Assembly (NCBI RefSeq): GCF_001693435.1
Contig: NZ_CM004509.1
Location: 1,550,001 to 1,614,000 of the forward strand
Length of the DNA: 64,000 nucleotides
Source: Gilliamella sp. wkB7
GTDB lineage: Bacteria > Pseudomonadota > Gammaproteobacteria > Enterobacterales > Orbaceae
Direction: 5' to 3'
Part shown: in pieces, positions 1 to 64,000 of the stretch
How positions within the stretch are numbered: position 1 is the stretch's first letter
Layout: every line of letters begins with the position of its first letter
Translations under genes and position numbers: made by a program
Notes under the pieces: generated by a model
Databases searched by the model: none
What the model was told of the DNA's origin: nothing
What the model saw: only the letters and a program-made list of their open reading frames with translations

Positions 1-288
1 TTCAGCTTGACCTTCTTTTGTCTGTTGATAAATTTCATCAGTATAAAAAAGAAGTCCTTGTCCATAAAAAAATTTTTTTAAGTAAGGAAATTGCTCTTCT
101 ATTGTTTTCAAAGGGTGATCTAATAATTGAGATTCCATATTTTCGGTTGAATAAATAATTTTAAGACCTTTGAAAATATCTATATTTTTTTCTATTAAAT
201 CATTAAAGCTTTTTGATAGGCTATGATTCACTATAGCTTCAAATGCTGAATTTAATTGCATTAATCGCTCTTGTTTGCTTTCTGTCAT
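1..288 (-). CDS. hypothetical protein, 5' part only (cut by window start)
   Basis: An open frame on the minus strand starts with ATG at 288 (MTESKQERLMQLNSAFEAIV...) and stays open for 96 codons to the window edge, so the protein is incomplete. The visible part is polar and predicted mostly helical, with no signal peptide, membrane segment or motif I recognise. It is divergent from the STAND NTPase gene at 466, with about 177 AT-rich bases between them that must hold both promoters. I do not recognise the family. Its place in an accessory segment makes a mobile or defence-related origin possible, but nothing in the residues shows this. Confidence 0.6.
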   Translation of the reverse strand, partial: MTESKQERLMQLNSAFEAIVNHSLSKSFNDLIEKNIDIFKGLKIIYSTENMESQLLDHPLKTIEEQFPYLKKFFYGQGLLFYTDEIYQQTKEGQAE

Positions 289-465
289 AATTGTTGTTTT
301 GCCCTTGATCTTTTAAGCGAGAAGTAAATTATTGCAGGTAGATTGAATTATTAAAAATATTTTTAACTTGAAAATGGTTAATTTAAATATATGGAATATA
401 GTAAAAGAAATATTCTAAACCTATCTAAAATGGTATATTTTTATATTATATCTTTTTAAATAAAA

Positions 466-3400
466 ATGGTCACTGAAATGGCAACTATTAATCAAATTAA
501 GGCAAAATTACTTGAGCTTGAAGGTGGCGCATTTCAACGGCTTGGCGATCATTGGTTGCATAAGAGAGGGTATGAAAATTTAAATGCTATCGGAATGACT
601 CAGATAAGTAATAAAACAAAAACAGGCACTCCTGATACATTGATAATACAAAATAATGGTAAATATATTTTTGTTGAATACACAACACAACAACTAACTT
701 CCAGAAAAAAATTAGAAACAGATATAGATAAATGCCTTAATCCCCAGAAAACAGGAATTCCATTAGAAAATATTTCTGAAATTATTATATGTTATCTAGG
801 AACCTTAACTCCCGAAGATATTTATATATTGAACGAAAAATGTATTAAACAGAATATTATTCTTAGTTTATTTAATATTGATGCAATAGCATTAAGTATT
901 CAAAATAGTTACCCGGTATTGGCAAAAGAGTATCTTTCTTTACCGTTAGATACAGGGCAAATTCTTAGTATTGAGGAGTTCATAAAAAAATATAATTATA
1001 ATAAATTCTCAACTCCTATTATTGATTCACCTCTTTTTTTAGATGAATATTTTCACCAAGGAATAGAAGCTCTTCTTAACCAACAATTTTTACTTATATC
1101 CGGGGAAGCTGGTATAGGTAAAACACAATATAGCCTTAGCTTATTAAAAAAACTGCAAACGAGCTACCCAGACAAAAAAATATACTGTATTTTTAATAAA
1201 GGTGAAAGCTTTCTTGATGAGATAACAGCCTATTTTAGTGAGCCAGGAGACTATCTTATCTTTATTGATGATATAAATCGCCTTAATAGCAATCTGGATT
1301 ATTTACTCCATTATCTTGTCGAAAATGATGATAAACGCACATTTAAAATTATTGCAACAATCAGAAATTATGCTAAAACCTCATTTATTACTAAAATAAA
1401 ACAAATTACGACTTACCAAGAGATAACTTTAGCTAAACTGGATAAAGAACAGCTCTCCACATTGCTAAAAAAAATATTTAACATACATCATTTGGATTAT
1501 TTACAAAGAATTTGGGAAATAACTAAAGGTAACCCTCGTTTAGCTGTAATGGCCGCTAAAATTGCACTCAGAGAACAAAATCTTTCTGCTTTGTATAATA
1601 TAGCATCTCTTTACGACAGCTATTTTAGTCACTATCACCATGTTCAAATAATATTAGACAATAAAAAAACCATACTAACATCTGGGATAATTTCTCTTTT
1701 TAGAGTAATTGATTTTAAAAATGAACAACAAATACAAAGTATTCAACAGATATTTAACATTACTTTAGATGAGTTTCGAGATAATATTTCAATACTGACT
1801 CACAATGAATTGATTGACGTATTCGAAAATGAAATCATTAAAATAGCAGATCAAGTCTTAGCTACTTATTTACTTTATCATGCTATTTTTGTACAAAAGG
1901 TACTACCATTTCCTATTCTATTAGAATATTTTTCTAATCCTCAAAAAATAGGGTTATTAAATGATGCAATCGTTCCTATTATTAACGCCTTTGATCATAA
2001 AAGTATTCTTAATCAAATTCAGCCAGATATAAAATCTTATTACACAAAAATATTATCTAATCAGCACTCACAGGAAGATATTCTACTTTATTTAAACAAA
2101 TTTTGGTTTGCAATTCCTACTCAATGCTTGATGTTTATTAAAGATATTCTTGATAAACAAGAAAAAATTGACATAAATTGGCACACTGTCGACTTTGATT
2201 TTAATACCTCAAATGGTCAGGGAAATCTGATATTTTCATTGTTGAGCAAATTTAGACATTCCAATAAAGATGAATTACAACTTGCTATCAATTTATCATT
2301 AGATTTATTAGCGACATCAGATGATTTTATTAAACCTGCTGTATATGAGTTTACTAATACTCTTTCGTTTAAACACAATGATCATGAGATAGGATATGTT
2401 GTACAGAATATCATATTAGATAGTATATTATCTCGGACACATCAAGGTGATAACTACTTATATACCAAACTATTTTTTATTATTGCAGCCTATTATCTTA
2501 AGGCAGAATTTTCTGAATTTAATGCTGAAGGGAAAATGGTCAATATTATGCGCTTCCGCTTCCCTACAAATCAACCGCTAAAGGAAATAAGAGGAAAAAT
2601 ATTTAAACAATTAACAACATTAGTAAATCATGCAGACTATCAAGTGGAATCCTTCACATTACTAAGTGATTATATTGCTAATATGAAATTTAACGGTGGA
2701 AAAATAGTGCAACTGGATATGCCCTACATGTGGGACTTAATATCTTCATATTTTAACAAAAATAATATTGCCCATTGTTTATTAATAAAAAATTATCAGG
2801 ATCAATTACGTAACATGCACCTACTTTCTACGCAATTGATTGACAATATTCCTGCAATTGTTCAATTGTTGGCCGATTCTCACCAAGAAAGAGCCGAAAG
2901 AAAATTAAGTTATGAAGATTATCAAAAGTATCGTCGTAATAAAATTCAAAAATATACTGGTACAATAACAATAAATGAGCTCAATTATTTTCTACAGCAA
3001 TGCGAACACCTTAGTGTTGTCTCGAAACAGCATAAACAATATCAATTAAGGGAGATCATATCATCATGCTTATCAAATATGATAACAAGTTATCCTCACC
3101 ATTATCCGAGAATCATTTATACTTATCTTCAATATGATGAATTATTTTCTATCAATCCTTATTATATTATCACCACATTGTTTAAAATATGTGGTGTTAT
3201 AGAAACTAAAGATTTTATTGATACTCTTGAACATAAGAATAAAGAAGCTTGGCTTACCACTTATTTTGAACATTATCCTGCAGAAAATATTAATGAAAAA
3301 GTAGCTGCACAATTACTAGACCATATCGGTCAATTAACACAAATAACTGCAGTTCCCAATGATCTCAATCTGTTAGATAAATATCAACCATTTCATACAG

Positions 3401-4221
3401 ACTTGTATTTAATTATAACTAAATATTTATATGCTAAATCAAGACAAGATATGCGTTTCTTAGAACCCGTTGCTCGTTTATTTGATCAAAATAAGATTTA
3501 TAACCAATTATTAGTGTATTATAAAAATGACTCAGAGATTATTTATCAATGTTATCTTGCAATACTTAATTATAATTCCTATTTTGATGATGATGGGCAA
3601 CTATTAAAAAACTTATTAGAAAATAATCCCGCATTTTTTTATACAGTTCTTGATTCCATTTTACAAAAATCGACCCGATTATCATATGATACTAAAATAC
3701 CATGTTTGAAGTTCCTTTGGGATAAAGATAACTATATTCAGGATATTGAACAATATGCTTTATATATTTACCAAAAAGATCAATCCTATTTTGGTGGAAT
3801 ATTTCACAAATTATTTATTCATGATGAAAAAACTGATAATCTTGCAAAAAAACAACACAATTTTATAACACAAACGATCATAAATAACATTGATAATGAC
3901 GAATATATCTTATTTATTATAGGAGTACTTGATTACTTATCTGAAGATGAAAAATTAAATATTTTATTGGTATTATTAGAATATAATCAAAATATTAACT
4001 TATTTAAAAGAATACAGTTTAGTCCGCTATCTAGAAGTTGGTCAGGTAGTTTAGTACCGTATTTAGAAAAGGAAAAGCAATTCTTACTTAAAATATTACC
4101 TTATTTAAATAAAATAACGTTGCTTAATCACAAAGCCTATATTGAAGAATTAATTTCTCACAAAGAACAAGAAATTGAACGAGAGAAAAAAAGAGATTTT
4201 GTTGATATGGTTTATTATTAA
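466..4221 (+). CDS. STAND-type NTPase with N-terminal nuclease-like domain (candidate anti-phage protein)
   Basis: A 1251-residue single protein. Residues about 15-110 look like a PD-(D/E)xK nuclease fold: an early helix with GGAFQRL, then GTPD (D57) and a strand ending in E71-Y-T73, so the usual ExK lysine is replaced by T. Residues 213-220 (GEAGIGKT) are a Walker A motif, 263-269 (YLIFIDD) a Walker B, ATIRN near 298-302 a sensor-like arginine, and GNPRL at 356-360 matches the GxP motif of STAND ATPases. The remaining ~850 residues are Leu/Ile/Tyr-rich and helical, as expected for a repeat-type sensor. This architecture (effector-NTPase-sensor) is that of Avs/nSTAND defence proteins, where target sensing triggers the effector; the function here is inferred. 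ATG at 466 and ATG at 478 are both possible starts, neither with a clear Shine-Dalgarno; the similarity I recognise begins at MATINQ (478). A related broken gene follows 29 bases downstream. Confidence 0.7.
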   Translation: MVTEMATINQIKAKLLELEGGAFQRLGDHWLHKRGYENLNAIGMTQISNKTKTGTPDTLIIQNNGKYIFVEYTTQQLTSRKKLETDIDKCLNPQKTGIPLENISEIIICYLGTLTPEDIYILNEKCIKQNIILSLFNIDAIALSIQNSYPVLAKEYLSLPLDTGQILSIEEFIKKYNYNKFSTPIIDSPLFLDEYFHQGIEALLNQQFLLISGEAGIGKTQYSLSLLKKLQTSYPDKKIYCIFNKGESFLDEITAYFSEPGDYLIFIDDINRLNSNLDYLLHYLVENDDKRTFKIIATIRNYAKTSFITKIKQITTYQEITLAKLDKEQLSTLLKKIFNIHHLDYLQRIWEITKGNPRLAVMAAKIALREQNLSALYNIASLYDSYFSHYHHVQIILDNKKTILTSGIISLFRVIDFKNEQQIQSIQQIFNITLDEFRDNISILTHNELIDVFENEIIKIADQVLATYLLYHAIFVQKVLPFPILLEYFSNPQKIGLLNDAIVPIINAFDHKSILNQIQPDIKSYYTKILSNQHSQEDILLYLNKFWFAIPTQCLMFIKDILDKQEKIDINWHTVDFDFNTSNGQGNLIFSLLSKFRHSNKDELQLAINLSLDLLATSDDFIKPAVYEFTNTLSFKHNDHEIGYVVQNIILDSILSRTHQGDNYLYTKLFFIIAAYYLKAEFSEFNAEGKMVNIMRFRFPTNQPLKEIRGKIFKQLTTLVNHADYQVESFTLLSDYIANMKFNGGKIVQLDMPYMWDLISSYFNKNNIAHCLLIKNYQDQLRNMHLLSTQLIDNIPAIVQLLADSHQERAERKLSYEDYQKYRRNKIQKYTGTITINELNYFLQQCEHLSVVSKQHKQYQLREIISSCLSNMITSYPHHYPRIIYTYLQYDELFSINPYYIITTLFKICGVIETKDFIDTLEHKNKEAWLTTYFEHYPAENINEKVAAQLLDHIGQLTQITAVPNDLNLLDKYQPFHTDLYLIITKYLYAKSRQDMRFLEPVARLFDQNKIYNQLLVYYKNDSEIIYQCYLAILNYNSYFDDDGQLLKNLLENNPAFFYTVLDSILQKSTRLSYDTKIPCLKFLWDKDNYIQDIEQYALYIYQKDQSYFGGIFHKLFIHDEKTDNLAKKQHNFITQTIINNIDNDEYILFIIGVLDYLSEDEKLNILLVLLEYNQNINLFKRIQFSPLSRSWSGSLVPYLEKEKQFLLKILPYLNKITLLNHKAYIEELISHKEQEIEREKKRDFVDMVYY

Positions 4222-4250
4222 TTACTTAACTTTTATATTATAAAATAAAA

Positions 4251-4832
4251 ATGTATTCTAAAACACAATCTTCAGAAGTTAACTACGAATTACATACATT
4301 AGGCTAGAAATCTTTTCAGCATTTATGTATTACAATTTTCTCTGAAATTATTAAATACCCTAATTTTTAGTTCCTATGATAGCGAAAGAAATGGTGCATT
4401 TAAAGTTGAGCGGAAAGTTGTCCAAAATGAAACAATGTCAGGTAGTTTAACTATTTAATGCAAATTTAGTTCAGAACCCCATAAGCAACTAAAACTATCA
4501 GATTTAAAAGATGAAATAGCTAAAGCAGAAAATTTAGTAAAAAAAGATTATGTGATAACTATATTATCAGCACCAATATGAGTTTGGCTGGAATAAATTG
4601 TGAGCCAATAGAGGCAAAATTTAGAGCTATACAGGGAATAAAACAATGCTACATTTATGGAAAAGAGACCTTATCAAGTTTAATAAGAGATAATCATAGA
4701 TTACGAATGTTAATTCCAAGAGTCTATGGGCTTGGCAACTTGGAACAAATTCTGGATGAAAGAGCTTAAAGCCAAGCAAAAGCAATACTCTCATCAATAG
4801 GTGATGACTTACAAAAATTTGTTATTACCTAG
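4251..4832 (+). pseudogene. remnant of a second STAND NTPase with Mrr-like nuclease N-terminus
   Basis: Reading across frames reconstructs the N-terminus of a nuclease-STAND protein. ATG at 4251 gives MYSKTQSSEVNYELHTLG then TAG where the family has Trp. After a frameshift the text continues ...SERNGAFKVERKVV...GSLTI, then TAA (4456-4458) where the family has Gln of the QCK catalytic motif (next codons read CKFSS). A second frameshift near 4548 leads into CDNYIISTNMSLAG, and from 4578 an open stretch with IPRVYGLGNLEQILDERA ends in TAA (4767-4769) in place of Tyr, then SQAKAILSSIGDDLQKFVIT and TAG at 4830. I recognise this as the region just before the Walker A of nSTAND3-type proteins with an Mrr-like domain. 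The NTPase and sensor parts are gone. With at least three stops and two shifts it is dead. Its start lies 29 bases after the intact STAND gene, so the two were probably co-transcribed. Confidence 0.7.
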
Positions 4833-4841
4833 TCATATAAA

Positions 4842-4997
4842 GTTTGTATCCGATTTTGCACTTGATATGGGATAATCTCAGTTGACATCTGTTGACAAAG
4901 AAAATTCTTTGAAAGGTAGTTTGGAAAAGGCTTTAGACATAAAAAAACCAGCTTTAAGCTGGTGTCTTTTTTGGAATTGGTGCCCGGACGCGAAATC
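4842..4997. repeat. left copy of tRNA-Phe-associated direct repeat (att-like)
   Basis: This stretch aligns without gaps to 14101-14256, at a constant offset of 9259, with about 9 to 10 mismatches by hand count. It contains the same terminator hairpin (4947-4963, ACCAGCTT-T-AAGCTGGT) and, at 4978-4997, the CCA end and last bases of tRNA-Phe on the minus strand (tggtgcccggacgcg). The similarity stops just inside the T arm, so it is not a tRNA gene. This is the layout left by site-specific integration at a tRNA 3' end, or by stacking of several islands at one site. A TTTGTATCC nonamer starts at 4843 and another lies at 5052. Confidence 0.8.
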
Positions 4998-5283
4998 AAA
5001 ATAAAACTATAATTTATTGATATTAAATAACTTTAATTCAAATAAAAACTATTTGTATCCACTTTTATATCCATAAGTCAACTTGCTTGAATTTAAATAT
5101 TTTTAACGGCTAAATATACAAATGAATCACCATCTTTTCAAAGTGTTATTATATAAATAAAAGTATTAAATCAATTAATGTCTAAAATAATATAATAAGT
5201 AAAAAAACTCTAATTTTGAAATGATTTAATATTTCTATCCTGCTCTAACGAGCTAGGATAAAAATATTAATTATATTAGATAG

Positions 5284-5936
5284 TTAGAAGAAATATTTAA
5301 ATCTTACGCGCGCACCATAACGATTATCAGAGCCACCGCCTTGATTCTCATCACGAGATAAATGTGACCAGTAAGAACCTAGATAGATATTAAAGTTATC
5401 CATATCCATTACATTGGAAATTAAATATGATGCATTAACAGTATGAATCTTATATTTACCTTTACCTAAACTATCTGCACTGTCTAAATTATCGGTTGAA
5501 GTCGTTGGTTTGTATTGTTTAATATCATTCGCTGCAAAAATATAACCTAAACCAATTCGTTGCCATACTGCATTAACGCCTGCTGAAAAATCTTTTTCTT
5601 GATTAGCATCAAGGTAAGCTGTGCTCACGTTAACCACTAGATTATCTGGTGATTGATTCCAATTGCCCGCGGTATTAAAACACATTGTTGCTCCATAGTC
5701 CCATCTAAACCGATGAGTACGCGACCATTAATGTCCCAACGTTTATCACGATTAGCATTACTATCTGCCGTTGTTTTTAATGAAGTTAAACTATGTTTTT
5801 TACTTGCTGCATCGATATTGAATTCGACATCACCATATAATTTCAAATCACCTTGGCTAGTTTGCTACTCAATTTGTGCAAACGTAGGAAAACTGGATAA
5901 ACAGCATAAAGCGACAAAAAGTTTAGAATATTCCAT
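5284..5936 (-). pseudogene. broken outer-membrane porin-like gene
   Basis: The minus strand starts at ATG 5936 with a signal-peptide-like sequence (MEYSKLFVALCCLSSFPT), then loses frame: a missing T in the ACGTTGCACAA region shifts the expected TFAQIE, and an in-frame TAG follows at about 5866-5868. The mature part (LKLYGDVEFNIDAASKK, 5846 downwards) loses frame again near 5690 (GLDG then, in another frame, DYGATMCFNTAGNWNQ), and the rest runs to a terminal beta-strand ending RVRFKYFF at 5284. The C-terminal phenylalanine and alternating strands fit a small monomeric porin (OmpG/KdgM-like); the exact family is uncertain. It lies at the left end of the mannosidase island and may once have let the glycoside through the outer membrane. 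At least three lesions make a functional product unlikely. Confidence 0.65.
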
Positions 5937-6040
5937 TACTCGATCTCCGATTAAAGTATTATGTAATCACATAAATAAACTACAATTTTTTCAAATTACG
6001 ATTAAATATAATGTGTGTACATTTAAAAAATAATGTTGAT

Positions 6041-6901
6041 TTAAGAAAGTAATTTTTTGGCCAGTAAAAAATTACCAATTGTTGCACTACCATTATTTTC
6101 TATAGATGGTGTTTTTATATATTCATCCAAATTTTCAATTGTAATATAATTATTCATGAGCAGTTTAAAGTGTGCTTTAACTCTACCTAACATATGATCT
6201 TGATACATTACCCCGCCACCAAGAATAATCATTTTAGGTCGTATTATTAATGTTGCATTGAAAATTGCTTGAGCTATATAAAAGGCTTGCACATCCCATA
6301 CATATGAATCACTCGTTATATTTTCACCCTTAATACCTGTTCTAGCTTCAATACTTGGTCCTGATGCCAATCCCTCTAAGCAATCATGGTGAAATGGGCA
6401 AACTCCATTAAAGTCCTGATCTAACATATGTTTTTTTACCATTTGATGTCCCATTTCTAGGTGCCCTACGCCACCTATAAATTGGCCATTTTGAATAACA
6501 CTACCCCCAACTCCCGTCCCTATTGTGTAATAAATCAAATTATCACATGAATTTAAATACATTTCTCCGTAAGCACTTGAATTAACATCTGTTGTAAAAA
6601 ATACAGGAATATCTAATTCTTTTTGAATAGGAGAAACTAAATCAACATTAGACCATCCTTGTTTAGGTGTGTTTAAAATATATCCGTATTTATCACTATT
6701 CTTATTATTATCAATAGGACCGAAACTGCCGATTGCAATTGATGAAACTCTATTCACACTGAAAAAGTGATTAACTTGTTTAATTGTTTGTTCATATGTT
6801 GTGGTTGGGATAACTTCACTCGTAATTATCTCATTTTTCTCATTTCCTACTGCGCAGAGGAATTTCGTTCCACCAGCCTCAATACTACCAAATAAATTCA
6901 T
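6041..6901 (-). CDS. ROK-family sugar kinase (fructokinase/mannokinase-like)
   Basis: A 286-residue ROK kinase. The N-terminus carries the phosphate-binding pattern GSIEAGGTK, the middle has TIGTGVGGS, and a zinc site follows with GHLEMGHQ, CPFHHDC and LEGLASGPS. That zinc cluster is typical of the fructokinase-type ROK branch (ScrK/GmuE), which phosphorylates fructose and often mannose at the 6-hydroxyl with ATP. It is last in the minus-strand run after the PTS and the GH38 mannosidase, so the inferred role is phosphorylating free mannose or another released hexose for glycolysis. The 127-base gap to the mannosidase contains no obvious hairpin that would separate it from the operon. Length is normal for the family (about 290). 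Confidence 0.8.
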   Translation of the reverse strand: MNLFGSIEAGGTKFLCAVGNEKNEIITSEVIPTTTYEQTIKQVNHFFSVNRVSSIAIGSFGPIDNNKNSDKYGYILNTPKQGWSNVDLVSPIQKELDIPVFFTTDVNSSAYGEMYLNSCDNLIYYTIGTGVGGSVIQNGQFIGGVGHLEMGHQMVKKHMLDQDFNGVCPFHHDCLEGLASGPSIEARTGIKGENITSDSYVWDVQAFYIAQAIFNATLIIRPKMIILGGGVMYQDHMLGRVKAHFKLLMNNYITIENLDEYIKTPSIENNGSATIGNFLLAKKLLS

Positions 6902-7028
6902 TTTTGAACCTCTTCAAAATAAATTCAATATCATAAATAAACTTATTATGATTCATATTATTTTAGATAATATATCTATAAATAATTTAGCCAACATCAT
7001 CCATATTGGCTAAATTTTATTCGCTTTA

Positions 7029-9722
7029 TTAATTAGTTAATTCATTTTCAAATTCGATATAAATCGTAACAAACTTAGCGTGTTCAATACCTTTAATATC
7101 GATACTATTATTAAATATATCTATATTATCTAAGCAATGTTCTTGAAGATTAACTTTTTCAGCTAGTTTAATTTTATGCTTAAACTTAATTGTTGAATGA
7201 CTAATCTGTTTATACTTACCATTATAAAATCTTAAAATATAACCCGGTCTCTCTTCAGCTTTCTTTATAACACTTAAAATTAAATCTCCGCTGGTTTCCA
7301 TCATACTAAAAGTGACAGGAAGTGTTTTATCTACATCTGATAATGTAAATATTAATCTTGAGTTTAAAAAATCTGCTATTTGGTAAACTTGAACTGGTGA
7401 TAATATTTGTTTTGCTAACTCCGCAACATTTGAAGAGTTAAATGATTCAGGATAATAAAAAACCGAAAACGAATATGTCATATATTTATGACACTGAGCA
7501 TCAGGAGTTTTAATAGTTGTTTCACCAGAAGCTCGTCCTGGTCTGTACATTAAATTCTCTTTTCCCATAAAACCATATGTTCTAAATATAGTTAATCGTA
7601 TAATACTGTAATCATCACCAATGATTTCATATTCTCGAACCCCTTTTGGTACGACTGCAACACCTTTATTTTCATCAGATAAAGTTACAAAAGTTTGGCA
7701 AGTTTCGATTGCTATAGGTTGCTCACTCCAAGAGTTTTTATTTTGCTCCCATAAGCTCATTTCTTTTTCAAATAGAACCGGTCTTTTTATTACACCAAAT
7801 TGATGATCTGCCGTTGAAAATTTAGATGCAATACTTGTATCAAAAGATACACATACTCGATGGCTGTCAACTAATGTATTATCTACTTGTAATGAAAAAT
7901 CAATTACAGGAGAATCTTTTTTAATGGTTAAATTTAATGTGATTGGTAATAAAGTTGTACATTTTCTTTGTGATCTTTCTTGTAGATTTTTAGGTACTAA
8001 CATTTCAAAATCTATACAAACCATACTAACGATATCTGATTCTTTTATCGTTATCGTAGGTGAAAAATCTGTAGAATAAACAACTAAATCGTTAACCGGA
8101 GGTGAATAATTAAAGGAATCCCCATCATCACCATTATCTTCTATAATAGCTTGATTTTTATAGGTTAAATTTGATTTTTTATCTAAAATGTCTAAAGAAC
8201 CATTCTTATTAACAGTAATTGTATAGTAAGTATTTTCAATTACATTAGTAGATTTTTGTTTGATTTTTTTATGTGTACTGCCATTCAAATCAAGCGTTAG
8301 TTGGTTATAACCTAAGCCAGGTAGATTAGATGATTCTAACGCAATTTTTGCTTTATATACTTTCTTTGGAATATATATTTTTTTACTTGGGTTAAGAATA
8401 TTTCCTTGATTAAGAACATATTGTGTCTGATCTACTAATTCTAAAATTGTATAGGGAATCTCCATACCTTGCTGATCTAATATTCTAAAATCTTCTTGTG
8501 GTAAATAAACATCTGCTTCAATAATTCCACTTCTAGATTTATTAAAAGTATTAAATACAGTTAGAGTGATTTCTTTACCAGAAAAATTATCAATTCTCAT
8601 CGATATATTTCTCATTGTAAGCTCTATCAAGTTCTCCGAAATATCCCTAATTTGTTTGTAGCGCATATAGATATCTTCATTAGCAGAATCAGATACACAC
8701 GAACCTATCGAATCATGCGCAGCATTTTCAAACATCAATTTCCATATTTCACGAACTGTTTCTACTGGATATTCGAAACCTAATGACATAGAAATACTTA
8801 AAATAGGTTCCATTATATTAACAAGATAGTTTTGAGTTTGTGTATTTAACTGTTTTAAATCTGATCTCGAAGAAAAAATAGTTTTATGAATTCTCATTAA
8901 TTTTCCATTAATTAACTCACCACTAATTTCTTCTAAGTCCGGGTTTTCATTTTTTATAGCATTTATATAGTTTTCTATAGTAGATATTTCTAATTCAAAC
9001 TCATCTTTATATAATTCATTCATTCTACCTATTAATTCTAATAGATTTTCTCTTGGTGGGGCTTGATCAAATCCATTAGGGAAAAAAACATGATTAGTTG
9101 AACTTCTTGCCCATGTTTTTCTAAAAGGATCTTGTTTCAAATAAGTTGCTAGTTCTTGCGAATCCTCAGGAATAGCTCCGCCAATGTAATAACCACTAGG
9201 AATTTGGAATACATTTACAATTGAACCATCTTCTCCTTTCCATCTATACTCTGTTTTTTTGACTTCATCATCACTAACTCCGCGCCAAAACATTGTATCT
9301 TTAATGCCGAATTCTAAGTAAATTTGAGGCATGCTTGACGATTGACCAAATGAATCTGGAACATAACCAACTGGCATATATCCACCAAATTCACTACAAA
9401 TTCTTATACCATATTGCATATTTCTGATAATACTTTCACCAGATATCACTAACTGATCTGTTTGAGTATACCAAGGACCTATAATTAACTTACCTTTTTT
9501 TACTAGTGATTCTATTCTATGTTTATCTTGCGGTCTCCATTTGAGATAATCATCTAAAAGAGATGCTTGACCATCTAATAAAAATGAATCATATCCATTT
9601 TCATCTTCTAATAATTCAATGACTCTTTTAAAATCATGCATCAAATATACTTTAGAGCGACTAGTTGTGAAATACCACTCTCTATCCCAATGAGTATGCG
9701 GAACTACATGTACTTTTTTCAT
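7029..9722 (-). CDS. mngB: GH38 alpha-mannosidase (mannosylglycerate hydrolase MngB-like)
   Basis: An 897-residue cytoplasmic glycoside hydrolase of family 38, with no signal peptide. The zinc motif HTHWDREW is at residues 9-16 and the nucleophile region VPDSFGQ at 121-127 (D123). MWxxAHDSIGSC-like residues appear later (FENAAHDSIGSC), another GH38 metal-binding segment, and a long beta-rich C-terminus completes the family. In E. coli, MngB cleaves 6-phospho-mannosyl-glycerate, made by the PTS MngA, to mannose-6-phosphate and glycerate. Here a fructose-type PTS sits directly upstream in the same direction (25-base gap), so a phospho-mannoside substrate is likely; the aglycone cannot be read from sequence. 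E. coli MngB is about 877 residues, so length agrees. The gene is inside the tRNA-Phe island. Confidence 0.85.
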   Translation of the reverse strand: MKKVHVVPHTHWDREWYFTTSRSKVYLMHDFKRVIELLEDENGYDSFLLDGQASLLDDYLKWRPQDKHRIESLVKKGKLIIGPWYTQTDQLVISGESIIRNMQYGIRICSEFGGYMPVGYVPDSFGQSSSMPQIYLEFGIKDTMFWRGVSDDEVKKTEYRWKGEDGSIVNVFQIPSGYYIGGAIPEDSQELATYLKQDPFRKTWARSSTNHVFFPNGFDQAPPRENLLELIGRMNELYKDEFELEISTIENYINAIKNENPDLEEISGELINGKLMRIHKTIFSSRSDLKQLNTQTQNYLVNIMEPILSISMSLGFEYPVETVREIWKLMFENAAHDSIGSCVSDSANEDIYMRYKQIRDISENLIELTMRNISMRIDNFSGKEITLTVFNTFNKSRSGIIEADVYLPQEDFRILDQQGMEIPYTILELVDQTQYVLNQGNILNPSKKIYIPKKVYKAKIALESSNLPGLGYNQLTLDLNGSTHKKIKQKSTNVIENTYYTITVNKNGSLDILDKKSNLTYKNQAIIEDNGDDGDSFNYSPPVNDLVVYSTDFSPTITIKESDIVSMVCIDFEMLVPKNLQERSQRKCTTLLPITLNLTIKKDSPVIDFSLQVDNTLVDSHRVCVSFDTSIASKFSTADHQFGVIKRPVLFEKEMSLWEQNKNSWSEQPIAIETCQTFVTLSDENKGVAVVPKGVREYEIIGDDYSIIRLTIFRTYGFMGKENLMYRPGRASGETTIKTPDAQCHKYMTYSFSVFYYPESFNSSNVAELAKQILSPVQVYQIADFLNSRLIFTLSDVDKTLPVTFSMMETSGDLILSVIKKAEERPGYILRFYNGKYKQISHSTIKFKHKIKLAEKVNLQEHCLDNIDIFNNSIDIKGIEHAKFVTIYIEFENELTN

Positions 9723-9746
9723 TATCTTGGCCTATTTAAATTAAAT

Positions 9747-10844
9747 TTAATTTTCAATGCTGATCTCAATATCATCAATATCTATTAATTCTTGCTCATC
9801 ATCTCTTTTAAAGTTAACAAACAATGGCGCAAAAAAACCGATGAAAGCAGCACCAACAAATAGACCGACTAAATATGCCCAGCCATTTCCGACAGTAAAG
9901 AAACCATAAACACCGCCAACAGGTGGCATCTTGTCAAACATCCCTAATAAAACACCTAAACCTGATGCTATAGATCCACCAATAATATTAATTGGTACTA
10001 ACTTTAATGGCTGTACTAAAGTAAATGGTATTGCACCTTCGGTAATACCAATAAATCCCATCACAAAATTATTCCGGCCTGCATCTAATAATTCATCATT
10101 AAATTTTTTCTTATGGAATAACGTTGCAAAAGCATATCCCATAGGAACAGCACAAATAGCAATATTAACCATGATTGCTGGCATATAAATCTGTTCAATT
10201 AATAACACATTTCCTGCCATCCATGCAGCTTTATTAATTGGGCCACCTAAATCAGAAGCGATCATTCCCCCAAGAATAATAGCTAATAATAATTGGCTGA
10301 CATCATTCGCTATCATACTTCTGATCCAATTAACTAATCCTGTGTTAATCAAAGCTAGTGGTTCAGATAAAACAGCTCCCATAATGATAGCTACAGATAA
10401 AGTAGCAATTAAAGGTAGAATAACCAGTGGCATTACGCCTGAAAATGATGCTGGTAGATGAATTTTATTTTTTGCCCATTTAACTAAATAGCCAGCTAAA
10501 AATCCAGCAATCACCGCACCTAAAAATCCAGCATTAGTTGAACTAGCAACAGCTCCACCAATAAATCCAGCGCCAATTGCAGCCTTATCACCAATAGAAT
10601 ATGCAATAAAACCAGCTAATACTGTATTTATTAATGCTATACCTACCCAACCCACTTGTTCTATCAAATAAAGAGAGTGCTCAAAACCAGAACTATCTTT
10701 AAAAATATCTAGACTAGTAATACCCATAGATAATGCTATCATTTTGGGAATAGCAATTACTAAAGAAGATCCGATAATTAATGGTAGAACAAAACTAATG
10801 CCACTCATCAAATGCCCTTTCAACTCAAACATTATTTTTTTCAT
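9747..10844 (-). CDS. PTS fructose-family EIIC permease
   Basis: A 365-residue integral membrane protein with repeated hydrophobic helices and glycine-rich stretches (GAGFIGGAVASSTNAGFLG, SDLGGPINKAAWMAG, GFIGITEGAIPF). The GITEGAIPF segment is a hallmark of fructose-type EIIC transporters. It carries sugar across the inner membrane while EIIB phosphorylates it. In E. coli MngA the A, B and C domains are one polypeptide; here they are three genes in the order A-B-C. The gene is 20 bases downstream of EIIB and is followed closely by the mannosidase, supporting import of an alpha-mannoside. The acidic C-terminal tail (DDEQELIDIDDIEISIEN) lies after the last helix. Confidence 0.88.
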   Translation of the reverse strand: MKKIMFELKGHLMSGISFVLPLIIGSSLVIAIPKMIALSMGITSLDIFKDSSGFEHSLYLIEQVGWVGIALINTVLAGFIAYSIGDKAAIGAGFIGGAVASSTNAGFLGAVIAGFLAGYLVKWAKNKIHLPASFSGVMPLVILPLIATLSVAIIMGAVLSEPLALINTGLVNWIRSMIANDVSQLLLAIILGGMIASDLGGPINKAAWMAGNVLLIEQIYMPAIMVNIAICAVPMGYAFATLFHKKKFNDELLDAGRNNFVMGFIGITEGAIPFTLVQPLKLVPINIIGGSIASGLGVLLGMFDKMPPVGGVYGFFTVGNGWAYLVGLFVGAAFIGFFAPLFVNFKRDDEQELIDIDDIEISIEN

Positions 10845-10864
10845 ATTAATTTTCTCTTATTTAG

Positions 10865-11182
10865 TTATTTTCTACTTTCTATGATATTCACACATTTTTT
10901 TAAAACTGCTTCAGGAGCCTTAATACAAGTGGCAATACTAACTTTTAATTGAGGCTTATCTTTAAATCTATCCATATCTATTACTTTTTGATCTGTTGCT
11001 AATAAAACAAAATCAGCTTCATCAACTTCAGCTTGTGAAATTTTATTAACTTGTCCTAAAGATCCTTGTTGCTCAATTTTTACATCATAACCTAATTTTT
11101 TACCTGCATTCTCTAATGCTTTAGCAGCCATAGGAGTGTGCGCTAGTCCTGCTGGGCAGGCTGAAATACCAACAATTTTCAT
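10865..11182 (-). CDS. PTS fructose-family EIIB component
   Basis: A 105-residue soluble EIIB protein. The N-terminus GISACPAGLAHT carries the phospho-accepting cysteine (C9) in the arrangement typical of fructose-type IIB, followed by MAAKALENAGKKLGYDVKIE. It takes phosphate from EIIA and passes it to the sugar bound by EIIC. Its start overlaps the end of the EIIA gene by four bases (11179-11182, ATGA type), so the two are translationally coupled. Full length for a stand-alone IIB domain. Confidence 0.9.
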   Translation of the reverse strand: MKIVGISACPAGLAHTPMAAKALENAGKKLGYDVKIEQQGSLGQVNKISQAEVDEADFVLLATDQKVIDMDRFKDKPQLKVSIATCIKAPEAVLKKCVNIIESRK

Positions 11183-11640
11183 ACTAATACCTCTCTTGCC
11201 ATTTCCTTATTGATTAGTGATATAATTTTATTTATATCTGTTGAAGCTTTTATTTCATTTTTAAAATCATCTTCCATTAAAGCTGTAGCTAGTTTACTTA
11301 TCATCATAATATGGGTAGTACCAGCCTCATTTTTAGGCACGAATAAAGCAAAAACATATTGAACATTACTCTCATCAAATGTTTCCCATTCTATCGGTTT
11401 AGCTAATTTTGCAAAAAAAACAGTTGGAGTAATAACAGCGTCATCTTTTGCATGAGGAATTGCAAACCCATCAATCAATCCTGTCGATGATTCTTTTTCT
11501 CTATCGATAAATGCTTCCATAGTTTTTTTAATATCATTGACGTAATTATGCTTAAAAGCATTACTTGATAAAAAATCAAATAACTCATCTCTACTTTCTA
11601 CGTTTAAATTTAAAAAAATATTATTTTCTGAAAGATTCAT
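11179..11640 (-). CDS. PTS fructose-family EIIA component
   Basis: A 153-residue EIIA of the fructose/mannitol family (PTS_EIIA_2 type). The active histidine is H63 in GFAIPHAKDD, preceded by REKESSTGLIDG, the usual pattern. It accepts phosphate from HPr and hands it to the EIIB encoded next. It is the first gene of the island's minus-strand operon and is divergent from the PRD regulator at 11793 across a 152-base AT-rich gap that must contain the controlled promoter. The split A-B-C arrangement differs from the fused MngA of E. coli. Confidence 0.9.
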   Translation of the reverse strand: MNLSENNIFLNLNVESRDELFDFLSSNAFKHNYVNDIKKTMEAFIDREKESSTGLIDGFAIPHAKDDAVITPTVFFAKLAKPIEWETFDESNVQYVFALFVPKNEAGTTHIMMISKLATALMEDDFKNEIKASTDINKIISLINKEMAREVLV

Positions 11641-11792
11641 TACGTTAGTACCTTTAATTAAATAAAATGGATTAATTAATATAATAAGAGATGTTATAAA
11701 AAAGCATATCCATACATTTTCATTTTATTTTGGAAAATTAATGTACTATCTTTTTTTCTAGAAGTAATATCATATTGATAGTGATTTTTTAA

Positions 11793-13739
11793 ATGAGGCC
11801 TCTTATTACTATGAGTAAATTTTCGTACCAACGGTTAGATGATTTATTTGATTTTTTTTTACTTAAAAAAGAGCCCATAATAATTAAAGATATTGCGTCC
11901 ACAATTAATGTGTCTGAACGAACTATTCGCACAGACATTTCTAACCTAAATGATTATTTAATTAATAAAAATGCCAAAATAAAATTAATAAGACAAAAAG
12001 GTTATATCTTAGATTGTGAAGATGAAAAAAAAATCATCGACTGGTGGGGTAATTTTAATAAAACTGAAGGCTATAGTTTATTAGGCTCTTTAAAAGAACG
12101 TCAGAATTATTTATTCGCTTTATTATTGAATGAGTTAAAATATTATTCTGTTTATGAATTAATGGAACATTTATGTATAAGTAAAAATACATTATATATG
12201 TACTTGAAAAATATACGTAAAACATTATCAAACTATAATTTAAAACTAATTAATAATACAAATACTGGATTTAAAGTTATTGGCACAGAATACGATAAAC
12301 GAAAAGCTATATTAGATTTATTTTTGATTAACGATTTACAATCTTATTTGGTTGGATTCACGGACTTAGAAAAGTTGTTTTTGACAAATATTGATTTAGA
12401 TTTATTAAAAACATTAGAATCAAAACACTTATATTCTCTACAATTATTAGACTCTGATTTTTATCATAAAAATATAATATCGACTATTGCATTGGCAATA
12501 GCTAGAGTAAAAGAAGGATTAACAATTAATGAAATATCCATTGAAGTTCCAAAGTTAATGGATCATGCATTAGATGCAATATATTTATTTCTTAAAGAAA
12601 TAGAAAACTCATTCTCAATCACATTACCCATTAATGAAATCAACTATTTTATTCTAACTTTATCCATTAATGTACCTAGATTAATCAAAAACCCTAAAAA
12701 TCACCCATCTGAATCGTCGATCATCGTTGATGAATTATTAACATCAATATATGAGACATCTAATCTTAATTGGACTAAAGATAAGATCTTATTTGAAGAT
12801 TTAGTTAACCATATTGAGAATTTTATTAAAATTAGTTCAATAGATAAAGAAAGAAAAAATCCAATACTCAGTACAATAATAAATTCTTTCCCATTTGCCT
12901 ATAGTTTAAGTTTAACCCATCTAGGCGTAATTGGTAAAAAATACAATATCTTTTTTTCTGAAGATGAAGTTGGATATATAGCACTACACATAGCTGGCGC
13001 TATTGAAAGACATAAAGCAAAAACTCAACAGCTTAATGTGATTATCGTCTGTGGTGGTGGCTTTGCAATGAGTAAAATTATAGAATCAAAAATAAATAAA
13101 AAATTCCCAAATAAATTTAATATAAAAAAAACATACTCCTATGCTGAATTTCAATTATCAAATATAAGTGACATAGATCTAACAATTACCACTCTTCCAT
13201 TTACTCAAGAAAATACTCCCACTGTTTACATTGATATGTCAAATATAGATAAAGCAATTGATGATTTAAAATATTATCTAACCGATGATCAAATTAATAA
13301 TAACGTTATGCAACTTTTTAATCCTGAAAATTTTTATTACTTTGACACTGATAAATTATCTAAAAAAGACTTATTAGTAAAAATGACAGTTGATCTAGAA
13401 AAACAAAATATTGTCTCAGAGGATTTTGTGTCTAGTGTGTTAGAAAGAGAGAGCTTACAAACAACATTGATTAATGATGTCATTGCTATACCTCATTCTA
13501 TGACAATGATTGCAAACAGATCAAGAGTATCAGTTGCTATATTTCCGAATGGGATACAATGGGAGAAAGATAAAAAATGTAATTTTATATTTTTACTTGC
13601 AATATCGAAAACTGATAATGAAATTACAGATAATTTATATGATCTAATATTAAATTTAATTGATGATAAAGCCATGACAAAACAATTATTAAAAGCTTAT
13701 ACATTCCATGAATTTAAAAATTTACTAAGTATTTTATAG
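11793..13739 (+). CDS. PTS-controlled transcriptional activator (HTH, PRD, EIIB-like, EIIA-like)
   Basis: A 648-residue multi-domain regulator of the BglG/MtlR/LicR type. Residues about 8-70 form an HTH_11 domain (IASTINVSERTIRTDI), about 110-145 a second HTH (LMEHLCISKNTLYMYL), then PRD domains, the second with the phosphorylatable His in GYIALHIAGAIERH (near 398). An EIIB-like domain follows (VIIVCGGGFAMSKIIE) and a C-terminal EIIA-like domain (VIAIPHSM, near 568). Such proteins sense PTS flux through phosphorylation of PRD histidines by HPr and the cognate EIIB. Divergent placement indicates that it controls the EIIA-EIIB-EIIC-mannosidase-kinase operon. This replaces the GntR repressor MngR of the E. 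coli system. MRPLITM and the internal MSKFSYQ (11811) are alternative starts. Confidence 0.88.
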   Translation: MRPLITMSKFSYQRLDDLFDFFLLKKEPIIIKDIASTINVSERTIRTDISNLNDYLINKNAKIKLIRQKGYILDCEDEKKIIDWWGNFNKTEGYSLLGSLKERQNYLFALLLNELKYYSVYELMEHLCISKNTLYMYLKNIRKTLSNYNLKLINNTNTGFKVIGTEYDKRKAILDLFLINDLQSYLVGFTDLEKLFLTNIDLDLLKTLESKHLYSLQLLDSDFYHKNIISTIALAIARVKEGLTINEISIEVPKLMDHALDAIYLFLKEIENSFSITLPINEINYFILTLSINVPRLIKNPKNHPSESSIIVDELLTSIYETSNLNWTKDKILFEDLVNHIENFIKISSIDKERKNPILSTIINSFPFAYSLSLTHLGVIGKKYNIFFSEDEVGYIALHIAGAIERHKAKTQQLNVIIVCGGGFAMSKIIESKINKKFPNKFNIKKTYSYAEFQLSNISDIDLTITTLPFTQENTPTVYIDMSNIDKAIDDLKYYLTDDQINNNVMQLFNPENFYYFDTDKLSKKDLLVKMTVDLEKQNIVSEDFVSSVLERESLQTTLINDVIAIPHSMTMIANRSRVSVAIFPNGIQWEKDKKCNFIFLLAISKTDNEITDNLYDLILNLIDDKAMTKQLLKAYTFHEFKNLLSIL

Positions 13740-13750
13740 GTTAATTATAA

Positions 13751-13978
13751 TTCATTGTAAATGGACTTTATTGTAACCATCAACATTTTATTACGATGGG
13801 TAAACACGTTGGACTAGATGAAAATCTGGCCAGAGGAATGTTTATTGAGTTTAAATCGCTCATGCCTAGTGTTATTTCACAGATCAAATCTCAATTACCA
13901 AACCATCACGCTTTACATACCAGTGATGCAATTTTTAATGGCCTTGCAAAACAAGCTGAAAAGATCCCTGATTTTTAA
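13751..13978 (+). pseudogene. fragment resembling the C-terminus of a HipA-like kinase
   Basis: An open stretch without a proper start: the frame is open from 13751 and reads ...NHQHFITMGKHVGLDENLARGMFIEFKSLMPSV... to TAA at 13976-13978; the first ATG (13796) is internal. The pattern of a His/Asn-rich lead, GKHxGL and a last helix ending QAEKIPDF resembles the C-terminal end of HipA-type toxin kinases as I remember them. The catalytic part and any hipB partner are absent, so it is a relic at the right end of the island. Only about 75 codons remain, and the assignment is tentative. Confidence 0.4.
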
Positions 13979-14020
13979 AAGAAGTTTTCTATATTAAGAG
14001 ATACTTTATTTTATCTATTC

Positions 14021-14049
14021 CCGTATACGGTATAGATAATAAACTTTAA
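14021..14049. promoter_or_regulatory. imperfect palindrome beside the HipA-like remnant
   Basis: TTATCTAT and ATAGATAA flank an inner perfect palindrome CCGTATACGG (14031-14040); spacing differs by one base between the two sides. There is no T-run, so it is not a standard terminator. It could be an old operator left with the toxin remnant, or an integration-related site, as it lies about 50 bases from the TTTGTATCC pair at 14090 and 14102. Function unknown. Confidence 0.35.
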
Positions 14050-14100
14050 CCTATTGTTATAAAATAATTTATCATGAATCAATAGGATATTTGTATCCGG

Positions 14101-14256
14101 GTTTGTATCCGATTTTGCACTTGATATGGGGTAATCTCAGTTGACGTCGGTGGACAAAGAAAATCCTTTGAAAGGTAGTTTTGAAAAAACTTTAGACATA
14201 AAAAAACCAGCTTTAAGCTGGTGCCTTTTTTGGAATTGGTGCCCGGACGCGGAATC
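14101..14256. repeat. right copy of tRNA-Phe-associated direct repeat (att-like)
   Basis: Ungapped match to 4842-4997 at an offset of 9259. It begins gtttgtatccgattttgcac, includes the tRNA-Phe terminator hairpin (14206-14222 region, ACCAGCTT-T-AAGCTGGT) and runs into the intact tRNA-Phe 3' end. Two TTTGTATCC nonamers, 12 bases apart, occur at 14090-14098 and 14102-14110. The two copies bracket the mannosidase cassette and mark its borders. Confidence 0.8.
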
Positions 14257-14312
14257 GAACCACGGACACGGGGATTTTCAATCCCCTGCTCTACCGACTG
14301 AGCTATCCGGGC
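14237..14312 (-). tRNA. tRNA-Phe (anticodon GAA)
   Basis: The reverse complement reads GCCCGGATAGCTCAGTCGGT at the 5' end, then an anticodon loop TTGAAAA with GAA anticodon, and a 3' end TCCGGGCA followed by encoded CCA (14237-14239). It folds as a normal 76-base cloverleaf: acceptor GCCCGGA/TCCGGGC, D arm AGCTCAG, anticodon stem GGGGA/TCCCC, and T arm GTTCGATTC with a G-C closing pair that differs slightly from E. coli pheV. A terminator hairpin lies just downstream (lower coordinates). The 3' end is partly duplicated at 4978-4997, so this tRNA was used as an integration site. Confidence 0.97.
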
Positions 14313-14471
14313 AACAATGGAGGTGTATTAAACACGATTCTCGGTTATCCGTCAATCCCTTTTATAAGATATTTTAAAAAATACATACTGATTGGTTGAA
14401 ATTTAACTAATTATCACTATATTAATAATTTAGTTAGAATAATATCACTCTATATTTAGAGGAATTTTTAT

Positions 14472-14909
14472 ATGCGAGTTTTTGGTTTTATTATTTTTTT
14501 TATTTATGCTTATTTTGAACTGAGTTTCTTTATAACAGTTGCTGATTCAATTGGTGTTTTTCTTGCTTTGATTGGGATTATTGCCACTTCAATTATTGGA
14601 CTTTCATTAATTAAAAAACAAGGTTTAAGAAATCTAAGTATTATGCAACAAAAAATTGCTCATCAACAAAGCCCCAAAGATGAAATTATTAAGAACGTCT
14701 CTTTATTATTTGCTGGCTTTTTATTACTTATTCCAGGTTTTTTAACTGACATTCTTGGCGCTATTATGTTAATTCCACGCGTTCAAGAATATATTGTTCG
14801 CTTTATTATTGGGAAATTACCCTCTAAATTTTATTCATTTTATTCTAACAGCAATACACAAATGAATGATGTTATTGAAGGGGAATTTGAACACAAAAGT
14901 GATGAATAA
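14472..14909 (+). CDS. fxsA: FxsA family membrane protein
   Basis: A 145-residue inner-membrane protein with hydrophobic segments at about 3-27, 28-48 and 75-105, and the characteristic FELSFFITVADSIG and LLLIPGFLTDILGAIMLIP stretches. In E. coli, overproduction of FxsA relieves exclusion of phage T7 by the F plasmid; its normal function is unclear. It lies just upstream of groES as in enterobacteria, with a sigma-32 promoter between, so the two are probably transcribed separately. An AGAGGAATT-type ribosome site precedes ATG 14472. Length is close to the family norm (about 150). Confidence 0.9.
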   Translation: MRVFGFIIFFIYAYFELSFFITVADSIGVFLALIGIIATSIIGLSLIKKQGLRNLSIMQQKIAHQQSPKDEIIKNVSLLFAGFLLLIPGFLTDILGAIMLIPRVQEYIVRFIIGKLPSKFYSFYSNSNTQMNDVIEGEFEHKSDE

Positions 14910-14941
14910 ATAATCAATTGGATTTTTTTTTATTTTATTCT

Positions 14942-14970
14942 CTTGAAGAATTTAAAATAACCCCCATGTA
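14942..14970 (+). promoter_or_regulatory. sigma-32 heat-shock promoter for groES-groEL
   Basis: CTTGAA at 14942-14947 and CCCCATGTA at 14962-14970 are separated by 14 bases. This matches the sigma-32 consensus (CTTGAA, 11 to 16 bases, CCCCATnT) closely. It lies 85 bases before the groES start, where the E. coli heat-shock promoter is also found. Confidence 0.85.
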
Positions 14971-15054
14971 TTGTGCACTATATAATACATGTCATATTTT
15001 TATGATTTATTGTTAATAATTATTTAAGTAAAAATTAGTGCTAGGAGATAACTA

Positions 15055-15348
15055 ATGAAAATTCGTCCATTGCATGATCGTGTGATCATTAAACGCAAAG
15101 AAGTAGAATCAAAATCAGCTGGCGGTATTGTTTTAACTGGGTCAGCTGCTGGTAAATCAACACGTGGTGAAGTTTTAGCTGTTGGTAATGGTCGCATTTT
15201 GGAAAATGGTCAAGTTCAGCCATTAGATGTTAAAGTTGGTGATATCGTAATTTTCAATGAAGGATATGGCGTTAAAACAGAAAAAATTGATAACGAAGAA
15301 GTGCTTATCCTATCAGAAACCGATATTTTAGCCATTGTTGAAGCATAA
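15055..15348 (+). CDS. groES: GroES co-chaperonin (Hsp10)
   Basis: A 97-residue Hsp10. It opens with [16 protein letters not shown], has the mobile loop [20 protein letters not shown] that docks on GroEL, and ends in [13 protein letters not shown]. Seven copies cap the GroEL ring to form the folding chamber in the cytoplasm. The ribosome site is AGGAG at about 15044. It is followed 47 bases later by groEL in the same transcript, with a sigma-32 promoter upstream. Confidence 0.98.
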
Positions 15349-15359
15349 CTGGCAAATAA

Positions 15360-17042
<1,683 letters not shown>

Positions 17043-17065
17043 TTTCCCCTATTATTCATCCAATA

Positions 17066-17097
17066 AAAAACCACTCCAATATGTGAGTGGTTTTTTT
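17066..17097 (+). terminator. rho-independent terminator after groEL
   Basis: AAAAACCACTC pairs with GAGTGGTTTTT around an ATATGT-containing loop and is followed by a run of seven T. It is 24 bases after the groEL stop. The A-rich left side could also let it serve the converging mntP transcript. Confidence 0.85.
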
Positions 17098-17129
17098 ATA
17101 TCTAAAGCAGTTTTTGTAAAATATTGAAA

Positions 17130-17705
17130 TTAGGTTGTTAAATGCTGATAAAGTGTGATTACACCGATTGCGATCAGCACTAATCCTCCTAATAGCTCAG
17201 CTTTTTTGCCTACAACACACCCTATTTTCTTACCTAATAACAGACCTGTTGTCACCATCACACAAGTTGCCAGCCCAATCATTGACGCAGTAAAATAGAT
17301 ATTAACATTCGCCATGGCTAAACCTACCCCAACGGCAAATGCATCAATGCTCGTTGATATAGCGGTAAAGATTAACATGAAAAAGGATTTTTTATTTGAT
17401 GATATCGGTTCTTCTTGGTCGTCTTCATCTGATGATGTTAGGCTGCTATAAATCATGTTAATACCTAAAAAAAACATGATAGCAAACACTACCCAATGAT
17501 CCCATTTTTCGATATATTGCAAGGCAATATAACCAATTAACCAACCAAGTAGTGGGGTCATCGCCTCAATAATGCCAAATAAGACACCAATTTTTAACGC
17601 ACCTAAAAAAGGTGTGGATTTTAGTGATATACCACGACACAAAGCGACAGCAAAGGCATCGCTCGACATTGCCAGCGCTAATAACATAATAGTCAATAAA
17701 CTCAT
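17130..17705 (-). CDS. mntP: manganese efflux pump MntP
   Basis: A 191-residue inner-membrane protein with six hydrophobic segments. The conserved acidic motifs SSDAFAVALCRGI (residues about 14-26) and STSIDAFAVGVGLAM (about 117-131) are the two repeats of the MntP (YebN) family and line the metal path. It exports Mn2+ to prevent toxicity. An acidic loop SSDEDDQEEP lies between the halves. It converges on groEL and is downstream of pilW with a short gap. No Mn riboswitch is visible, as only 45 bases separate it from pilW. Confidence 0.93.
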   Translation of the reverse strand: MSLLTIMLLALAMSSDAFAVALCRGISLKSTPFLGALKIGVLFGIIEAMTPLLGWLIGYIALQYIEKWDHWVVFAIMFFLGINMIYSSLTSSDEDDQEEPISSNKKSFFMLIFTAISTSIDAFAVGVGLAMANVNIYFTASMIGLATCVMVTTGLLLGKKIGCVVGKKAELLGGLVLIAIGVITLYQHLTT

Positions 17706-17750
17706 GACACTTACTCTTGCTTCTAGAATAGTTATTTTAATTTTTATGAT

Positions 17751-18365
17751 TTATTTTTTTGATACTAAAAATAGATAGTTTGCGATATTTTGATCGCCTT
17801 TATTTTCATAAATTTCAGCTGTTTTTATCACACTACTTCGACGACTAGAATCATATTCAAAAAGTTGTTTGAACATAAGATCTGCTATTTTTTTATCTCC
17901 ATTTTGGATAGCGCAATAACCATATTGCTCATAGGCATCGGCTTTCCAACGATGTCTGTCTAGCTCTAAGCTTTGTTCAAATTGTTTTTGAGCTTCTTGA
18001 TAACGATCTCTACCGCACAGAAAAGAGCCGTAATGAACACGATATAAACCGTTACCTGGCTGCATTAATATAATACGTTTGTAAATCATTTCAGCTTCAT
18101 CATATTCGCCAACATGTTGATCAAACATTGCCATTGCTAGCATCACTTGTGGATTGTTAGGCGAATATTGAGACGCTAATTTTAGATTATAATGTGCAGC
18201 CTTAACATTTTCTTCCGATTCGTTTGCTTTAGCTAAATAGCCTAGTCCTAATCGCATTCTTGCTAATGCCGCGGTCTCTGGGTCAAACTCTTCTCTGTTA
18301 TTAGTTTGACAACCTGCTAGCATTAGCATGGCAAAACAGCTTAATACTATTAGCGATTTTTTCAT
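17751..18365 (-). CDS. pilW: type IV pilus biogenesis lipoprotein PilW/PilF (TPR)
   Basis: A 204-residue TPR protein. The signal MKKSLIVLSCFAMLMLAGC has a lipobox LAGC, so it should be an outer-membrane lipoprotein. Four to five TPR units follow (AHYNLKLASQYSPNNPQVML, YDEAEMIYKRIILMQPGNGL, YQEAQKQFEQSLELDRHRW, KIADLMFKQLFEYDSSRRS). PilF/PilW helps secretin assembly. It sits 26 bases downstream of rlmN, the common order in gammaproteobacteria. No other pilus gene is in the window; in some bacteria this TPR gene is kept without pili. Confidence 0.85.
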   Translation of the reverse strand: MKKSLIVLSCFAMLMLAGCQTNNREEFDPETAALARMRLGLGYLAKANESEENVKAAHYNLKLASQYSPNNPQVMLAMAMFDQHVGEYDEAEMIYKRIILMQPGNGLYRVHYGSFLCGRDRYQEAQKQFEQSLELDRHRWKADAYEQYGYCAIQNGDKKIADLMFKQLFEYDSSRRSSVIKTAEIYENKGDQNIANYLFLVSKK

Positions 18366-18391
18366 TTATCCTTCCTTTTTATATTAGAAGA

Positions 18392-19573
18392 TTATGCTGT
18401 TTTCTGAACAAGATTTTGCTTTTTATAAAGGGTTCGTTTCGTACGATCAACTACTTCACCAGCAAGTTGCCCGCAAGCTGCGTCAATATCATCTCCACGT
18501 GTTTTACGAACAATTACGGTGAAACCATAACCCATTAACGTTTTCATAAATCTATCAATTCTTGTATTTGAACAACGAGAATAAGGTGCTCCAGGAAATG
18601 GATTCCATGGAATTAAATTGATTTTACTTGGCACATTTTTCAAGAACTTCGCCAGTTCATGAGCATGCTCAACACTATCATTAATTTGATTCAGTAAAAC
18701 ATATTCAATAGTTACTTTACCGTGATTGGCATTTGATGTTGAAAGGTAACGTAAAATTGAATCACGTAGCATTGCCATATTATATTTTTGGTTGATTGGC
18801 ATAATTTCACTACGGATCTCATCATTGGGAGCATGAAGTGAAATAGCTAATGCAACATCAATCATTCCTGCCAATTTATCTAAAGCGGGTACTACACCAG
18901 AGGTTGAAAGTGTTACTCGTCTTTTTGATAAACCATAGCCAAAATCATCTAACATAATTTCCATTGCAGGCGCTACGTTAGATAAATTTAATAAAGGTTC
19001 ACCCATCCCCATCATAACAACATTAGTGATAGGTCTGTCAGCTAATTTACCTGTGACTCCAATAGCATTTGATGCTCGCCAAACTTGGCCTATAATTTCA
19101 GAAACGGTTAAATTGCGATTAAAACCTTGTTGAGCGGTTGAACAGAATTTACATTCCAGCGCACAACCTACCTGTGATGAGACACACAATGTAGCACGGT
19201 CTCGCTCAGGAATATACACAGATTCAATCATCTGATTATTTCCCACATCTAACGCCCATTTAATGGTGCCATCAGATGAACGCTGTTCAATAGCAATTTT
19301 AGGCGCTTTAATTTCAGCCAAGGTTTTTAACTGTTCACGTAGTTTTTTATTAATATCAGTCATTTGATCGAAGTCATCGATACCAAAATGGTAGATCCAT
19401 TTCATAACTTGATCGGCTCTAAAGGGTTTTTCCCCAAGCGATATAAAAAAATCACGCAATTGCTGACGCGTAAAATTAAGTAGATTTATTTTTTCTGGTG
19501 TTGAATTAACATTGATTGTATTTGCAGCATCTGAATTAGTTACAGACGTGCTGGATGTAGCTGGTTTTAACAT
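18392..19573 (-). CDS. rlmN: dual-specificity 23S rRNA/tRNA methyltransferase RlmN
   Basis: A 393-residue radical SAM enzyme that methylates C2 of A2503 in 23S rRNA and A37 of some tRNAs. The [4Fe-4S] motif is [15 protein letters not shown], preceded by CVSSQVG. Further hallmarks are [21 protein letters not shown] and a late cysteine in [10 protein letters not shown] that forms the methyl-carrying residue. The first ~25 residues ([18 protein letters not shown]) are a low-complexity extension; the conserved part starts at [15 protein letters not shown]. Upstream of pilW in the same operon. Confidence 0.97.
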
Positions 19574-19673
19574 AAGGCCTCGTTTTTACACATTATGGCT
19601 ATTTCAATTTTTAGGGAAAGGATTATACTGGTTTTCACATTATCTGGCTAATAGAATATTATAGAAACTCAAA

Positions 19674-20426
19674 ATGATAATAAAAACAGTAAAATTAAAA
19701 GTAATTCTCAATTTTGCATTGATATCAACTTTATTTTTATACTCGACAATTACTATGGCACATTCAATTCCATTAAGTAAACTTACAGGTCAATTTGACG
19801 AAAAAAAAGACAGCAACTTTATAGCATTAGATTCGACAGTGTTACCTGTTAATAAAAAAGGAATGTATCTACAAAAAGAGCCAACTGAACAACTGATCAA
19901 AGCTTATAATGATTTTAAAAAGATACATCCAGATATTCCTTTTATTGTAGTCAGTGCAACTCGTAATTACACTTATCAAAATGGTATTTGGCAACGCAAA
20001 TGGGATGCATTGTTGCAAAAAATCAATAATCCACAAAACATTGCTGCGGAAATTTTAAAATTTTCATCCATGCCTGGCACTTCAAGACATCATTGGGGAA
20101 CAGACATTGATATTACTAGCTTGTCATCTGAATTTTTTAAGCGAGATAAAAAAGGCATTATTCTTTATAAATGGTTACAAGAAAATATGCCTAAGTATGG
20201 TTTTTGTCAGGCTTTTAACGAAGGCCGTAAAGGTGGATATTTTCCTGAAGAGTGGCACTGGTCATACAAACCTATTGCCAGTCAATATATTGCGGAGTAT
20301 AAAGCGATATTAGACAGTGATCCTAATAAAGTTATACAAACCCTGAACTTTACAGGGCATGATAAAATTAAATTAACAGAATTGGTTAAAGAGTATGTAT
20401 TATCCGTTAATAGTGATTGTTACTAG
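19674..20426 (+). CDS. D-alanyl-D-alanine carboxypeptidase, M15B (VanY-like)
   Basis: A 250-residue exported peptidase. An N-terminal hydrophobic signal (about residues 8-32, ending TMAHS) precedes a VanY-type catalytic domain. Zinc and catalytic residues are visible in SRHHWGTDIDIT (SxHxxGxxxD) and EEWHWSY. It probably trims the terminal D-Ala from peptidoglycan stem peptides in the periplasm. Its last 20 bases overlap tail-to-tail with cpxA on the other strand (20407-20426). Divergent from rlmN. Cytosolic metabolism of D-Ala is not encoded nearby. Confidence 0.88.
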   Translation: MIIKTVKLKVILNFALISTLFLYSTITMAHSIPLSKLTGQFDEKKDSNFIALDSTVLPVNKKGMYLQKEPTEQLIKAYNDFKKIHPDIPFIVVSATRNYTYQNGIWQRKWDALLQKINNPQNIAAEILKFSSMPGTSRHHWGTDIDITSLSSEFFKRDKKGIILYKWLQENMPKYGFCQAFNEGRKGGYFPEEWHWSYKPIASQYIAEYKAILDSDPNKVIQTLNFTGHDKIKLTELVKEYVLSVNSDCY

Positions 20427-21738
20427 GTGTAAGTGTTTGATATTTACGCCAATAAGGTAAATATATAGTAACAACAAGCCCACCACCTTCTCGGTTTGCT
20501 GCCTTAATAGTACCGTTGTGCATAACAACGGTCTTTCGAGCAATCGCTAATCCCAGTCCATAACCTTTGCCAAGTTGTGGTGACTGAATACGGACAAATG
20601 GTTCAAAAATGCTGGATAATTTATTCCATTCAACACCCGGTCCGCGATCTTTAACTTCTATTTGTAAGTATTTGTTCGTTTCTTTTAATGAGACCTCAAT
20701 AGCCTGCCCTGCTTCAGAGAAACGAATCGCATTACGAATAATGTTTTCAATTGCACGACGTATCTGTTCAGAATTGCCTTTGACAATCGAATGATTAATT
20801 GTTGAAGGGAGAAAATGTACATCAATCTGTTGGTGATTTGCTTCATAATTAGCATCACTAATCACCACACTTAATAAATCTTTCAAGTCAAAATATTCTT
20901 CATCATTACGATTGTTCATTTCAGTACGAGAGTATTTTAATATTTCGCCAATTAACTGATCTAATCGTTCAGATTCCAGTTCAATTCTTGCTAAACAAGT
21001 GTCGATATTTTGTTTATTTTGCTGGGCAAGCCCAATAGCTAACTGTAAACGTGCCAATGGTGTTCTAAGTTCGTGTGATACGTCATGCAGCAATGATTGA
21101 CGATCTGAGATCAAGATATTGAGTTGTTCAACCATCATATCAAAATCTTTACCCACTTCACTTATTTCATCATGCCGATATTCTAGCTTATCAAATAATC
21201 GAACCGAAAGATTACCTTGTGATACTTGAAAAAAGGCCTGCCTTAATAATCGCATTGGTTTAGTTAAATTCCAAGCTAAAGTAAGACTTAACGTAAGCCC
21301 AACAAAAATTCCCGCTAGTGTAATAGGCATCGGCATATTAAACAGTATATTTTGGAACTGAGTATTTATTTCTTCTTTTTTAAACGAAACAGAATACAGT
21401 GTTCCATCTGGGGCAACGGCTGAACGTTGGTACATATAATTCGGAGATTCTAATTCATCGTTTAGAATATTAACTTGATCATTTTGAGGAGAAACCAATC
21501 TTATTGACAATAATACTCGCTCACGTTCGGGTAAATGTGCAATAAAATTAAGCGTATCTTCTTCACCTGCCACATGCAATAATTGCGCAATCATATCGAC
21601 TTTAGTCGGCATATGATTGAGGATTTGTTTATTTTTTCCTTCTACATATACAGAAAAAGCAATCCATGTAAGTTGAAAGGTAAGAAAAAACATCACGCAA
21701 AATACAACAAGTATTTTCCAAAATAATCGACGATTCAT
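20407..21738 (-). CDS. cpxA: envelope-stress sensor histidine kinase CpxA
   Basis: A 443-residue inner-membrane kinase. It has one membrane segment near 7-30, a periplasmic domain, a second segment near 135-158 (LAGIFVGLTLSLTLAWNLT), a HAMP region (KPMRLLRQAFFQVSQGNLSVR), HisKA with the phospho-histidine in DVSHELRTPLARLQ, and a HATPase with NIIRNAIRFS, DRGPGVEW and GYGLGLAI. It senses misfolded envelope protein and phosphorylates CpxR. It is 16 bases downstream of cpxR. The E. coli CpxP gene, normally divergent from cpxR, is not present here. Confidence 0.93.
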   Translation of the reverse strand: MNRRLFWKILVVFCVMFFLTFQLTWIAFSVYVEGKNKQILNHMPTKVDMIAQLLHVAGEEDTLNFIAHLPERERVLLSIRLVSPQNDQVNILNDELESPNYMYQRSAVAPDGTLYSVSFKKEEINTQFQNILFNMPMPITLAGIFVGLTLSLTLAWNLTKPMRLLRQAFFQVSQGNLSVRLFDKLEYRHDEISEVGKDFDMMVEQLNILISDRQSLLHDVSHELRTPLARLQLAIGLAQQNKQNIDTCLARIELESERLDQLIGEILKYSRTEMNNRNDEEYFDLKDLLSVVISDANYEANHQQIDVHFLPSTINHSIVKGNSEQIRRAIENIIRNAIRFSEAGQAIEVSLKETNKYLQIEVKDRGPGVEWNKLSSIFEPFVRIQSPQLGKGYGLGLAIARKTVVMHNGTIKAANREGGGLVVTIYLPYWRKYQTLTPSNNHY

Positions 21739-21754
21739 AGCAAACCTATTGTTA

Positions 21755-22438
21755 TTAACGAATGCGGTAACCTACAGCTCTAATGGTTTCAATTGTCACG
21801 TCGTTTTGGGCAACTTGAAATAATTTCTGACGAATATTACTAATATGTACATCAACACTACGATCATAAAGTTCGCGAGCGCGGCCAAGTCCAACTTCAG
21901 ATAATTCTTCTTTAGTAACCACACGTTCGCTATTTTTTACCAATAAGACTAATAAATTAAATTCAGTCGATGTTAAGTCAATAGCCTGTCCATTCCATGT
22001 ACATAACCGTTGCGGTAAATCTAATGTCAAACCATTAAAATGGTATTTTTTATCATCTACCAATTCAACTGTTCGTTCATCAAAACGGCGTAACACAGCA
22101 CGTAATCGGGCTAATAGTTCACGAGGATAACATGGTTTAGGGATATAATCATCAGCACCTAATTCTAAACCTAACACACGATCGATATTGTCACCTTTAG
22201 CTGTTAACATAATAACAGGCATATTACAGTGTTGACGTATACTTTTAAGAACGTCAATACCATTAATATCTGGTAACATTACATCTAGAATTGCAGCACG
22301 ATATTTTCCCGATAATGCTTCATCAATAGCATCTTTACCCAAATAAACACTTTTAATATTAAAACCTTCATTAGTTAAATATTCACTAAGCATTTGTGAT
22401 AATTCGACATCATCATCAATTAACAAAATATTTATCAT
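21755..22438 (-). CDS. cpxR: response regulator CpxR
   Basis: A 227-residue OmpR-family regulator. The receiver has the acidic pair DDD at 8-10, phospho-acceptor D52 in AAILDVMLPDING, and the conserved K in YIPKPCYPREL. The winged-helix C-terminus includes LTSTEFNLLVLLV and RSVDVHISNIRQKL, ending TIRAVGYRIR. It controls envelope-stress genes together with CpxA, encoded directly downstream. The upstream 358 bases to cyuA hold its promoter; no clear tandem GTAAA box could be identified. Confidence 0.95.
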   Translation of the reverse strand: MINILLIDDDVELSQMLSEYLTNEGFNIKSVYLGKDAIDEALSGKYRAAILDVMLPDINGIDVLKSIRQHCNMPVIMLTAKGDNIDRVLGLELGADDYIPKPCYPRELLARLRAVLRRFDERTVELVDDKKYHFNGLTLDLPQRLCTWNGQAIDLTSTEFNLLVLLVKNSERVVTKEELSEVGLGRARELYDRSVDVHISNIRQKLFQVAQNDVTIETIRAVGYRIR

Positions 22439-22796
22439 ACATAGCCATTATTATTAATTTTATGTAGTTACATTATTACAATAATAAAAAAAAAGTCAGG
22501 TAATTTTACTAAAATATTACATATTTTGAACAATTCCTGATTATTTAATTCACTGTTTAACCAAATAAAAAGTCTAGATTAACACTAAATTGCAACATAT
22601 TTTTTTAAAAAGATTAACATTAATTTTTTTATAAAGATATTTTAAATAATAACCTTTATTTATTCTAGTGCAACATATTTAATTATTTACTTTGCAATCT
22701 TAACATTAAAATTTAAACTAAATATTATAGTTATCTTTTATTAAATGTTTCACCATCTAGCACTATTTATTATAGGCAATAATATGGAGATAAAAA
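22439..22796. other. 358-base AT-rich divergent intergenic region (cpxR / cyuA)
   Basis: No gene is visible. The direct repeat TGCAACATATTT occurs at 22591-22602 and again at 22669-22680, each followed within 35 bases by TTAACATTAA. This could be a duplicated regulatory segment or chance in AT-rich DNA. A ribosome site GGAG lies about 10 bases before the cyuA start. I see no riboswitch-like structure. Confidence 0.5.
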
Positions 22797-24092
22797 ATGG
22801 AACAACAAGTAGTGTGGCAAGAATTAATTCAATTGGTGAAACATGAGGTTTTACCTGCATTAGGCTGTACAGAGCCTATATCTCTTGCTTTGGCGTCAGC
22901 TGTTGCGACTAAATATATTGATAAAAATAGTATCAGTCACATTGATGCTTATGTCTCACCAAATTTAATGAAAAATGGTATGGCAGTTACTGTTCCTGGC
23001 ACAGGTATGGTGGGATTACCAATTGCAGCAGCGATTGGCGCAATAGGCGGTGATGCTGAAGCAGGTCTTGAAGTACTTAATAAAATTACGCCTAAACAAA
23101 TTAACCAAGCTAAAGCGCTACTTAAAGAGCAAAAAGTAAATGTAAAAATTGCTAATAATAATACGGCAATTTATTCTGAAGCTAATATTTATGCTAATGG
23201 CGATCATGTTAGAGTATGTATTGAAAACTCACATACCAACATAATATTAATAGAAAAAAATGGTGAAGTAATTTTCAAAGCAGATAATAAAACACAAAAG
23301 GAATCTAAAAAAGAATCAGTCATAACTCATATATCAGTTAAGCAGATATATGAGTTTGCAACACAATCTAATTTTGATGATATCAAATTTATTTTACATT
23401 CTGCTGAATTAAACGATGCTTTATCTCAAGAAGGATTAAGACGAGAATATGGCTTAAGTATTGCTGCTACACTACATGAACAAATAAATACTGGTTTGTT
23501 AGCTGATGACCTATTATCTAAAGTGATTATCCGCACAACAGCGGCATCAGATGCCAGAATGGGCGGTGCAACTTTACCAGCGATGAGTAATTCTGGCTCG
23601 GGTAATCAGGGTATTACCGCAACGATGCCTGTAGTCGTGGTTGCCGATTACTTAAAATCAACCGCAGAGCAACTAGCTAGAGCACTCATTTTATCTCATA
23701 CTATTGCAATTTACATACATAGTAAATTTCCGCCATTATCGGCACTTTGTGCTGCATCCACAGCCGCAATGGGATCGGCGGCGGGTATGGCATGGTTACT
23801 TGGTAAAGGTCAATATGAACCTGTTGAAATGGCTATTTGTAGTATGATTGGTGATTTATCGGGCATTATTTGTGATGGAGCTTCAAATAGCTGCGCTATG
23901 AAAGTATCAACTTCAGTCTCTTCAAGCTTTAAAGCTGTTTTAATGGCATTAAATCGTATTCGAGTGACAGGTAAAGAAGGTATAGTTGGTGATAGCGTTG
24001 AAGCTTCAATTAATAATCTTGGAGCCATTGTTAGCAATAGTATGAAAGTAACCGACACGCAAATTATTGATATTATGTCACATAAAGCTTAA
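22797..24092 (+). CDS. cyuA: L-cysteine desulfidase CyuA (YhaM/UPF0597 family)
   Basis: A 431-residue enzyme related to the serine dehydratase alpha subunit. Conserved cysteines for an iron-sulfur cluster occur in PALGCTEPISLALA, LSALCAASTAAMGS, MAICSMIGDLSGIICDGASNSCAMKV. It breaks down L-cysteine to pyruvate, ammonia and sulfide in anaerobic conditions. Length matches YhaM (about 436). No transporter CyuP or regulator CyuR is adjacent, so it stands alone between cpxR and the tRNA cluster. Confidence 0.92.
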   Translation: MEQQVVWQELIQLVKHEVLPALGCTEPISLALASAVATKYIDKNSISHIDAYVSPNLMKNGMAVTVPGTGMVGLPIAAAIGAIGGDAEAGLEVLNKITPKQINQAKALLKEQKVNVKIANNNTAIYSEANIYANGDHVRVCIENSHTNIILIEKNGEVIFKADNKTQKESKKESVITHISVKQIYEFATQSNFDDIKFILHSAELNDALSQEGLRREYGLSIAATLHEQINTGLLADDLLSKVIIRTTAASDARMGGATLPAMSNSGSGNQGITATMPVVVVADYLKSTAEQLARALILSHTIAIYIHSKFPPLSALCAASTAAMGSAAGMAWLLGKGQYEPVEMAICSMIGDLSGIICDGASNSCAMKVSTSVSSSFKAVLMALNRIRVTGKEGIVGDSVEASINNLGAIVSNSMKVTDTQIIDIMSHKA

Positions 24093-24215
24093 AAACATCA
24101 GCTTGTGGTAAAATATTAAGCTTTTAACGCTCTTAATATAAGCAATCAGCACATTTTTGAAAAAATATACTGGACAATGTTATTTTTTATGCGTAATATT
24201 TCGTCCTGCTTCTAT

Positions 24216-24292
24216 GGTGGCTATAGCTCAGTTGGTAGAGCCCTGGATTGTGATTCCAGTTGTCGTGGGTTCGAATCCCATTAGCCACCCCA
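24216..24292 (+). tRNA. tRNA-His (anticodon GTG)
   Basis: Starts GGTGGCTATAGCTCAGTTGG, with the extra 5' G typical of tRNA-His, anticodon loop TTGTGAT with GTG, and ends TTAGCCACC plus encoded CCA. 77 bases, nearly identical to enterobacterial hisR. Followed 21 bases later by tRNA-Pro. Confidence 0.98.
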
Positions 24293-24313
24293 TTTCATAG
24301 AGCAGAAATCTAA

Positions 24314-24390
24314 CGGCGAGTAGCGCAGCTTGGTAGCGCAACTGGTTTGGGACCAGTGGGTCGGAGGTTCGAATCCTCTCTCGCCGACCA
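24314..24390 (+). tRNA. tRNA-Pro (anticodon TGG)
   Basis: Starts CGGCGAGTAGCGCAGCTTGG, anticodon loop TTTGGGA with TGG, ends TCTCGCCGA plus encoded CCA. 77 bases and close to E. coli proM. In E. coli the order is argX-hisR-leuT-proM; only His and Pro remain here. Confidence 0.98.
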
Positions 24391-24400
24391 ATTTAAATAA

Positions 24401-24429
24401 AAAAGCTTACTCATTGAGTAGGCTTTTTT
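24401..24429 (+). terminator. rho-independent terminator of the His-Pro tRNA operon
   Basis: AAAAGCtTACTC pairs with GAGTAgGCTTTT around ATT, followed by T residues. Eleven bases after the CCA of tRNA-Pro. Confidence 0.8.
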
Positions 24430-24574
24430 ATTATCTGTCCATTGCTTCTTATTTCTTATATTTAATCACTTTCATTAATTAAAACTAATCATCTGAATTA
24501 AATAGATTAATCACCATTATTAATTTTATCTGAATAATTTTATGAGATTACGATAAAAATTGTGATCTCTATAC

Positions 24575-24598
24575 CAATTTTGGTTCTCAAAATTGACA
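24575..24598 (+). promoter_or_regulatory. candidate operator overlapping a -35 element before the GntR-PTS operon
   Basis: CAATTTTG (24575-24582) and CAAAATTG (24588-24595) form a perfect 8-base inverted repeat with a five-base spacer. Its right end overlaps TTGACA at 24593-24598, a consensus -35 hexamer; a good -10 at ideal spacing is not clear in the T-rich stretch that follows. The position suggests a repressor site for one of the two GntR proteins encoded next. The other bases from 24430 to 24688 show no gene. Confidence 0.5.
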
Positions 24599-24688
24599 AC
24601 ATGTATTTTTTTTATTATTTTTTAAAACATCTTATATGGATTAAGATATATCTAATGGATAAAAAAGCCCACAAATGGAGTGTGACCT

Positions 24689-25411
24689 TTGGAATATCGT
24701 GATATCGCTGTAAAAACAGATGTTGAAGAAAAAATTAGAGCTAATCTCAACATAATTAAAGATAAATCGACAGAAAGAGGACTTGCCGAATACTTTGGTG
24801 TCAGTCGAACCACGGTACGCAACGCTTTGAATGATTTAGCGATGGAAGGATATGTTTTTCAAAATGATAAAAACTTACCATGCCATAAAGTTTTTGAAAT
24901 TAATATGCTAAAGATGTCTTCATTTAGTGAAGAATTCCAAAAAGAAGATGATATTCCAATCAAAATAAAAGTGCTTTCCAACCAAATAATTAAAATGCCT
25001 GCTGAGTTGAGAGCATTCTTTGGTTCAAATGACCCGTTAATTAGAATTATTCGACAACGCTTTTTAGACCAAGATCCCCTCTCTTATGAAATTACTTATT
25101 TATCATCACCAAAATTTAACGATTTAGATAAGATAGATTTAAACGGTATTTCTCTTTATGAATTTTTAAAAGAACACTACCATCTTACACCAAGCCACGG
25201 TAGAGAAGAGATTACTTATGAAGCAGCAACTGATGATAAAGCCAAATATTTACAAGTTACTCGAGGCACACCAATTTATAAAGTATCAAGTTATAGTTTT
25301 GATAATAATTTTCAACCACTTGAACACACCGATCAGTATTTAGTTGGCAATCGATTTCGATATCATTTATCGGCTAAAAATATCTTCAATTATGAGGTAA
25401 CACATCAATGA
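24689..25411 (+). CDS. GntR-family regulator with UTRA domain (first of two)
   Basis: A 240-residue regulator of the HutC/UTRA branch. The winged helix is at about residues 20-65 (RGLAEYFGVSRTTVRNALND), and the effector domain follows (RIIRQRFLDQDPLSYEITY, SLYEFLKEHY, YLVGNRFRYHLSAKN). The start codon is TTG at 24689, with GGAG nine bases upstream; an in-frame stop at 24683 rules out a longer form. The wing looks short: the usual basic GKGTFV segment is replaced by NDKNLPCHKV. Its stop overlaps the start of a second GntR gene by four bases. Probably senses a sugar phosphate from the PTS operon that follows. Confidence 0.82.
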   Translation: MEYRDIAVKTDVEEKIRANLNIIKDKSTERGLAEYFGVSRTTVRNALNDLAMEGYVFQNDKNLPCHKVFEINMLKMSSFSEEFQKEDDIPIKIKVLSNQIIKMPAELRAFFGSNDPLIRIIRQRFLDQDPLSYEITYLSSPKFNDLDKIDLNGISLYEFLKEHYHLTPSHGREEITYEAATDDKAKYLQVTRGTPIYKVSSYSFDNNFQPLEHTDQYLVGNRFRYHLSAKNIFNYEVTHQ

Positions 25412-26091
25412 AGTTATTTGAAAAAATAGCCGCTCATTTAATGGATGAGATAAATACTGGACATTATAGAGTTGGCGCTGAATTACCCCCTGAAGGACAG
25501 TTACAAAAGGATTATGATGTCAGTAGAACAACCGTTCGAAAAGCAATTGATTTGCTGGTTGATAAAAATATGGTAGTTAGAAAAAAAGGAGTTGGTTTAT
25601 TTGTTGCACCAACCTTATCTACCCAAAATATTTTAGAAATGACAGGGATTATCAAACCACATATTTACCAGAATCATAAAAAAATTATTAAAGAGTCCTA
25701 TTTAAGGCAAGCCGGAAGTTACTATAGCCAGTTATTAAAGATAAAATCCTCCGAGCTAATCTATTACATCAGTTTTTTAGAAGTTGCAAAAAACAGCGTA
25801 GTTAAAGAAATTTTTCTCTTACCTCTTAATAATTTCCCCGATTTCCAAATATCTATAATCAAAGTTTTATCAGCGCTCGAAATCACTAACTCAGGCAAAA
25901 AAAAGGTCGATAAATTAGAGCAAGATTTACAGCTAATTGTGGCAAATGCTGAATTAGCAAAACAGCTACGATGCAAAATTAACGATCCATTATTTAAAAT
26001 TTCTAATCACTATTTTGATATTAATAGAGAACCGATAGCCATTGAATATAAGTTTGCTAGTAATACTAAATATGTGGTCGATTTCACCTAG
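25408..26091 (+). CDS. GntR-family regulator with UTRA-like domain (second of two)
   Basis: A 227-residue GntR protein. The DNA-binding domain is canonical: IAAHLMDEINTGHYRVGAELPPEGQL, YDVSRTTVRKAIDLLV, RKKGVGLFVA. The C-terminal half is a UTRA-like effector domain (LIYYISFLEVAKN, FKISNHYFDINREPIAIEYK) that is more divergent than in the first regulator. It overlaps the upstream GntR gene (ATGA) and is followed 11 bases later by the PTS EIIB with an AGGAGG ribosome site. Two tandem GntR genes leading one PTS operon are unusual; they may act on different effectors or as a heteromer. Confidence 0.82.
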   Translation: MKLFEKIAAHLMDEINTGHYRVGAELPPEGQLQKDYDVSRTTVRKAIDLLVDKNMVVRKKGVGLFVAPTLSTQNILEMTGIIKPHIYQNHKKIIKESYLRQAGSYYSQLLKIKSSELIYYISFLEVAKNSVVKEIFLLPLNNFPDFQISIIKVLSALEITNSGKKKVDKLEQDLQLIVANAELAKQLRCKINDPLFKISNHYFDINREPIAIEYKFASNTKYVVDFT

Positions 26092-26102
26092 GAGGTAACC
26101 AA

Positions 26103-26570
26103 ATGATTAAATTATTACGTGTTGATCACCGTTTAGTTCACGGTCAGGTCGTTGTTTCATGGTTTGAAAATGTTGGCGCTAATACTATTTTAGTTGCCAA
26201 TGATGCTGTAGCGGGTGATGAACTTCGTAAATCAGCAATTCGGTTAGCTAAACCAGAAAACGCAAAATTGGTAATGAAGTCTGTTGATGACAGTATTGAA
26301 GCAATTAACTCGGGCGTAACGGATAAATATCAAATGCTAATCGTCGTTGAATCGGTTGCAGATGCAGAAAAATTGATCCGCGGTACGCAAGGAAAAATAA
26401 CTAGTCTTAACTTAGGAGGAACTAAACCTCGTGATGGAACTAAGAATTACTCTAAAACGATCAATTTAACAGAATTAGAAGCAGATCTATTAGCTGGATT
26501 ACAACAAGATGGTGTTGAAGTTTACATACAACAAATACCAAATGAATCTAAGCAAAAATTTGAAAAATAG
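26103..26570 (+). CDS. PTS mannose-family EIIB component
   Basis: A 155-residue EIIB of the mannose/sorbose family. The N-terminus LLRVDHRLVHGQVVVSWF carries the phospho-histidine H13. It passes phosphate from the EIIA (encoded at the operon end) to sugar bound by IIC-IID. Ribosome site AGGAGG (about 26090-26095) overlaps the stop of the GntR gene. First of a IIB-IIC-IID set with two deglycases; the set resembles the Salmonella gfr fructoselysine/glucoselysine system. Confidence 0.9.
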   Translation: MIKLLRVDHRLVHGQVVVSWFENVGANTILVANDAVAGDELRKSAIRLAKPENAKLVMKSVDDSIEAINSGVTDKYQMLIVVESVADAEKLIRGTQGKITSLNLGGTKPRDGTKNYSKTINLTELEADLLAGLQQDGVEVYIQQIPNESKQKFEK

Positions 26571-26587
26571 ACAAAAAGGAACACAAA

Positions 26588-27421
26588 ATGAGTATTGTTA
26601 TTACAGCAATTATTTTGGCCTTGATTGCTATGTTAGCTAATGGTGAATACTTTTTAGGTTCATCAATGTTATCAAGACCTCTCGTTACCTGTACTTTAGC
26701 AGGACTAGTAATGGGAGATATTACCCAAGGTATTATTATTGGTGCGACCTTAGAATTAGCCTTTGTTGGTTCATTTTCCATTGGAGCATCTATCCCGCCA
26801 GAAATTATATCAGGGAGTGTACTCGGAACGGCTTTTGCAATTGGAGCCGGTAAAAGTACGGCTGTTGCTCTAACTTTAGGAATTCCTATTGCTTCTCTGG
26901 TACTAATTGTTAAAAACTTATGTTTCTTATTTATTTTACCTTACTTTGTTCATAAAGCAGATAGGTATGCGAGCGAAGGAAACGGTAAAGGAGTTGATCG
27001 GATGAATATCTTCGGTGGTTTTTTTTCCATCAACCTCCCAATTGGATTAGTGGTCGGACTTTCTTATCTATTTGGTAGTGAAGCAATTAAAGGCTTGCTT
27101 GACGTTATTCCGGATTTTGTCATTAATGGTTTAGGAATCGCAACGGGCTTATTACCTGCATTTGGTTTTGCTATGTTAATGAAAATTATGATCAAAAAAA
27201 CCAATGCAACATTCTTTATTCTTGGTTTTGCTGTAGCAGTATATATGAAAGTACCTGTCACTGGTGTTGCTATTTTTGGCGCATGTATGGCGTTAATTCT
27301 TACTGGTTACTCTTCATTTACCGGCAAAAAATTAACAACCTCAGACAATCAAGAAGTTAATAATTATTCAGGCAATGCTTTAGTAGGACAGGAGATCGAC
27401 TATGAAAATGAAGAATTCTAA
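26588..27421 (+). CDS. PTS mannose-family EIIC permease
   Basis: A 277-residue membrane protein with about seven hydrophobic segments. Family features include LGSSMLSRPLVTCTLAGLVMGD, the substrate segment GATLELAFVGSFSIGASIPPEIISGSVLGTAFAIG, and a charged C-terminal tail. It makes the transmembrane channel with EIID. It follows EIIB by 17 bases and overlaps EIID by 20 bases, a sign of coupled translation. Confidence 0.9.
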   Translation: MSIVITAIILALIAMLANGEYFLGSSMLSRPLVTCTLAGLVMGDITQGIIIGATLELAFVGSFSIGASIPPEIISGSVLGTAFAIGAGKSTAVALTLGIPIASLVLIVKNLCFLFILPYFVHKADRYASEGNGKGVDRMNIFGGFFSINLPIGLVVGLSYLFGSEAIKGLLDVIPDFVINGLGIATGLLPAFGFAMLMKIMIKKTNATFFILGFAVAVYMKVPVTGVAIFGACMALILTGYSSFTGKKLTTSDNQEVNNYSGNALVGQEIDYENEEF

Positions 27422-28223
27422 ACTTTTAACTAAAAATGATTTAATGAGAACCTTTTGGCGTTCTTTTACTGCGGAGTGGTCATGGAATTATGAACGACAA
27501 ATGAATTTAGGTTATTCTTTTGCGATCCGTCCCGCTTTAGAAAAAATTTATAGTCAAAAACCAGAACAATTAACTAGTGCTTATCAAAGACATTTAGAGT
27601 TTTATAACGTTACGCCTTGGCTAGTTACTTTCCCGTTAGGTATTTCCATTGCTATGGAAGAGCAAAATGCCCTGAATGATGAGTTTGATGAAAGTTCAAT
27701 TAATGATGTCAAAGTTGCATTAATGGGGCCATTAAGTGGTTTGGGTGATTCATTCTTCTGGGGAACCTTACGAGTTATTGCCACAGGTATTGGTACTTCA
27801 TTAGCAATGCAAGGCAATATTTTAGGACCACTTTTATTTCTATTAATTTTCAATGTCCCTGCTATTTTAGCTCGTTATTATGGTCTATTCGTTGGTTATA
27901 ACATTGGTGCATCTTTTATTGAAAAAGTTCAAAAGACTGGCTTGATGGATAAATTATCTTATGGGGCCTCTATCTTGGGGTTATCGGTTGTTGGCGCTAT
28001 GGTAGCGACGATGGTGACACTCAATATGCCATTAACAATAGGATCTGGCGACGATGCCACATCATTACAGGATATTTTTAATGGTATTGTGCCACAAATA
28101 TTACCTTTGTTATTTACCTTATTTATCTTTTTATTAGATAAAAAAGGCCTTAAAGCACCTTGGATTTTATTACTTATAGCTTGTATCGGTATTTTTGGCG
28201 CTTGGAGTGGATTATTAGGATAA
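27402..28223 (+). CDS. PTS mannose-family EIID permease
   Basis: A 273-residue EIID. The N-terminal amphipathic part KNDLMRTFWRSFTAEWSWNYERQMNLGYSFAIRP and the segment VALMGPLSGLGDSFFWGTLR are EIID hallmarks. Membrane helices follow at the C-terminus. It partners EIIC in the inner membrane for uptake and phosphorylation. ATG at 27402 is inside the EIIC frame (20-base overlap). A start at MKNSKLLTKND, two codons later, is also possible. Confidence 0.9.
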   Translation: MKMKNSKLLTKNDLMRTFWRSFTAEWSWNYERQMNLGYSFAIRPALEKIYSQKPEQLTSAYQRHLEFYNVTPWLVTFPLGISIAMEEQNALNDEFDESSINDVKVALMGPLSGLGDSFFWGTLRVIATGIGTSLAMQGNILGPLLFLLIFNVPAILARYYGLFVGYNIGASFIEKVQKTGLMDKLSYGASILGLSVVGAMVATMVTLNMPLTIGSGDDATSLQDIFNGIVPQILPLLFTLFIFLLDKKGLKAPWILLLIACIGIFGAWSGLLG

Positions 28224-28235
28224 TAAGGGGAAAAA

Positions 28236-29315
28236 ATGAAAAGTATCGCTGATTATGTTGCATTAGAGCCTGAATATTATCAGAACATCTTGGATAATTA
28301 TCAAACACTGTTCACCCAACATATTGACTTAGGTAAAATTAAACAACTTAACTCAATTGTCATATTTGCAACAGGTTCAAGTTCTAATGCAGCTTATGGT
28401 GCAAGATCTTTAATGAGTAAGATCTTAAAGGTACCTGTTTATATTGAGGATCCATCAATCGCTGCTAATTATTTACACTACAGTGATCCTAATACTTTGT
28501 ATTTTGCTATTTCACAAGGTGGTGAAAGTTATTCAACTATTCATTTAGTTGAAGAATTTATAAAAAATAACCAAACCATCTATACGCTCACAAGCAATCC
28601 CAATAGCCCATTGTATAAAATTAGTAATCATGTGTTATCTATGGGAATTCCAGTTGAGGAAATGCCTTATGTAAGTGCGGGTTATAGCGTAACCATTCTT
28701 GATTTAATATTGATTTCCTTAGTGATTGCTCAAAAAAAGGGTAGTTTAAATGATCAACAATTTAATAGTTATCTGGATCAACTTCAGAAAGTAACTCATT
28801 TACTTCCTAAAGTCATTGAACAATCCCAAATGTGGGTTAATCAATACCAACATCAGTTTTATCACGCTAAAAGAGTAATATTTATTGGTTATGGTGCAAC
28901 CTATGGAGTTGCTAGAGAAGGCGAAACAAAATTTACCGAAACCGTACGTAATACCGCTTTTGGTAAGGAACTCGAAGAATACATGCATGGCCCATATTTA
29001 GGATTACATGAGGATGATCATATCGTGTTTCTTGAACCCCACGGTCAGTTAGCTCAACGAGCGAACTTACTGAAAGTTTTTTTAGACAAATATGTTAAAA
29101 ATGTCTCAACCATTTACGCCAACAGCAGTAACAATCTTAAAGAAGAGGACTTGTGCCTTAATGTCGATATAGATGAATTATATGCATCATTGTTTATGAC
29201 TGTCCCTATTCATCTATTAAGTTACCAAGTTTCAAGATTAAAAGGTCATAACCTTGAAAAATCAACCTATCCAGAATTTGATGAAATAACTAGCTCGAAA
29301 ATTAAGAGGATCTAA
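28236..29315 (+). CDS. SIS-domain deglycase/isomerase (GfrE/GlmS-isomerase-like)
   Basis: A 359-residue protein with two SIS domains, like the isomerase half of glucosamine-6-phosphate synthase but without a glutaminase domain. The first domain has VIFATGSSSNAAYGARSLM and AISQGGESYSTIHLVEEF; the second has IFIGYGATYGVAREGETKFTETV. The region KELEEYMHGPYLGLHEDD corresponds to the E-xx-HGP catalytic segment of the family. Between a mannose-type PTS and a FrlB-like protein, it most likely cleaves or isomerises a phosphorylated Amadori-type sugar, such as glucoselysine-6-phosphate. The exact substrate is inference. Confidence 0.8.
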   Translation: MKSIADYVALEPEYYQNILDNYQTLFTQHIDLGKIKQLNSIVIFATGSSSNAAYGARSLMSKILKVPVYIEDPSIAANYLHYSDPNTLYFAISQGGESYSTIHLVEEFIKNNQTIYTLTSNPNSPLYKISNHVLSMGIPVEEMPYVSAGYSVTILDLILISLVIAQKKGSLNDQQFNSYLDQLQKVTHLLPKVIEQSQMWVNQYQHQFYHAKRVIFIGYGATYGVAREGETKFTETVRNTAFGKELEEYMHGPYLGLHEDDHIVFLEPHGQLAQRANLLKVFLDKYVKNVSTIYANSSNNLKEEDLCLNVDIDELYASLFMTVPIHLLSYQVSRLKGHNLEKSTYPEFDEITSSKIKRI

Positions 29316-29317
29316 AA

Positions 29318-30316
29318 ATGAGAAAATATGATGAAAAGAAAGAATTAGACAGCATGAATGGTGCTTTAGCATTAAGACCACAAATTAATGAATTTATCGA
29401 TAAAATCCACGAGCGTGGTTATAGCAATGTTTGTTGGTTAGGTATTGGTGGTACTTATGCATCATCAATGCAAGCGGTTGTCCATATGAAAGAAAAAACA
29501 GCCATTGAAACTTTCGTTCAACATGCTGCTGAATATTTAGTCACAGGCAACAAACGTATCACTAAAGACACATTGATTATTATTTCTTCTGTAACAGGTA
29601 CAACACAAGAAGTTGTTGCTGCTATTGATAAAATTAAAAAAGAAGTTGGTTCAACTGTATTCGCTTTCATGGATAAAGCAGATACTCCATTAGGAAATAT
29701 GTCAGATCATGTGGTTGTTTACCCAATGAATGAACAATTAAAATTCTTTATGACAGCGGATCGTTTAATGTTTTTAGCAGGTGAATTCCCTGATTATGAT
29801 GAGTTTTATCAAGAAATGGATCAACATTTTGCCAAAAATATCGTTGCTGTTGCGAAAAAAGCCGATAAATTTGGTCAAGAAGTTGCTGAAAAACACCATA
29901 ACGACTCAATGCACTATTTTGTTGGTGCGGGTAATCAATGGGGTGCAACGTATTCTCATGCTATGTGTTATTGGGAAGAACAACATTGGTTACGATCAAA
30001 ATCAATTGAATCAGCAGAGTTTTTCCATGGTACGTTAGAAGTTATCGACCGTGACACTGCAGTCACTGTTTATGTTGGTGAAGATACTCAGCGCCCATTA
30101 AGTGAAAGAGTGGCTAAATTCTTACCTCAGATCTGTGGTAATTACACCATTATCGATACCAAAGATTATGAATTACCAGGCATATCAGAAAAATATCGTG
30201 GAAACCTTTCACCATTTGTTTTCCGTGCTATTAATAACCGTATTGATGCTTATGTTGAACATTTAAATCGTCATCCAATGTCAATCCGTCGTTATTATCG
30301 TTGTTTAGATTACTAA
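29318..30316 (+). CDS. fructoselysine-6-phosphate deglycase-like SIS protein (FrlB/Gfr type)
   Basis: A 332-residue double SIS-domain protein. It has CWLGIGGTYASSMQA, IIISSVTGTTQEVVAAIDK, and a catalytic region SIESAEFFHGTLEVIDRD, matching the ESxEFxHGPxE motif of FrlB; the C-terminus RRYYRCLDY resembles the FrlB end RRYYGGLVEY. FrlB-type enzymes split fructoselysine-6-phosphate to glucose-6-phosphate and lysine. Note HGT instead of HGP. It starts two bases after the preceding stop, so the two deglycases are coupled. In Salmonella a pair of deglycases handles glucoselysine and fructoselysine. Confidence 0.85.
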   Translation: MRKYDEKKELDSMNGALALRPQINEFIDKIHERGYSNVCWLGIGGTYASSMQAVVHMKEKTAIETFVQHAAEYLVTGNKRITKDTLIIISSVTGTTQEVVAAIDKIKKEVGSTVFAFMDKADTPLGNMSDHVVVYPMNEQLKFFMTADRLMFLAGEFPDYDEFYQEMDQHFAKNIVAVAKKADKFGQEVAEKHHNDSMHYFVGAGNQWGATYSHAMCYWEEQHWLRSKSIESAEFFHGTLEVIDRDTAVTVYVGEDTQRPLSERVAKFLPQICGNYTIIDTKDYELPGISEKYRGNLSPFVFRAINNRIDAYVEHLNRHPMSIRRYYRCLDY

Positions 30317-30333
30317 AATAGGAACTTAAATCG

Positions 30334-30765
30334 ATGATTTCTGTATTAGTCAGTACACATGGTTCAACAGCGAAAGGTTTAATTGAAACAACTGAAATGA
30401 TTTGTGGTAAACAATCTCAGTGTGAAGCTGTTTCGTTTGCAATGGGACAATCAACAGATGATTTTCAACAACAACTGCAACAAAAGCTAGAAGAGTTACA
30501 AGGTTTTGGCTCAGAAATTGTATGTTTTGTTGATTTAAAAGGTGGGACACCATTTAATACTTTAGTTAGATTGATGGCTGATTTTCCTAATATAGAAATA
30601 GTCACTGGTGTAAATGTCCCCATGTTGTTAGAAACTTTTATGCAACGTGATGAAGTAAATCTACCAACATTGTTACCCGATATTATACAAGCCGGAACTC
30701 AAGGTATTGAGCGGTATAATATGGCCTCAATGAGTGTAGATGAATCAAGTGATGAAGATTTCTAA
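30334..30765 (+). CDS. PTS mannose-family EIIA component
   Basis: A 143-residue EIIA. The phospho-histidine is H9 in SVLVSTHGSTAKGLIETTEM, and the family segment FVDLKGGTPFNTL follows, with MADFPNIEIVTGVNVPMLLE. It accepts phosphate from HPr and donates to EIIB at 26103. It is the last gene of the operon and is separated from its PTS partners by the two deglycases. A terminator follows at 30791. The acidic tail SVDESSDEDF is not part of the core domain. Confidence 0.9.
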   Translation: MISVLVSTHGSTAKGLIETTEMICGKQSQCEAVSFAMGQSTDDFQQQLQQKLEELQGFGSEIVCFVDLKGGTPFNTLVRLMADFPNIEIVTGVNVPMLLETFMQRDEVNLPTLLPDIIQAGTQGIERYNMASMSVDESSDEDF

Positions 30766-30790
30766 AATCGACAATTCGCCAAACTTAAAT

Positions 30791-30815
30791 AAGCCCGAAT
30801 TATCGGGCTTTTTTT
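30791..30815 (+). terminator. rho-independent terminator of the GntR-PTS-deglycase operon
   Basis: AAGCCCGA pairs with TCGGGCTT around ATTA and is followed by five or more T. 25 bases after the EIIA stop. Confidence 0.9.
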
Positions 30816-30980
30816 ATCAAAATAATTTATTTAAATAGCAATAATAATCTATAAGTATTGGTAAATTGTGAGTCAATACGAATAAATAATAATAACCGTT
30901 TGATATATCATGATATAAATGATAGAAATAGGTGATTATTTAAGCTTCATTTTTTATAAATATGATAAAGGGAAACGGTA

Positions 30981-33050
30981 ATGTTCTTATTCAAAAAATA
31001 TTTTTATATCATTATCATCTTTTTATCATTAATGAATTGCATTAGTTGTGTATCTAAAAACTCTTATTCATCAGTCGACAACTATGGTTGGATGGAAACC
31101 GATCAAGCACGAATCAATGAATGGTTATTAACAAAGTCACATGAAACCCAAAAAATACTTAATGCTCTGCCTTGGAAAGCTTCTGTAGTAAAACGATTTA
31201 ATACCTTAACAGCCTATGATTCCCAACCAGTCATATGGAATATTCAATATGTTGGCGATAATTGCTTTTACCTAAAAGAAACGGAGAACCATCCTTATAA
31301 CCGTTTGTTTGTTAAAGATCGTCTGGGCAAAGAAAAATTATTAGTCGATCCGCCAGTAGGATATGGTATATATAATTTCTACCCATCAAATGATGGTAAG
31401 TATGTTGCTTATGCTATTTCTGAAAATGGCTCTGAAATTTCAGCTATCAATGTGATTAATGTAAAAAATAGATCACATCTACCCGATAGCATATCCGGCA
31501 TTACTGTGCCAAATTTAGTATGGACGGAGGATAATTCATCTTTTTTCTATCATCGTAATGATCTTGCTGATTCTGATAATAGAAAGTCAGGAACGGAAGA
31601 ACTTTATCTTCATCGTTTAGGCACCAATATTGAAAAGGATTTGGCTATTTTTGGCAAAGCCAATATTGTGAATTATCAAGCTAATACTGACCAATATACC
31701 TACTTATCTCTATCTGCCAACTGGGCTGTTGCTTCAGTGGAATCTTCAATATCCGGTGATACCATAGATTTGTATTTAACCGACAATACTTCTCTTTATC
31801 AGGAAAAAAGACATTGGAAAAAGATCATCGATAGAAAACAAAATGTAACGGATTTTTTGGTACGAGATAATTGGCTTTACTTGGCTAAATATAACAACTT
31901 TTCAGGTTATACCATTTCTCGATTAAACCTTAATAATATCAATTCGCCAGAAGAAAAAATAATAGAATGGAAAAAAGGGGAATTGACGGAGTTTGCAGCA
32001 AGCAAAGATGCTATTTATCTTGCTTATTATGAATCTGGAACCCCTAAATTTGTTACTATTCCTTTCGCCGATATACATACTATCAAATCCATTCCGATTA
32101 TTAATGGTAATGAGGTAACCGCTATTTTTACTAACCTAAACCGTAAAAGGATTTTATTTACTCAACAAAATTGGAATATACCACCTAAAATATGGCAATA
32201 TGATCCTGATAGTCAGTTAGTTGAAGATTCTAAAATAATAAATACTGATGCATCACTATTTGCAGATTATGAATCAGAGCAAAAATGGGTTAAATCCAAT
32301 GATGGCGAACTCATTCCTCTTACCCTTATTCATCGAAAAGGAATCAAACTTGATGACAATAATCCAACTTGGTTAACGGCTTATGGAGCTTATGGCGAAA
32401 GTAATTATCCTAATAATTATGATACCACACGTTTAATTTGGCTTGAGAAAGGTGGAATTATTGCTATTGCCCATGTTCGTGGTGGTGGAGAACTCGGACC
32501 TAAATGGCATCATGATGGAAAAGGAAAAAATAAAATAAATTCAGTCAATGATTTTATCAAATGCGCAAAATACCTTATTGATCATCATTACACAAACTCA
32601 TCCAAGCTAGTCATTAGTGGCGCCAGTGCTGGTGGCATTGTAATTGGCATTGCATTAGCAACACATCCGGAACTTTTTGCCGCCGCATCAATCACTTCAG
32701 GTATGTTGAATATGAGCCGTTTAGATCAAATACCAATTGGTAGTGTAAATTTTCCGGAATTTGGTTCACCTTTTAATAAGCAGGAATTGAATAATCTGCA
32801 AACAATCGATGCTTATCTTAATCTACGTGAAGATGTTAACTACCCACCAGTTATGCTTTCGGTCGGATTGAAAGATGAACGTGTATTTCCTTGGCAGAGT
32901 GCAAAATTTTCAGCTCGACTTAATGAGATCAATCACACCTCTTTAGACGAACAGGTCTTGGTAATTGCTAATGAAGATGCTGGCCATTTTGTTAATAATT
33001 TTGTTAATATAATAGTGTTTTTTATGTGGAAAACGAATATTACTGACTAG
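30981..33050 (+). CDS. prolyl-oligopeptidase family serine peptidase (S9), exported
   Basis: A 689-residue S9 peptidase. The N-terminus MFLFKKYFYIIIIFLSLMNC is a signal with a possible lipobox (LMNC or the following CISC), so it may be a periplasm-facing lipoprotein. Then comes a beta-propeller half (PSNDGKYVAYAISENGSE, WTEDNSSFFYH) and an alpha/beta hydrolase: GGIIAIAHVRGGGELGPKWH, nucleophile SGASAGG, Asp in VGLKDERVFPW and His in NEDAGHFV, the family triad. It should cut short peptides, often after proline. It stands alone after the PTS operon. The export signal is less usual, since many family members are cytosolic. Confidence 0.85.
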   Translation: MFLFKKYFYIIIIFLSLMNCISCVSKNSYSSVDNYGWMETDQARINEWLLTKSHETQKILNALPWKASVVKRFNTLTAYDSQPVIWNIQYVGDNCFYLKETENHPYNRLFVKDRLGKEKLLVDPPVGYGIYNFYPSNDGKYVAYAISENGSEISAINVINVKNRSHLPDSISGITVPNLVWTEDNSSFFYHRNDLADSDNRKSGTEELYLHRLGTNIEKDLAIFGKANIVNYQANTDQYTYLSLSANWAVASVESSISGDTIDLYLTDNTSLYQEKRHWKKIIDRKQNVTDFLVRDNWLYLAKYNNFSGYTISRLNLNNINSPEEKIIEWKKGELTEFAASKDAIYLAYYESGTPKFVTIPFADIHTIKSIPIINGNEVTAIFTNLNRKRILFTQQNWNIPPKIWQYDPDSQLVEDSKIINTDASLFADYESEQKWVKSNDGELIPLTLIHRKGIKLDDNNPTWLTAYGAYGESNYPNNYDTTRLIWLEKGGIIAIAHVRGGGELGPKWHHDGKGKNKINSVNDFIKCAKYLIDHHYTNSSKLVISGASAGGIVIGIALATHPELFAAASITSGMLNMSRLDQIPIGSVNFPEFGSPFNKQELNNLQTIDAYLNLREDVNYPPVMLSVGLKDERVFPWQSAKFSARLNEINHTSLDEQVLVIANEDAGHFVNNFVNIIVFFMWKTNITD

Positions 33051-33226
33051 CTTATGATGTGCTAGTTTTTGTATAACATTCAGTTTTGTCTATAAAATTA
33101 TATATAACACCACGTTATCATATCCGCTACTACAAAAATAATTCTTATCTTACTTGTTTTATTACAATATTTTGTTTTAATAGTAGATAATCTTTACCTA
33201 TAACATCTACTTATTGGAAATAAACT

Positions 33227-34330
33227 ATGAAAAATGTTGGTTTTGTCGGTTGGCGAGGAATGGTTGGTTCTGTTCTTATGCAACGAATGGTTGAAGAACA
33301 TGATTTTGATTATATCAACCCTGTTTTCTTTTCTACATCACAAGCTGGTCAAGCTGCGCCTACTTTTGGCGGTAAAACAGGAACATTGCAAAGTGCAAAT
33401 AATATTGATGCGTTGAAAGCATTAGATATTATTGTGACCTGTCAAGGTGGTGATTACACTTCTGAAATTTATAAAAAATTACGTGCAACAGGCTGGCAAG
33501 GTTACTGGATTGATGCCGCATCAACTCTACGAATGGAAGATGATGCTATTATTGTTCTTGATCCTGTAAATAAAGCTAACATCCATGCTGCTTTAGACAA
33601 AGGAATAAAGACTTTTGTTGGTGGTAACTGTACGGTAAGTTTGATGTTAATGTCACTCGGTGGATTGTTCGCAGAAAATTTAGTTGATTGGATATCTGTT
33701 TCCACTTACCAAGCGGCTTCTGGTGGTGGTGCTCGTCATATGCGCGAGTTATTAACACAAATGGGAATGCTTAATGCTGAAGTAGCTAAAGAGCTACAGG
33801 ATCCTAATTCTTCTATTTTAGATATAGAACGCAAAGTTACCCAAAAAATGCGAGATGGTAGCTTACCAACGGATAATTTTGGTGTTCCATTAGCTGGTAG
33901 TTTAATTCCTTGGATCGATAAAGCTTTAGATAATGGTCAAAGTAGAGAAGAATGGAAAGGTCAAGCTGAAACGAATAAAATTTTAGGTACTAGCGAAATT
34001 ATCCCTGTTGATGGACTTTGTGTGCGTATCGGTGCATTACGTTGTCATAGTCAATCATTCACAATTAAGTTGAAAAAAGACATCAGTGTTCCAGAAGTTG
34101 AAAAATTACTTGCTGCACATAACGATTGGGTTAAAGTTGTTCCAAATGATCGTGAACTTTCGATGCGAGAACTTACTCCTGCTGCTGTTACAGGTACATT
34201 AACTACACCTGTTGGACGTTTACGTAAGCTTAATATGGGTAAAGACTATTTATCTGCCTTTACTGTTGGCGATCAGTTATTATGGGGTGCAGCCGAACCA
34301 TTAAGAAGAATGCTTCGTATCTTAGCTTAA
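33227..34330 (+). CDS. asd: aspartate-semialdehyde dehydrogenase
   Basis: A 367-residue enzyme of the Gram-negative Asd type. NADP-binding start [18 protein letters not shown], catalytic cysteine C135 in [11 protein letters not shown], and GAGGGARH-like [15 protein letters not shown]. It reduces aspartyl phosphate to the semialdehyde for lysine, diaminopimelate, methionine and threonine synthesis. E. coli Asd is also 367 residues. Single-gene unit: promoter in the 176-base gap after the peptidase gene and a terminator at 34338. Confidence 0.97.
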
Positions 34331-34337
34331 TCAACAA

Positions 34338-34360
34338 AAAAGCCCGGTTAACGGGCTTTT
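34338..34360. terminator. terminator between asd and nagC
   Basis: AAAAGCCCG and CGGGCTTTT flank GTTAA. The A-tract and T-tract make it usable in both directions, for asd (+) and nagC (-), which converge here. Confidence 0.88.
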
Positions 34361-34380
34361 ATGCTTATAAATAAATGCTA

Positions 34381-35625
34381 TTATACAGTTAAATCGTTTT
34401 CGAGTAATATCATTAATAATGAACCATTAAATAAAGCTTGTTGCACCAATGCAAATGCACCAATTGCCGATCGGTCATTGAGTGATGAACAATTGATAGT
34501 AAGATTTTTTCTTAACTCTTCTAAGCTTTGTGCATTTAATGCGCTGTTTACCGCATTTAACAATACTTCTGGTGATCTAGTTAATTCACCCGCTAACACA
34601 ATTTGTTGCGGGTTAAAGATATTGACCATAATAGCAACTGCACGACCTAGATTTTCACCCGCATCTTTGATTAACTTGATGGAAAGTTCATCACCTTGAT
34701 TTGCATAATGACAAATATTAGCAATACTGCATTCATCCAGAGATAATTGCGTTGGGTAGCCTTGTTCAATCATCTGTTTGGCTCGATGCTCAATCGCATT
34801 ATTAACCACTCGATTTTCTAAACAGCCAAAATTGCCACAATGGCAGCGCTCACCTAACGCATCGACTTGAATATGACCAACTTCACATGCACTTTGATTA
34901 TGATTAGTTAGTAATTGTTGATTAATAATAACACCAGAACCGACTCCCCGATGGACACGTATTAAAATAGAATCATCCACATTTTGTGTCGTACCAAAAT
35001 AGCTTTCAGCCAGTGCCAAACTTTGAATATCATTACCTAAAAAAATTGAAACATTAAATTGTTTTTGTAATTCTTCCGCTAATGGCCATTCTTTAACTTG
35101 AATGTGAGGCATATAACGAATCATACCATGTACAGAATCAATCAATCCAGGAAGTACGACTGATATGGCAATAAGATTTTTTATTCTTTTATTATTCTCT
35201 TGGATAAATTGCTCAATCAATTTAATCAGATATTTTTGCACGAGCTCCTGCGTAAAATGCGTTAATGGATATACATTCGATGCTAAACAGTGACCACCAA
35301 TATCATAAAGTTCAATTGTTACATGTGAACGACTGAGCTGCACAGCAATAGTCTGATAATTGTTGAATTTAGCTTCAATTGAAACGGCAGGACGCCCTCC
35401 CGTTGACTGTTGTGCATCGACTTCTCTAATCAGTTTTTTTTTAATCAGTTGGCGAGTAATCTTAGTAATGCTGGCTGGCGCTAAATGGCTAATTTCAGCC
35501 AATTGAATACGAGAAATAGGAGCATGCTGAACAATCAAACGATAAATCATGGCATAATTTAATTGTTTGATCAGATCAGCATTTCCAACTAAGTTTAGAT
35601 AATTAAAGGTCATACGATATCTCAA
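34381..35625 (-). CDS. nagC: N-acetylglucosamine repressor NagC (ROK family)
   Basis: A 414-residue ROK regulator. The winged helix is at about 18-75 (NADLIKQLNYAMIYRLIVQ, PISRIQLAEISHLAPASITKITRQL), then a sugar-binding ROK domain (ISVVLPGLIDSVHGMIRYMPHIQVKEWPL, ACEVGHIQVDALGERCHCGNFGCLE) with the zinc cysteines. It closely matches E. coli NagC, which represses nag and activates glm genes and is released by GlcNAc-6-phosphate. It is the last gene of nagBAC. The internal MTFNYLN is a possible start, but the first ATG keeps the reading frame as given. Confidence 0.95.
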   Translation of the reverse strand: MRYRMTFNYLNLVGNADLIKQLNYAMIYRLIVQHAPISRIQLAEISHLAPASITKITRQLIKKKLIREVDAQQSTGGRPAVSIEAKFNNYQTIAVQLSRSHVTIELYDIGGHCLASNVYPLTHFTQELVQKYLIKLIEQFIQENNKRIKNLIAISVVLPGLIDSVHGMIRYMPHIQVKEWPLAEELQKQFNVSIFLGNDIQSLALAESYFGTTQNVDDSILIRVHRGVGSGVIINQQLLTNHNQSACEVGHIQVDALGERCHCGNFGCLENRVVNNAIEHRAKQMIEQGYPTQLSLDECSIANICHYANQGDELSIKLIKDAGENLGRAVAIMVNIFNPQQIVLAGELTRSPEVLLNAVNSALNAQSLEELRKNLTINCSSLNDRSAIGAFALVQQALFNGSLLMILLENDLTV

Positions 35626-35648
35626 TATTTCATTAATTATCTTACATT

Positions 35649-36791
35649 TTAGCCGTTGATCTCTCCATTAACAACCGTTTTAATAATAGTAAAGTTACGA
35701 TCAAAGATAACTAAGTTGGCTATTTTACCTTCACTAACGCTACCAAGAGTTTTATCAACACCAATTGCTTTCGCAGGATAAAGGGTTGCCATTCTTAATG
35801 CTTCGTCCAATGCAATACCAACATATTCGACTGCATTTTTTACTGCATCAATCATAGTTAAAGCTGAACCACCTAATGTACCTTTTTCATCTACACAACG
35901 ACCATCCTTATAATAAATGGTTTTACCTGCAAATACTGCTGATGTTAAATCTGAACCGGCCAGTAACATAGCATCAGTAATTAATATCAAGTGATCTTGT
36001 TTGATTTTATGGCTGTTTCGAATATTTGCCCAGCTAACATGTTGTCCATCGGCAATAATACCAACATAAACGTCAGGTTCATCATAAATAGCACCAACTA
36101 CACCAGGTTCGCGCCCAGTAATATATGGCATAGCATTAAATAAATGTGTACCTAGACTAATTCCAGCATTAAAACCTCGACGGCAATCATCATAATGACC
36201 GTTGGAATGGCCAACTGAAACATGAATCCCAGCACTAACCAATTGTTTAATAAAATTAGTTTCAACTCTTTCGGGTGCTAGAGTAATAATTTTAATCACA
36301 TCAGCATTATCACAAAGAAAGTCGATCATTTCTTGCGATGGTAAACGGATAATATTTTCATCATGGATACCTTTCTTTTCAGGATTGATATAAGGCCCTT
36401 CAAGATGTAAACCCAGTGCTTGATTAGGATGTTTAACTAAATATTCCCGCATCACTCTTACCGCTTTGATCATAAATTCATCTGTTGATGTGATTAAAGT
36501 CGGTAAATAGCTCGTACACCCATAAGCAAGATTAGTTGCTTGCATTTTTTCTAATGTTTCAATGCTTAACGCATCGAGTGTTTCATTAAATTGTACACCA
36601 CCACAACCATTTACTTGGATATCAATAAACCCAGGCGCAACAATTGCACCTTGTAAATCTTCAATAGTGATATTTTCAGATAGTTCGTCTTGTTTACAGA
36701 TTTTAGAAATCTTATCACCATCAATAATAACAGTGTGATTTTCAAGAATTTCATAACCTGTATAGATACGACAATTTGTTAATGCATACAT
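35649..36791 (-). CDS. nagA: N-acetylglucosamine-6-phosphate deacetylase
   Basis: A 380-residue amidohydrolase. Metal and substrate residues appear in [49 protein letters not shown] and ITDAMLLAG. It deacetylates GlcNAc-6-phosphate to GlcN-6-phosphate. It lies 11 bases after nagB and 23 before nagC, in one operon. Length is typical (E. coli 382). Confidence 0.97.
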
Positions 36792-36802
36792 TGTTTTATC
36801 CC

Positions 36803-37609
36803 TTATAAAACGTTAACTTTTAGATTATCAGCTTCCATTTGTTTGAAATATTTTAATGTTTTTACTTTAAGATCATCAGTACTTGGCTCATCACAAACAA
36901 TAAGCGATGATGGATGCATTTGTAATGCAGTCACAGTCCAAAGGTGATTAACTGATCCTTCAACTCCAGCTTGCAGTGCTAAACTTTTGTTATGACCACA
37001 AACTAATAAAATGACTTCTTGTGCATCCATTAAAGTTGCAACACCAATAGTCAGTGCATGTCTTGGCACTTGATTAACATCATTATTAAAAAAACGAGAG
37101 TTAGCAATTCGTGTATCTTCGGTTAATGTTTTAATTCGAGTACGAGAGCAAAGCGAAGAGCCTGGTTCATTAAAGGCAATATGTCCATCTTGACCAACGC
37201 CACCAACGAACACATTGATTTTTCCATAATTTTTAATTTTTTCTTCATACTGACGGCATTCTTCGTCAATATCTGCTGCATTACCATTTAATATATGGAT
37301 GTTATTTTTATCAATATCAATATGGTTAAAGAAATTTTCATACATAAATGTGTGATAACTTTCTGGATGATTTTCTGGAAGCCCTACATATTCATCCATA
37401 TTGAACGTAACCACATGTTTAAAACTTACCCTACCTGCTTTATATTGTTTAATAAGTTGTTGATACATGATCAATGGTGAACTTCCTGTTGGTAATCCCA
37501 AAACAAATGGACGATCCGCTGTCGGTTTGAAATCATTAATTTTTTTTACAATGCGTTGTGCCACCCAAGCGCCAACTTCTTGAGCATTTTGTAAAGGAAT
37601 AAGTCTCAT
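36803..37609 (-). CDS. nagB: glucosamine-6-phosphate deaminase
   Basis: A 268-residue Nag[16 protein letters not shown] binds phosphate, [18 protein letters not shown] holds the catalytic Asp, and [20 protein letters not shown] the active-site loop with His. It converts GlcN-6-phosphate to fructose-6-phosphate and ammonia. First gene of nagBAC, divergent from nagE across 242 bases with CRP and NagC-like sites. E. coli NagB is 266 residues. Confidence 0.97.
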
Positions 37610-37666
37610 GAGATAATACCTCTTTTGATATAATTTAATAACTTCTTTTTTTTAGAAGTAAAATAT

Positions 37667-37693
37667 GTTAATTGTATTTTACTATATTAACTA
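37667..37693. promoter_or_regulatory. candidate NagC operator in the nagB-nagE gap
   Basis: AGTAAAATA (37667-37675) and TATTTTACT (37685-37693) form a perfect 9-base inverted repeat with a 9-base spacer. The size and A/T-rich arms with outer C/G fit NagC sites, which loop DNA between nagB and nagE in E. coli. A second, weaker match lies near 37738-37758 (TTAATTTGCGAAGTAAAATA), toward nagE, as expected for looping. Confidence 0.65.
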
Positions 37694-37710
37694 AATTAAT
37701 CAAAAAAAAT

Positions 37711-37727
37711 CGTGACCTAAATCACAT
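37711..37727. promoter_or_regulatory. CRP binding site between nagB and nagE
   Basis: TCGTGACCTAAATCACA matches the CRP consensus TGTGA-N6-TCACA with one change in the left half (CGTGA). It lies centrally between the two candidate NagC sites, the same arrangement as the E. coli nagE-nagB region. It predicts cAMP-dependent activation. Confidence 0.8.
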
Positions 37728-37851
37728 AAAATGCATAATTAATTTGCGAAGTAAAATAATATAGAGTGAAATAGTACTGAATTATTTATATTCATTTAAA
37801 GATGAAAATATCATCTTTAATATATCCCCAAAAATTATACGAGGTAAACTT

Positions 37852-39333
37852 ATGGGAATTTTAGCTTATTTGCAACGTATCGGGCGCTCGCTTATGGTGC
37901 CTGTAGCAGTTTTACCTGCAGCTGCAATATTACTCGGCATTGGATACTGGATTGATCCTCAAGGATGGGGACAAAATAGTATTATTGCTGCTTTTTTAAT
38001 TAAATCTGGTGGCGCGATTATTGATAATATGGCGATACTATTTGCTATTGGTATTGCATATGGTATGTCTAAAGATAAAGATGGTGCAGCGGCTTTAAGT
38101 GGCTTAGTTGGTTTTTTAGTCATCACAACATTACTATCTCCAGCTTCAGTATCATTATTAACTAACACACCAATAGATGAAGTTTCTAAAGCATTTAATA
38201 AAATTAATCAAAACCAGTTTATTGGTATTTTAGTTGGTGTAATTTCTGCTGAAATATATAATCGTTTTAGTAATATTGAATTACATAAAGCATTTGCATT
38301 CTTTAGTGGTAAACGACTGGTACCTATTCTTGTTTCATTTGTAATGTTATTTGTTGCTTTTGCAATGCTTTACGTTTGGCCACATATTTATCAAGCCTTG
38401 GTTGCATTTGGTAGTGAAATTAAAGGATTAGGTGCAATTGGTGCAGGTATCTATGGATTCTTTAACCGTCTACTTATTCCTGTTGGATTGCATCATGCAC
38501 TTAATTCAGTATTCTGGTTTAACGTTGCTGATATTAATGATATCCCTAACTTCTTAGCTGGACAAAATGCCATTGATAGTGGTAAAGCAATTGCTGGTAT
38601 TACTGGTCGTTATCAAGCTGGTTTTTTCCCGATTATGATGTTTGGTTTACCAGGCGCAGCACTAGCTATGTATCATACAGCAAAAAAAGGGAATAAAGAT
38701 AAAACGGCTTCAATTATGTTAGCAGCTTCTTTCGCCGCTTTCTTTACTGGTATTACTGAACCGTTAGAATTTGCCTTTATGTTTGTAGCGCCCGTACTTT
38801 ATGTAATACATGCTATTTTAACGGGTATTTCTTTGTTTATTGCCGCGAGTTTACAGTGGATTTCAGGTTTCGCATTTAGTGCTGGTTTACTTGATATGTT
38901 ACTGCAATCACGTAATCCATTAGCTGTACATTGGTATATGTTAATTCTCCAAGGATTAGTATTCTTTGTAGTTTACTATGTAGTATTCCGTTTTGTGATT
39001 GTCAAATTCAATTTAAAAACACCAGGACGTGAAGACGATGTAGTAACTGACACACCAACAACTGAAAGCACCTCTTCGAAAGAAGCAGTTGGTGATGTAT
39101 CAGCACTTGCAGAACAATATCTAGTCATTGTTGGCGGTAAAGAAAATCTAACGAATATTGATTCTTGTATCACACGTTTACGTTTAAGTGTAAAAGATAC
39201 AGATCTAATTGACGAACAGTCTGCAAAAGCCCTTGGCGCTATGGCGGTAATTAAATTAGGGAAAACAGGTGTACAAATTGTAGTTGGTCAGCAAGCAGAA
39301 AAAATCGCTGATCATATGAAAAAGTTAGTATAG
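37852..39333 (+). CDS. nagE: PTS N-acetylglucosamine EIICB transporter (no EIIA domain)
   Basis: A 493-residue glucose-family PTS protein. The EIIC part covers residues 1 to about 385 with many helices (SLMVPVAVLPAAAILLGIGY, FFTGITEPLEFAFMFVAP, HHALNSVFWF). A linker rich in T/S and D follows, then EIIB with the phospho-cysteine near residue 439 in NIDSCITRLRLSV. The E. coli NagE has a C-terminal EIIA; this one ends after EIIB, so phosphate must come from a separate EIIA such as Crr, not in this window. It imports GlcNAc as the 6-phosphate for NagA and NagB. Confidence 0.93.
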   Translation: MGILAYLQRIGRSLMVPVAVLPAAAILLGIGYWIDPQGWGQNSIIAAFLIKSGGAIIDNMAILFAIGIAYGMSKDKDGAAALSGLVGFLVITTLLSPASVSLLTNTPIDEVSKAFNKINQNQFIGILVGVISAEIYNRFSNIELHKAFAFFSGKRLVPILVSFVMLFVAFAMLYVWPHIYQALVAFGSEIKGLGAIGAGIYGFFNRLLIPVGLHHALNSVFWFNVADINDIPNFLAGQNAIDSGKAIAGITGRYQAGFFPIMMFGLPGAALAMYHTAKKGNKDKTASIMLAASFAAFFTGITEPLEFAFMFVAPVLYVIHAILTGISLFIAASLQWISGFAFSAGLLDMLLQSRNPLAVHWYMLILQGLVFFVVYYVVFRFVIVKFNLKTPGREDDVVTDTPTTESTSSKEAVGDVSALAEQYLVIVGGKENLTNIDSCITRLRLSVKDTDLIDEQSAKALGAMAVIKLGKTGVQIVVGQQAEKIADHMKKLV

Positions 39334-39360
39334 TAAAAAATTTATAAAATTATATTAATA

Positions 39361-39414
39361 AAATAATCCACGATATTTATACAGTATAAGTATTAAAAAT
39401 AGCGTGGATTATTT
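39361..39414. terminator. large inverted repeat between nagE and tusC
   Basis: AAATAATCCACG and CGTGGATTATTT are perfect 12-base arms around a 30-base AT-rich loop. It lies 28 bases after nagE, is followed by T-rich DNA, and sits between converging genes. A bidirectional terminator is the simplest reading, though the large loop is unusual. The rest of 39334-39531 contains no tusB-like frame. Confidence 0.6.
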
Positions 39415-39531
39415 ATTTTGCCTCATCCAATCTCATAAAAATTACGTTAACTCTAATCCATTAGCTATCCCTTTTTATAAATCTTATTTGTAAAATAATT
39501 TCAGGTTATCTATACGTTTCAGTATAAAAAA

Positions 39532-39885
39532 TTAGAATGTTAAGATTACTTCTTGAATATTTAATAATTGGTTTAATGATTGGTTATTAATAACTTTACA
39601 AGCAATATTATGTGTTATATTAGCAAGGTTTCTTGTATTAAGTGAAGATTCGCATACATAAACATCTTCAATATCATAAAGTTCAAGCATATTAAATGTC
39701 GCAATATAATCACGCATTAAAATGTGTTCTGGAGATTGATTAGGTAACAGATGAAATACACCATCATCAACAAAAAAGACAGAAATATGATTAATTGCGG
39801 ATGCAGCTAAGGCAATATCCAATGCTTCTCGGCCCTTAGCATTACCATGAGGTAGAGAACTAATAATAATTGCGACTTTTTTCAT
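39532..39885 (-). CDS. tusC: sulfur relay protein TusC (DsrF-like)
   Basis: A 117-residue DsrE/F-fold protein: VAIIISSLPHGNAKGREALDIALA at the start, FVDDGVFHLLPNQSPE in the middle, and LYDIEDVYVCESSL. TusC is part of the TusBCD complex that passes persulfide sulfur from TusA to TusE for 2-thiouridine in tRNA. It is 29 bases after tusD. The third member, TusB, should follow but is absent: the next 198 bases hold only the inverted repeat. Confidence 0.88.
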   Translation of the reverse strand: MKKVAIIISSLPHGNAKGREALDIALAASAINHISVFFVDDGVFHLLPNQSPEHILMRDYIATFNMLELYDIEDVYVCESSLNTRNLANITHNIACKVINNQSLNQLLNIQEVILTF

Positions 39886-39914
39886 TTAACAGCCTTAATA
39901 CTAAATTTTTAATA

Positions 39915-40283
39915 CTAAAATTGAATAGTTCGATCTGTTTCTGCAATAGATGCACTTAATTCACCAAGCCCAGTTAACTGAAAACAATCAGCAAGATTCG
40001 TTTCAATAACGCCTCGTCTTTGAGCAGCAGCAACACAAATAGTTAACGTTAAACAATACTCTTTTTCCAACGCCTGCCATGCTGATACTAAATCAAATTC
40101 ATCACTAGCGGGATCGGTAAACCTATTACCATTATAGATACCATCTGCATAAAAAAAGATATTTTTAATTGTATGAGAAGTTTTGGATAGCAAAGTTTGT
40201 GCAAATTGATAGGCACAATAAGCAGATTGGGTCCCATATGCGGGACCCATAACAACAAGTGTATAACTTAATGAATCAGTCAA
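39915..40283 (-). CDS. tusD: sulfurtransferase TusD
   Basis: A 122-residue DsrE-fold protein. The core YTLVVMGPAYGTQSAYCAYQFA is typical, and the catalytic persulfide cysteine is in LTICVAAAQRRGV (corresponds to Cys78 of E. coli TusD). It accepts sulfur from TusA. It lies downstream of fkpA by 17 bases, as in the fkpA-...-tusDCB region of enterobacteria, here compacted by loss of slyX, slyD and yheO. Confidence 0.92.
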   Translation of the reverse strand: MTDSLSYTLVVMGPAYGTQSAYCAYQFAQTLLSKTSHTIKNIFFYADGIYNGNRFTDPASDEFDLVSAWQALEKEYCLTLTICVAAAQRRGVIETNLADCFQLTGLGELSASIAETDRTIQF

Positions 40284-40300
40284 AATTAGTCAGCTAAATC

Positions 40301-41119
40301 TTATTTAGCGCTATTGTTGTTTTTATTTTGATCAGATGTTGATTGTTCAGTTTTATCATTGTTATCACCATCAATACCAAGTAATTCAACTTCAAATACT
40401 AATGTTGATGCTGGTTGAATACCTACTTTATCATCTTGACCAGGAAAACTTTGATCTCCATAAGCTAAATCTGGTGGAACAACAAGTTTAATTTTACCAC
40501 CCACACCAACTAATTGAATTCCTTCAGTCCAACCTTTAATTACCGCATTAAGAGGGAAAGTTGCAGTTTCACCTCGGTCATAAGAACTATCGAATTTACG
40601 ACCATCAGTTAAAGTACCGGTATAATGAACAATAACGGTGTCATCAGCTTTTGGATGGCGATCAGAACCCTCTTTGATGATTTGATAAAGTAATCCTGAT
40701 TTTGTTTGTTTAACATCTTTTTCTTTTGCAAATTCTTCACGGAATTTATCGCCAGCGGCAGTATTTTCCGCTTTTTCTTTTTCAAAACGAGCTTTGGTTT
40801 CTTCTTGAATACGTTTACCAAATGCTTCTAAAACATCTTTAACTTCATCTTTTGAAAGTTGAGAAGCACCACGAAATGTTTCGTTAAAACCACTAATTAG
40901 ATATTCTTTATCTGGACTAATTTCATTTTGCTCTAAATTTGTCGACATATATGAAGCAAACGAAGAACCTAAAGCATAAGCCTCTTTTTGTGCATCAGTT
41001 GATATTGTCACTTTATTGGTACTGGCGTTGCTATCAGTTGTATTTTTTTTATCATCACACCCAACCAATGCTAATACGATTGCACTACTTACTAATGTCA
41101 TTTTGATCAATGATTTCAT
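40301..41119 (-). CDS. fkpA: FKBP-type peptidyl-prolyl isomerase FkpA, probable lipoprotein
   Basis: A 272-residue PPIase. Signal MKSLIKMTLVSSAIVLALVGC has a lipobox ALVGC followed by DDKK, so a lipid-anchored periplasmic protein is likely. An N-terminal helical dimerisation domain (AYALGSSFASYMSTNL) precedes the FKBP domain with VHYTGTLTDGRKFDSSYDRGE, VIKGWTEGIQLVGVGGK and LAYGDQ. The tail after ELLGIDG is low-complexity N/D/S. It folds envelope proteins. E. coli FkpA has a cleavable non-lipid signal; this lipobox and the D+2 residue, which retains lipoproteins in the inner membrane of E. coli, are notable. Confidence 0.93.
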   Translation of the reverse strand: MKSLIKMTLVSSAIVLALVGCDDKKNTTDSNASTNKVTISTDAQKEAYALGSSFASYMSTNLEQNEISPDKEYLISGFNETFRGASQLSKDEVKDVLEAFGKRIQEETKARFEKEKAENTAAGDKFREEFAKEKDVKQTKSGLLYQIIKEGSDRHPKADDTVIVHYTGTLTDGRKFDSSYDRGETATFPLNAVIKGWTEGIQLVGVGGKIKLVVPPDLAYGDQSFPGQDDKVGIQPASTLVFEVELLGIDGDNNDKTEQSTSDQNKNNNSAK

Positions 41120-41356
41120 ACTACTTCTCCGAGTTAGAATCTTTTATAGCTCAATTTTACTATTTAAATTATTATAAATGATTTAATGTAAGATAATATA
41201 GTATTTACAAATCATTTATGTAAATAAATTATAATAACATAGCATAAGCAGATTCGTATAAACAAAAAGTACTATTCAAATCATTCTTGAGTGAAAGCCA
41301 CATCCTCAGTTATAATGAGTACAATTTATAGCAAATAATGTAAAAGGATAGCTATT

Positions 41357-41803
41357 TTGACAACCGAACTTAATACCCTTGATATTGAAGAAATCATCAG
41401 CTTACTACCTCATCGTTATCCATTTTTGATGGTTGATCGTGTACTTAGCTATGAAAAGGGCAAAACATTAAAAGCCATTAAAAATGTCACTTTTAATGAA
41501 CCATTCTTCCAAGGTCACTTTCCAAATAAACCGATTTTTCCTGGCGTTTTAATTTTAGAAGCGATGGCTCAAGCAACTGGAATTTTAGCTTTCAAAAGCA
41601 TTGAAGCGTTATCTCCGGGTCAACTTTACTATTTTGCTTCAATTGATAAAGCTCGCTTTAAACGCCCTGTAGTACCTGGTGATCAAATCGTACTTGATGT
41701 GGAATATATCAAAGAACGTCGTGGTATTGCATTGTTCCATGGTGTTGCAACAGTTGATGGTAATCTGGTTTGTGAAGCCGAAATGATGTGTGCACGTAAA
41801 TAA
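41357..41803 (+). CDS. fabZ: 3-hydroxyacyl-ACP dehydratase FabZ
   Basis: A 148-residue hot-dog enzyme. The catalytic segment is [23 protein letters not shown]. It dehydrates 3-hydroxyacyl-ACP in fatty acid synthesis and balances lipid A synthesis. The start codon is TTG at 41357 with AAAGGAT about 8 bases before, as in E. coli fabZ which also uses TTG. First gene of fabZ-lpxA-lpxB-rnhB; lpxD, usually directly upstream, is not present in the 237-base gap before it or beyond (fkpA). Confidence 0.96.
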
Positions 41804-41843
41804 TATTGATTTTGAAATATCCCAAAAGTATTAAGGAAATGCT

Positions 41844-42623
41844 ATGTCAACGGAAATACATCCAAGTTCAGTAATAGAAAAAGGGGCTAAAATTGGCGAT
41901 AATGTCAAAATTGGACCTTTTTGCTTTGTTGGTGAAAATGTTGAAATTGGTGATGGGACCTTTTTAAAATCACATGTAGTCATCAATGGTCACACTAAAA
42001 TTGGTAAAGATAATCAAATTTATCAATTTACTTCAATTGGTGAAGTTAACCAAGATTTAAAATATCGTGGTGAACCAACGCGCACTGAAATCGGTGATCG
42101 CAACATGATTCGCGAAAGCGTAACCATTCACCGTGGCACCGTTCAAGGTGGTGAATTAACGCGTATTGGCAATGATAATCTATTTATGATTAATGCACAT
42201 GTTGCTCACGATTGTGTCATTGGTGATCACTGTATTTTAGCTAATAATGCAACTTTAGGCGGACATGTCCAATTAGACGATTATGTAATTATAGGTGGCA
42301 TGACAGCCGTTCATCAATTTTGTGTTATTGGTTCACATGTTATGGTGGGTGGGTGCTCTGGTGTTGCCCAAGATGTACCACCTTATGTTATTGCCCAAGG
42401 TAATCATGCAAGCCCTCACGGTGTAAATTATGAAGGTTTAAAACGTCGTGGGTTTAGTAAAGAGGCTTTGCAAGCGATTCGCAATAGTTATAAAGTCCTT
42501 TATCGAAACGGCTTAACATTAGACGATGCCAAAGTAGAGATTGAAACCATAGCTAAACAGTATCCTGAAGTCCAATTATTTATTGATTTCTTTTCACGTT
42601 CAACGCGTGGCATCATCCGTTAA
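41844..42623 (+). CDS. lpxA: UDP-N-acetylglucosamine acyltransferase LpxA
   Basis: A 259-residue left-handed beta-helix acyltransferase with hexapeptide repeats ([20 protein letters not shown]...), the catalytic His in [14 protein letters not shown], and a helical C-terminus. It starts lipid A synthesis by adding 3-hydroxyacyl to UDP-GlcNAc. Its stop TAA shares its last A with the ATG of lpxB (TAATG), giving coupled translation. Confidence 0.97.
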
Positions 42624-43765
42624 TGATAAATAAACCATTAATCATTGCGTTAGTCGCAGGGGAAACCTCGGGCGACATTCTTGGTGCAGGTTTAATTCGC
42701 GCACTCAAAAATCATCATCCCAATATTGAGTTTATTGGAATTGCTGGACCACAAATGCAGGCTGAAGGCTGTAAAGCTTGGTACGAAATGGATGAACTTT
42801 CGGTTATGGGGATCATTGAGGTGTTAGGTCGATTACGTCGTATTTTAGCTATTCGTCGCGACATCACTAAACGCCTTATTGAGTTAAAACCTGATATTTT
42901 TATTGGTATTGACGCCCCTGATTTTAATCTTTCGTTAGAAGGCAAACTTAAGCAAGCAGGCATTAAAACTATTCACTATGTGAGTCCTTCGGTTTGGGCG
43001 TGGAAGCAAAAACGAGTATTTAAAATTAAACGCAATACTAATCTTATCTTAGCGTTTTTACCTTTTGAAAAAGCGTTTTATGATAAGTTTGATGTTCCTT
43101 GCCGTTTTATCGGTCATAAAATGGCAGATGATATTCCATTAAATCCAGATCAAAAAGTAATGCGTCAGCAATTAGGTATCCCTCTTGATTGTCTTTGTTT
43201 GGCTTTATTGCCTGGTAGCCGTCACGCAGAGGTCTCTTTACTGTCAGAACCATTTCTAAAAGCAGCACAATTATTACGTAAGCGTTATCCTGATTTACAT
43301 ATTGTGGTACCGTTAGTTAATGCTAAAAGACGTAAAGAGTTTGAACAAATCAAAGCTCAAATCGCCCCTAATCTTGAAGTGCAGCTATTAGATGGTCAAG
43401 CTCGTGAAGCGATGATTTCAAGTAATGCCACTATCTTGGCATCTGGCACAGCAGCATTAGAGTGTATGTTAGCCAAATGCCCAATGGTAGTAGGATATAA
43501 AATGAAAGCATTTACTTTTTGGTTAGCTAAAAAAATAATCAAAACGCCTTATGTTTCTTTACCCAATATTTTAGCTGGAAAAGAACTTGTACCCGAACTA
43601 TTACAACAAGATTGCACACCAGAAAATATCGCCAATCATATTATCCCTTTTTTAGAAGGAGATAATACCGAAGTTAAAAATACCTTTCTCACATTACATA
43701 AACAAATTCGTTGTAATGCTGATGAACAAGCTGCACAAGCAGTATTAGATGTTTTAAAGGATTAG
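42623..43765 (+). CDS. lpxB: lipid A disaccharide synthase LpxB
   Basis: A 380-residue GT19 glycosyltransferase. [17 protein letters not shown] at the start, WAWKQKR and [10 protein letters not shown] in the middle, then [25 protein letters not shown]. It joins UDP-diacylglucosamine and lipid X at the inner-membrane face. Overlaps lpxA by one base and leads into rnhB after 35 bases. Confidence 0.97.
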
Positions 43766-43800
43766 TGTTTTAAAAATACGCAGTTAGAGGATTTATATCG

Positions 43801-44391
43801 TTGTTAGAATTTACTTACCCTGATGCTACATTAATAGCCGGAGTCGATGAAGTTGGAAGAGGTCCGCTATGTGGTGATGTCGTTACTGCAGCAGTTATAT
43901 TAGATCCAACTAAACCTATCGTTGGTTTAACCGACTCAAAAAAACTTACTGAAAAAAAACGTGAACAATTATTTGAAGTAATTAAAGATAATGCATTAGC
44001 TTGGTGTGTTGCCAGAGCATCGGTGGATGAAATCGATGAGTTAAATATTTTACATGCCACTATGCTGGCTATGCAACGAGCGGTATCCGGCTTAAAAATC
44101 AAACCCAATTATGTCTTAGTCGATGGTAATCGTTGCCCCAATTTTGGCATTCAAACTCAATCAGTTGTTAAAGGTGATCTATTAGTGGCAGAAATCAGTG
44201 CTGCATCAATTTTAGCTAAAGTCACACGAGATCGTGAGATGGTCGAGTTAGATAAACTTTATCCCCAATATGGTCTTGCTAAACATAAAGGTTACCCAAC
44301 CAAAGATCATTTAATTGCAATAGAAAAACATGGCATTAACCATTTATATCGTAAAAGCTTTGCTCCAATAAAAAAATTACTGCTATGCTAA
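43801..44391 (+). CDS. rnhB: ribonuclease HII
   Basis: A 196-residue RNase HII. The N-terminal catalytic site is [16 protein letters not shown] with Asp-Glu, followed by [22 protein letters not shown] and [11 protein letters not shown] with further acidic residues. It removes RNA from RNA-DNA hybrids and single ribonucleotides. The start is TTG at 43801; a GAGG ribosome site lies about 10 bases upstream. Last gene of the fabZ-lpx operon, as in E. coli. It converges on the YiiX gene with a 6-base gap. Confidence 0.95.
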
Positions 44392-44397
44392 AGTAAA

Positions 44398-45000
44398 TTA
44401 CCAGCGCTTATCAACAGTGATTAATAATGGTGAATTAAACATCGCAACAGGTGAAATTACAGTTTCTTGATAAGGTATCTTATTACCATAGCGTTCTTTT
44501 AATTTTTGTTTAACCGCTGGTGATGACAGATTAAAATCTTTAATCGTTTGTAATTGACCAATTTTCAGTTTAAGTGCCCGATTATAAATTTTCCAAACTA
44601 ATTCTGAACAATAAATATAATTATCATCCCATCCAAACCAAATATCGTAAGGTTTGTTTTCAAATGTTTTAGCGACCTGTTTTAAATTGGTAATTTCTTT
44701 TTGTGATAAGGTATGATCTTTTAAACGCTTTATCACATATTTTTTATTTTTTCCGCGATTTATCCACTTATCTAACGGCGTATAAACCACTCTACTTGCC
44801 GCTTCAAAAACATAAGGTTTGCCATCTTTAGTAAAAATGATACCCATATGACTATAAGGGGACTTAGTTGCCTGCTCAACAGCTTTACTTTGGTTGGATT
44901 GAGAAGATTGGAAAATAATATCGCCATCTAGTGGTTGATAATTTGCTAAAGCAGTGCAGCTAGCAAAAAGTAAACCAAAAATGAAAATAAAATGCATCAA
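44398..45000 (-). CDS. YiiX-like permuted papain (NlpC/P60-superfamily) hydrolase, exported
   Basis: A 200-residue protein with a signal peptide (MMHFIFIFGLLFASCTALA). It has LDGDIIFQSSQS, the catalytic His in SPYSHMGIIF and the catalytic Cys in YIYCSELVWKIYNRAL, the permuted order typical of YiiX/YebB. The family may hydrolyse peptide or amide bonds in the envelope; the substrate is unknown. Single gene, tail-to-tail with rnhB; its promoter lies in the 97-base gap after the ndh stop, where the 45048 hairpin sits. Confidence 0.85.
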   Translation of the reverse strand: MMHFIFIFGLLFASCTALANYQPLDGDIIFQSSQSNQSKAVEQATKSPYSHMGIIFTKDGKPYVFEAASRVVYTPLDKWINRGKNKKYVIKRLKDHTLSQKEITNLKQVAKTFENKPYDIWFGWDDNYIYCSELVWKIYNRALKLKIGQLQTIKDFNLSSPAVKQKLKERYGNKIPYQETVISPVAMFNSPLLITVDKRW

Positions 45001-45047
45001 CTACTACCTATAAAAATTTAATCAATTAAGATAATAATATAATCTAA

Positions 45048-45081
45048 AACAGCTACTTAAAAAATTTTTTAAGTAGCTGTT
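45048..45081. terminator. 34-base perfect palindrome after ndh
   Basis: AACAGCTACTTAAAAAA is followed directly by its reverse complement. It would form a 15 to 17 base-pair stem with almost no loop and a T-run inside the stem. On the minus strand it is 17 bases after the ndh stop, so terminator of ndh is the simplest role; the plus strand also has a T-run just after it. Confidence 0.75.
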
Positions 45082-45097
45082 AGTCTTTTTTTAATAA

Positions 45098-46387
45098 TTA
45101 ATCACGATTACTAAAAATAGAAGTCGATTTGGTTTTATACATAAATTTACTGGCACGAGCAAAACGAATAGTTTTAAAAATGCCAAGTAAATTTGCTTGA
45201 TGCATACGATAAAGTAATTTATGAATCATTAAAGCAAGACATCCTTTAACACCCATTTCACTATTACCAATTAATTTAACTACACCTTCAGCAGTATTAT
45301 GTAGTGAAATAACAGTACCTTTGTCATTATATTTAAATGTATTTAAAGGTTCATTATTTAATAATTTAATAATATTTTCGTAACAAATTTTCGCCATTTG
45401 ATGAGCAGCTTGACCAGTAGGTGGTGAAGCATGACCATTATCTTGCATTGCATAAGCACAATCGCCAATAACAAAAATACTGTCATCACGAGAAGTTTGC
45501 AATGTCGGTTTCACCACCAATTGATTGGAACGACTAGATTCTAATCCTGAAATTTCTTTTAAATAATCAGGTGCTTTAACACCCGCAGTCCAAATCATAA
45601 TATCGGCTTTGATGATATCGCCATCTTTTGGATAAAATCCATCATTTTCCGCTTTCGTAATCATGGTTTTTGTTAATACATGAATACCCTGTTTTTCAAG
45701 CGTTTTAGTAATACTTATCGCTGTTTTTTCTGGCAAAGCAGGTAAAATACGATCAGTTGCTTCAATAACTGACACATCTAGAAGATCCGAACACATTTTG
45801 TTACGACCACAGGCGCCAAATTTTTCTACCATATTTGGTAATTCAGAAGCTAATTCAACACCGGTTGCTCCACCACCAACGATTGCAATTCGGATTTTAT
45901 CCTCATCAGTGCTTTGATGATCATCAATGATTGAACAAAAACTGGTGAATTTATTGATCAATATTTCTCGTAAGCGAATAGCCGCATTTTGATCATCCAA
46001 AAAGATACAATGTTCTTTAACACCTGGTGTACCAAAATCGTTAGAGGTACTACCAATGGCAATAACCAGAATATCGTAATCAATAGAAATAGGTTCATCA
46101 TTATGGTTGATAACCGTAATTTGCTTGCTATTTCGATCAAGATCGGTAAATGTACCTTGGGTAAACTCAAAATTATGCTGTTGCCCTTGAGATGCATAAT
46201 AAATATTATCAACTTGCTCATCAAGGACACCCGTTGCTACTTCATGTAATAATGGTTTCCATAAATGATAACTGTTTTTATCAACTAAGGTAATTTGAGC
46301 TTTGTCCGTTTTGCCTAATTTATCACCTAGATCAGTAGCGAGTTCTAAACCACCAGCACCACCACCTATAATAATTATTTTTTGCAT
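45098..46387 (-). CDS. ndh: type II NADH dehydrogenase
   Basis: A 429-residue flavoprotein. FAD-binding IIIIGGGAGGLELATDLG at the N-terminus, second Rossmann IAIVGGGATGVELASEL for NADH, and the FAD-site FVIGDCAYAM. The C-terminus is basic and amphipathic for peripheral membrane binding. It passes electrons from NADH to quinone without pumping protons. Single gene; upstream region 46388-46722 separates it from the divergent HlyD operon. E. coli Ndh is 434 residues. Confidence 0.95.
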   Translation of the reverse strand: MQKIIIIGGGAGGLELATDLGDKLGKTDKAQITLVDKNSYHLWKPLLHEVATGVLDEQVDNIYYASQGQQHNFEFTQGTFTDLDRNSKQITVINHNDEPISIDYDILVIAIGSTSNDFGTPGVKEHCIFLDDQNAAIRLREILINKFTSFCSIIDDHQSTDEDKIRIAIVGGGATGVELASELPNMVEKFGACGRNKMCSDLLDVSVIEATDRILPALPEKTAISITKTLEKQGIHVLTKTMITKAENDGFYPKDGDIIKADIMIWTAGVKAPDYLKEISGLESSRSNQLVVKPTLQTSRDDSIFVIGDCAYAMQDNGHASPPTGQAAHQMAKICYENIIKLLNNEPLNTFKYNDKGTVISLHNTAEGVVKLIGNSEMGVKGCLALMIHKLLYRMHQANLLGIFKTIRFARASKFMYKTKSTSIFSNRD

Positions 46388-46722
46388 AATTAAAGCCTTA
46401 TTAATTTAATTATAAATATCTTACTAAATAAGTAGGTTTTTATCTATTTCTTTTGACTGATAACATTCATAAATAAAATCTATTAAAATGGTGGTTTAGA
46501 ATTATTGAAATTTATTTAAGGGTGAAATAGAATGTGAGCAATTGAGTTATAAATTATTCCATGTAATCTTTATTTTGGTATAAAAATATAGCTTTGATTG
46601 TTTAAATAAAACACTATATCGTATGATATAGTAATCATTAATGACGTATGTTAATTCTTGATTGCGTACAATTATCCTAGTTCTTTAGGCCTTATCTTAC
46701 AATTGTCACTCAAAACAAATTT
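46388..46722. promoter_or_regulatory. 335-base divergent region with an operator-like palindrome
   Basis: AT-rich gap between ndh and the HlyD/ABC-2 operon; no gene is visible. ACTATATC (46613-46620) and GATATAGT (46625-46632) form a perfect 8-base inverted repeat with a GTAT spacer, about 90 bases before the HlyD start. It looks like a site for a dimeric repressor (for example TetR-like), which would be encoded elsewhere. Function not established. Confidence 0.45.
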
Positions 46723-47694
46723 ATGAATAAAAAAATTTTTATTGTTATAGCATTGATTGTTATATTAATTTCGATGGCGATCTTAATTCGTGCTCATAAT
46801 AGCGAACTTATCTTACAAGGCGAAGTTGATGCGCCTAATGTTAGCATTTCCTCTAAAGCAAAGGGGCGAGTGCAAATTATTCATGTGAATCGTGGTGATG
46901 ATGTCAAACAAAATGATGTCTTAATTACGCTTGATAGTCCAGAACTTTTAGCACAAGTTAAAGCGGCTGAAGCAGCACGAGATCAAGCACAAGCACAAGT
47001 ATCACTTTCTGAACATGGCACACGTGAAGAAAGTATTCGTTATTATGAAGCATTACTTGAACAAGCTAAAGTAGCTTATGACAATGCCTCAAAAGAGTAC
47101 AATCGTAATAAAGCAATTTCAGCAAAAGGCTTTGTATCACAATCAATATTAGATAATGCGCTGAAAACGCGTGATGCTGCTTATCAACAAGTTTTATCAG
47201 CACAGGCTAATTTAGATCAAGCACGAAATGGTGATCGTGTTGAACAACGACAAATTTATGATGCCAAATTAAAAGAAGCTGAAGAACAACTTAAGCAATT
47301 ACAAATCCAATTTGATGACTTGCAAGTTAAAGCCCCAGTAGATGGAGAAGTAGGTTCAATTCCTGCTGAAGTAGGCGAATTATTCAATGCCAATAGTCCA
47401 CTATTAACCGTTATTCGATTACCACAAGCTTATTTTGTGTTTAATATTCGTGAAAATATTATGCCTCATATTCATAAAGGTGATCATATTAAGCTAGAAG
47501 TTCCCGCACTTGGTAACAAAGAAGTTGAAGCGGAAGTTCGTTTTATTTCACCAATGGGTGATTATGCAACCAAACGCGCCACTCGTGCGACCGGTGATTT
47601 TGATTTAAAAACGTTTGAAATTAGACTTTATCCAACTAAACCTGTAGAAGGCTTACGCGCAGGTATGAGTACATTATGGAAAATAGACAACTAG
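46723..47694 (+). CDS. HlyD-family periplasmic adaptor protein
   Basis: A 323-residue membrane fusion protein. One N-terminal anchor (about residues 4-23), then a split biotinyl-lipoyl domain (GEVDAPNVSISSKAKGRVQIIHVNRGDDVKQND and DLQVKAPVDGEVGSIPAEVGE), with a helical hairpin between (EAARDQAQAQVSLSEHG to EQLKQLQIQF), and a beta-barrel. It should link inner-membrane permeases to an outer-membrane TolC channel. The last 19 bases overlap the next permease gene. The operon resembles yhiI-rbbA-yhhJ or ybhGFSR but lacks the ATPase gene. Confidence 0.9.
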   Translation: MNKKIFIVIALIVILISMAILIRAHNSELILQGEVDAPNVSISSKAKGRVQIIHVNRGDDVKQNDVLITLDSPELLAQVKAAEAARDQAQAQVSLSEHGTREESIRYYEALLEQAKVAYDNASKEYNRNKAISAKGFVSQSILDNALKTRDAAYQQVLSAQANLDQARNGDRVEQRQIYDAKLKEAEEQLKQLQIQFDDLQVKAPVDGEVGSIPAEVGELFNANSPLLTVIRLPQAYFVFNIRENIMPHIHKGDHIKLEVPALGNKEVEAEVRFISPMGDYATKRATRATGDFDLKTFEIRLYPTKPVEGLRAGMSTLWKIDN

Positions 47695-48815
47695 TTTTAG
47701 ACTTCTGGCATCGCTTTAAAGACGCTTTTAACGATGAAATACCAGTTATATTTAAGCGATTTACTTTCCATTGGTTAATGTGGATTTTACCGCTAATTAT
47801 CTTTGTGTTAATTAGCAGTATCTTTCACAAAGGTGTACTGTTTGATCTACCGGTAGGCTATGTTGATCAAGATAAAAGCTCTTTATCTCGTGAAATAATA
47901 CGGGATCTTAACGCTGGCGCACATGCCAATCTGATCAATTATGATAATCAGCTAAAAATGGCTGAACATGATTTAGAAAAAGCCAAAATTTATGCCGTTC
48001 TTTATATACCACCTAATTTTGAGGCAGATGTGTTAGCTGGCCGTCAGCCAACACCAATGCTCTATTATAATGCTCTATATTATAGTGCTGGTTTATATTC
48101 AATAATGGATTATTCAGGGTTAATTGCATCGTTAAACACCCAATATCGGACAACCATGGCAACCAGTATTGGTTTACCCGTTCCCAAACTTGCTCAAGTT
48201 AATTTCAATTATGATGGGCTATTTAATGCAAGTGGTAACTCAATGTACTTCCAACAATTTTCGGCAGTAGTGCATTTGTTGCAATTATTTGTGGTTACCA
48301 CAACTATTTATATTTTGTCGCAATTACCCAAACGTACTCGACCTAATTATCCGTTTGTATTAGGTAAATTAGCTCCTTATACCATTTGGTATACCATGTT
48401 ATTGATGTTTGAAATAGCAATGCTGGTTTTATTTTCTGATGCTCGAGTTTCAGGTTCGCCATTTGCTATGATGATGGTGGTCTTCTTTTATGTGATTGCG
48501 GCACAAAGTATTGGTATTTTGCTTTACACGTTTACCAAAACAACATTAGATGCATATACCTATATTGGGGTTTTAGTAGGACTTGCATTAACCTATTCAG
48601 GCGTGGTTGTGCCAGAGCTATCTATGCCGTGGATAGCTAGATTTATCTCATCACTTGAACCTTTAACTTATGCCCTCAATAAATTGTTCGATCTATTTTT
48701 ACGGCATTCTAGTTATCTATCCGTATTAAAAACCTGTAGTATTTTAATGATCTATCCAATAATTATTACAGTATTAGTTAGAAAACGTTTAGTCAAACGT
48801 TTACACTCACAGTAA
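47676..48815 (+). CDS. ABC-2 type permease (first of two)
   Basis: A 379-residue membrane protein. One helix at about 30-50, a large exported domain (residues about 55-185, PVGYVDQDKSSLSREIIRDL), then five to six C-terminal helices (FQQFSAVVHLLQLFVVTTTIYIL ... YTYIGVLVGLALTYSGVVVPEL). This is the YhhJ/YbhR layout of drug or export permeases that pair with an ABC ATPase. It overlaps the HlyD gene by 19 bases. No ATP-binding protein is encoded in this operon. Confidence 0.88.
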   Translation: MENRQLVLDFWHRFKDAFNDEIPVIFKRFTFHWLMWILPLIIFVLISSIFHKGVLFDLPVGYVDQDKSSLSREIIRDLNAGAHANLINYDNQLKMAEHDLEKAKIYAVLYIPPNFEADVLAGRQPTPMLYYNALYYSAGLYSIMDYSGLIASLNTQYRTTMATSIGLPVPKLAQVNFNYDGLFNASGNSMYFQQFSAVVHLLQLFVVTTTIYILSQLPKRTRPNYPFVLGKLAPYTIWYTMLLMFEIAMLVLFSDARVSGSPFAMMMVVFFYVIAAQSIGILLYTFTKTTLDAYTYIGVLVGLALTYSGVVVPELSMPWIARFISSLEPLTYALNKLFDLFLRHSSYLSVLKTCSILMIYPIIITVLVRKRLVKRLHSQ

Positions 48816-48829
48816 GAGGCAATATTTGG

Positions 48830-50017
48830 ATGCTTAAGCTATTTTTTTCTTCAGCTGTAAAAATGTTTTTCTTTATGCTAATGCGACCAATGTGGTTATT
48901 GATGTTATTGTCTGTCTCGTTAATGAGTCTTGTTTATCTTAATGGTACTATCACTAATTTACCCGTTGCTATTGTCGATCAAGATCATACAGCTACAAGC
49001 CGCAGTTTGATTCGTTCTTTAAATACCAGTTCTAAAATCAATGTCCTTACTTATGAAAATTCATTACAAGCTTATGACGATATAAACAATCGTAAATTGT
49101 TTGCTGTGTTTACCATTCCAAGGGATTTTGAAAAACGCTTATTAAATGGTGAAGACGTAACCATTCCTGCTTATGGTGATGCCTCTAGCCGTTTAGCTAA
49201 TGGTTTGATACAAGTCGATATTAAGGGAATATATCAACAAATATTGACTGAATATAATACGCGGGTAATGCGTAATGGTGGTTTTTCTGATCAGCAGATT
49301 AATATCATTTTATCGCCAATAAAAGGGCAAACGATGCCACTTTATAATGCTGGTATCAGCTTTGCAGCAATAACCTTTCCTGGACTATTAGTCATGTTGT
49401 TGCAACACTCCTTTTTAATTGCCTCAACGCGAACCAATATTACCCTACACTCCTTGCCACAAGGTAAGCCACCAAGGATTGTTATATTCGGAAGTTTATT
49501 CGGTATTATTCCAATATGGTTATTTTTATCTATAGTCCTATTTGGATTATGGCCATGGCTACTCGGCTATCGGCAATTAGCCAGCATACCTGAAATTATT
49601 ATCATGACATTTCCTCTATTATTAGGAATTTTGGGCTTAAGTAAATTGCTCACGGAGTGTTTACGCCGAACAGAGATGATCTATTTAACTTTAGCCTTTT
49701 TAACAACACCTGTATTTTACCTATCAGGTACCATATGGCCACTTGATGCTATGCCTTTATGGGTACAAACAGTATCGAGAATGCTGCCATCAACATGGGC
49801 AACGAATATGATTGCAGGCGTAAATCAGATGGGATTAGGTCTGTCAGACAATTTATTTAATATATTTATGATTCTTTTTCTCGGTGTAATGTATGGTTCA
49901 TTAGGCTTTTTTATAGCTGCACTACGAGAAGGAAAAGTCAGAGGATATTTCAAAAAATTAAAGAGTTTTTTACATCCTAAAAATCCAAAAGTTAATAATA
50001 AACCGTCAATTAGTTAG
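48830..50017 (+). CDS. ABC-2 type permease (second of two)
   Basis: A 395-residue paralogue with the same plan: an N-terminal helix, an exported domain (LPVAIVDQDHTATSRSLIRSL, parallel to the first permease), and C-terminal helices with FLTTPVFYLSGTIWPLDAMP, a typical ABC-2 motif. A basic tail follows (KKLKSFLHPKNPKVNNK). It begins 14 bases after the first permease, so they likely form a heterodimer. The operon ends here; menA follows after 71 bases. Confidence 0.88.
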   Translation: MLKLFFSSAVKMFFFMLMRPMWLLMLLSVSLMSLVYLNGTITNLPVAIVDQDHTATSRSLIRSLNTSSKINVLTYENSLQAYDDINNRKLFAVFTIPRDFEKRLLNGEDVTIPAYGDASSRLANGLIQVDIKGIYQQILTEYNTRVMRNGGFSDQQINIILSPIKGQTMPLYNAGISFAAITFPGLLVMLLQHSFLIASTRTNITLHSLPQGKPPRIVIFGSLFGIIPIWLFLSIVLFGLWPWLLGYRQLASIPEIIIMTFPLLLGILGLSKLLTECLRRTEMIYLTLAFLTTPVFYLSGTIWPLDAMPLWVQTVSRMLPSTWATNMIAGVNQMGLGLSDNLFNIFMILFLGVMYGSLGFFIAALREGKVRGYFKKLKSFLHPKNPKVNNKPSIS

Positions 50018-50088
50018 TACTAAAACGTGAATATATTATCAATTACTGATATGATGAATACTTGATTTTGAAATAAATAATATGTTGT

Positions 50089-50991
50089 ATGCCCAATAAA
50101 TATTATCCATGGATTATTAGTTTACGCCCTAAAACATTAGTATTATCACTTTGTGCTATTTTGATGGGTAATGCACTTGCGTATTGGAATTGGTCTTTTG
50201 ATCCACTGATTATGCTCTTATCAATCATTACCGCATCATTACTACAAATTTTATCTAATTTAGCCAATGATTATGGCGATGCAATTAAAGGCAGTGATAG
50301 ACAAAACTTAAATGGGCATAAACGTGGTTTGCAGTTAGGTTTAATTACGCTTAATCAATTAAAAAAAGCACTATGGATTAATAGTTTTTTATGTATTTTA
50401 TTTGGACTAACTTTAATTTATTTAGCTTGTAATAATATTTATGAAATTTTAAGTTTTATACTATTAGGAATATTATCTATTATTGCAGCAATAACTTACA
50501 CGATAGGTAAAAAACCTTATGGTTATATAGGTCTTGGAGACCTATCTGTGCTTATCTTTTTTGGTCTAATTAGCGTAGCAGGAAGCTATTACTTACAAAG
50601 CAAAACATTACCAATGCCGATTATTTTGCCAGCTTTAGGCTGTGGGTTATTGTCCGTTGCAGTGCTTAATATCAATAATCTTCGTGATATAGACAGTGAC
50701 AAAATGAATCACAAACGAACACTGGTAGTTTTAATGGGCAAAGAGCTTGGGCGCGTTTATCACCTTCTATTATTGGTGATTTCATTATGCTCATTTAGCT
50801 TGTTCGCCTATAGTTATCTACAAACTTGTTGGAGTTGGTTATTTATGCTCTGTCTACCTTTGTTGATTAGACATATTTATGCCGTTTTTCAATTTAAAAC
50901 AGCAAAAGATGCGTTCCCTTTACTATTGCAGATGGTCAAACTTGCTTTATTGATTAATTTACTTTATTGTTTGGGAATAATTTTGAGCTAG
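50089..50991 (+). CDS. menA: 1,4-dihydroxy-2-naphthoate polyprenyltransferase MenA
   Basis: A 300-residue UbiA-family membrane protein with about eight helices. The Asp-rich prenyl-diphosphate site is NLANDYGDAIKGSDRQN and the second is NINNLRDIDSDKMNHKRTL. It attaches the prenyl chain in menaquinone synthesis for anaerobic respiration. It lies 87 bases before rraA, the order found in E. coli. The stop (TAG) overlaps no other gene. Confidence 0.94.
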   Translation: MPNKYYPWIISLRPKTLVLSLCAILMGNALAYWNWSFDPLIMLLSIITASLLQILSNLANDYGDAIKGSDRQNLNGHKRGLQLGLITLNQLKKALWINSFLCILFGLTLIYLACNNIYEILSFILLGILSIIAAITYTIGKKPYGYIGLGDLSVLIFFGLISVAGSYYLQSKTLPMPIILPALGCGLLSVAVLNINNLRDIDSDKMNHKRTLVVLMGKELGRVYHLLLLVISLCSFSLFAYSYLQTCWSWLFMLCLPLLIRHIYAVFQFKTAKDAFPLLLQMVKLALLINLLYCLGIILS

Positions 50992-51078
50992 CTCACGATT
51001 ATTTAATTTTAATATCGTTTTACTTGATGTTAGCGTTATACTATATAGTATTAAAATACGACAGCAAAAGGAGACCTG

Positions 51079-51570
51079 ATGATGGAGTTTGATACTTCAA
51101 TTCTTTGCGATTACTACCCAGAAGATGTTAACGTAGTGGAACCTATATTTAGTAATTTTGGTGGTGTAACATCATTTTCTGGACAAATTGTGACAGTCAA
51201 ATGTTTCGAGGACAATGGTTTACTTTTTGAAACTCTACAAACTGATGGCACAGGTAAAATTTTGGTAATTGATGGCGGTGGTTCAGTGCGTCGTGCGTTG
51301 ATTGATGCAGAACTAATTGATATTGCAATACAAAATCAATGGGAAGGAATTATTGTTTATGGTGCTGTTCGTCAAGTTGACTACTTAGCTGAAGCTGAAA
51401 TTGGCATTCAAGCACTTACCGCAATTCCTGTAGGAGCTGAAAATCAAGGCGTTGGTGAAGTTGATATCCGCGTTAACTTTGGTGGCGTAACATTCTTTTC
51501 AGGCGATTTTGTCTATGCCGATAATACTGGTATTATTTTGTCTGAAATTGCATTAGAAATAGAAGAATAA
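51079..51570 (+). CDS. rraA: ribonuclease E activity regulator RraA
   Basis: A 163-residue protein matching E. coli RraA along its length: [66 protein letters not shown]. It binds RNase E and inhibits its activity. Two adjacent ATGs (51079, 51082) both fit the AAAGGAG site; the second matches the E. coli start more closely. A terminator follows at 51584. Confidence 0.95.
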
Positions 51571-51583
51571 TATATTATTCTTG

Positions 51584-51609
51584 CCGCCGATAAATATCGG
51601 CGGTTTTTT
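51584..51609 (+). terminator. rho-independent terminator after rraA
   Basis: CCGCCGATA and TATCGGCGG, with a two-base AA loop in the centre, followed by six T. 14 bases after the rraA stop. Confidence 0.9.
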
Positions 51610-51656
51610 ACTGAAACATAGCCATTACCTCAAACTTTTTGACAATAATTTATCTA

Positions 51657-52775
51657 TCATTTGATCGTTCGCTTGCGAATATATCCCCCTGTTACTGTCA
51701 TAATTAATCCAGCTATTTCCATATCTAATAATTTACTGGTAAGTTCAGGAATCGATAAATTAACCAATGCTGCAATTGTATCAACTGCAATGGGTTGATG
51801 ATGAATGACAGCAAAAATTTCAGGATACAAAATACAATTATTGAGATCTTCATCGTCTTTTGTTTGTCGATTTATTGTTGATAAATAACGACTATAATGC
51901 TCTAAAATATCAATAGGCTCAGTAACTAAATAGGCTCCTTGCTTAATTAAATAATGCGTTCCACCACAGTTTTGATTATCAATATCACCTGGCAATGCAA
52001 ACACATCACGATTTTGCTCAAGTGCATAACGAGCGGTTATTAGTGAACCACTTTTTTCTGATGCTTCAATGACAAAAGTACCTAAACTTAGCCCACTAAT
52101 AATTCGATTACGTCTGGGAAAATATTCTGCTCTTGCTTTTTCAAACGGCAAAAATTCTGATATTATCGCACCATGTTGCGCTAAAATATCATTCGCTAAG
52201 TTTAAGTTTGACCTTGGTGCAATATTGACTAATCCACTACCGAGTACGGCAATAGTATTACCCGCTACCTCAAGCGCACCGCGATGGCAAATCGCATCTA
52301 AACCTAGGGCTAAACCACTAGTAATGGTTAATCCATTGATGGCTAATTCACCAGCAAAATATCGTCCCCATTGAGCGCCATATTCACTAAACTCACGGCT
52401 ACCAACCATAGCAATTTGTGGAGAATGTAATAGCTGACGATTACCCATAACAAATAAAAAAATTGGCGGTGAACTAATTTGCTTAAGCAGAATCGGATAA
52501 TCTGAATCACAATACGCAATTAAATGCTTTTGAGGATAAGGAGTATTGAGCCACTCAAGTATCGGTTCAAAATGAAAATAAGAAGTAGCTAAAAAATTTT
52601 CTTGTTGCTCTTGAGTCAATGCTAATTTCTCAAGTAAAAACGATACATTATTAATTATATTAGGCAGATCTGTGCCAAAAAGTTGGCTAATTTTTTTAAA
52701 AATTGAAAGCTTTCCTTGTCCAAGCATTGAAATTCGTAATAAGAATTCATATTTACTCATTATAACTTTTTGCAC
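51657..52775 (-). CDS. dprA: DNA-processing protein DprA
   Basis: A 372-residue DprA. An N-terminal SAM-like part, then the Rossmann core with VGSREFSEYGAQWG, SGLALGLDAICHRGAL, VLGSGLVNIAPRSN and SEFLPFEKARAEYFPRRNRIISGLS, and a C-terminal winged helix (LSIPELTSKLLDMEIAGLI). It loads RecA on incoming single-stranded DNA in natural transformation. It is divergent from def, as in many gammaproteobacteria. The internal MSKYEFLLR (52760) is another possible start. Confidence 0.94.
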   Translation of the reverse strand: MQKVIMSKYEFLLRISMLGQGKLSIFKKISQLFGTDLPNIINNVSFLLEKLALTQEQQENFLATSYFHFEPILEWLNTPYPQKHLIAYCDSDYPILLKQISSPPIFLFVMGNRQLLHSPQIAMVGSREFSEYGAQWGRYFAGELAINGLTITSGLALGLDAICHRGALEVAGNTIAVLGSGLVNIAPRSNLNLANDILAQHGAIISEFLPFEKARAEYFPRRNRIISGLSLGTFVIEASEKSGSLITARYALEQNRDVFALPGDIDNQNCGGTHYLIKQGAYLVTEPIDILEHYSRYLSTINRQTKDDEDLNNCILYPEIFAVIHHQPIAVDTIAALVNLSIPELTSKLLDMEIAGLIMTVTGGYIRKRTIK

Positions 52776-52918
52776 TCATGTTAAATAAATTTAATTTTCT
52801 GAATAGATAAGATAAATACTACCAATAGCCAATAAGGGCTATTCAATGACATGATAAATGTTTACAATGAGTAATAAACTGAACTAATCTGAATTTTGAG
52901 GAGTAGATCGAAGAATTT

Positions 52919-53431
52919 ATGGCTATTTTACCGGTATTACGTTTCCCTGATGAGCGACTCCGCAAAGTTGCTAAACCCGTCACCCAATTTACGCCAGAGT
53001 TACAAACTATTATCGACAACATGATTGAAACCATGTATGCAGAAAAAGGCATTGGCCTTGCATCAACACAAGTGGACATACATGAGCAGATCATTGTAAT
53101 TGATGTAACCGAAGACAAAAGCCAACCTTATGTGATTATTAATCCTGAAGTAATCAGTCAAGAAGGCGAGACAGGAATTGAAGAAGGTTGCTTATCAATA
53201 CCTGATTGTCGAGGTTTTGTACCAAGAGCGGAAAAAATTAAAATCAAAGCACTAGATCGTGATGGAAATCCTTATGAAATTGATGCCGACGACCTACTTG
53301 CTATTTGTATACAACACGAAATGGATCATTTAAAAGGTAAATTATTTGTCGATTACCTTTCACCATTAAAACGTCAGCGAATTGAACAAAAGATGAAAAA
53401 ACTGACGCGTGAAGAGCAACGTAAAAAATAA
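52919..53431 (+). CDS. def: peptide deformylase
   Basis: A 170-residue iron/zinc hydrolase. The three motifs are GIGLASTQ (44-51, Ser in place of the usual Ala), EGCLSIP with ligand C91, and QHEMDHLKG with H133, E134 and H137. It removes formyl from nascent proteins. In most relatives fmt and rsmB follow directly; here a hairpin ends the unit and grpE comes next on the other strand. Confidence 0.96.
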
Positions 53432-53433
53432 AA

Positions 53434-53461
53434 TTAACCGCCATTTATAGATGGCGGTTAA
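53434..53461. terminator. terminator between def and grpE
   Basis: TTAACCGCCAT and ATGGCGGTTAA are perfect 11-base arms with a TTATAG loop. On the minus strand a T-rich tract follows. It lies between the two converging genes and can serve both. Confidence 0.8.
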
Positions 53462-53487
53462 ACCATCTACTATTTACGACGATACTA

Positions 53488-54072
53488 TTATTTAGCCACA
53501 ATAACCATCGCTGGACGAATTAATCGACCATTTAAAGTATAACCTTTTTGGATTGTATTAACGATTTGTCCTGATTGATGTTCTGGTGATTCAACCATAC
53601 TAATTGCTTGGTGCACATCAGGATTTAATTGAGAATCTTCCGTGCTAACAACTTCAATACCAAATTTTTTGACCGTATCTAGGAACGATTTTAATGTCAG
53701 TTCTAAGCCTTCAACGGTTGCTTGATGTTCCGGATTATTTTTATCAGTAGATAATAAAGCACGTTCTAAGTTATCAATGACGGGTAACAATTCATTTGAA
53801 AACTTTTCTAACGCAAATTTACGCGCTTTATCGACATCTTGCTCAACACGTTTACGAACATTATCAATTTCAGCACGCGCACGAATCATCGCTTCGCTTT
53901 CATTCTTTTTAGCTAATTGTAAAGCTTGTTCAAGCTCGGCAATACGAGTATCTTTTGCTTTCAATTGCTCTTCTAAATCTGGCTGCGCTGCCGCTTGTTG
54001 TTCTGTTGTTTCTTCTGCTGGGGTGTCAATGTTAGCTTCATTTTCTGACATATTTTTATCTTGTTCTGTCAT
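53488..54072 (-). CDS. grpE: nucleotide exchange factor GrpE
   Basis: A 194-residue protein when started at ATG 54072 (MTEQDKNMSE), which has GGAG 7 bases upstream; an upstream TTG at 54084 would add four residues but destroy that ribosome site. Acidic N-terminus, a long coiled coil (EQLKAKDTRIAELEQALQLAKKNESEAMIRARAEIDNVRKR), then the beta domain ending GRLIRPAMVIVAK. It exchanges ADP for ATP on DnaK. A sigma-32 promoter is visible upstream, and nadK is divergent as in E. coli. Confidence 0.96.
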   Translation of the reverse strand: MTEQDKNMSENEANIDTPAEETTEQQAAAQPDLEEQLKAKDTRIAELEQALQLAKKNESEAMIRARAEIDNVRKRVEQDVDKARKFALEKFSNELLPVIDNLERALLSTDKNNPEHQATVEGLELTLKSFLDTVKKFGIEVVSTEDSQLNPDVHQAISMVESPEHQSGQIVNTIQKGYTLNGRLIRPAMVIVAK

Positions 54073-54114
54073 AAGGTACTCCAAATGTAGTCGAAAACTT
54101 AATGAATAACGGTT

Positions 54115-54143
54115 ATTATGGGGACAATTTTTATTATTACAAG
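54115..54143 (-). promoter_or_regulatory. sigma-32 heat-shock promoter for grpE
   Basis: On the minus strand CTTGTAA (54143-54137) and CCCCATAAT (54123-54115) are 13 bases apart, a close match to the sigma-32 consensus. It lies about 45 bases before the grpE start. Confidence 0.8.
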
Positions 54144-54227
54144 CTTATCGAGACATTGATATATATTTTTTTTAATTTATACCGAAAAAATACAGATGTT
54201 TATAAAAAAATAAGGTAAGGATATTTT

Positions 54228-55106
54228 ATGGTGACTCCATTTAAATGCATTGGTCTAATTGGACTTCCACGTAAATTAGAAGCAATTGAAACCCATCAAG
54301 TGCTTTATGATTGGCTTGTTAAACTCGGTATTCGTGTATTAGTAGAAGATAGATTAGCCGAATATATTCAATTCCCAGTTAGCCATTATGCTTCGTTGGA
54401 AACAATTGGTGAGCAAGCTGATTTAGCTATCGTGGTTGGTGGAGATGGCAATATGTTACGCTCAGCGCGATACTTATCTCACTATAAAATCAGAGTGATT
54501 GGCGTTAATCGTGGTAATCTAGGTTTTTTGACTGATATTTCGCATGAACAGGTAATTGAACAATTAAGCCCAGTTATTGCAGGTGAATATGTCGATGATC
54601 CGCGTTTTTTATTAGAAGTATCCATATTTGATAACGGTAAAATGATTAACTCAGGCTTTGCCGTAAACGAAATTGTGATAACTCCAAATACAGTTGCACA
54701 TATGATTGATTATGATGTCTATATTAATGAACGCAATGCATTTTCGCAACGTGCTGACGGGTTAATTATTGCTACTCCGACTGGCTCAACAGCATATTCA
54801 CTATCGGCTGGTGGGCCTATTTTAGCGCCCCATTTAGATGCCTTGATTATTACACCAATGTTTCCGCATTCTTTAGCGGTTAGACCATTAGTGATTAAAG
54901 GGGATAATCCTATTCATCTTAAATTCCCAACAACAGCCTTGGATTTGAATATTGCCTGTGACAGCCAAATAATTTTACCCGTAAAACCATCGCACGATGT
55001 AATTATTCGCCGTTCTTCATATGAATTTAATTTAATTCACTCAAAGGATTACGACTATTTTAATAATCTTTCAAGTAAATTAGGCTGGTCACAAAAAATG
55101 TTTTAA
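54228..55106 (+). CDS. nadK: NAD kinase
   Basis: A 292-residue kinase making NADP from NAD. IVVGGDGNMLRSAR is the conserved GGDGN site, with GVNRGNLGFLTDI and RADGLIIATPTGSTAYSLSAGGP. E. coli NadK is also 292 residues. A ribosome site AAGGATA precedes ATG 54228. It is divergent from grpE, as in enterobacteria. The usual next gene recN is missing; pgpA follows on the other strand. Confidence 0.97.
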   Translation: MVTPFKCIGLIGLPRKLEAIETHQVLYDWLVKLGIRVLVEDRLAEYIQFPVSHYASLETIGEQADLAIVVGGDGNMLRSARYLSHYKIRVIGVNRGNLGFLTDISHEQVIEQLSPVIAGEYVDDPRFLLEVSIFDNGKMINSGFAVNEIVITPNTVAHMIDYDVYINERNAFSQRADGLIIATPTGSTAYSLSAGGPILAPHLDALIITPMFPHSLAVRPLVIKGDNPIHLKFPTTALDLNIACDSQIILPVKPSHDVIIRRSSYEFNLIHSKDYDYFNNLSSKLGWSQKMF

Positions 55107-55205
55107 TTAATGCATCGTTTCTGTCTTAAGTCGAATCGATTTTACTCTTCTGTTTTGATGCGGTTTATTACAATCAATTCCTATTTATGTTAGCAATAAA
55201 AGTTG

Positions 55206-55706
55206 TTACTTAATTAGCAAAGCTATCACATAAACTGTAACTGAAGAAAAGATAGCCGCAATGACATCATCAACCATAATACCAAAACCTCCGGGTACTC
55301 GTTTATCAAACCAACGAATCGGCCAAGGTTTTGCCATATCAAAGACTCTAAAAGCAACAAAAGCAATAGCAATCCATAAAATAGAGATTTGTGGAATAAA
55401 AAATAGGGTAATCCACATACCAACAAATTCATCCCATACTATATGTCCCGAATCATGAGTATGAGTATCATCCGACGTTTTTTGACATAAAAAACAACCA
55501 AAAATAAAAGCGACGACAATTAACACCCAATATAAATACGGTTGCAAACCATTAAATAGCAGCCAAAGTGGTATTGCCATTGCCGATCCCATCGTACCGG
55601 GCATAATAGATGACATACCAGACCCTAAACCCACCGCGAGTAAATGGATAGGATTGGTTAATTGGACATATTTTTTAAAGTCTTTATTTCGCTCTTGTTT
55701 TGTCAT
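55206..55706 (-). CDS. pgpA: phosphatidylglycerophosphatase A
   Basis: A 166-residue membrane phosphatase. LLAVGLGSGMSSIMPGTMGSAMAIPLWLL near the start, the catalytic segment HIVWDEFVGMWI, and DKRVPGGFGIMVDDVIAA near the end. It removes phosphate from phosphatidylglycerophosphate. Three to four helices. thiL, often upstream, is not present. Minus strand, between nadK and argF. Confidence 0.93.
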   Translation of the reverse strand: MTKQERNKDFKKYVQLTNPIHLLAVGLGSGMSSIMPGTMGSAMAIPLWLLFNGLQPYLYWVLIVVAFIFGCFLCQKTSDDTHTHDSGHIVWDEFVGMWITLFFIPQISILWIAIAFVAFRVFDMAKPWPIRWFDKRVPGGFGIMVDDVIAAIFSSVTVYVIALLIK

Positions 55707-55734
55707 TATGTTAAAGGTCTTTTAGATAAAATAA

Positions 55735-55777
55735 TGCCGACTTTAAGTCGGCAAAAAAGTTGCTTAGCAAAGCTAAG
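55735..55777. terminator. two hairpins between pgpA and argF
   Basis: TGCCGACTT-T-AAGTCGGCA (55735-55753) and CTTAGC-AAA-GCTAAG (55763-55777). On the minus strand the second hairpin is followed by CAACTTTTTT and then the first. They lie directly after the argF stop and should end the argF transcript. Confidence 0.75.
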
Positions 55778-55798
55778 TATTTATGATTATCAACTATA

Positions 55799-56809
55799 TT
55801 ATTCGTCTTTCGCTAACGTTGCAACCATTACCGCTTTAATCGTATGGAGGCGGTTTTCAGCTTCATCAAATACGATACTGTGTTTCGATTCAAAGACGTC
55901 ATCGGTCACTTCTAAGCCATTTTTTAAACCGTATTGTGCTGCCATTTGTTTGCCAACCGTGGTATTCATATCATGGAAAGCAGGTAAACAGTGCATAAAT
56001 TTCACATTTGGGTTATGAGTCAAATTGATGACATTTTGATTGACTTGATAGGGCGTTAATAATTTTACACGCTCATCCCACACTTCTTTCGGTTCACCCA
56101 TTGATACCCATACATCGGTATAAAGAAAATCAACATCTTTAACACCTGAAGCAACATCTTCAGTTAAAATAATTTTAGCACCTGTCGTTTTGGCTATCTC
56201 TTGACACTTCTGTACCAATTGAGCTTCGGGTTGACAGGCTTTTGGCGCAACTAAACGAATTTCCATACCCATTAATGCCGCCCCTTCCATTAACGAATTT
56301 CCCATATTATTTCGTGCATCACCTAAATAGGCAAATTTAACACTGCTTAATGCTCTATCGCCAATATGTTCTTTCATGGTCATAAAATCAGCTAAAATTT
56401 GGGTTGGATGGGCTTCAGTAGTTAAACCATTCCATACAGGTACACCCGCGTATTTTGCTAAAGTTTCAACAATTTCTTGCCCATAACCACGATATTCAAT
56501 GCCATCATACATACGACCAAGCACACGTGCAGTATCAGCAATTGACTCTTTATGCCCAATTTGGCTACCACTCGGCCCTAAATAGGTAACGTTTGCGCCT
56601 TGATCAAAAGCGCCAACTTCAAATGCACAGCGCGTACGTGTTGAATCTTTTTCAAAGATAAGAGCAATATTTTTACCGAGTAAATACTTTTGTTCCAGCC
56701 CTTGCTGCTTAGCTTGTTTTAATTCAATAGCCAGATTAATTAATTGATTGATTTCGGCAGGGGTAAAATCGAGTAGGCGTAAAAAGTGACGTTGATAAAA
56801 ACCGTGCAT
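55799..56809 (-). CDS. argF: ornithine carbamoyltransferase
   Basis: A 336-residue transcarbamoylase. Carbamoyl phosphate site [11 protein letters not shown], ornithine-binding DxxxSMG in [15 protein letters not shown], and HCLPAFHD near the C-terminus. It makes citrulline in arginine synthesis. Two features tie it to arginine control: an ARG box-like site upstream and divergence from carAB, which makes carbamoyl phosphate. A catabolic role (ArcB) cannot be excluded on sequence alone, but no arcA or arcC is nearby. Confidence 0.92.
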
Positions 56810-56849
56810 AATGTGGCTCCTAATAACCGTAAATATTCACACGATTCTA

Positions 56850-56867
56850 TTTGAATAATTATGCAAA
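56850..56867. promoter_or_regulatory. ARG box-like site before argF
   Basis: TTTGAATAATTATGCAAA fits the ArgR half-site pair TTTGAAT-N4-ATTCAAA with one change (ATGCAAA). It is about 40 bases before the argF start. A possible weaker partner lies just beside it (AATATTCACACGATTC, 56832 on). Confidence 0.55.
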
Positions 56868-57024
56868 TTCAAGTTAAACATCAAAATAACCTTTATATTT
56901 TATTAACTCGTCAAAAAGTCTCAAAAATTAGATTTAATTATTAAAATAATTTTTATAATATTGCTTTTTTTGTATAAAAAAGTGTAATAAAATGCCAATC
57001 ACTGTAACTTAACAGGTAAGTAAA

Positions 57025-57042
57025 TTTGAATTTTTATTCAAA
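57025..57042. promoter_or_regulatory. ARG box before carA
   Basis: TTTGAAT-TTTT-ATTCAAA is a perfect 18-base palindrome of the ArgR type, 35 bases before the carA start. It predicts arginine repression of carAB. No pyrimidine attenuator-like structure was seen. Confidence 0.75.
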
Positions 57043-57077
57043 AATAATGACAACCTATTCAAAAGGCTTTTTTAATC

Positions 57078-58238
57078 ATGCAAACTTATGCCCTCCTTAT
57101 GTTACAAGATGGTTCGCAATTTATTGGCAAATCAATTGGTGCTAATGGACAGACTGTTGGGGAAGTAGTATTTAATACTTCAATGACAGGTTATCAAGAA
57201 ATCCTAACCGATCCTTCTTATTCGGAACAATTAGTTACTCTCACTTATCCCCACATTGGTAATGTAGGAACAAATAATGCGGATGCCGAATCTAACCAAA
57301 TTTATGCAAAAGGACTGATTATTCGCGATCTGCCGTTAATTGCGAGCAATTATCGAAGTGAAATGGATCTTTCCAGTTATTTAAAACAGCATAACGTAAT
57401 TGCAATTGCGGATATTGATACGCGTCGTTTAACCCGTATTTTACGTGAAAAAGGGGCACAACATGGTGTGATCATTACGGCTAATGATAAACAGACCTTA
57501 TTAGATAAAGCCGAAAATGCCAAACAAGAGGCACTAAATTATAAAGGGTTAAGTGGATTAGATTTGGCTAAAGAAGTGACTTGTAAGGAAAGTTACACAT
57601 GGACTTGCGGTATTTGGACAAGACAACAAGAGCATCCTACACCAAAAGCGGAAAGTGAATTGCCTTATCATGTGGTTGCTTATGATTTTGGAGTTAAACA
57701 AAATATATTACGGATGTTAGTTGAACGAGGATGTAAATTAACAGTTGTACCCGCAAAAACCCCCGCAAATGAAGTATTGTCATTAAACCCAGATGGAATA
57801 TTCCTATCAAATGGTCCTGGTGATCCCGCCCCTTGCACTTATGCTATTGAGGCAATTAAGCAGTTTTTAACCACCAATATTCCAGTTTTTGGTATCTGTT
57901 TAGGGCATCAGCTTTTAGCGCTCGCTTGCGGTGCAAAAACCGTCAAAATGAAATTTGGTCATCATGGTGGTAATCATCCTGTTAAGGATCTAGAAAATAA
58001 TCGTGTCATGATTACCGCACAAAATCACGGATTTGCTGTCGATGAAAGCACCTTGCCCGCACATTTACGTGCTACACACAAATCCTTATTTGATAGTTCA
58101 TTACAAGGAATTCATCATAATCAAAAACCTGCATTTAGTTTTCAAGGACACCCTGAAGCCAGTCCGGGTCCACACGATGCTGCGCCACTTTTTGATCACT
58201 TTATCGAATTAATTAAAATTTATAAGCAGGAGCAATAG
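57078..58238 (+). CDS. carA: carbamoyl-phosphate synthase small subunit
   Basis: A 386-residue class I glutamine amidotransferase. The N-terminal domain is typical ([20 protein letters not shown]). The glutaminase site has the nucleophile in [14 protein letters not shown], with His/Glu in [13 protein letters not shown]. It supplies ammonia to CarB for arginine and pyrimidine synthesis. One base separates its stop from the carB start, so they are coupled. Confidence 0.97.
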
Positions 58239-58239
58239 T

Positions 58240-61200
58240 ATGGCTAAGCGAACAGATATTAAAAGTATTCTAATTATTGGCGCAGGCCCAATTGTTATTG
58301 GTCAAGCTTGTGAATTTGATTATTCAGGTGCTCAGGCATGTAAAGCATTACGTGAAGAAGGATACCGAGTAATTTTAGTTAACTCTAATCCGGCAACCAT
58401 TATGACCGATCCTGAAATGGCGGATGCCACCTATATTGAGCCAATTCATTGGACATGTGTGCGCAAAATTATTGAAAAAGAGCGACCCGATGCCATTTTA
58501 CCAACAATGGGCGGACAAACGGCATTAAATTGCGCATTAGAACTTGAAAAACAGGGAGTATTAAAAGAGTTTAATGTTGAAATGATCGGCGCAACCGCAG
58601 ATGCGATTGATAAAGCCGAAGATCGCAAACGTTTTGATCAGGCAATGAAAAAAATTGGGCTGGATACCGCACGTTCGGGCATTGCTCACTCATTACAAGA
58701 GGCTTATACGGTACTGGAACAAGTGGGCTTTCCTTGTATTATTCGTCCATCATTCACGATGGGCGGAACAGGCGGTGGCATCGCTTATAATCAAGAAGAG
58801 TTTGAAGAAATCTGTACTCGTGGACTTGATTTATCCCCAACCAATGAACTATTGATCGATGAGTCACTGATTGGCTGGAAAGAGTATGAAATGGAAGTTG
58901 TGCGTGATAAAAACGATAATTGTATTATTGTTTGTTCGATTGAAAACTTTGATGCAATGGGCATTCATACCGGTGATTCAATAACGGTTGCACCTGCACA
59001 AACTTTGACAGATAAAGAATATCAAATCATGCGTAATGCCTCAATTGCAGTATTGCGCGAAATTGGTGTTGAAACTGGCGGTTCAAACGTACAATTTTCG
59101 GTCGATCCACAAACAGGAAGATTAATTGTCATTGAGATGAATCCTCGGGTATCACGCTCTTCGGCGTTAGCCTCTAAAGCTACAGGCTTTCCTATTGCCA
59201 AGATTGCAGCTAAATTAGCCGTCGGTTATACACTTGATGAGCTTTCCAATGATATTACTGGCGGTAAAACTCCTGCTTCTTTCGAACCGTCTATTGATTA
59301 TGTCGTGACTAAAATCCCACGTTTTAATTTTGAAAAATTTGCTGGTTGCAATGATCGTTTAACCACACAAATGAAATCAGTGGGTGAAGTGATGGCAATT
59401 GGCCGAACGTTCCAAGAATCGATGCAAAAAGCACTTCGTGGTTTAGAAGTCGGTGCGTGCGGATTGGATGAAAAAATCGATGATACTAGCGATGAAAAGA
59501 ATCTTGCTAAAATTCGTTACGAACTACAAGAGGCAGGTAGCGATCGCATTTGGTATATAGCCGATGCTTTTCGAGCGGGTTTTACCGTTGATGAAGTGTT
59601 TTTATTAACTCATATTGATCGCTGGTTCTTAGTGCAAATAGAAGAATTAGTGCAAATAGAAAACCGCTTAAAGCAACAAACCATTAATGATCTTGATCAA
59701 GAGACATTATGGCAACTTAAACGTAAAGGCTTTTCGGATCTTCGTATTGCTAAACTGCTTAATACTCAAGAACAAGCCGTGCGAGATCTGCGCGTACAAT
59801 ATGATATTCACCCAGTTTATAAACGTGTGGATACCTGTGCAGCCGAGTTTTCAACCGATACCGCCTATCTTTACTCAACCTATGAACAAGAGTGTGAAGC
59901 CAACCCACAATTTAATCGTAAAAAGATTATGATTTTAGGAGGAGGGCCTAATCGTATTGGACAAGGGATCGAATTTGATTACTGCTGTGTACATGCTGCT
60001 TTAGCTTTACGTGAAGACGGCTTTGAAACCATTATGGTAAATTGCAATCCCGAAACGGTTTCAACTGATTATGATACTTCAGATAGACTCTATTTTGAGC
60101 CAGTTACCCTTGAAGATGTGCTTGAAATTGCTCACGTTGAAAAACCTGATGGCGTAATAGTGCAGTATGGTGGACAAACTCCGCTGAAATTGGCACGGGC
60201 CCTTGAAGCAGCGGGAATTCCAGTTATTGGTACTTCACCTGATGCCATAGACAGAGCCGAAGATCGCAAACGCTTTCAAGAAGTAGTCGATAAATTAAAA
60301 TTAAAACAGCCAGTTAATGCCACCGTAACCGATATTGATAAAGCGGTAATCAAAGCAGAGCAAATCGGTTATCCACTCGTGGTGCGTCCATCTTATGTAT
60401 TAGGCGGACGAGCGATGGAAATTGTATACAATGAACAAGATTTACGACGTTACTTTAAAACCGCAATAAGTGAATCCAATAATGCGCCAGTACTGCTTGA
60501 CCACTTTTTAGATGATGCCATTGAGGTGGATATTGATGTGATTGCAGATGGCGAACAAATCGTTATTGGCGGCATTATGGAACATATTGAACAAGCCGGC
60601 ATCCACTCGGGCGATTCAGCTTGTTCACTGCCAACTCATACCTTAAGCCCTGAAATTTTAGCGGAACTGCGAAAACAAGCGAAACAATTGGCGTTTGAAC
60701 TTAATGTAAAAGGTTTAATGAATGGGCAATTTGCTGTCAAAGATAATCAAGTTTATCTGATTGAAATTAATCCGCGTGCAGCCCGTACAGTGCCGTTTGT
60801 CTCGAAAGCGACTGGCTTACCACTGGCTAAAATTGCTGCCCGCGTCATGACGGGGCAATCGCTGACCAAGCAAAATGTCACCCAAGAAGTGATTCCGCCT
60901 TATTATTCCGTTAAAGAGGTAGTATTACCATTTAATAAATTTAGCGGTGTTGACCCAATTTTAGGACCAGAAATGCGCTCAACCGGTGAAGTCATGGGAA
61001 TTGGTAAAACATTTGCAGAAGCCTTTGCCAAAGCACAGCTTGGCAGCTTGTCGAATATGAAAAAATCCGGCAAAGCATTACTTTCTATTCGTGAACAAGA
61101 TAAACCACGTCTATTAGAAGTTGCTAAACGATTAATCGCTCATGGATTTAGTATTGATGCCACACTTGGCACAGCAAAAGCATTGCAACAAGCAGGAATT

Positions 61201-61455
61201 GCCTGTCAAATTGTCAAGAAAGAAAATGAAGGTCGGCCAAATATTCATGATCATATCAAAAATGGTGAATACAGTTATATTCTTAACACAACGTCAGGGC
61301 GAGCTGCTATTGAAGCCTCTAAAATCCTACGCCGTAGTGCTATCCAATATAAAGTCCATTACGATACCACTATGAATGCCGCTTATGCCACAACGTCAGC
61401 TCTAGATTACGATCCCGCTCACAGTGTGATACCATTACAGGCACTTTATCAATAA
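58240..61455 (+). CDS. carB: carbamoyl-phosphate synthase large subunit
   Basis: A 1071-residue enzyme with two ATP-grasp halves. The first starts at [18 protein letters not shown] with [17 protein letters not shown]; the second has [18 protein letters not shown] and [17 protein letters not shown]. The C-terminal allosteric domain starts after about residue 935 ([20 protein letters not shown]). It makes carbamoyl phosphate from bicarbonate, ammonia and two ATP. Length matches E. coli CarB (1073). Confidence 0.98.
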
Positions 61456-61459
61456 CCAA

Positions 61460-61487
61460 AAAGACGAGCAATGCTCGTCTTTTTTTA
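61460..61487 (+). terminator. rho-independent terminator after carB
   Basis: AAGACGAGC and GCTCGTCTT flank a short AAT loop, followed by a T-run. It is about 5 bases after the carB stop. Confidence 0.9.
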
Positions 61488-61514
61488 TAAATACATCAAG
61501 TTATAATTTATTTT

Positions 61515-61934
61515 TTAAGCCTTTCCTTCAGCCATCGCTAAAATATCTGCTTCGGTTAATTTGTGAGTCTGATTAGCAAACGCATAGCAAGTTGGTTTTT
61601 TATCGATAAAGACTTCAGCCGTGAATTTTAAATCCTTAATATCATCAAAGATCCAAGCAGCAATATAATAATTTTGCGTACCTTTTAAATGATAATAAAG
61701 ATGAGAGCCACACTCTTTACAAAATGCTCTTTCCGCCCATTGTGATGAGTTAAAATGGGTAACGTTCTCTTGCCCTTCTATCGTTATATCACCACTGTAC
61801 GCTAAAGTCATTAAAGGTCCAGCACTCCATTTACGACAAGTTTGGCAATGGCATGCACTAAAATCCGTATTGGCAAATGGAACAGATAATTTAACTTTTC
61901 CACACAAACAAGATCCATGATATTGAGTTGACAT
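61515..61934 (-). CDS. GFA-family (glutathione-dependent formaldehyde-activating-like) protein
   Basis: A 139-residue zinc protein when started at ATG 61934 (MSTQYHGSCLCG), which has AAGGAAA about 7 bases upstream; a TTG at 61952 would add six residues but sits in that ribosome site. Zinc cysteines occur in GSCLCGKVKL, CHCQTCRKW and CKECGSHLYYH, the GFA/CENP-V pattern. The name comes from an enzyme of formaldehyde metabolism, but most family members have no proven function. Single gene. Confidence 0.85.
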   Translation of the reverse strand: MSTQYHGSCLCGKVKLSVPFANTDFSACHCQTCRKWSAGPLMTLAYSGDITIEGQENVTHFNSSQWAERAFCKECGSHLYYHLKGTQNYYIAAWIFDDIKDLKFTAEVFIDKKPTCYAFANQTHKLTEADILAMAEGKA

Positions 61935-62123
61935 ATTTTTTTCCTTTTCCAATTAAATAAACATTATGTAATTTTAATGATGTTAGCATAATGATAATTA
62001 AACCATAAAATAAAATTTTGTTAAAATATTCAGTCTAATAAATCGGTAAAATAAAAAATAAGTGTAATCTAACAAGTTTAATAAAATGTTATCATTGGTT
62101 ATTTTTTATAACTAACTCCAAAA

Positions 62124-63395
62124 ATGAAAAAAATATTTAAGGTTTGTTTATTAGCTATCGTGCAACTTATTTTGTTCTTGTTACCACTCATTGCTGTTTA
62201 TTCTTTCTTCAAAGAATTTAGGCAACAAGTGAGCCTAAAAGACAACTTGAGGCATATCAGTCAGCACTATTTTTTAGGATTCCTATTTTCTAAACCTAAG
62301 GTAAATAATTGCATTATGATTCATGCTATTTCATTAGGTGAAGCTGATGCTGCAATTAACTTAATTAACTCTTTTCAAACACAAATTAGACAAAAAATTA
62401 TTCTTACCGTCACAACAATTCAGGCTTATAAAAAATTAACTAACCAGCCAAATGATATAACAATAGTATATTTTCCTTACGATTCTTTAGTTCATCAAAG
62501 TTTATTTATCCACCATTTCAATATTAGGAAAGCAATAATTATTGAACATGATTTTTGGCCTAATTTTCTGGCTACAATGGATTTACTTGATCGAGAAATC
62601 ATTTTACTCAATGGGCATTTTTCAGATAAAACCATTAATCGTTTAAACAATCGCTATTATCAAGCGTTACTGTTTTCTCCGATAAAAAAAGTGTTTGTAC
62701 AAACCGCTGAACTAAAAACAAAAATGCTACCTGTAATGCCTAATGTTTCTATTTCGGTAACACCAAGTTATAAACTCCCTTTAAATACAACAATTTTAGA
62801 TATTAAAAATATAAACAGTGAAAGAAAAATAATCACTCTTTCAAATTTCCATCCTGAAGAACTTAATACAGTATCTAAGCTGTTAGCTAAATTGGTCAAA
62901 TTGGATTATAAAATTATACTTGTTCCTAGACATATACATCTATTTGATAATTTAATAAAAAAATGGGAAGAAGCGTATCAAAATCGCTTTGCTGTTATAA
63001 CGCAATGGAACAATGCTACCAATATCACTGCGGAGATTACTTTTGTAAAAAGTTATGGTGTGCTCAGTAAAATTTATTCATTATCTCATGCAACCATCGT
63101 TTTTGGCTCTTTTGATCCGAGTTTGAAAGGACACAGTTTATTTGAACCCATTTTATATGGCTCTATGGTTTATTACGGTCCTTATTTTTCTTCTCAACAA
63201 TATATGGATGAATTTTTACGTCGTATCATTACCAATATCAAACATGATATAGGCGCGATAGAACAACAGATAAAACATCTATCAACACATGACAGAATTG
63301 ATATCTACAACAAATTTATGGTGAATATCGAAAATGAGAAACACATTTTAATTAATCATTTTAAAGAAATAGAGCAATGGATTAAAAATAATTAA
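62124..63395 (+). CDS. divergent Kdo transferase-like (WaaA/KdtA-related) glycosyltransferase
   Basis: A 423-residue protein with a single N-terminal membrane anchor (residues about 5-28) and a two-domain GT-B layout. Parallels to WaaA are HAISLGEADAA (WaaA: HAVSxGE, with the catalytic Glu kept), IIEHDFWPNFLA (WaaA: ETELWPN), SNFHPEE (WaaA: GSTHxGE-like), LVPRHIHLFD (PRH) and GHSLFEPILYG (WaaA: GGHNPLEP). Several core Gly/Pro residues are changed. It could be a Kdo transferase of altered specificity or a paralogue with another acceptor. A canonical waaA is not in the window. AT-richer than carB, with no operon partner. Confidence 0.7.
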   Translation: MKKIFKVCLLAIVQLILFLLPLIAVYSFFKEFRQQVSLKDNLRHISQHYFLGFLFSKPKVNNCIMIHAISLGEADAAINLINSFQTQIRQKIILTVTTIQAYKKLTNQPNDITIVYFPYDSLVHQSLFIHHFNIRKAIIIEHDFWPNFLATMDLLDREIILLNGHFSDKTINRLNNRYYQALLFSPIKKVFVQTAELKTKMLPVMPNVSISVTPSYKLPLNTTILDIKNINSERKIITLSNFHPEELNTVSKLLAKLVKLDYKIILVPRHIHLFDNLIKKWEEAYQNRFAVITQWNNATNITAEITFVKSYGVLSKIYSLSHATIVFGSFDPSLKGHSLFEPILYGSMVYYGPYFSSQQYMDEFLRRIITNIKHDIGAIEQQIKHLSTHDRIDIYNKFMVNIENEKHILINHFKEIEQWIKNN

Positions 63396-63401
63396 AGTGA
63401 T

Positions 63402-63788
63402 TTTGTAAAAATTATTCAGGAGTGTATACCGTTTCAGCATTTAAATTACTTTTATTTGTAAATAATGCCTTATTAATCGTTTTAATCACACCAAACCTAA
63501 ACTAATCGGTAAACTTATTTAAGCAGAATATTTGTAAAAATTATTCAGGAGTGTATACCGTTTCAGCATTTAAATTACTTTTATTCATAAATAATGCCTT
63601 GTTAATCATTTTAATTACACCAAACCTAAGTTAATCAGTGAACTTATTTAAGTAGAATATTTGTAAAATATTATTCAGGAGTGTATACCATTTCAGCATT
63701 TGAATTACTTTTATTTATAAATAATGCCTTATTAATCGTTTTAATCACACTAAACCTAAGCTAATCAGTAAACTTAGTTAAGTAGAAT
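63402..63788. repeat. three tandem 129-base repeats
   Basis: Units start at 63402, 63531 and 63660, each with TTTGTAAAA and then ATTATTCAGGAGTGTATACC; a fourth partial unit begins at 63789 (TTTGTAAAAAAT) and then diverges. The period is exactly 129 with no gaps and only scattered substitutions. Each unit contains GGAGTGTATACC, TTTCAGCATTT and AATAATGCCTT, and no frame is open through it. The block fills the gap between the WaaA-like gene and the initiator tRNA. Function unknown. Confidence 0.9.
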
Positions 63789-63929
63789 TTTGTAAAAAAT
63801 ATCCACAAGCAGATTCCATTTAGTATATAAATTACGCTCATTTGTTAAGGAATGTGTAAAAATAATACGTTCAGTAAAGAATAGTATTGCTTTATTATTT
63901 TATTACTATAATATAACTCACCTCTCTGA

Positions 63930-64000
<71 letters not shown>

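What the first reader, a model, noticed from the sequence alone, without database searches (positions are those of the whole stretch)
466..4221. Intact STAND NTPase with degenerate nuclease motif: candidate anti-phage protein
The 1251-residue protein combines a PD-(D/E)xK-like N-terminus (D57, E71), Walker A (213-220), Walker B (263-269), a GNPRL STAND motif (356-360) and an ~850-residue helical sensor-like region. The layout is that of Avs/nSTAND defence proteins. The usual catalytic Lys is Thr here (EYT), so the effector may be a binding module or may use a relocated Lys. It lies next to a tRNA-Phe integration hotspot and a dead relative.
Basis: partly seen in the sequence, partly recalled or inferred. 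Interest (0 to 1): 0.8.

Follow-up and report, generated by a model that had tools for sequence, protein, structure and literature searches.

The report
Widespread nuclease-type STAND immune protein
This intact gene from a probable bee-gut bacterium looks like a one-gene anti-phage alarm that switches on a nuclease; its supposedly broken nuclease site is a conserved variant shared by a large, little-studied protein family.

Summary
The ORF at 466-4221 is real and intact. It belongs to a large family (453 database proteins at E <= 1e-3) with a fixed layout of about 1250 residues: PD-(D/E)XK-like N-domain, nSTAND3-type NTPase, helical C-terminal solenoid. Foldseek of a residue 1-500 model ranks Avs4 and Avs3 first, so "Avs-like" holds. 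"Degenerate nuclease" does not: position 73 is T or S in 116 of 116 aligned sequences, where D57, E71, K82, D86 and C90 never vary and K89 is 113 of 116. The strand lysine appears replaced by a helix signature, K82-x3-D86-x2-K89, spaced like that of arenavirus cap-snatching endonucleases; homology to these is not supported. The gene lies in a 6.5-kb segment between two tRNA-Phe 3'-end repeats, one decayed. The tRNA-Phe site of other genomes of the genus holds DRT3, Tmn-like, type III methylase and type I restriction genes. No second family member was found in this genome; the debris downstream is unrelated. One member lies on a prophage-like contig. Anti-phage function is likely but untested.

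The parts
466..4221 (+). STAND NTPase gene (1251 aa; likely start at 478, 1247 aa)
   Evidence: ORF; family alignment
478..960 (+). Effector domain, residues 5-165: PD-(D/E)XK-like fold with D57, E71, T73, K82, D86, K89, C90
   Evidence: AF2 secondary structure; conservation
1048..1575 (+). nSTAND3-type NTPase, residues 195-370: Walker A 213-220, Walker B 263-269, R300, GNPR 355-358
1576..1875 (+). Mostly helical region after the NTPase with a beta hairpin at 450-460 (winged-helix-like by inference), residues 371-470, including D462-Q463
   Evidence: AF2; D462 and Q463 in 116 of 116
1876..4218 (+). C-terminal helical solenoid, residues 471-1251, putative sensor; W929, Y1030, W1085, S1195 in 116 of 116, K1241 115, K1242 114
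   Evidence: AF2 of residues 441-1251
4366..4829 (+). Debris of an unrelated gene in broken frames
4931..4997 (+). tRNA-Phe 3'-end plus terminator repeat (att-like), right border of the segment holding the STAND gene; 97% over 67 bp
14237..14312 (-). tRNA-Phe gene, the presumed integration site
1..288 (-). First 96 codons of a divergent 422-aa ORF (whole in L003:18021-19289) between the left att-like repeat and the STAND gene; no Pfam family over cut-off, no PADLOC match; partnership not supported

Best explanation
A stand-alone anti-phage STAND (NLR-like) immune protein. The C-terminal helical solenoid is thought to bind a phage-made trigger. ATP-dependent oligomerisation through the nSTAND3 NTPase then brings the N-terminal PD-(D/E)XK-type domains together, and they cut nucleic acid and stop the infection by abortive infection. 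The nuclease site is a conserved variant: metal binding by D57 and E71, with the usual strand lysine replaced by K82-x3-D86-x2-K89 on the following helix. Shown here: layout, predicted folds, family-wide conservation, mobile context. Inferred: sensing, oligomerisation, metal binding, nuclease activity, phage protection.
Against: No phage or biochemical data. No PADLOC family calls it: only mad8 (E 3.4e-4) and JetC (0.052). No relative among solved-structure sequences at E <= 0.001 for the protein, its profile or the N-domain profile. TM-scores of the Avs matches are 0.36 or less, and the shared NTPase drives much of the match; the N-domain was not folded or searched alone. 2 of 47 divergent sequences have Ala at E71. 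The sensor half matches only generic helical solenoids in the rows shown. PADLOC scanning of neighbours against a control was not decisive. No member in 50,697 phage records.
Confidence: 0.75

Rival explanations
1. The N-domain keeps the PD-(D/E)XK fold but is a nucleic-acid or metal binding module without cleavage; defence works by binding or by another activity.
For: The canonical Lys is T or S in 116 of 116; 2 of 47 divergent N-domains have Ala at E71.
Against: D57, K82, D86 and C90 are the same in 116 of 116 and 47 of 47, E71 in 116 of 116 and 45 of 47; such a charged set is more typical of a catalytic centre (inference).
Confidence: 0.15
2. A STAND regulator or self-recognition protein unrelated to phage (stress response, conjugation or plasmid control).
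For: 13 plasmid records, all Leptospira, hold a relative, 6 of them over at least 80% of the query; no phenotype is known to me.
Against: Hotspot company of restriction, DRT3 and GmrSD genes; a member on a prophage-like contig; top structural neighbours Avs4 and Avs3.
Confidence: 0.15
3. The gene works only with the divergent 422-aa ORF upstream as a two-gene system.
For: Divergent, 177 bp apart, inside the same segment between tRNA-Phe repeats.
Against: Of the other 43 genomes, 2 have a weak or short match to the 422-aa ORF (G042 E 4.9e-12; G019 E 5.2e-6, 44 residues), and G007, the other carrier of the STAND gene, has none. No recurrent partner across loci.
Confidence: 0.07

Closest known systems
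Avs4 and Avs3 (AVAST; structures 8dgf, 8dgc)
   Same: N-terminal nuclease, STAND NTPase, helical C-terminal sensor (layout of Avs recalled); top Foldseek hits of residues 1-500
   Different: Shorter (1251 against 1534-2028 residues in the chains listed); no PADLOC Avs hit at E <= 1; strand Lys absent; no Avs chain in the rows shown for the sensor half
Avs5 (SIR2-STAND; 9jap, 9nc9)
   Same: nSTAND3 NTPase (PF20720 is named for Avs5 in PMC12931631, passages); highest VIA-align Z, over residues 162-365
   Different: Effector is SIR2 in Avs5, PD-(D/E)XK-like here
Arenavirus L-protein cap-snatching endonuclease (PF15518)
   Same: PD, E and a K-x3-D-x2-K set with the same K-D-K spacing as the motif printed in PMC2940758 (passages)
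   Different: No significant homology: PF15518 below cut-off throughout, and in the STAND gene of only 1 of 23 genomes tested; 10 instead of 12 residues between E and K
Animal NLRs (NLRC4, NOD2, NLRP3)
   Different: Different effector, and helical solenoid instead of leucine-rich repeats (recalled)

Membership tests
STAND NTPases (nSTAND3, PF20720) | P-loop NTPase profile over cut-off | tested here: met
   27.7 bits, cut-off 27.2; PF20720 is precomputed for 108 of the 120 homologues listed, my count
STAND NTPases (nSTAND3, PF20720) | Walker A, Walker B DD, GNPR-type motif conserved | tested here: met
   K219, D268, D269, G355, N356, R358 in 116 of 116; position 357 is P 81, A 33, other 2
PD-(D/E)XK nucleases | alpha-beta-beta-alpha-beta core order | tested here: met
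   AF2 model, pLDDT 79-94 by ten-residue blocks over 61-150; order read from DSSP, the N-domain was not folded or searched alone
PD-(D/E)XK nucleases | PD ... (D/E)xK with Lys two residues after the acid | tested here: not met
   Position 73 is T (105) or S (11) in 116; Lys candidates K82 and K89 lie on the next helix
PD-(D/E)XK nucleases | Metal-dependent phosphodiester cleavage | not testable with these tools
   needs protein
Avs1-5 | Sequence match to an Avs profile | tested here: not met
   PADLOC-DB 2.0.0 of 2023: only mad8 and JetC, weak, at E <= 1
Avs1-5 | Effector - STAND - helical sensor layout | tested here: met
Avs1-5 | Sensor fold like Avs sensors | tested here: inconclusive
   Only generic helical solenoids among rows shown
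Avs1-5 | Phage-protein recognition and ligand-driven oligomerisation | not testable with these tools
   needs experiment
Arenavirus-type endonuclease (PF15518) | Profile match over cut-off | tested here: not met
   11 of 47 N-domains match weakly, best E 1.8e-4, the first 16.9 bits against a cut-off of 27; no match over cut-off in 23 genomes
Arenavirus-type endonuclease (PF15518) | P-D-X(11,13)-E-X12-K-X3-D-X2-K | tested here: inconclusive
   P56-D57-X13-E71-X10-K82-X3-D86-X2-K89: all but the 12-residue spacer fit (motif from PMC2940758)

The most novel reading that the evidence does not exclude
A large family of bacterial NLR-like proteins, found here in eleven phyla, uses a nuclease whose active site is built like that of viral cap-snatching endonucleases: catalytic lysine moved from the strand to a K-x3-D-x2-K helix. 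It would act as an RNA- or DNA-cutting death effector, either convergent with or distantly ancestral to the viral enzymes.
Probability: 0.25. Interest if true: 0.75.

Novelty: new variant of a known kind. Interest (0 to 1): 0.52.

Why it matters
It puts a large family with no PADLOC model into a known mechanistic frame and turns an apparent defect (EYT) into a testable alternative nuclease chemistry in STAND immunity. It also marks the tRNA-Phe site of this genus (Gilliamella by inference) as a defence hotspot, useful for finding further systems in bee-gut symbionts.

Tried and rejected
Dead relative: one family match in the own genome at E <= 0.001, the gene itself. The debris pieces 4366-4455, 4459-4578 and 4578-4766 match none of 121 family proteins and no Pfam family over its cut-off. 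The 63-aa piece has no other match in 44 genomes of the family, but 19 plasmid records hold one; the best lies in a 760-aa hypothetical protein directly after AbiEi/AbiEii genes on a Bradyrhizobium plasmid. The debris DNA has no match in E. coli genomes.

Homology to viral cap-snatching nucleases: PF15518 rang weakly in 11 of 47 N-domains, the other 17 families in 1 or 2 each. In a six-frame test of 23 family-bearing genomes it rang in 8 at E <= 1, in the STAND gene itself in only 1 (G068), never over the cut-off, and other proteins scored as well or better; it also rang in 2 of 14 control genomes. I therefore dropped homology and keep only the motif likeness. The N-domain profile found no PD-(D/E)XK nuclease among the 9 PDB sequences at E <= 10. 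Foldseek of the 1-500 model against viral models: the named rows among the 50 shown are mostly AAA-type ATPases, none named a cap-snatching endonuclease; the NTPase fills that list, so it is no test of the N-domain.

Neighbour enrichment: 150 of 155 ORFs within 6 kb of the family gene in 20 of 79 loci, against 148 of 195 ORFs from 20 regions elsewhere on the same contigs; 137 against 98 PADLOC families at 1e-10. The models are redundant, families not proteins are counted, and the control also held strong defence hits (cyclase, GajB, RTasHel), so this is not decisive. Of 10 large neighbours then looked at singly, 4 matched at 1e-10 (two pieces of a split Avs4-like gene, an AAA protein with HEC-04, NsnB and AriA matches, and a TnsB-like protein) and 6 did not.

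Conserved partner: in 81 loci (79 plus L003 and L004) the two broadest neighbour groups reach 8 loci each; the one member scanned from the second is a MoxR-type AAA ATPase, the first was not scanned; the next broad groups are mostly Okeania or Nostoc synteny. Of 67 members, 13 have a same-strand ORF of 60 aa or more starting under 60 bp downstream and 18 one ending under 60 bp upstream.

The genome-contig scan with the single protein found no relative; with the alignment, 79 loci. The phage collection gave no match.

Papers: Gilliamella with anti-phage, 0 papers; 'nSTAND3 domain-containing NTPase', 0 papers; Gilliamella, phage and defense system, 6 papers, listing only; cap-snatching with defence terms, 240 papers holding 3 of 5 terms, 8 listed, none opened. 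Only a held open-licence library was searched, so the family may be in print elsewhere.

Full report
What was checked. The ORF at 466-4221 is open and has the motifs described, with GNPRL one residue earlier than stated. Homologues usually begin at M5, so the true start is probably ATG 478. The genome is one contig of 2.9 Mb.

Family. 453 proteins at E <= 1e-3 among 7,993 scored candidates; 120 were listed, of which 115 are longer than 1,200 residues. An alignment profile fetched 79 loci from species genomes. Of 65 rows in a tree, 63 carried a phylum, 11 phyla in all, many from MAGs; the phylum labels need 14 changes where 10 is the least, so there is mostly phylum-wise clustering with signs of some exchange, and the tool warns that long branches and misbinned contigs can mimic it. 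Among 44 genomes of the own bacterial family 2 have the gene, at different sites: the second copy, 42% identical, lies beside tRNA-Leu and tRNA-Gly genes. In at least six of the 79 loci (L040, L048, L049, L069, L074, L079) the gene is split. 13 Leptospira plasmid records hold relatives, 6 of them over at least 80% of the query; none of 50,697 phage records does. Of 74 pattern matches in the viral contigs 1 is a relative; that contig holds ORFs that read by eye as terminase, portal, protease and capsid genes, so it looks like a prophage (no family search was made on these).

Effector. The model of residues 1-500 has mean pLDDT 84 and shows helices 3-16 and 20-33, strands 58-61 and 67-73, helix 80-90, strand 103-110, helix 116-127 and strand 132-136, the PD-(D/E)XK order (recalled knowledge). 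D57 precedes the first of these strands, E71 is in the second, and K82, D86 and K89 lie on the helix that follows, on one face by i, i+4, i+7 spacing (inference; no coordinates were at hand). In 116 full-length sequences D57, E71, K82, D86 and C90 never vary, K89 is 113, and position 73 is T 105 / S 11. In 47 N-domains taken from the genome loci, more divergent ones included, D57, K82, D86 and C90 are 47 of 47, K89 45, E71 45 with two Ala, T73 46 with one Ala. So Thr or Ser is the rule of the family, not decay in this copy.

Likeness to viral endonucleases. PMC2940758 (passages read) gives the arenavirus motif E-X38-P-D-X(11,13)-E-X12-K-X3-D-X2-K and reports that alanine mutants of K115, D119 and K122 lose much of the activity. 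PMC4909276 (passages read) superposes Lassa K115 on the catalytic lysine of influenza; it also reports that conservative changes at K115, K122 and D119 did not much change transcription, so the role of each residue is open even there. Here it is P56-D57-X13-E71-X10-K82-X3-D86-X2-K89. E17 stands 38 residues before P56 but is conserved in only 102 of 116 and 29 of 47; D28 (111 of 116, 43 of 47) is the better candidate for an upstream acid. The Pfam model of the viral domain rang weakly in 11 of 47 but failed a whole-genome specificity test. The safe statement is a shared arrangement of motif residues, origin unknown.

Surroundings. The 3' end of tRNA-Phe with its terminator occurs at window 14181-14262 and 4931-4997 and, decayed, at genome 1548437-1548478 and 1542678-1542719. 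The STAND gene, the divergent 422-aa ORF and some debris lie between the second and third copies; a GmrSD gene (Pfam GmrSD_N 1e-31) lies between the third and fourth. In the nearest relative G003 the flanking stretch 4842-14314 is 98% identical but other genes follow in place of the STAND segment. The tRNA-Phe region is found in 43 of 44 genomes; by my count in 10 of the 44, own included, a second short copy lies on the same contig within about 21 kb. Of 13 regions fetched, 6 showed two exact core copies inside the stretch. From four of the 13 I picked five large ORFs by eye, and all five matched defence families: Drt3a and Drt3b (L014), Tmn (L021), type III methyltransferase (L016), type I restriction enzyme (L013). 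The first three regions are bounded by two copies; L013 showed one copy only. This shows defence cargo but is not a rate, and the other nine regions were not scanned.

Company elsewhere. In a Hydrococcus locus a split Avs4-like gene lies directly downstream; a Nostoc locus has ORFs of like size and place. On a Leptospira plasmid a second protein with a STAND-like NTPase (E 8e-6 to the family) and a canonical-looking nuclease motif by eye follows. No partner gene is general.

Conclusion. A stand-alone, Avs-like STAND defence protein with a conserved variant nuclease site is the best reading. Phage protection, trigger, oligomerisation and cleavage are untested. PMC12724215 (passages) summarises the published Avs model that this follows: C-terminal sensing, ATP-dependent oligomerisation, toxic N-terminal effector.

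Noticed in passing
L003:12149-14029 (-), own genome left of the window: 626-aa GmrSD-type (GmrSD_N, GmrSD_C) protein in the neighbouring segment between tRNA-Phe repeats; PADLOC HEC-06 1.3e-39.
   Followed up: partly
L014:3930-7351 (G008): DRT3a/DRT3b reverse-transcriptase pair, complete-looking, at the tRNA-Phe hotspot.
   Followed up: partly
L021:8918-13393 (G015): 1491-aa YobI-ATPase protein with a Tmn match at the tRNA-Phe hotspot.
   Followed up: partly
window 4366-4829: Decayed gene related to a 760-aa hypothetical protein that follows AbiEi/AbiEii on a Bradyrhizobium plasmid; possibly a third gene of an AbiE-like operon.
   Followed up: partly
L003:4359-10403 (-): 1213-aa protein with a VasX N-terminal match, beside three ORFs (281, 281 and 178 aa) that look near-identical by eye, perhaps tandem immunity genes.
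   Followed up: no
window 5284-5685 (-): C-terminal third only of a Porin_8 (RafY-like) porin; a similarly short copy is in the nearest relative (L012:10932-11321).
   Followed up: no
L127:8881-12675 (Leptospira interrogans plasmid): Second, divergent STAND-like protein directly after a family member, with a canonical-looking nuclease motif by eye.
   Followed up: partly
L125:1787-5506: Family member on a prophage-like viral contig beside XRE- and ORF6N-like ORFs (read by eye).
   Followed up: partly
L076 and L090 N-domains: Two Bacillota MAG members have Ala at the E71 position (VAYT) with D57, K82 and D86 kept.
   Followed up: no
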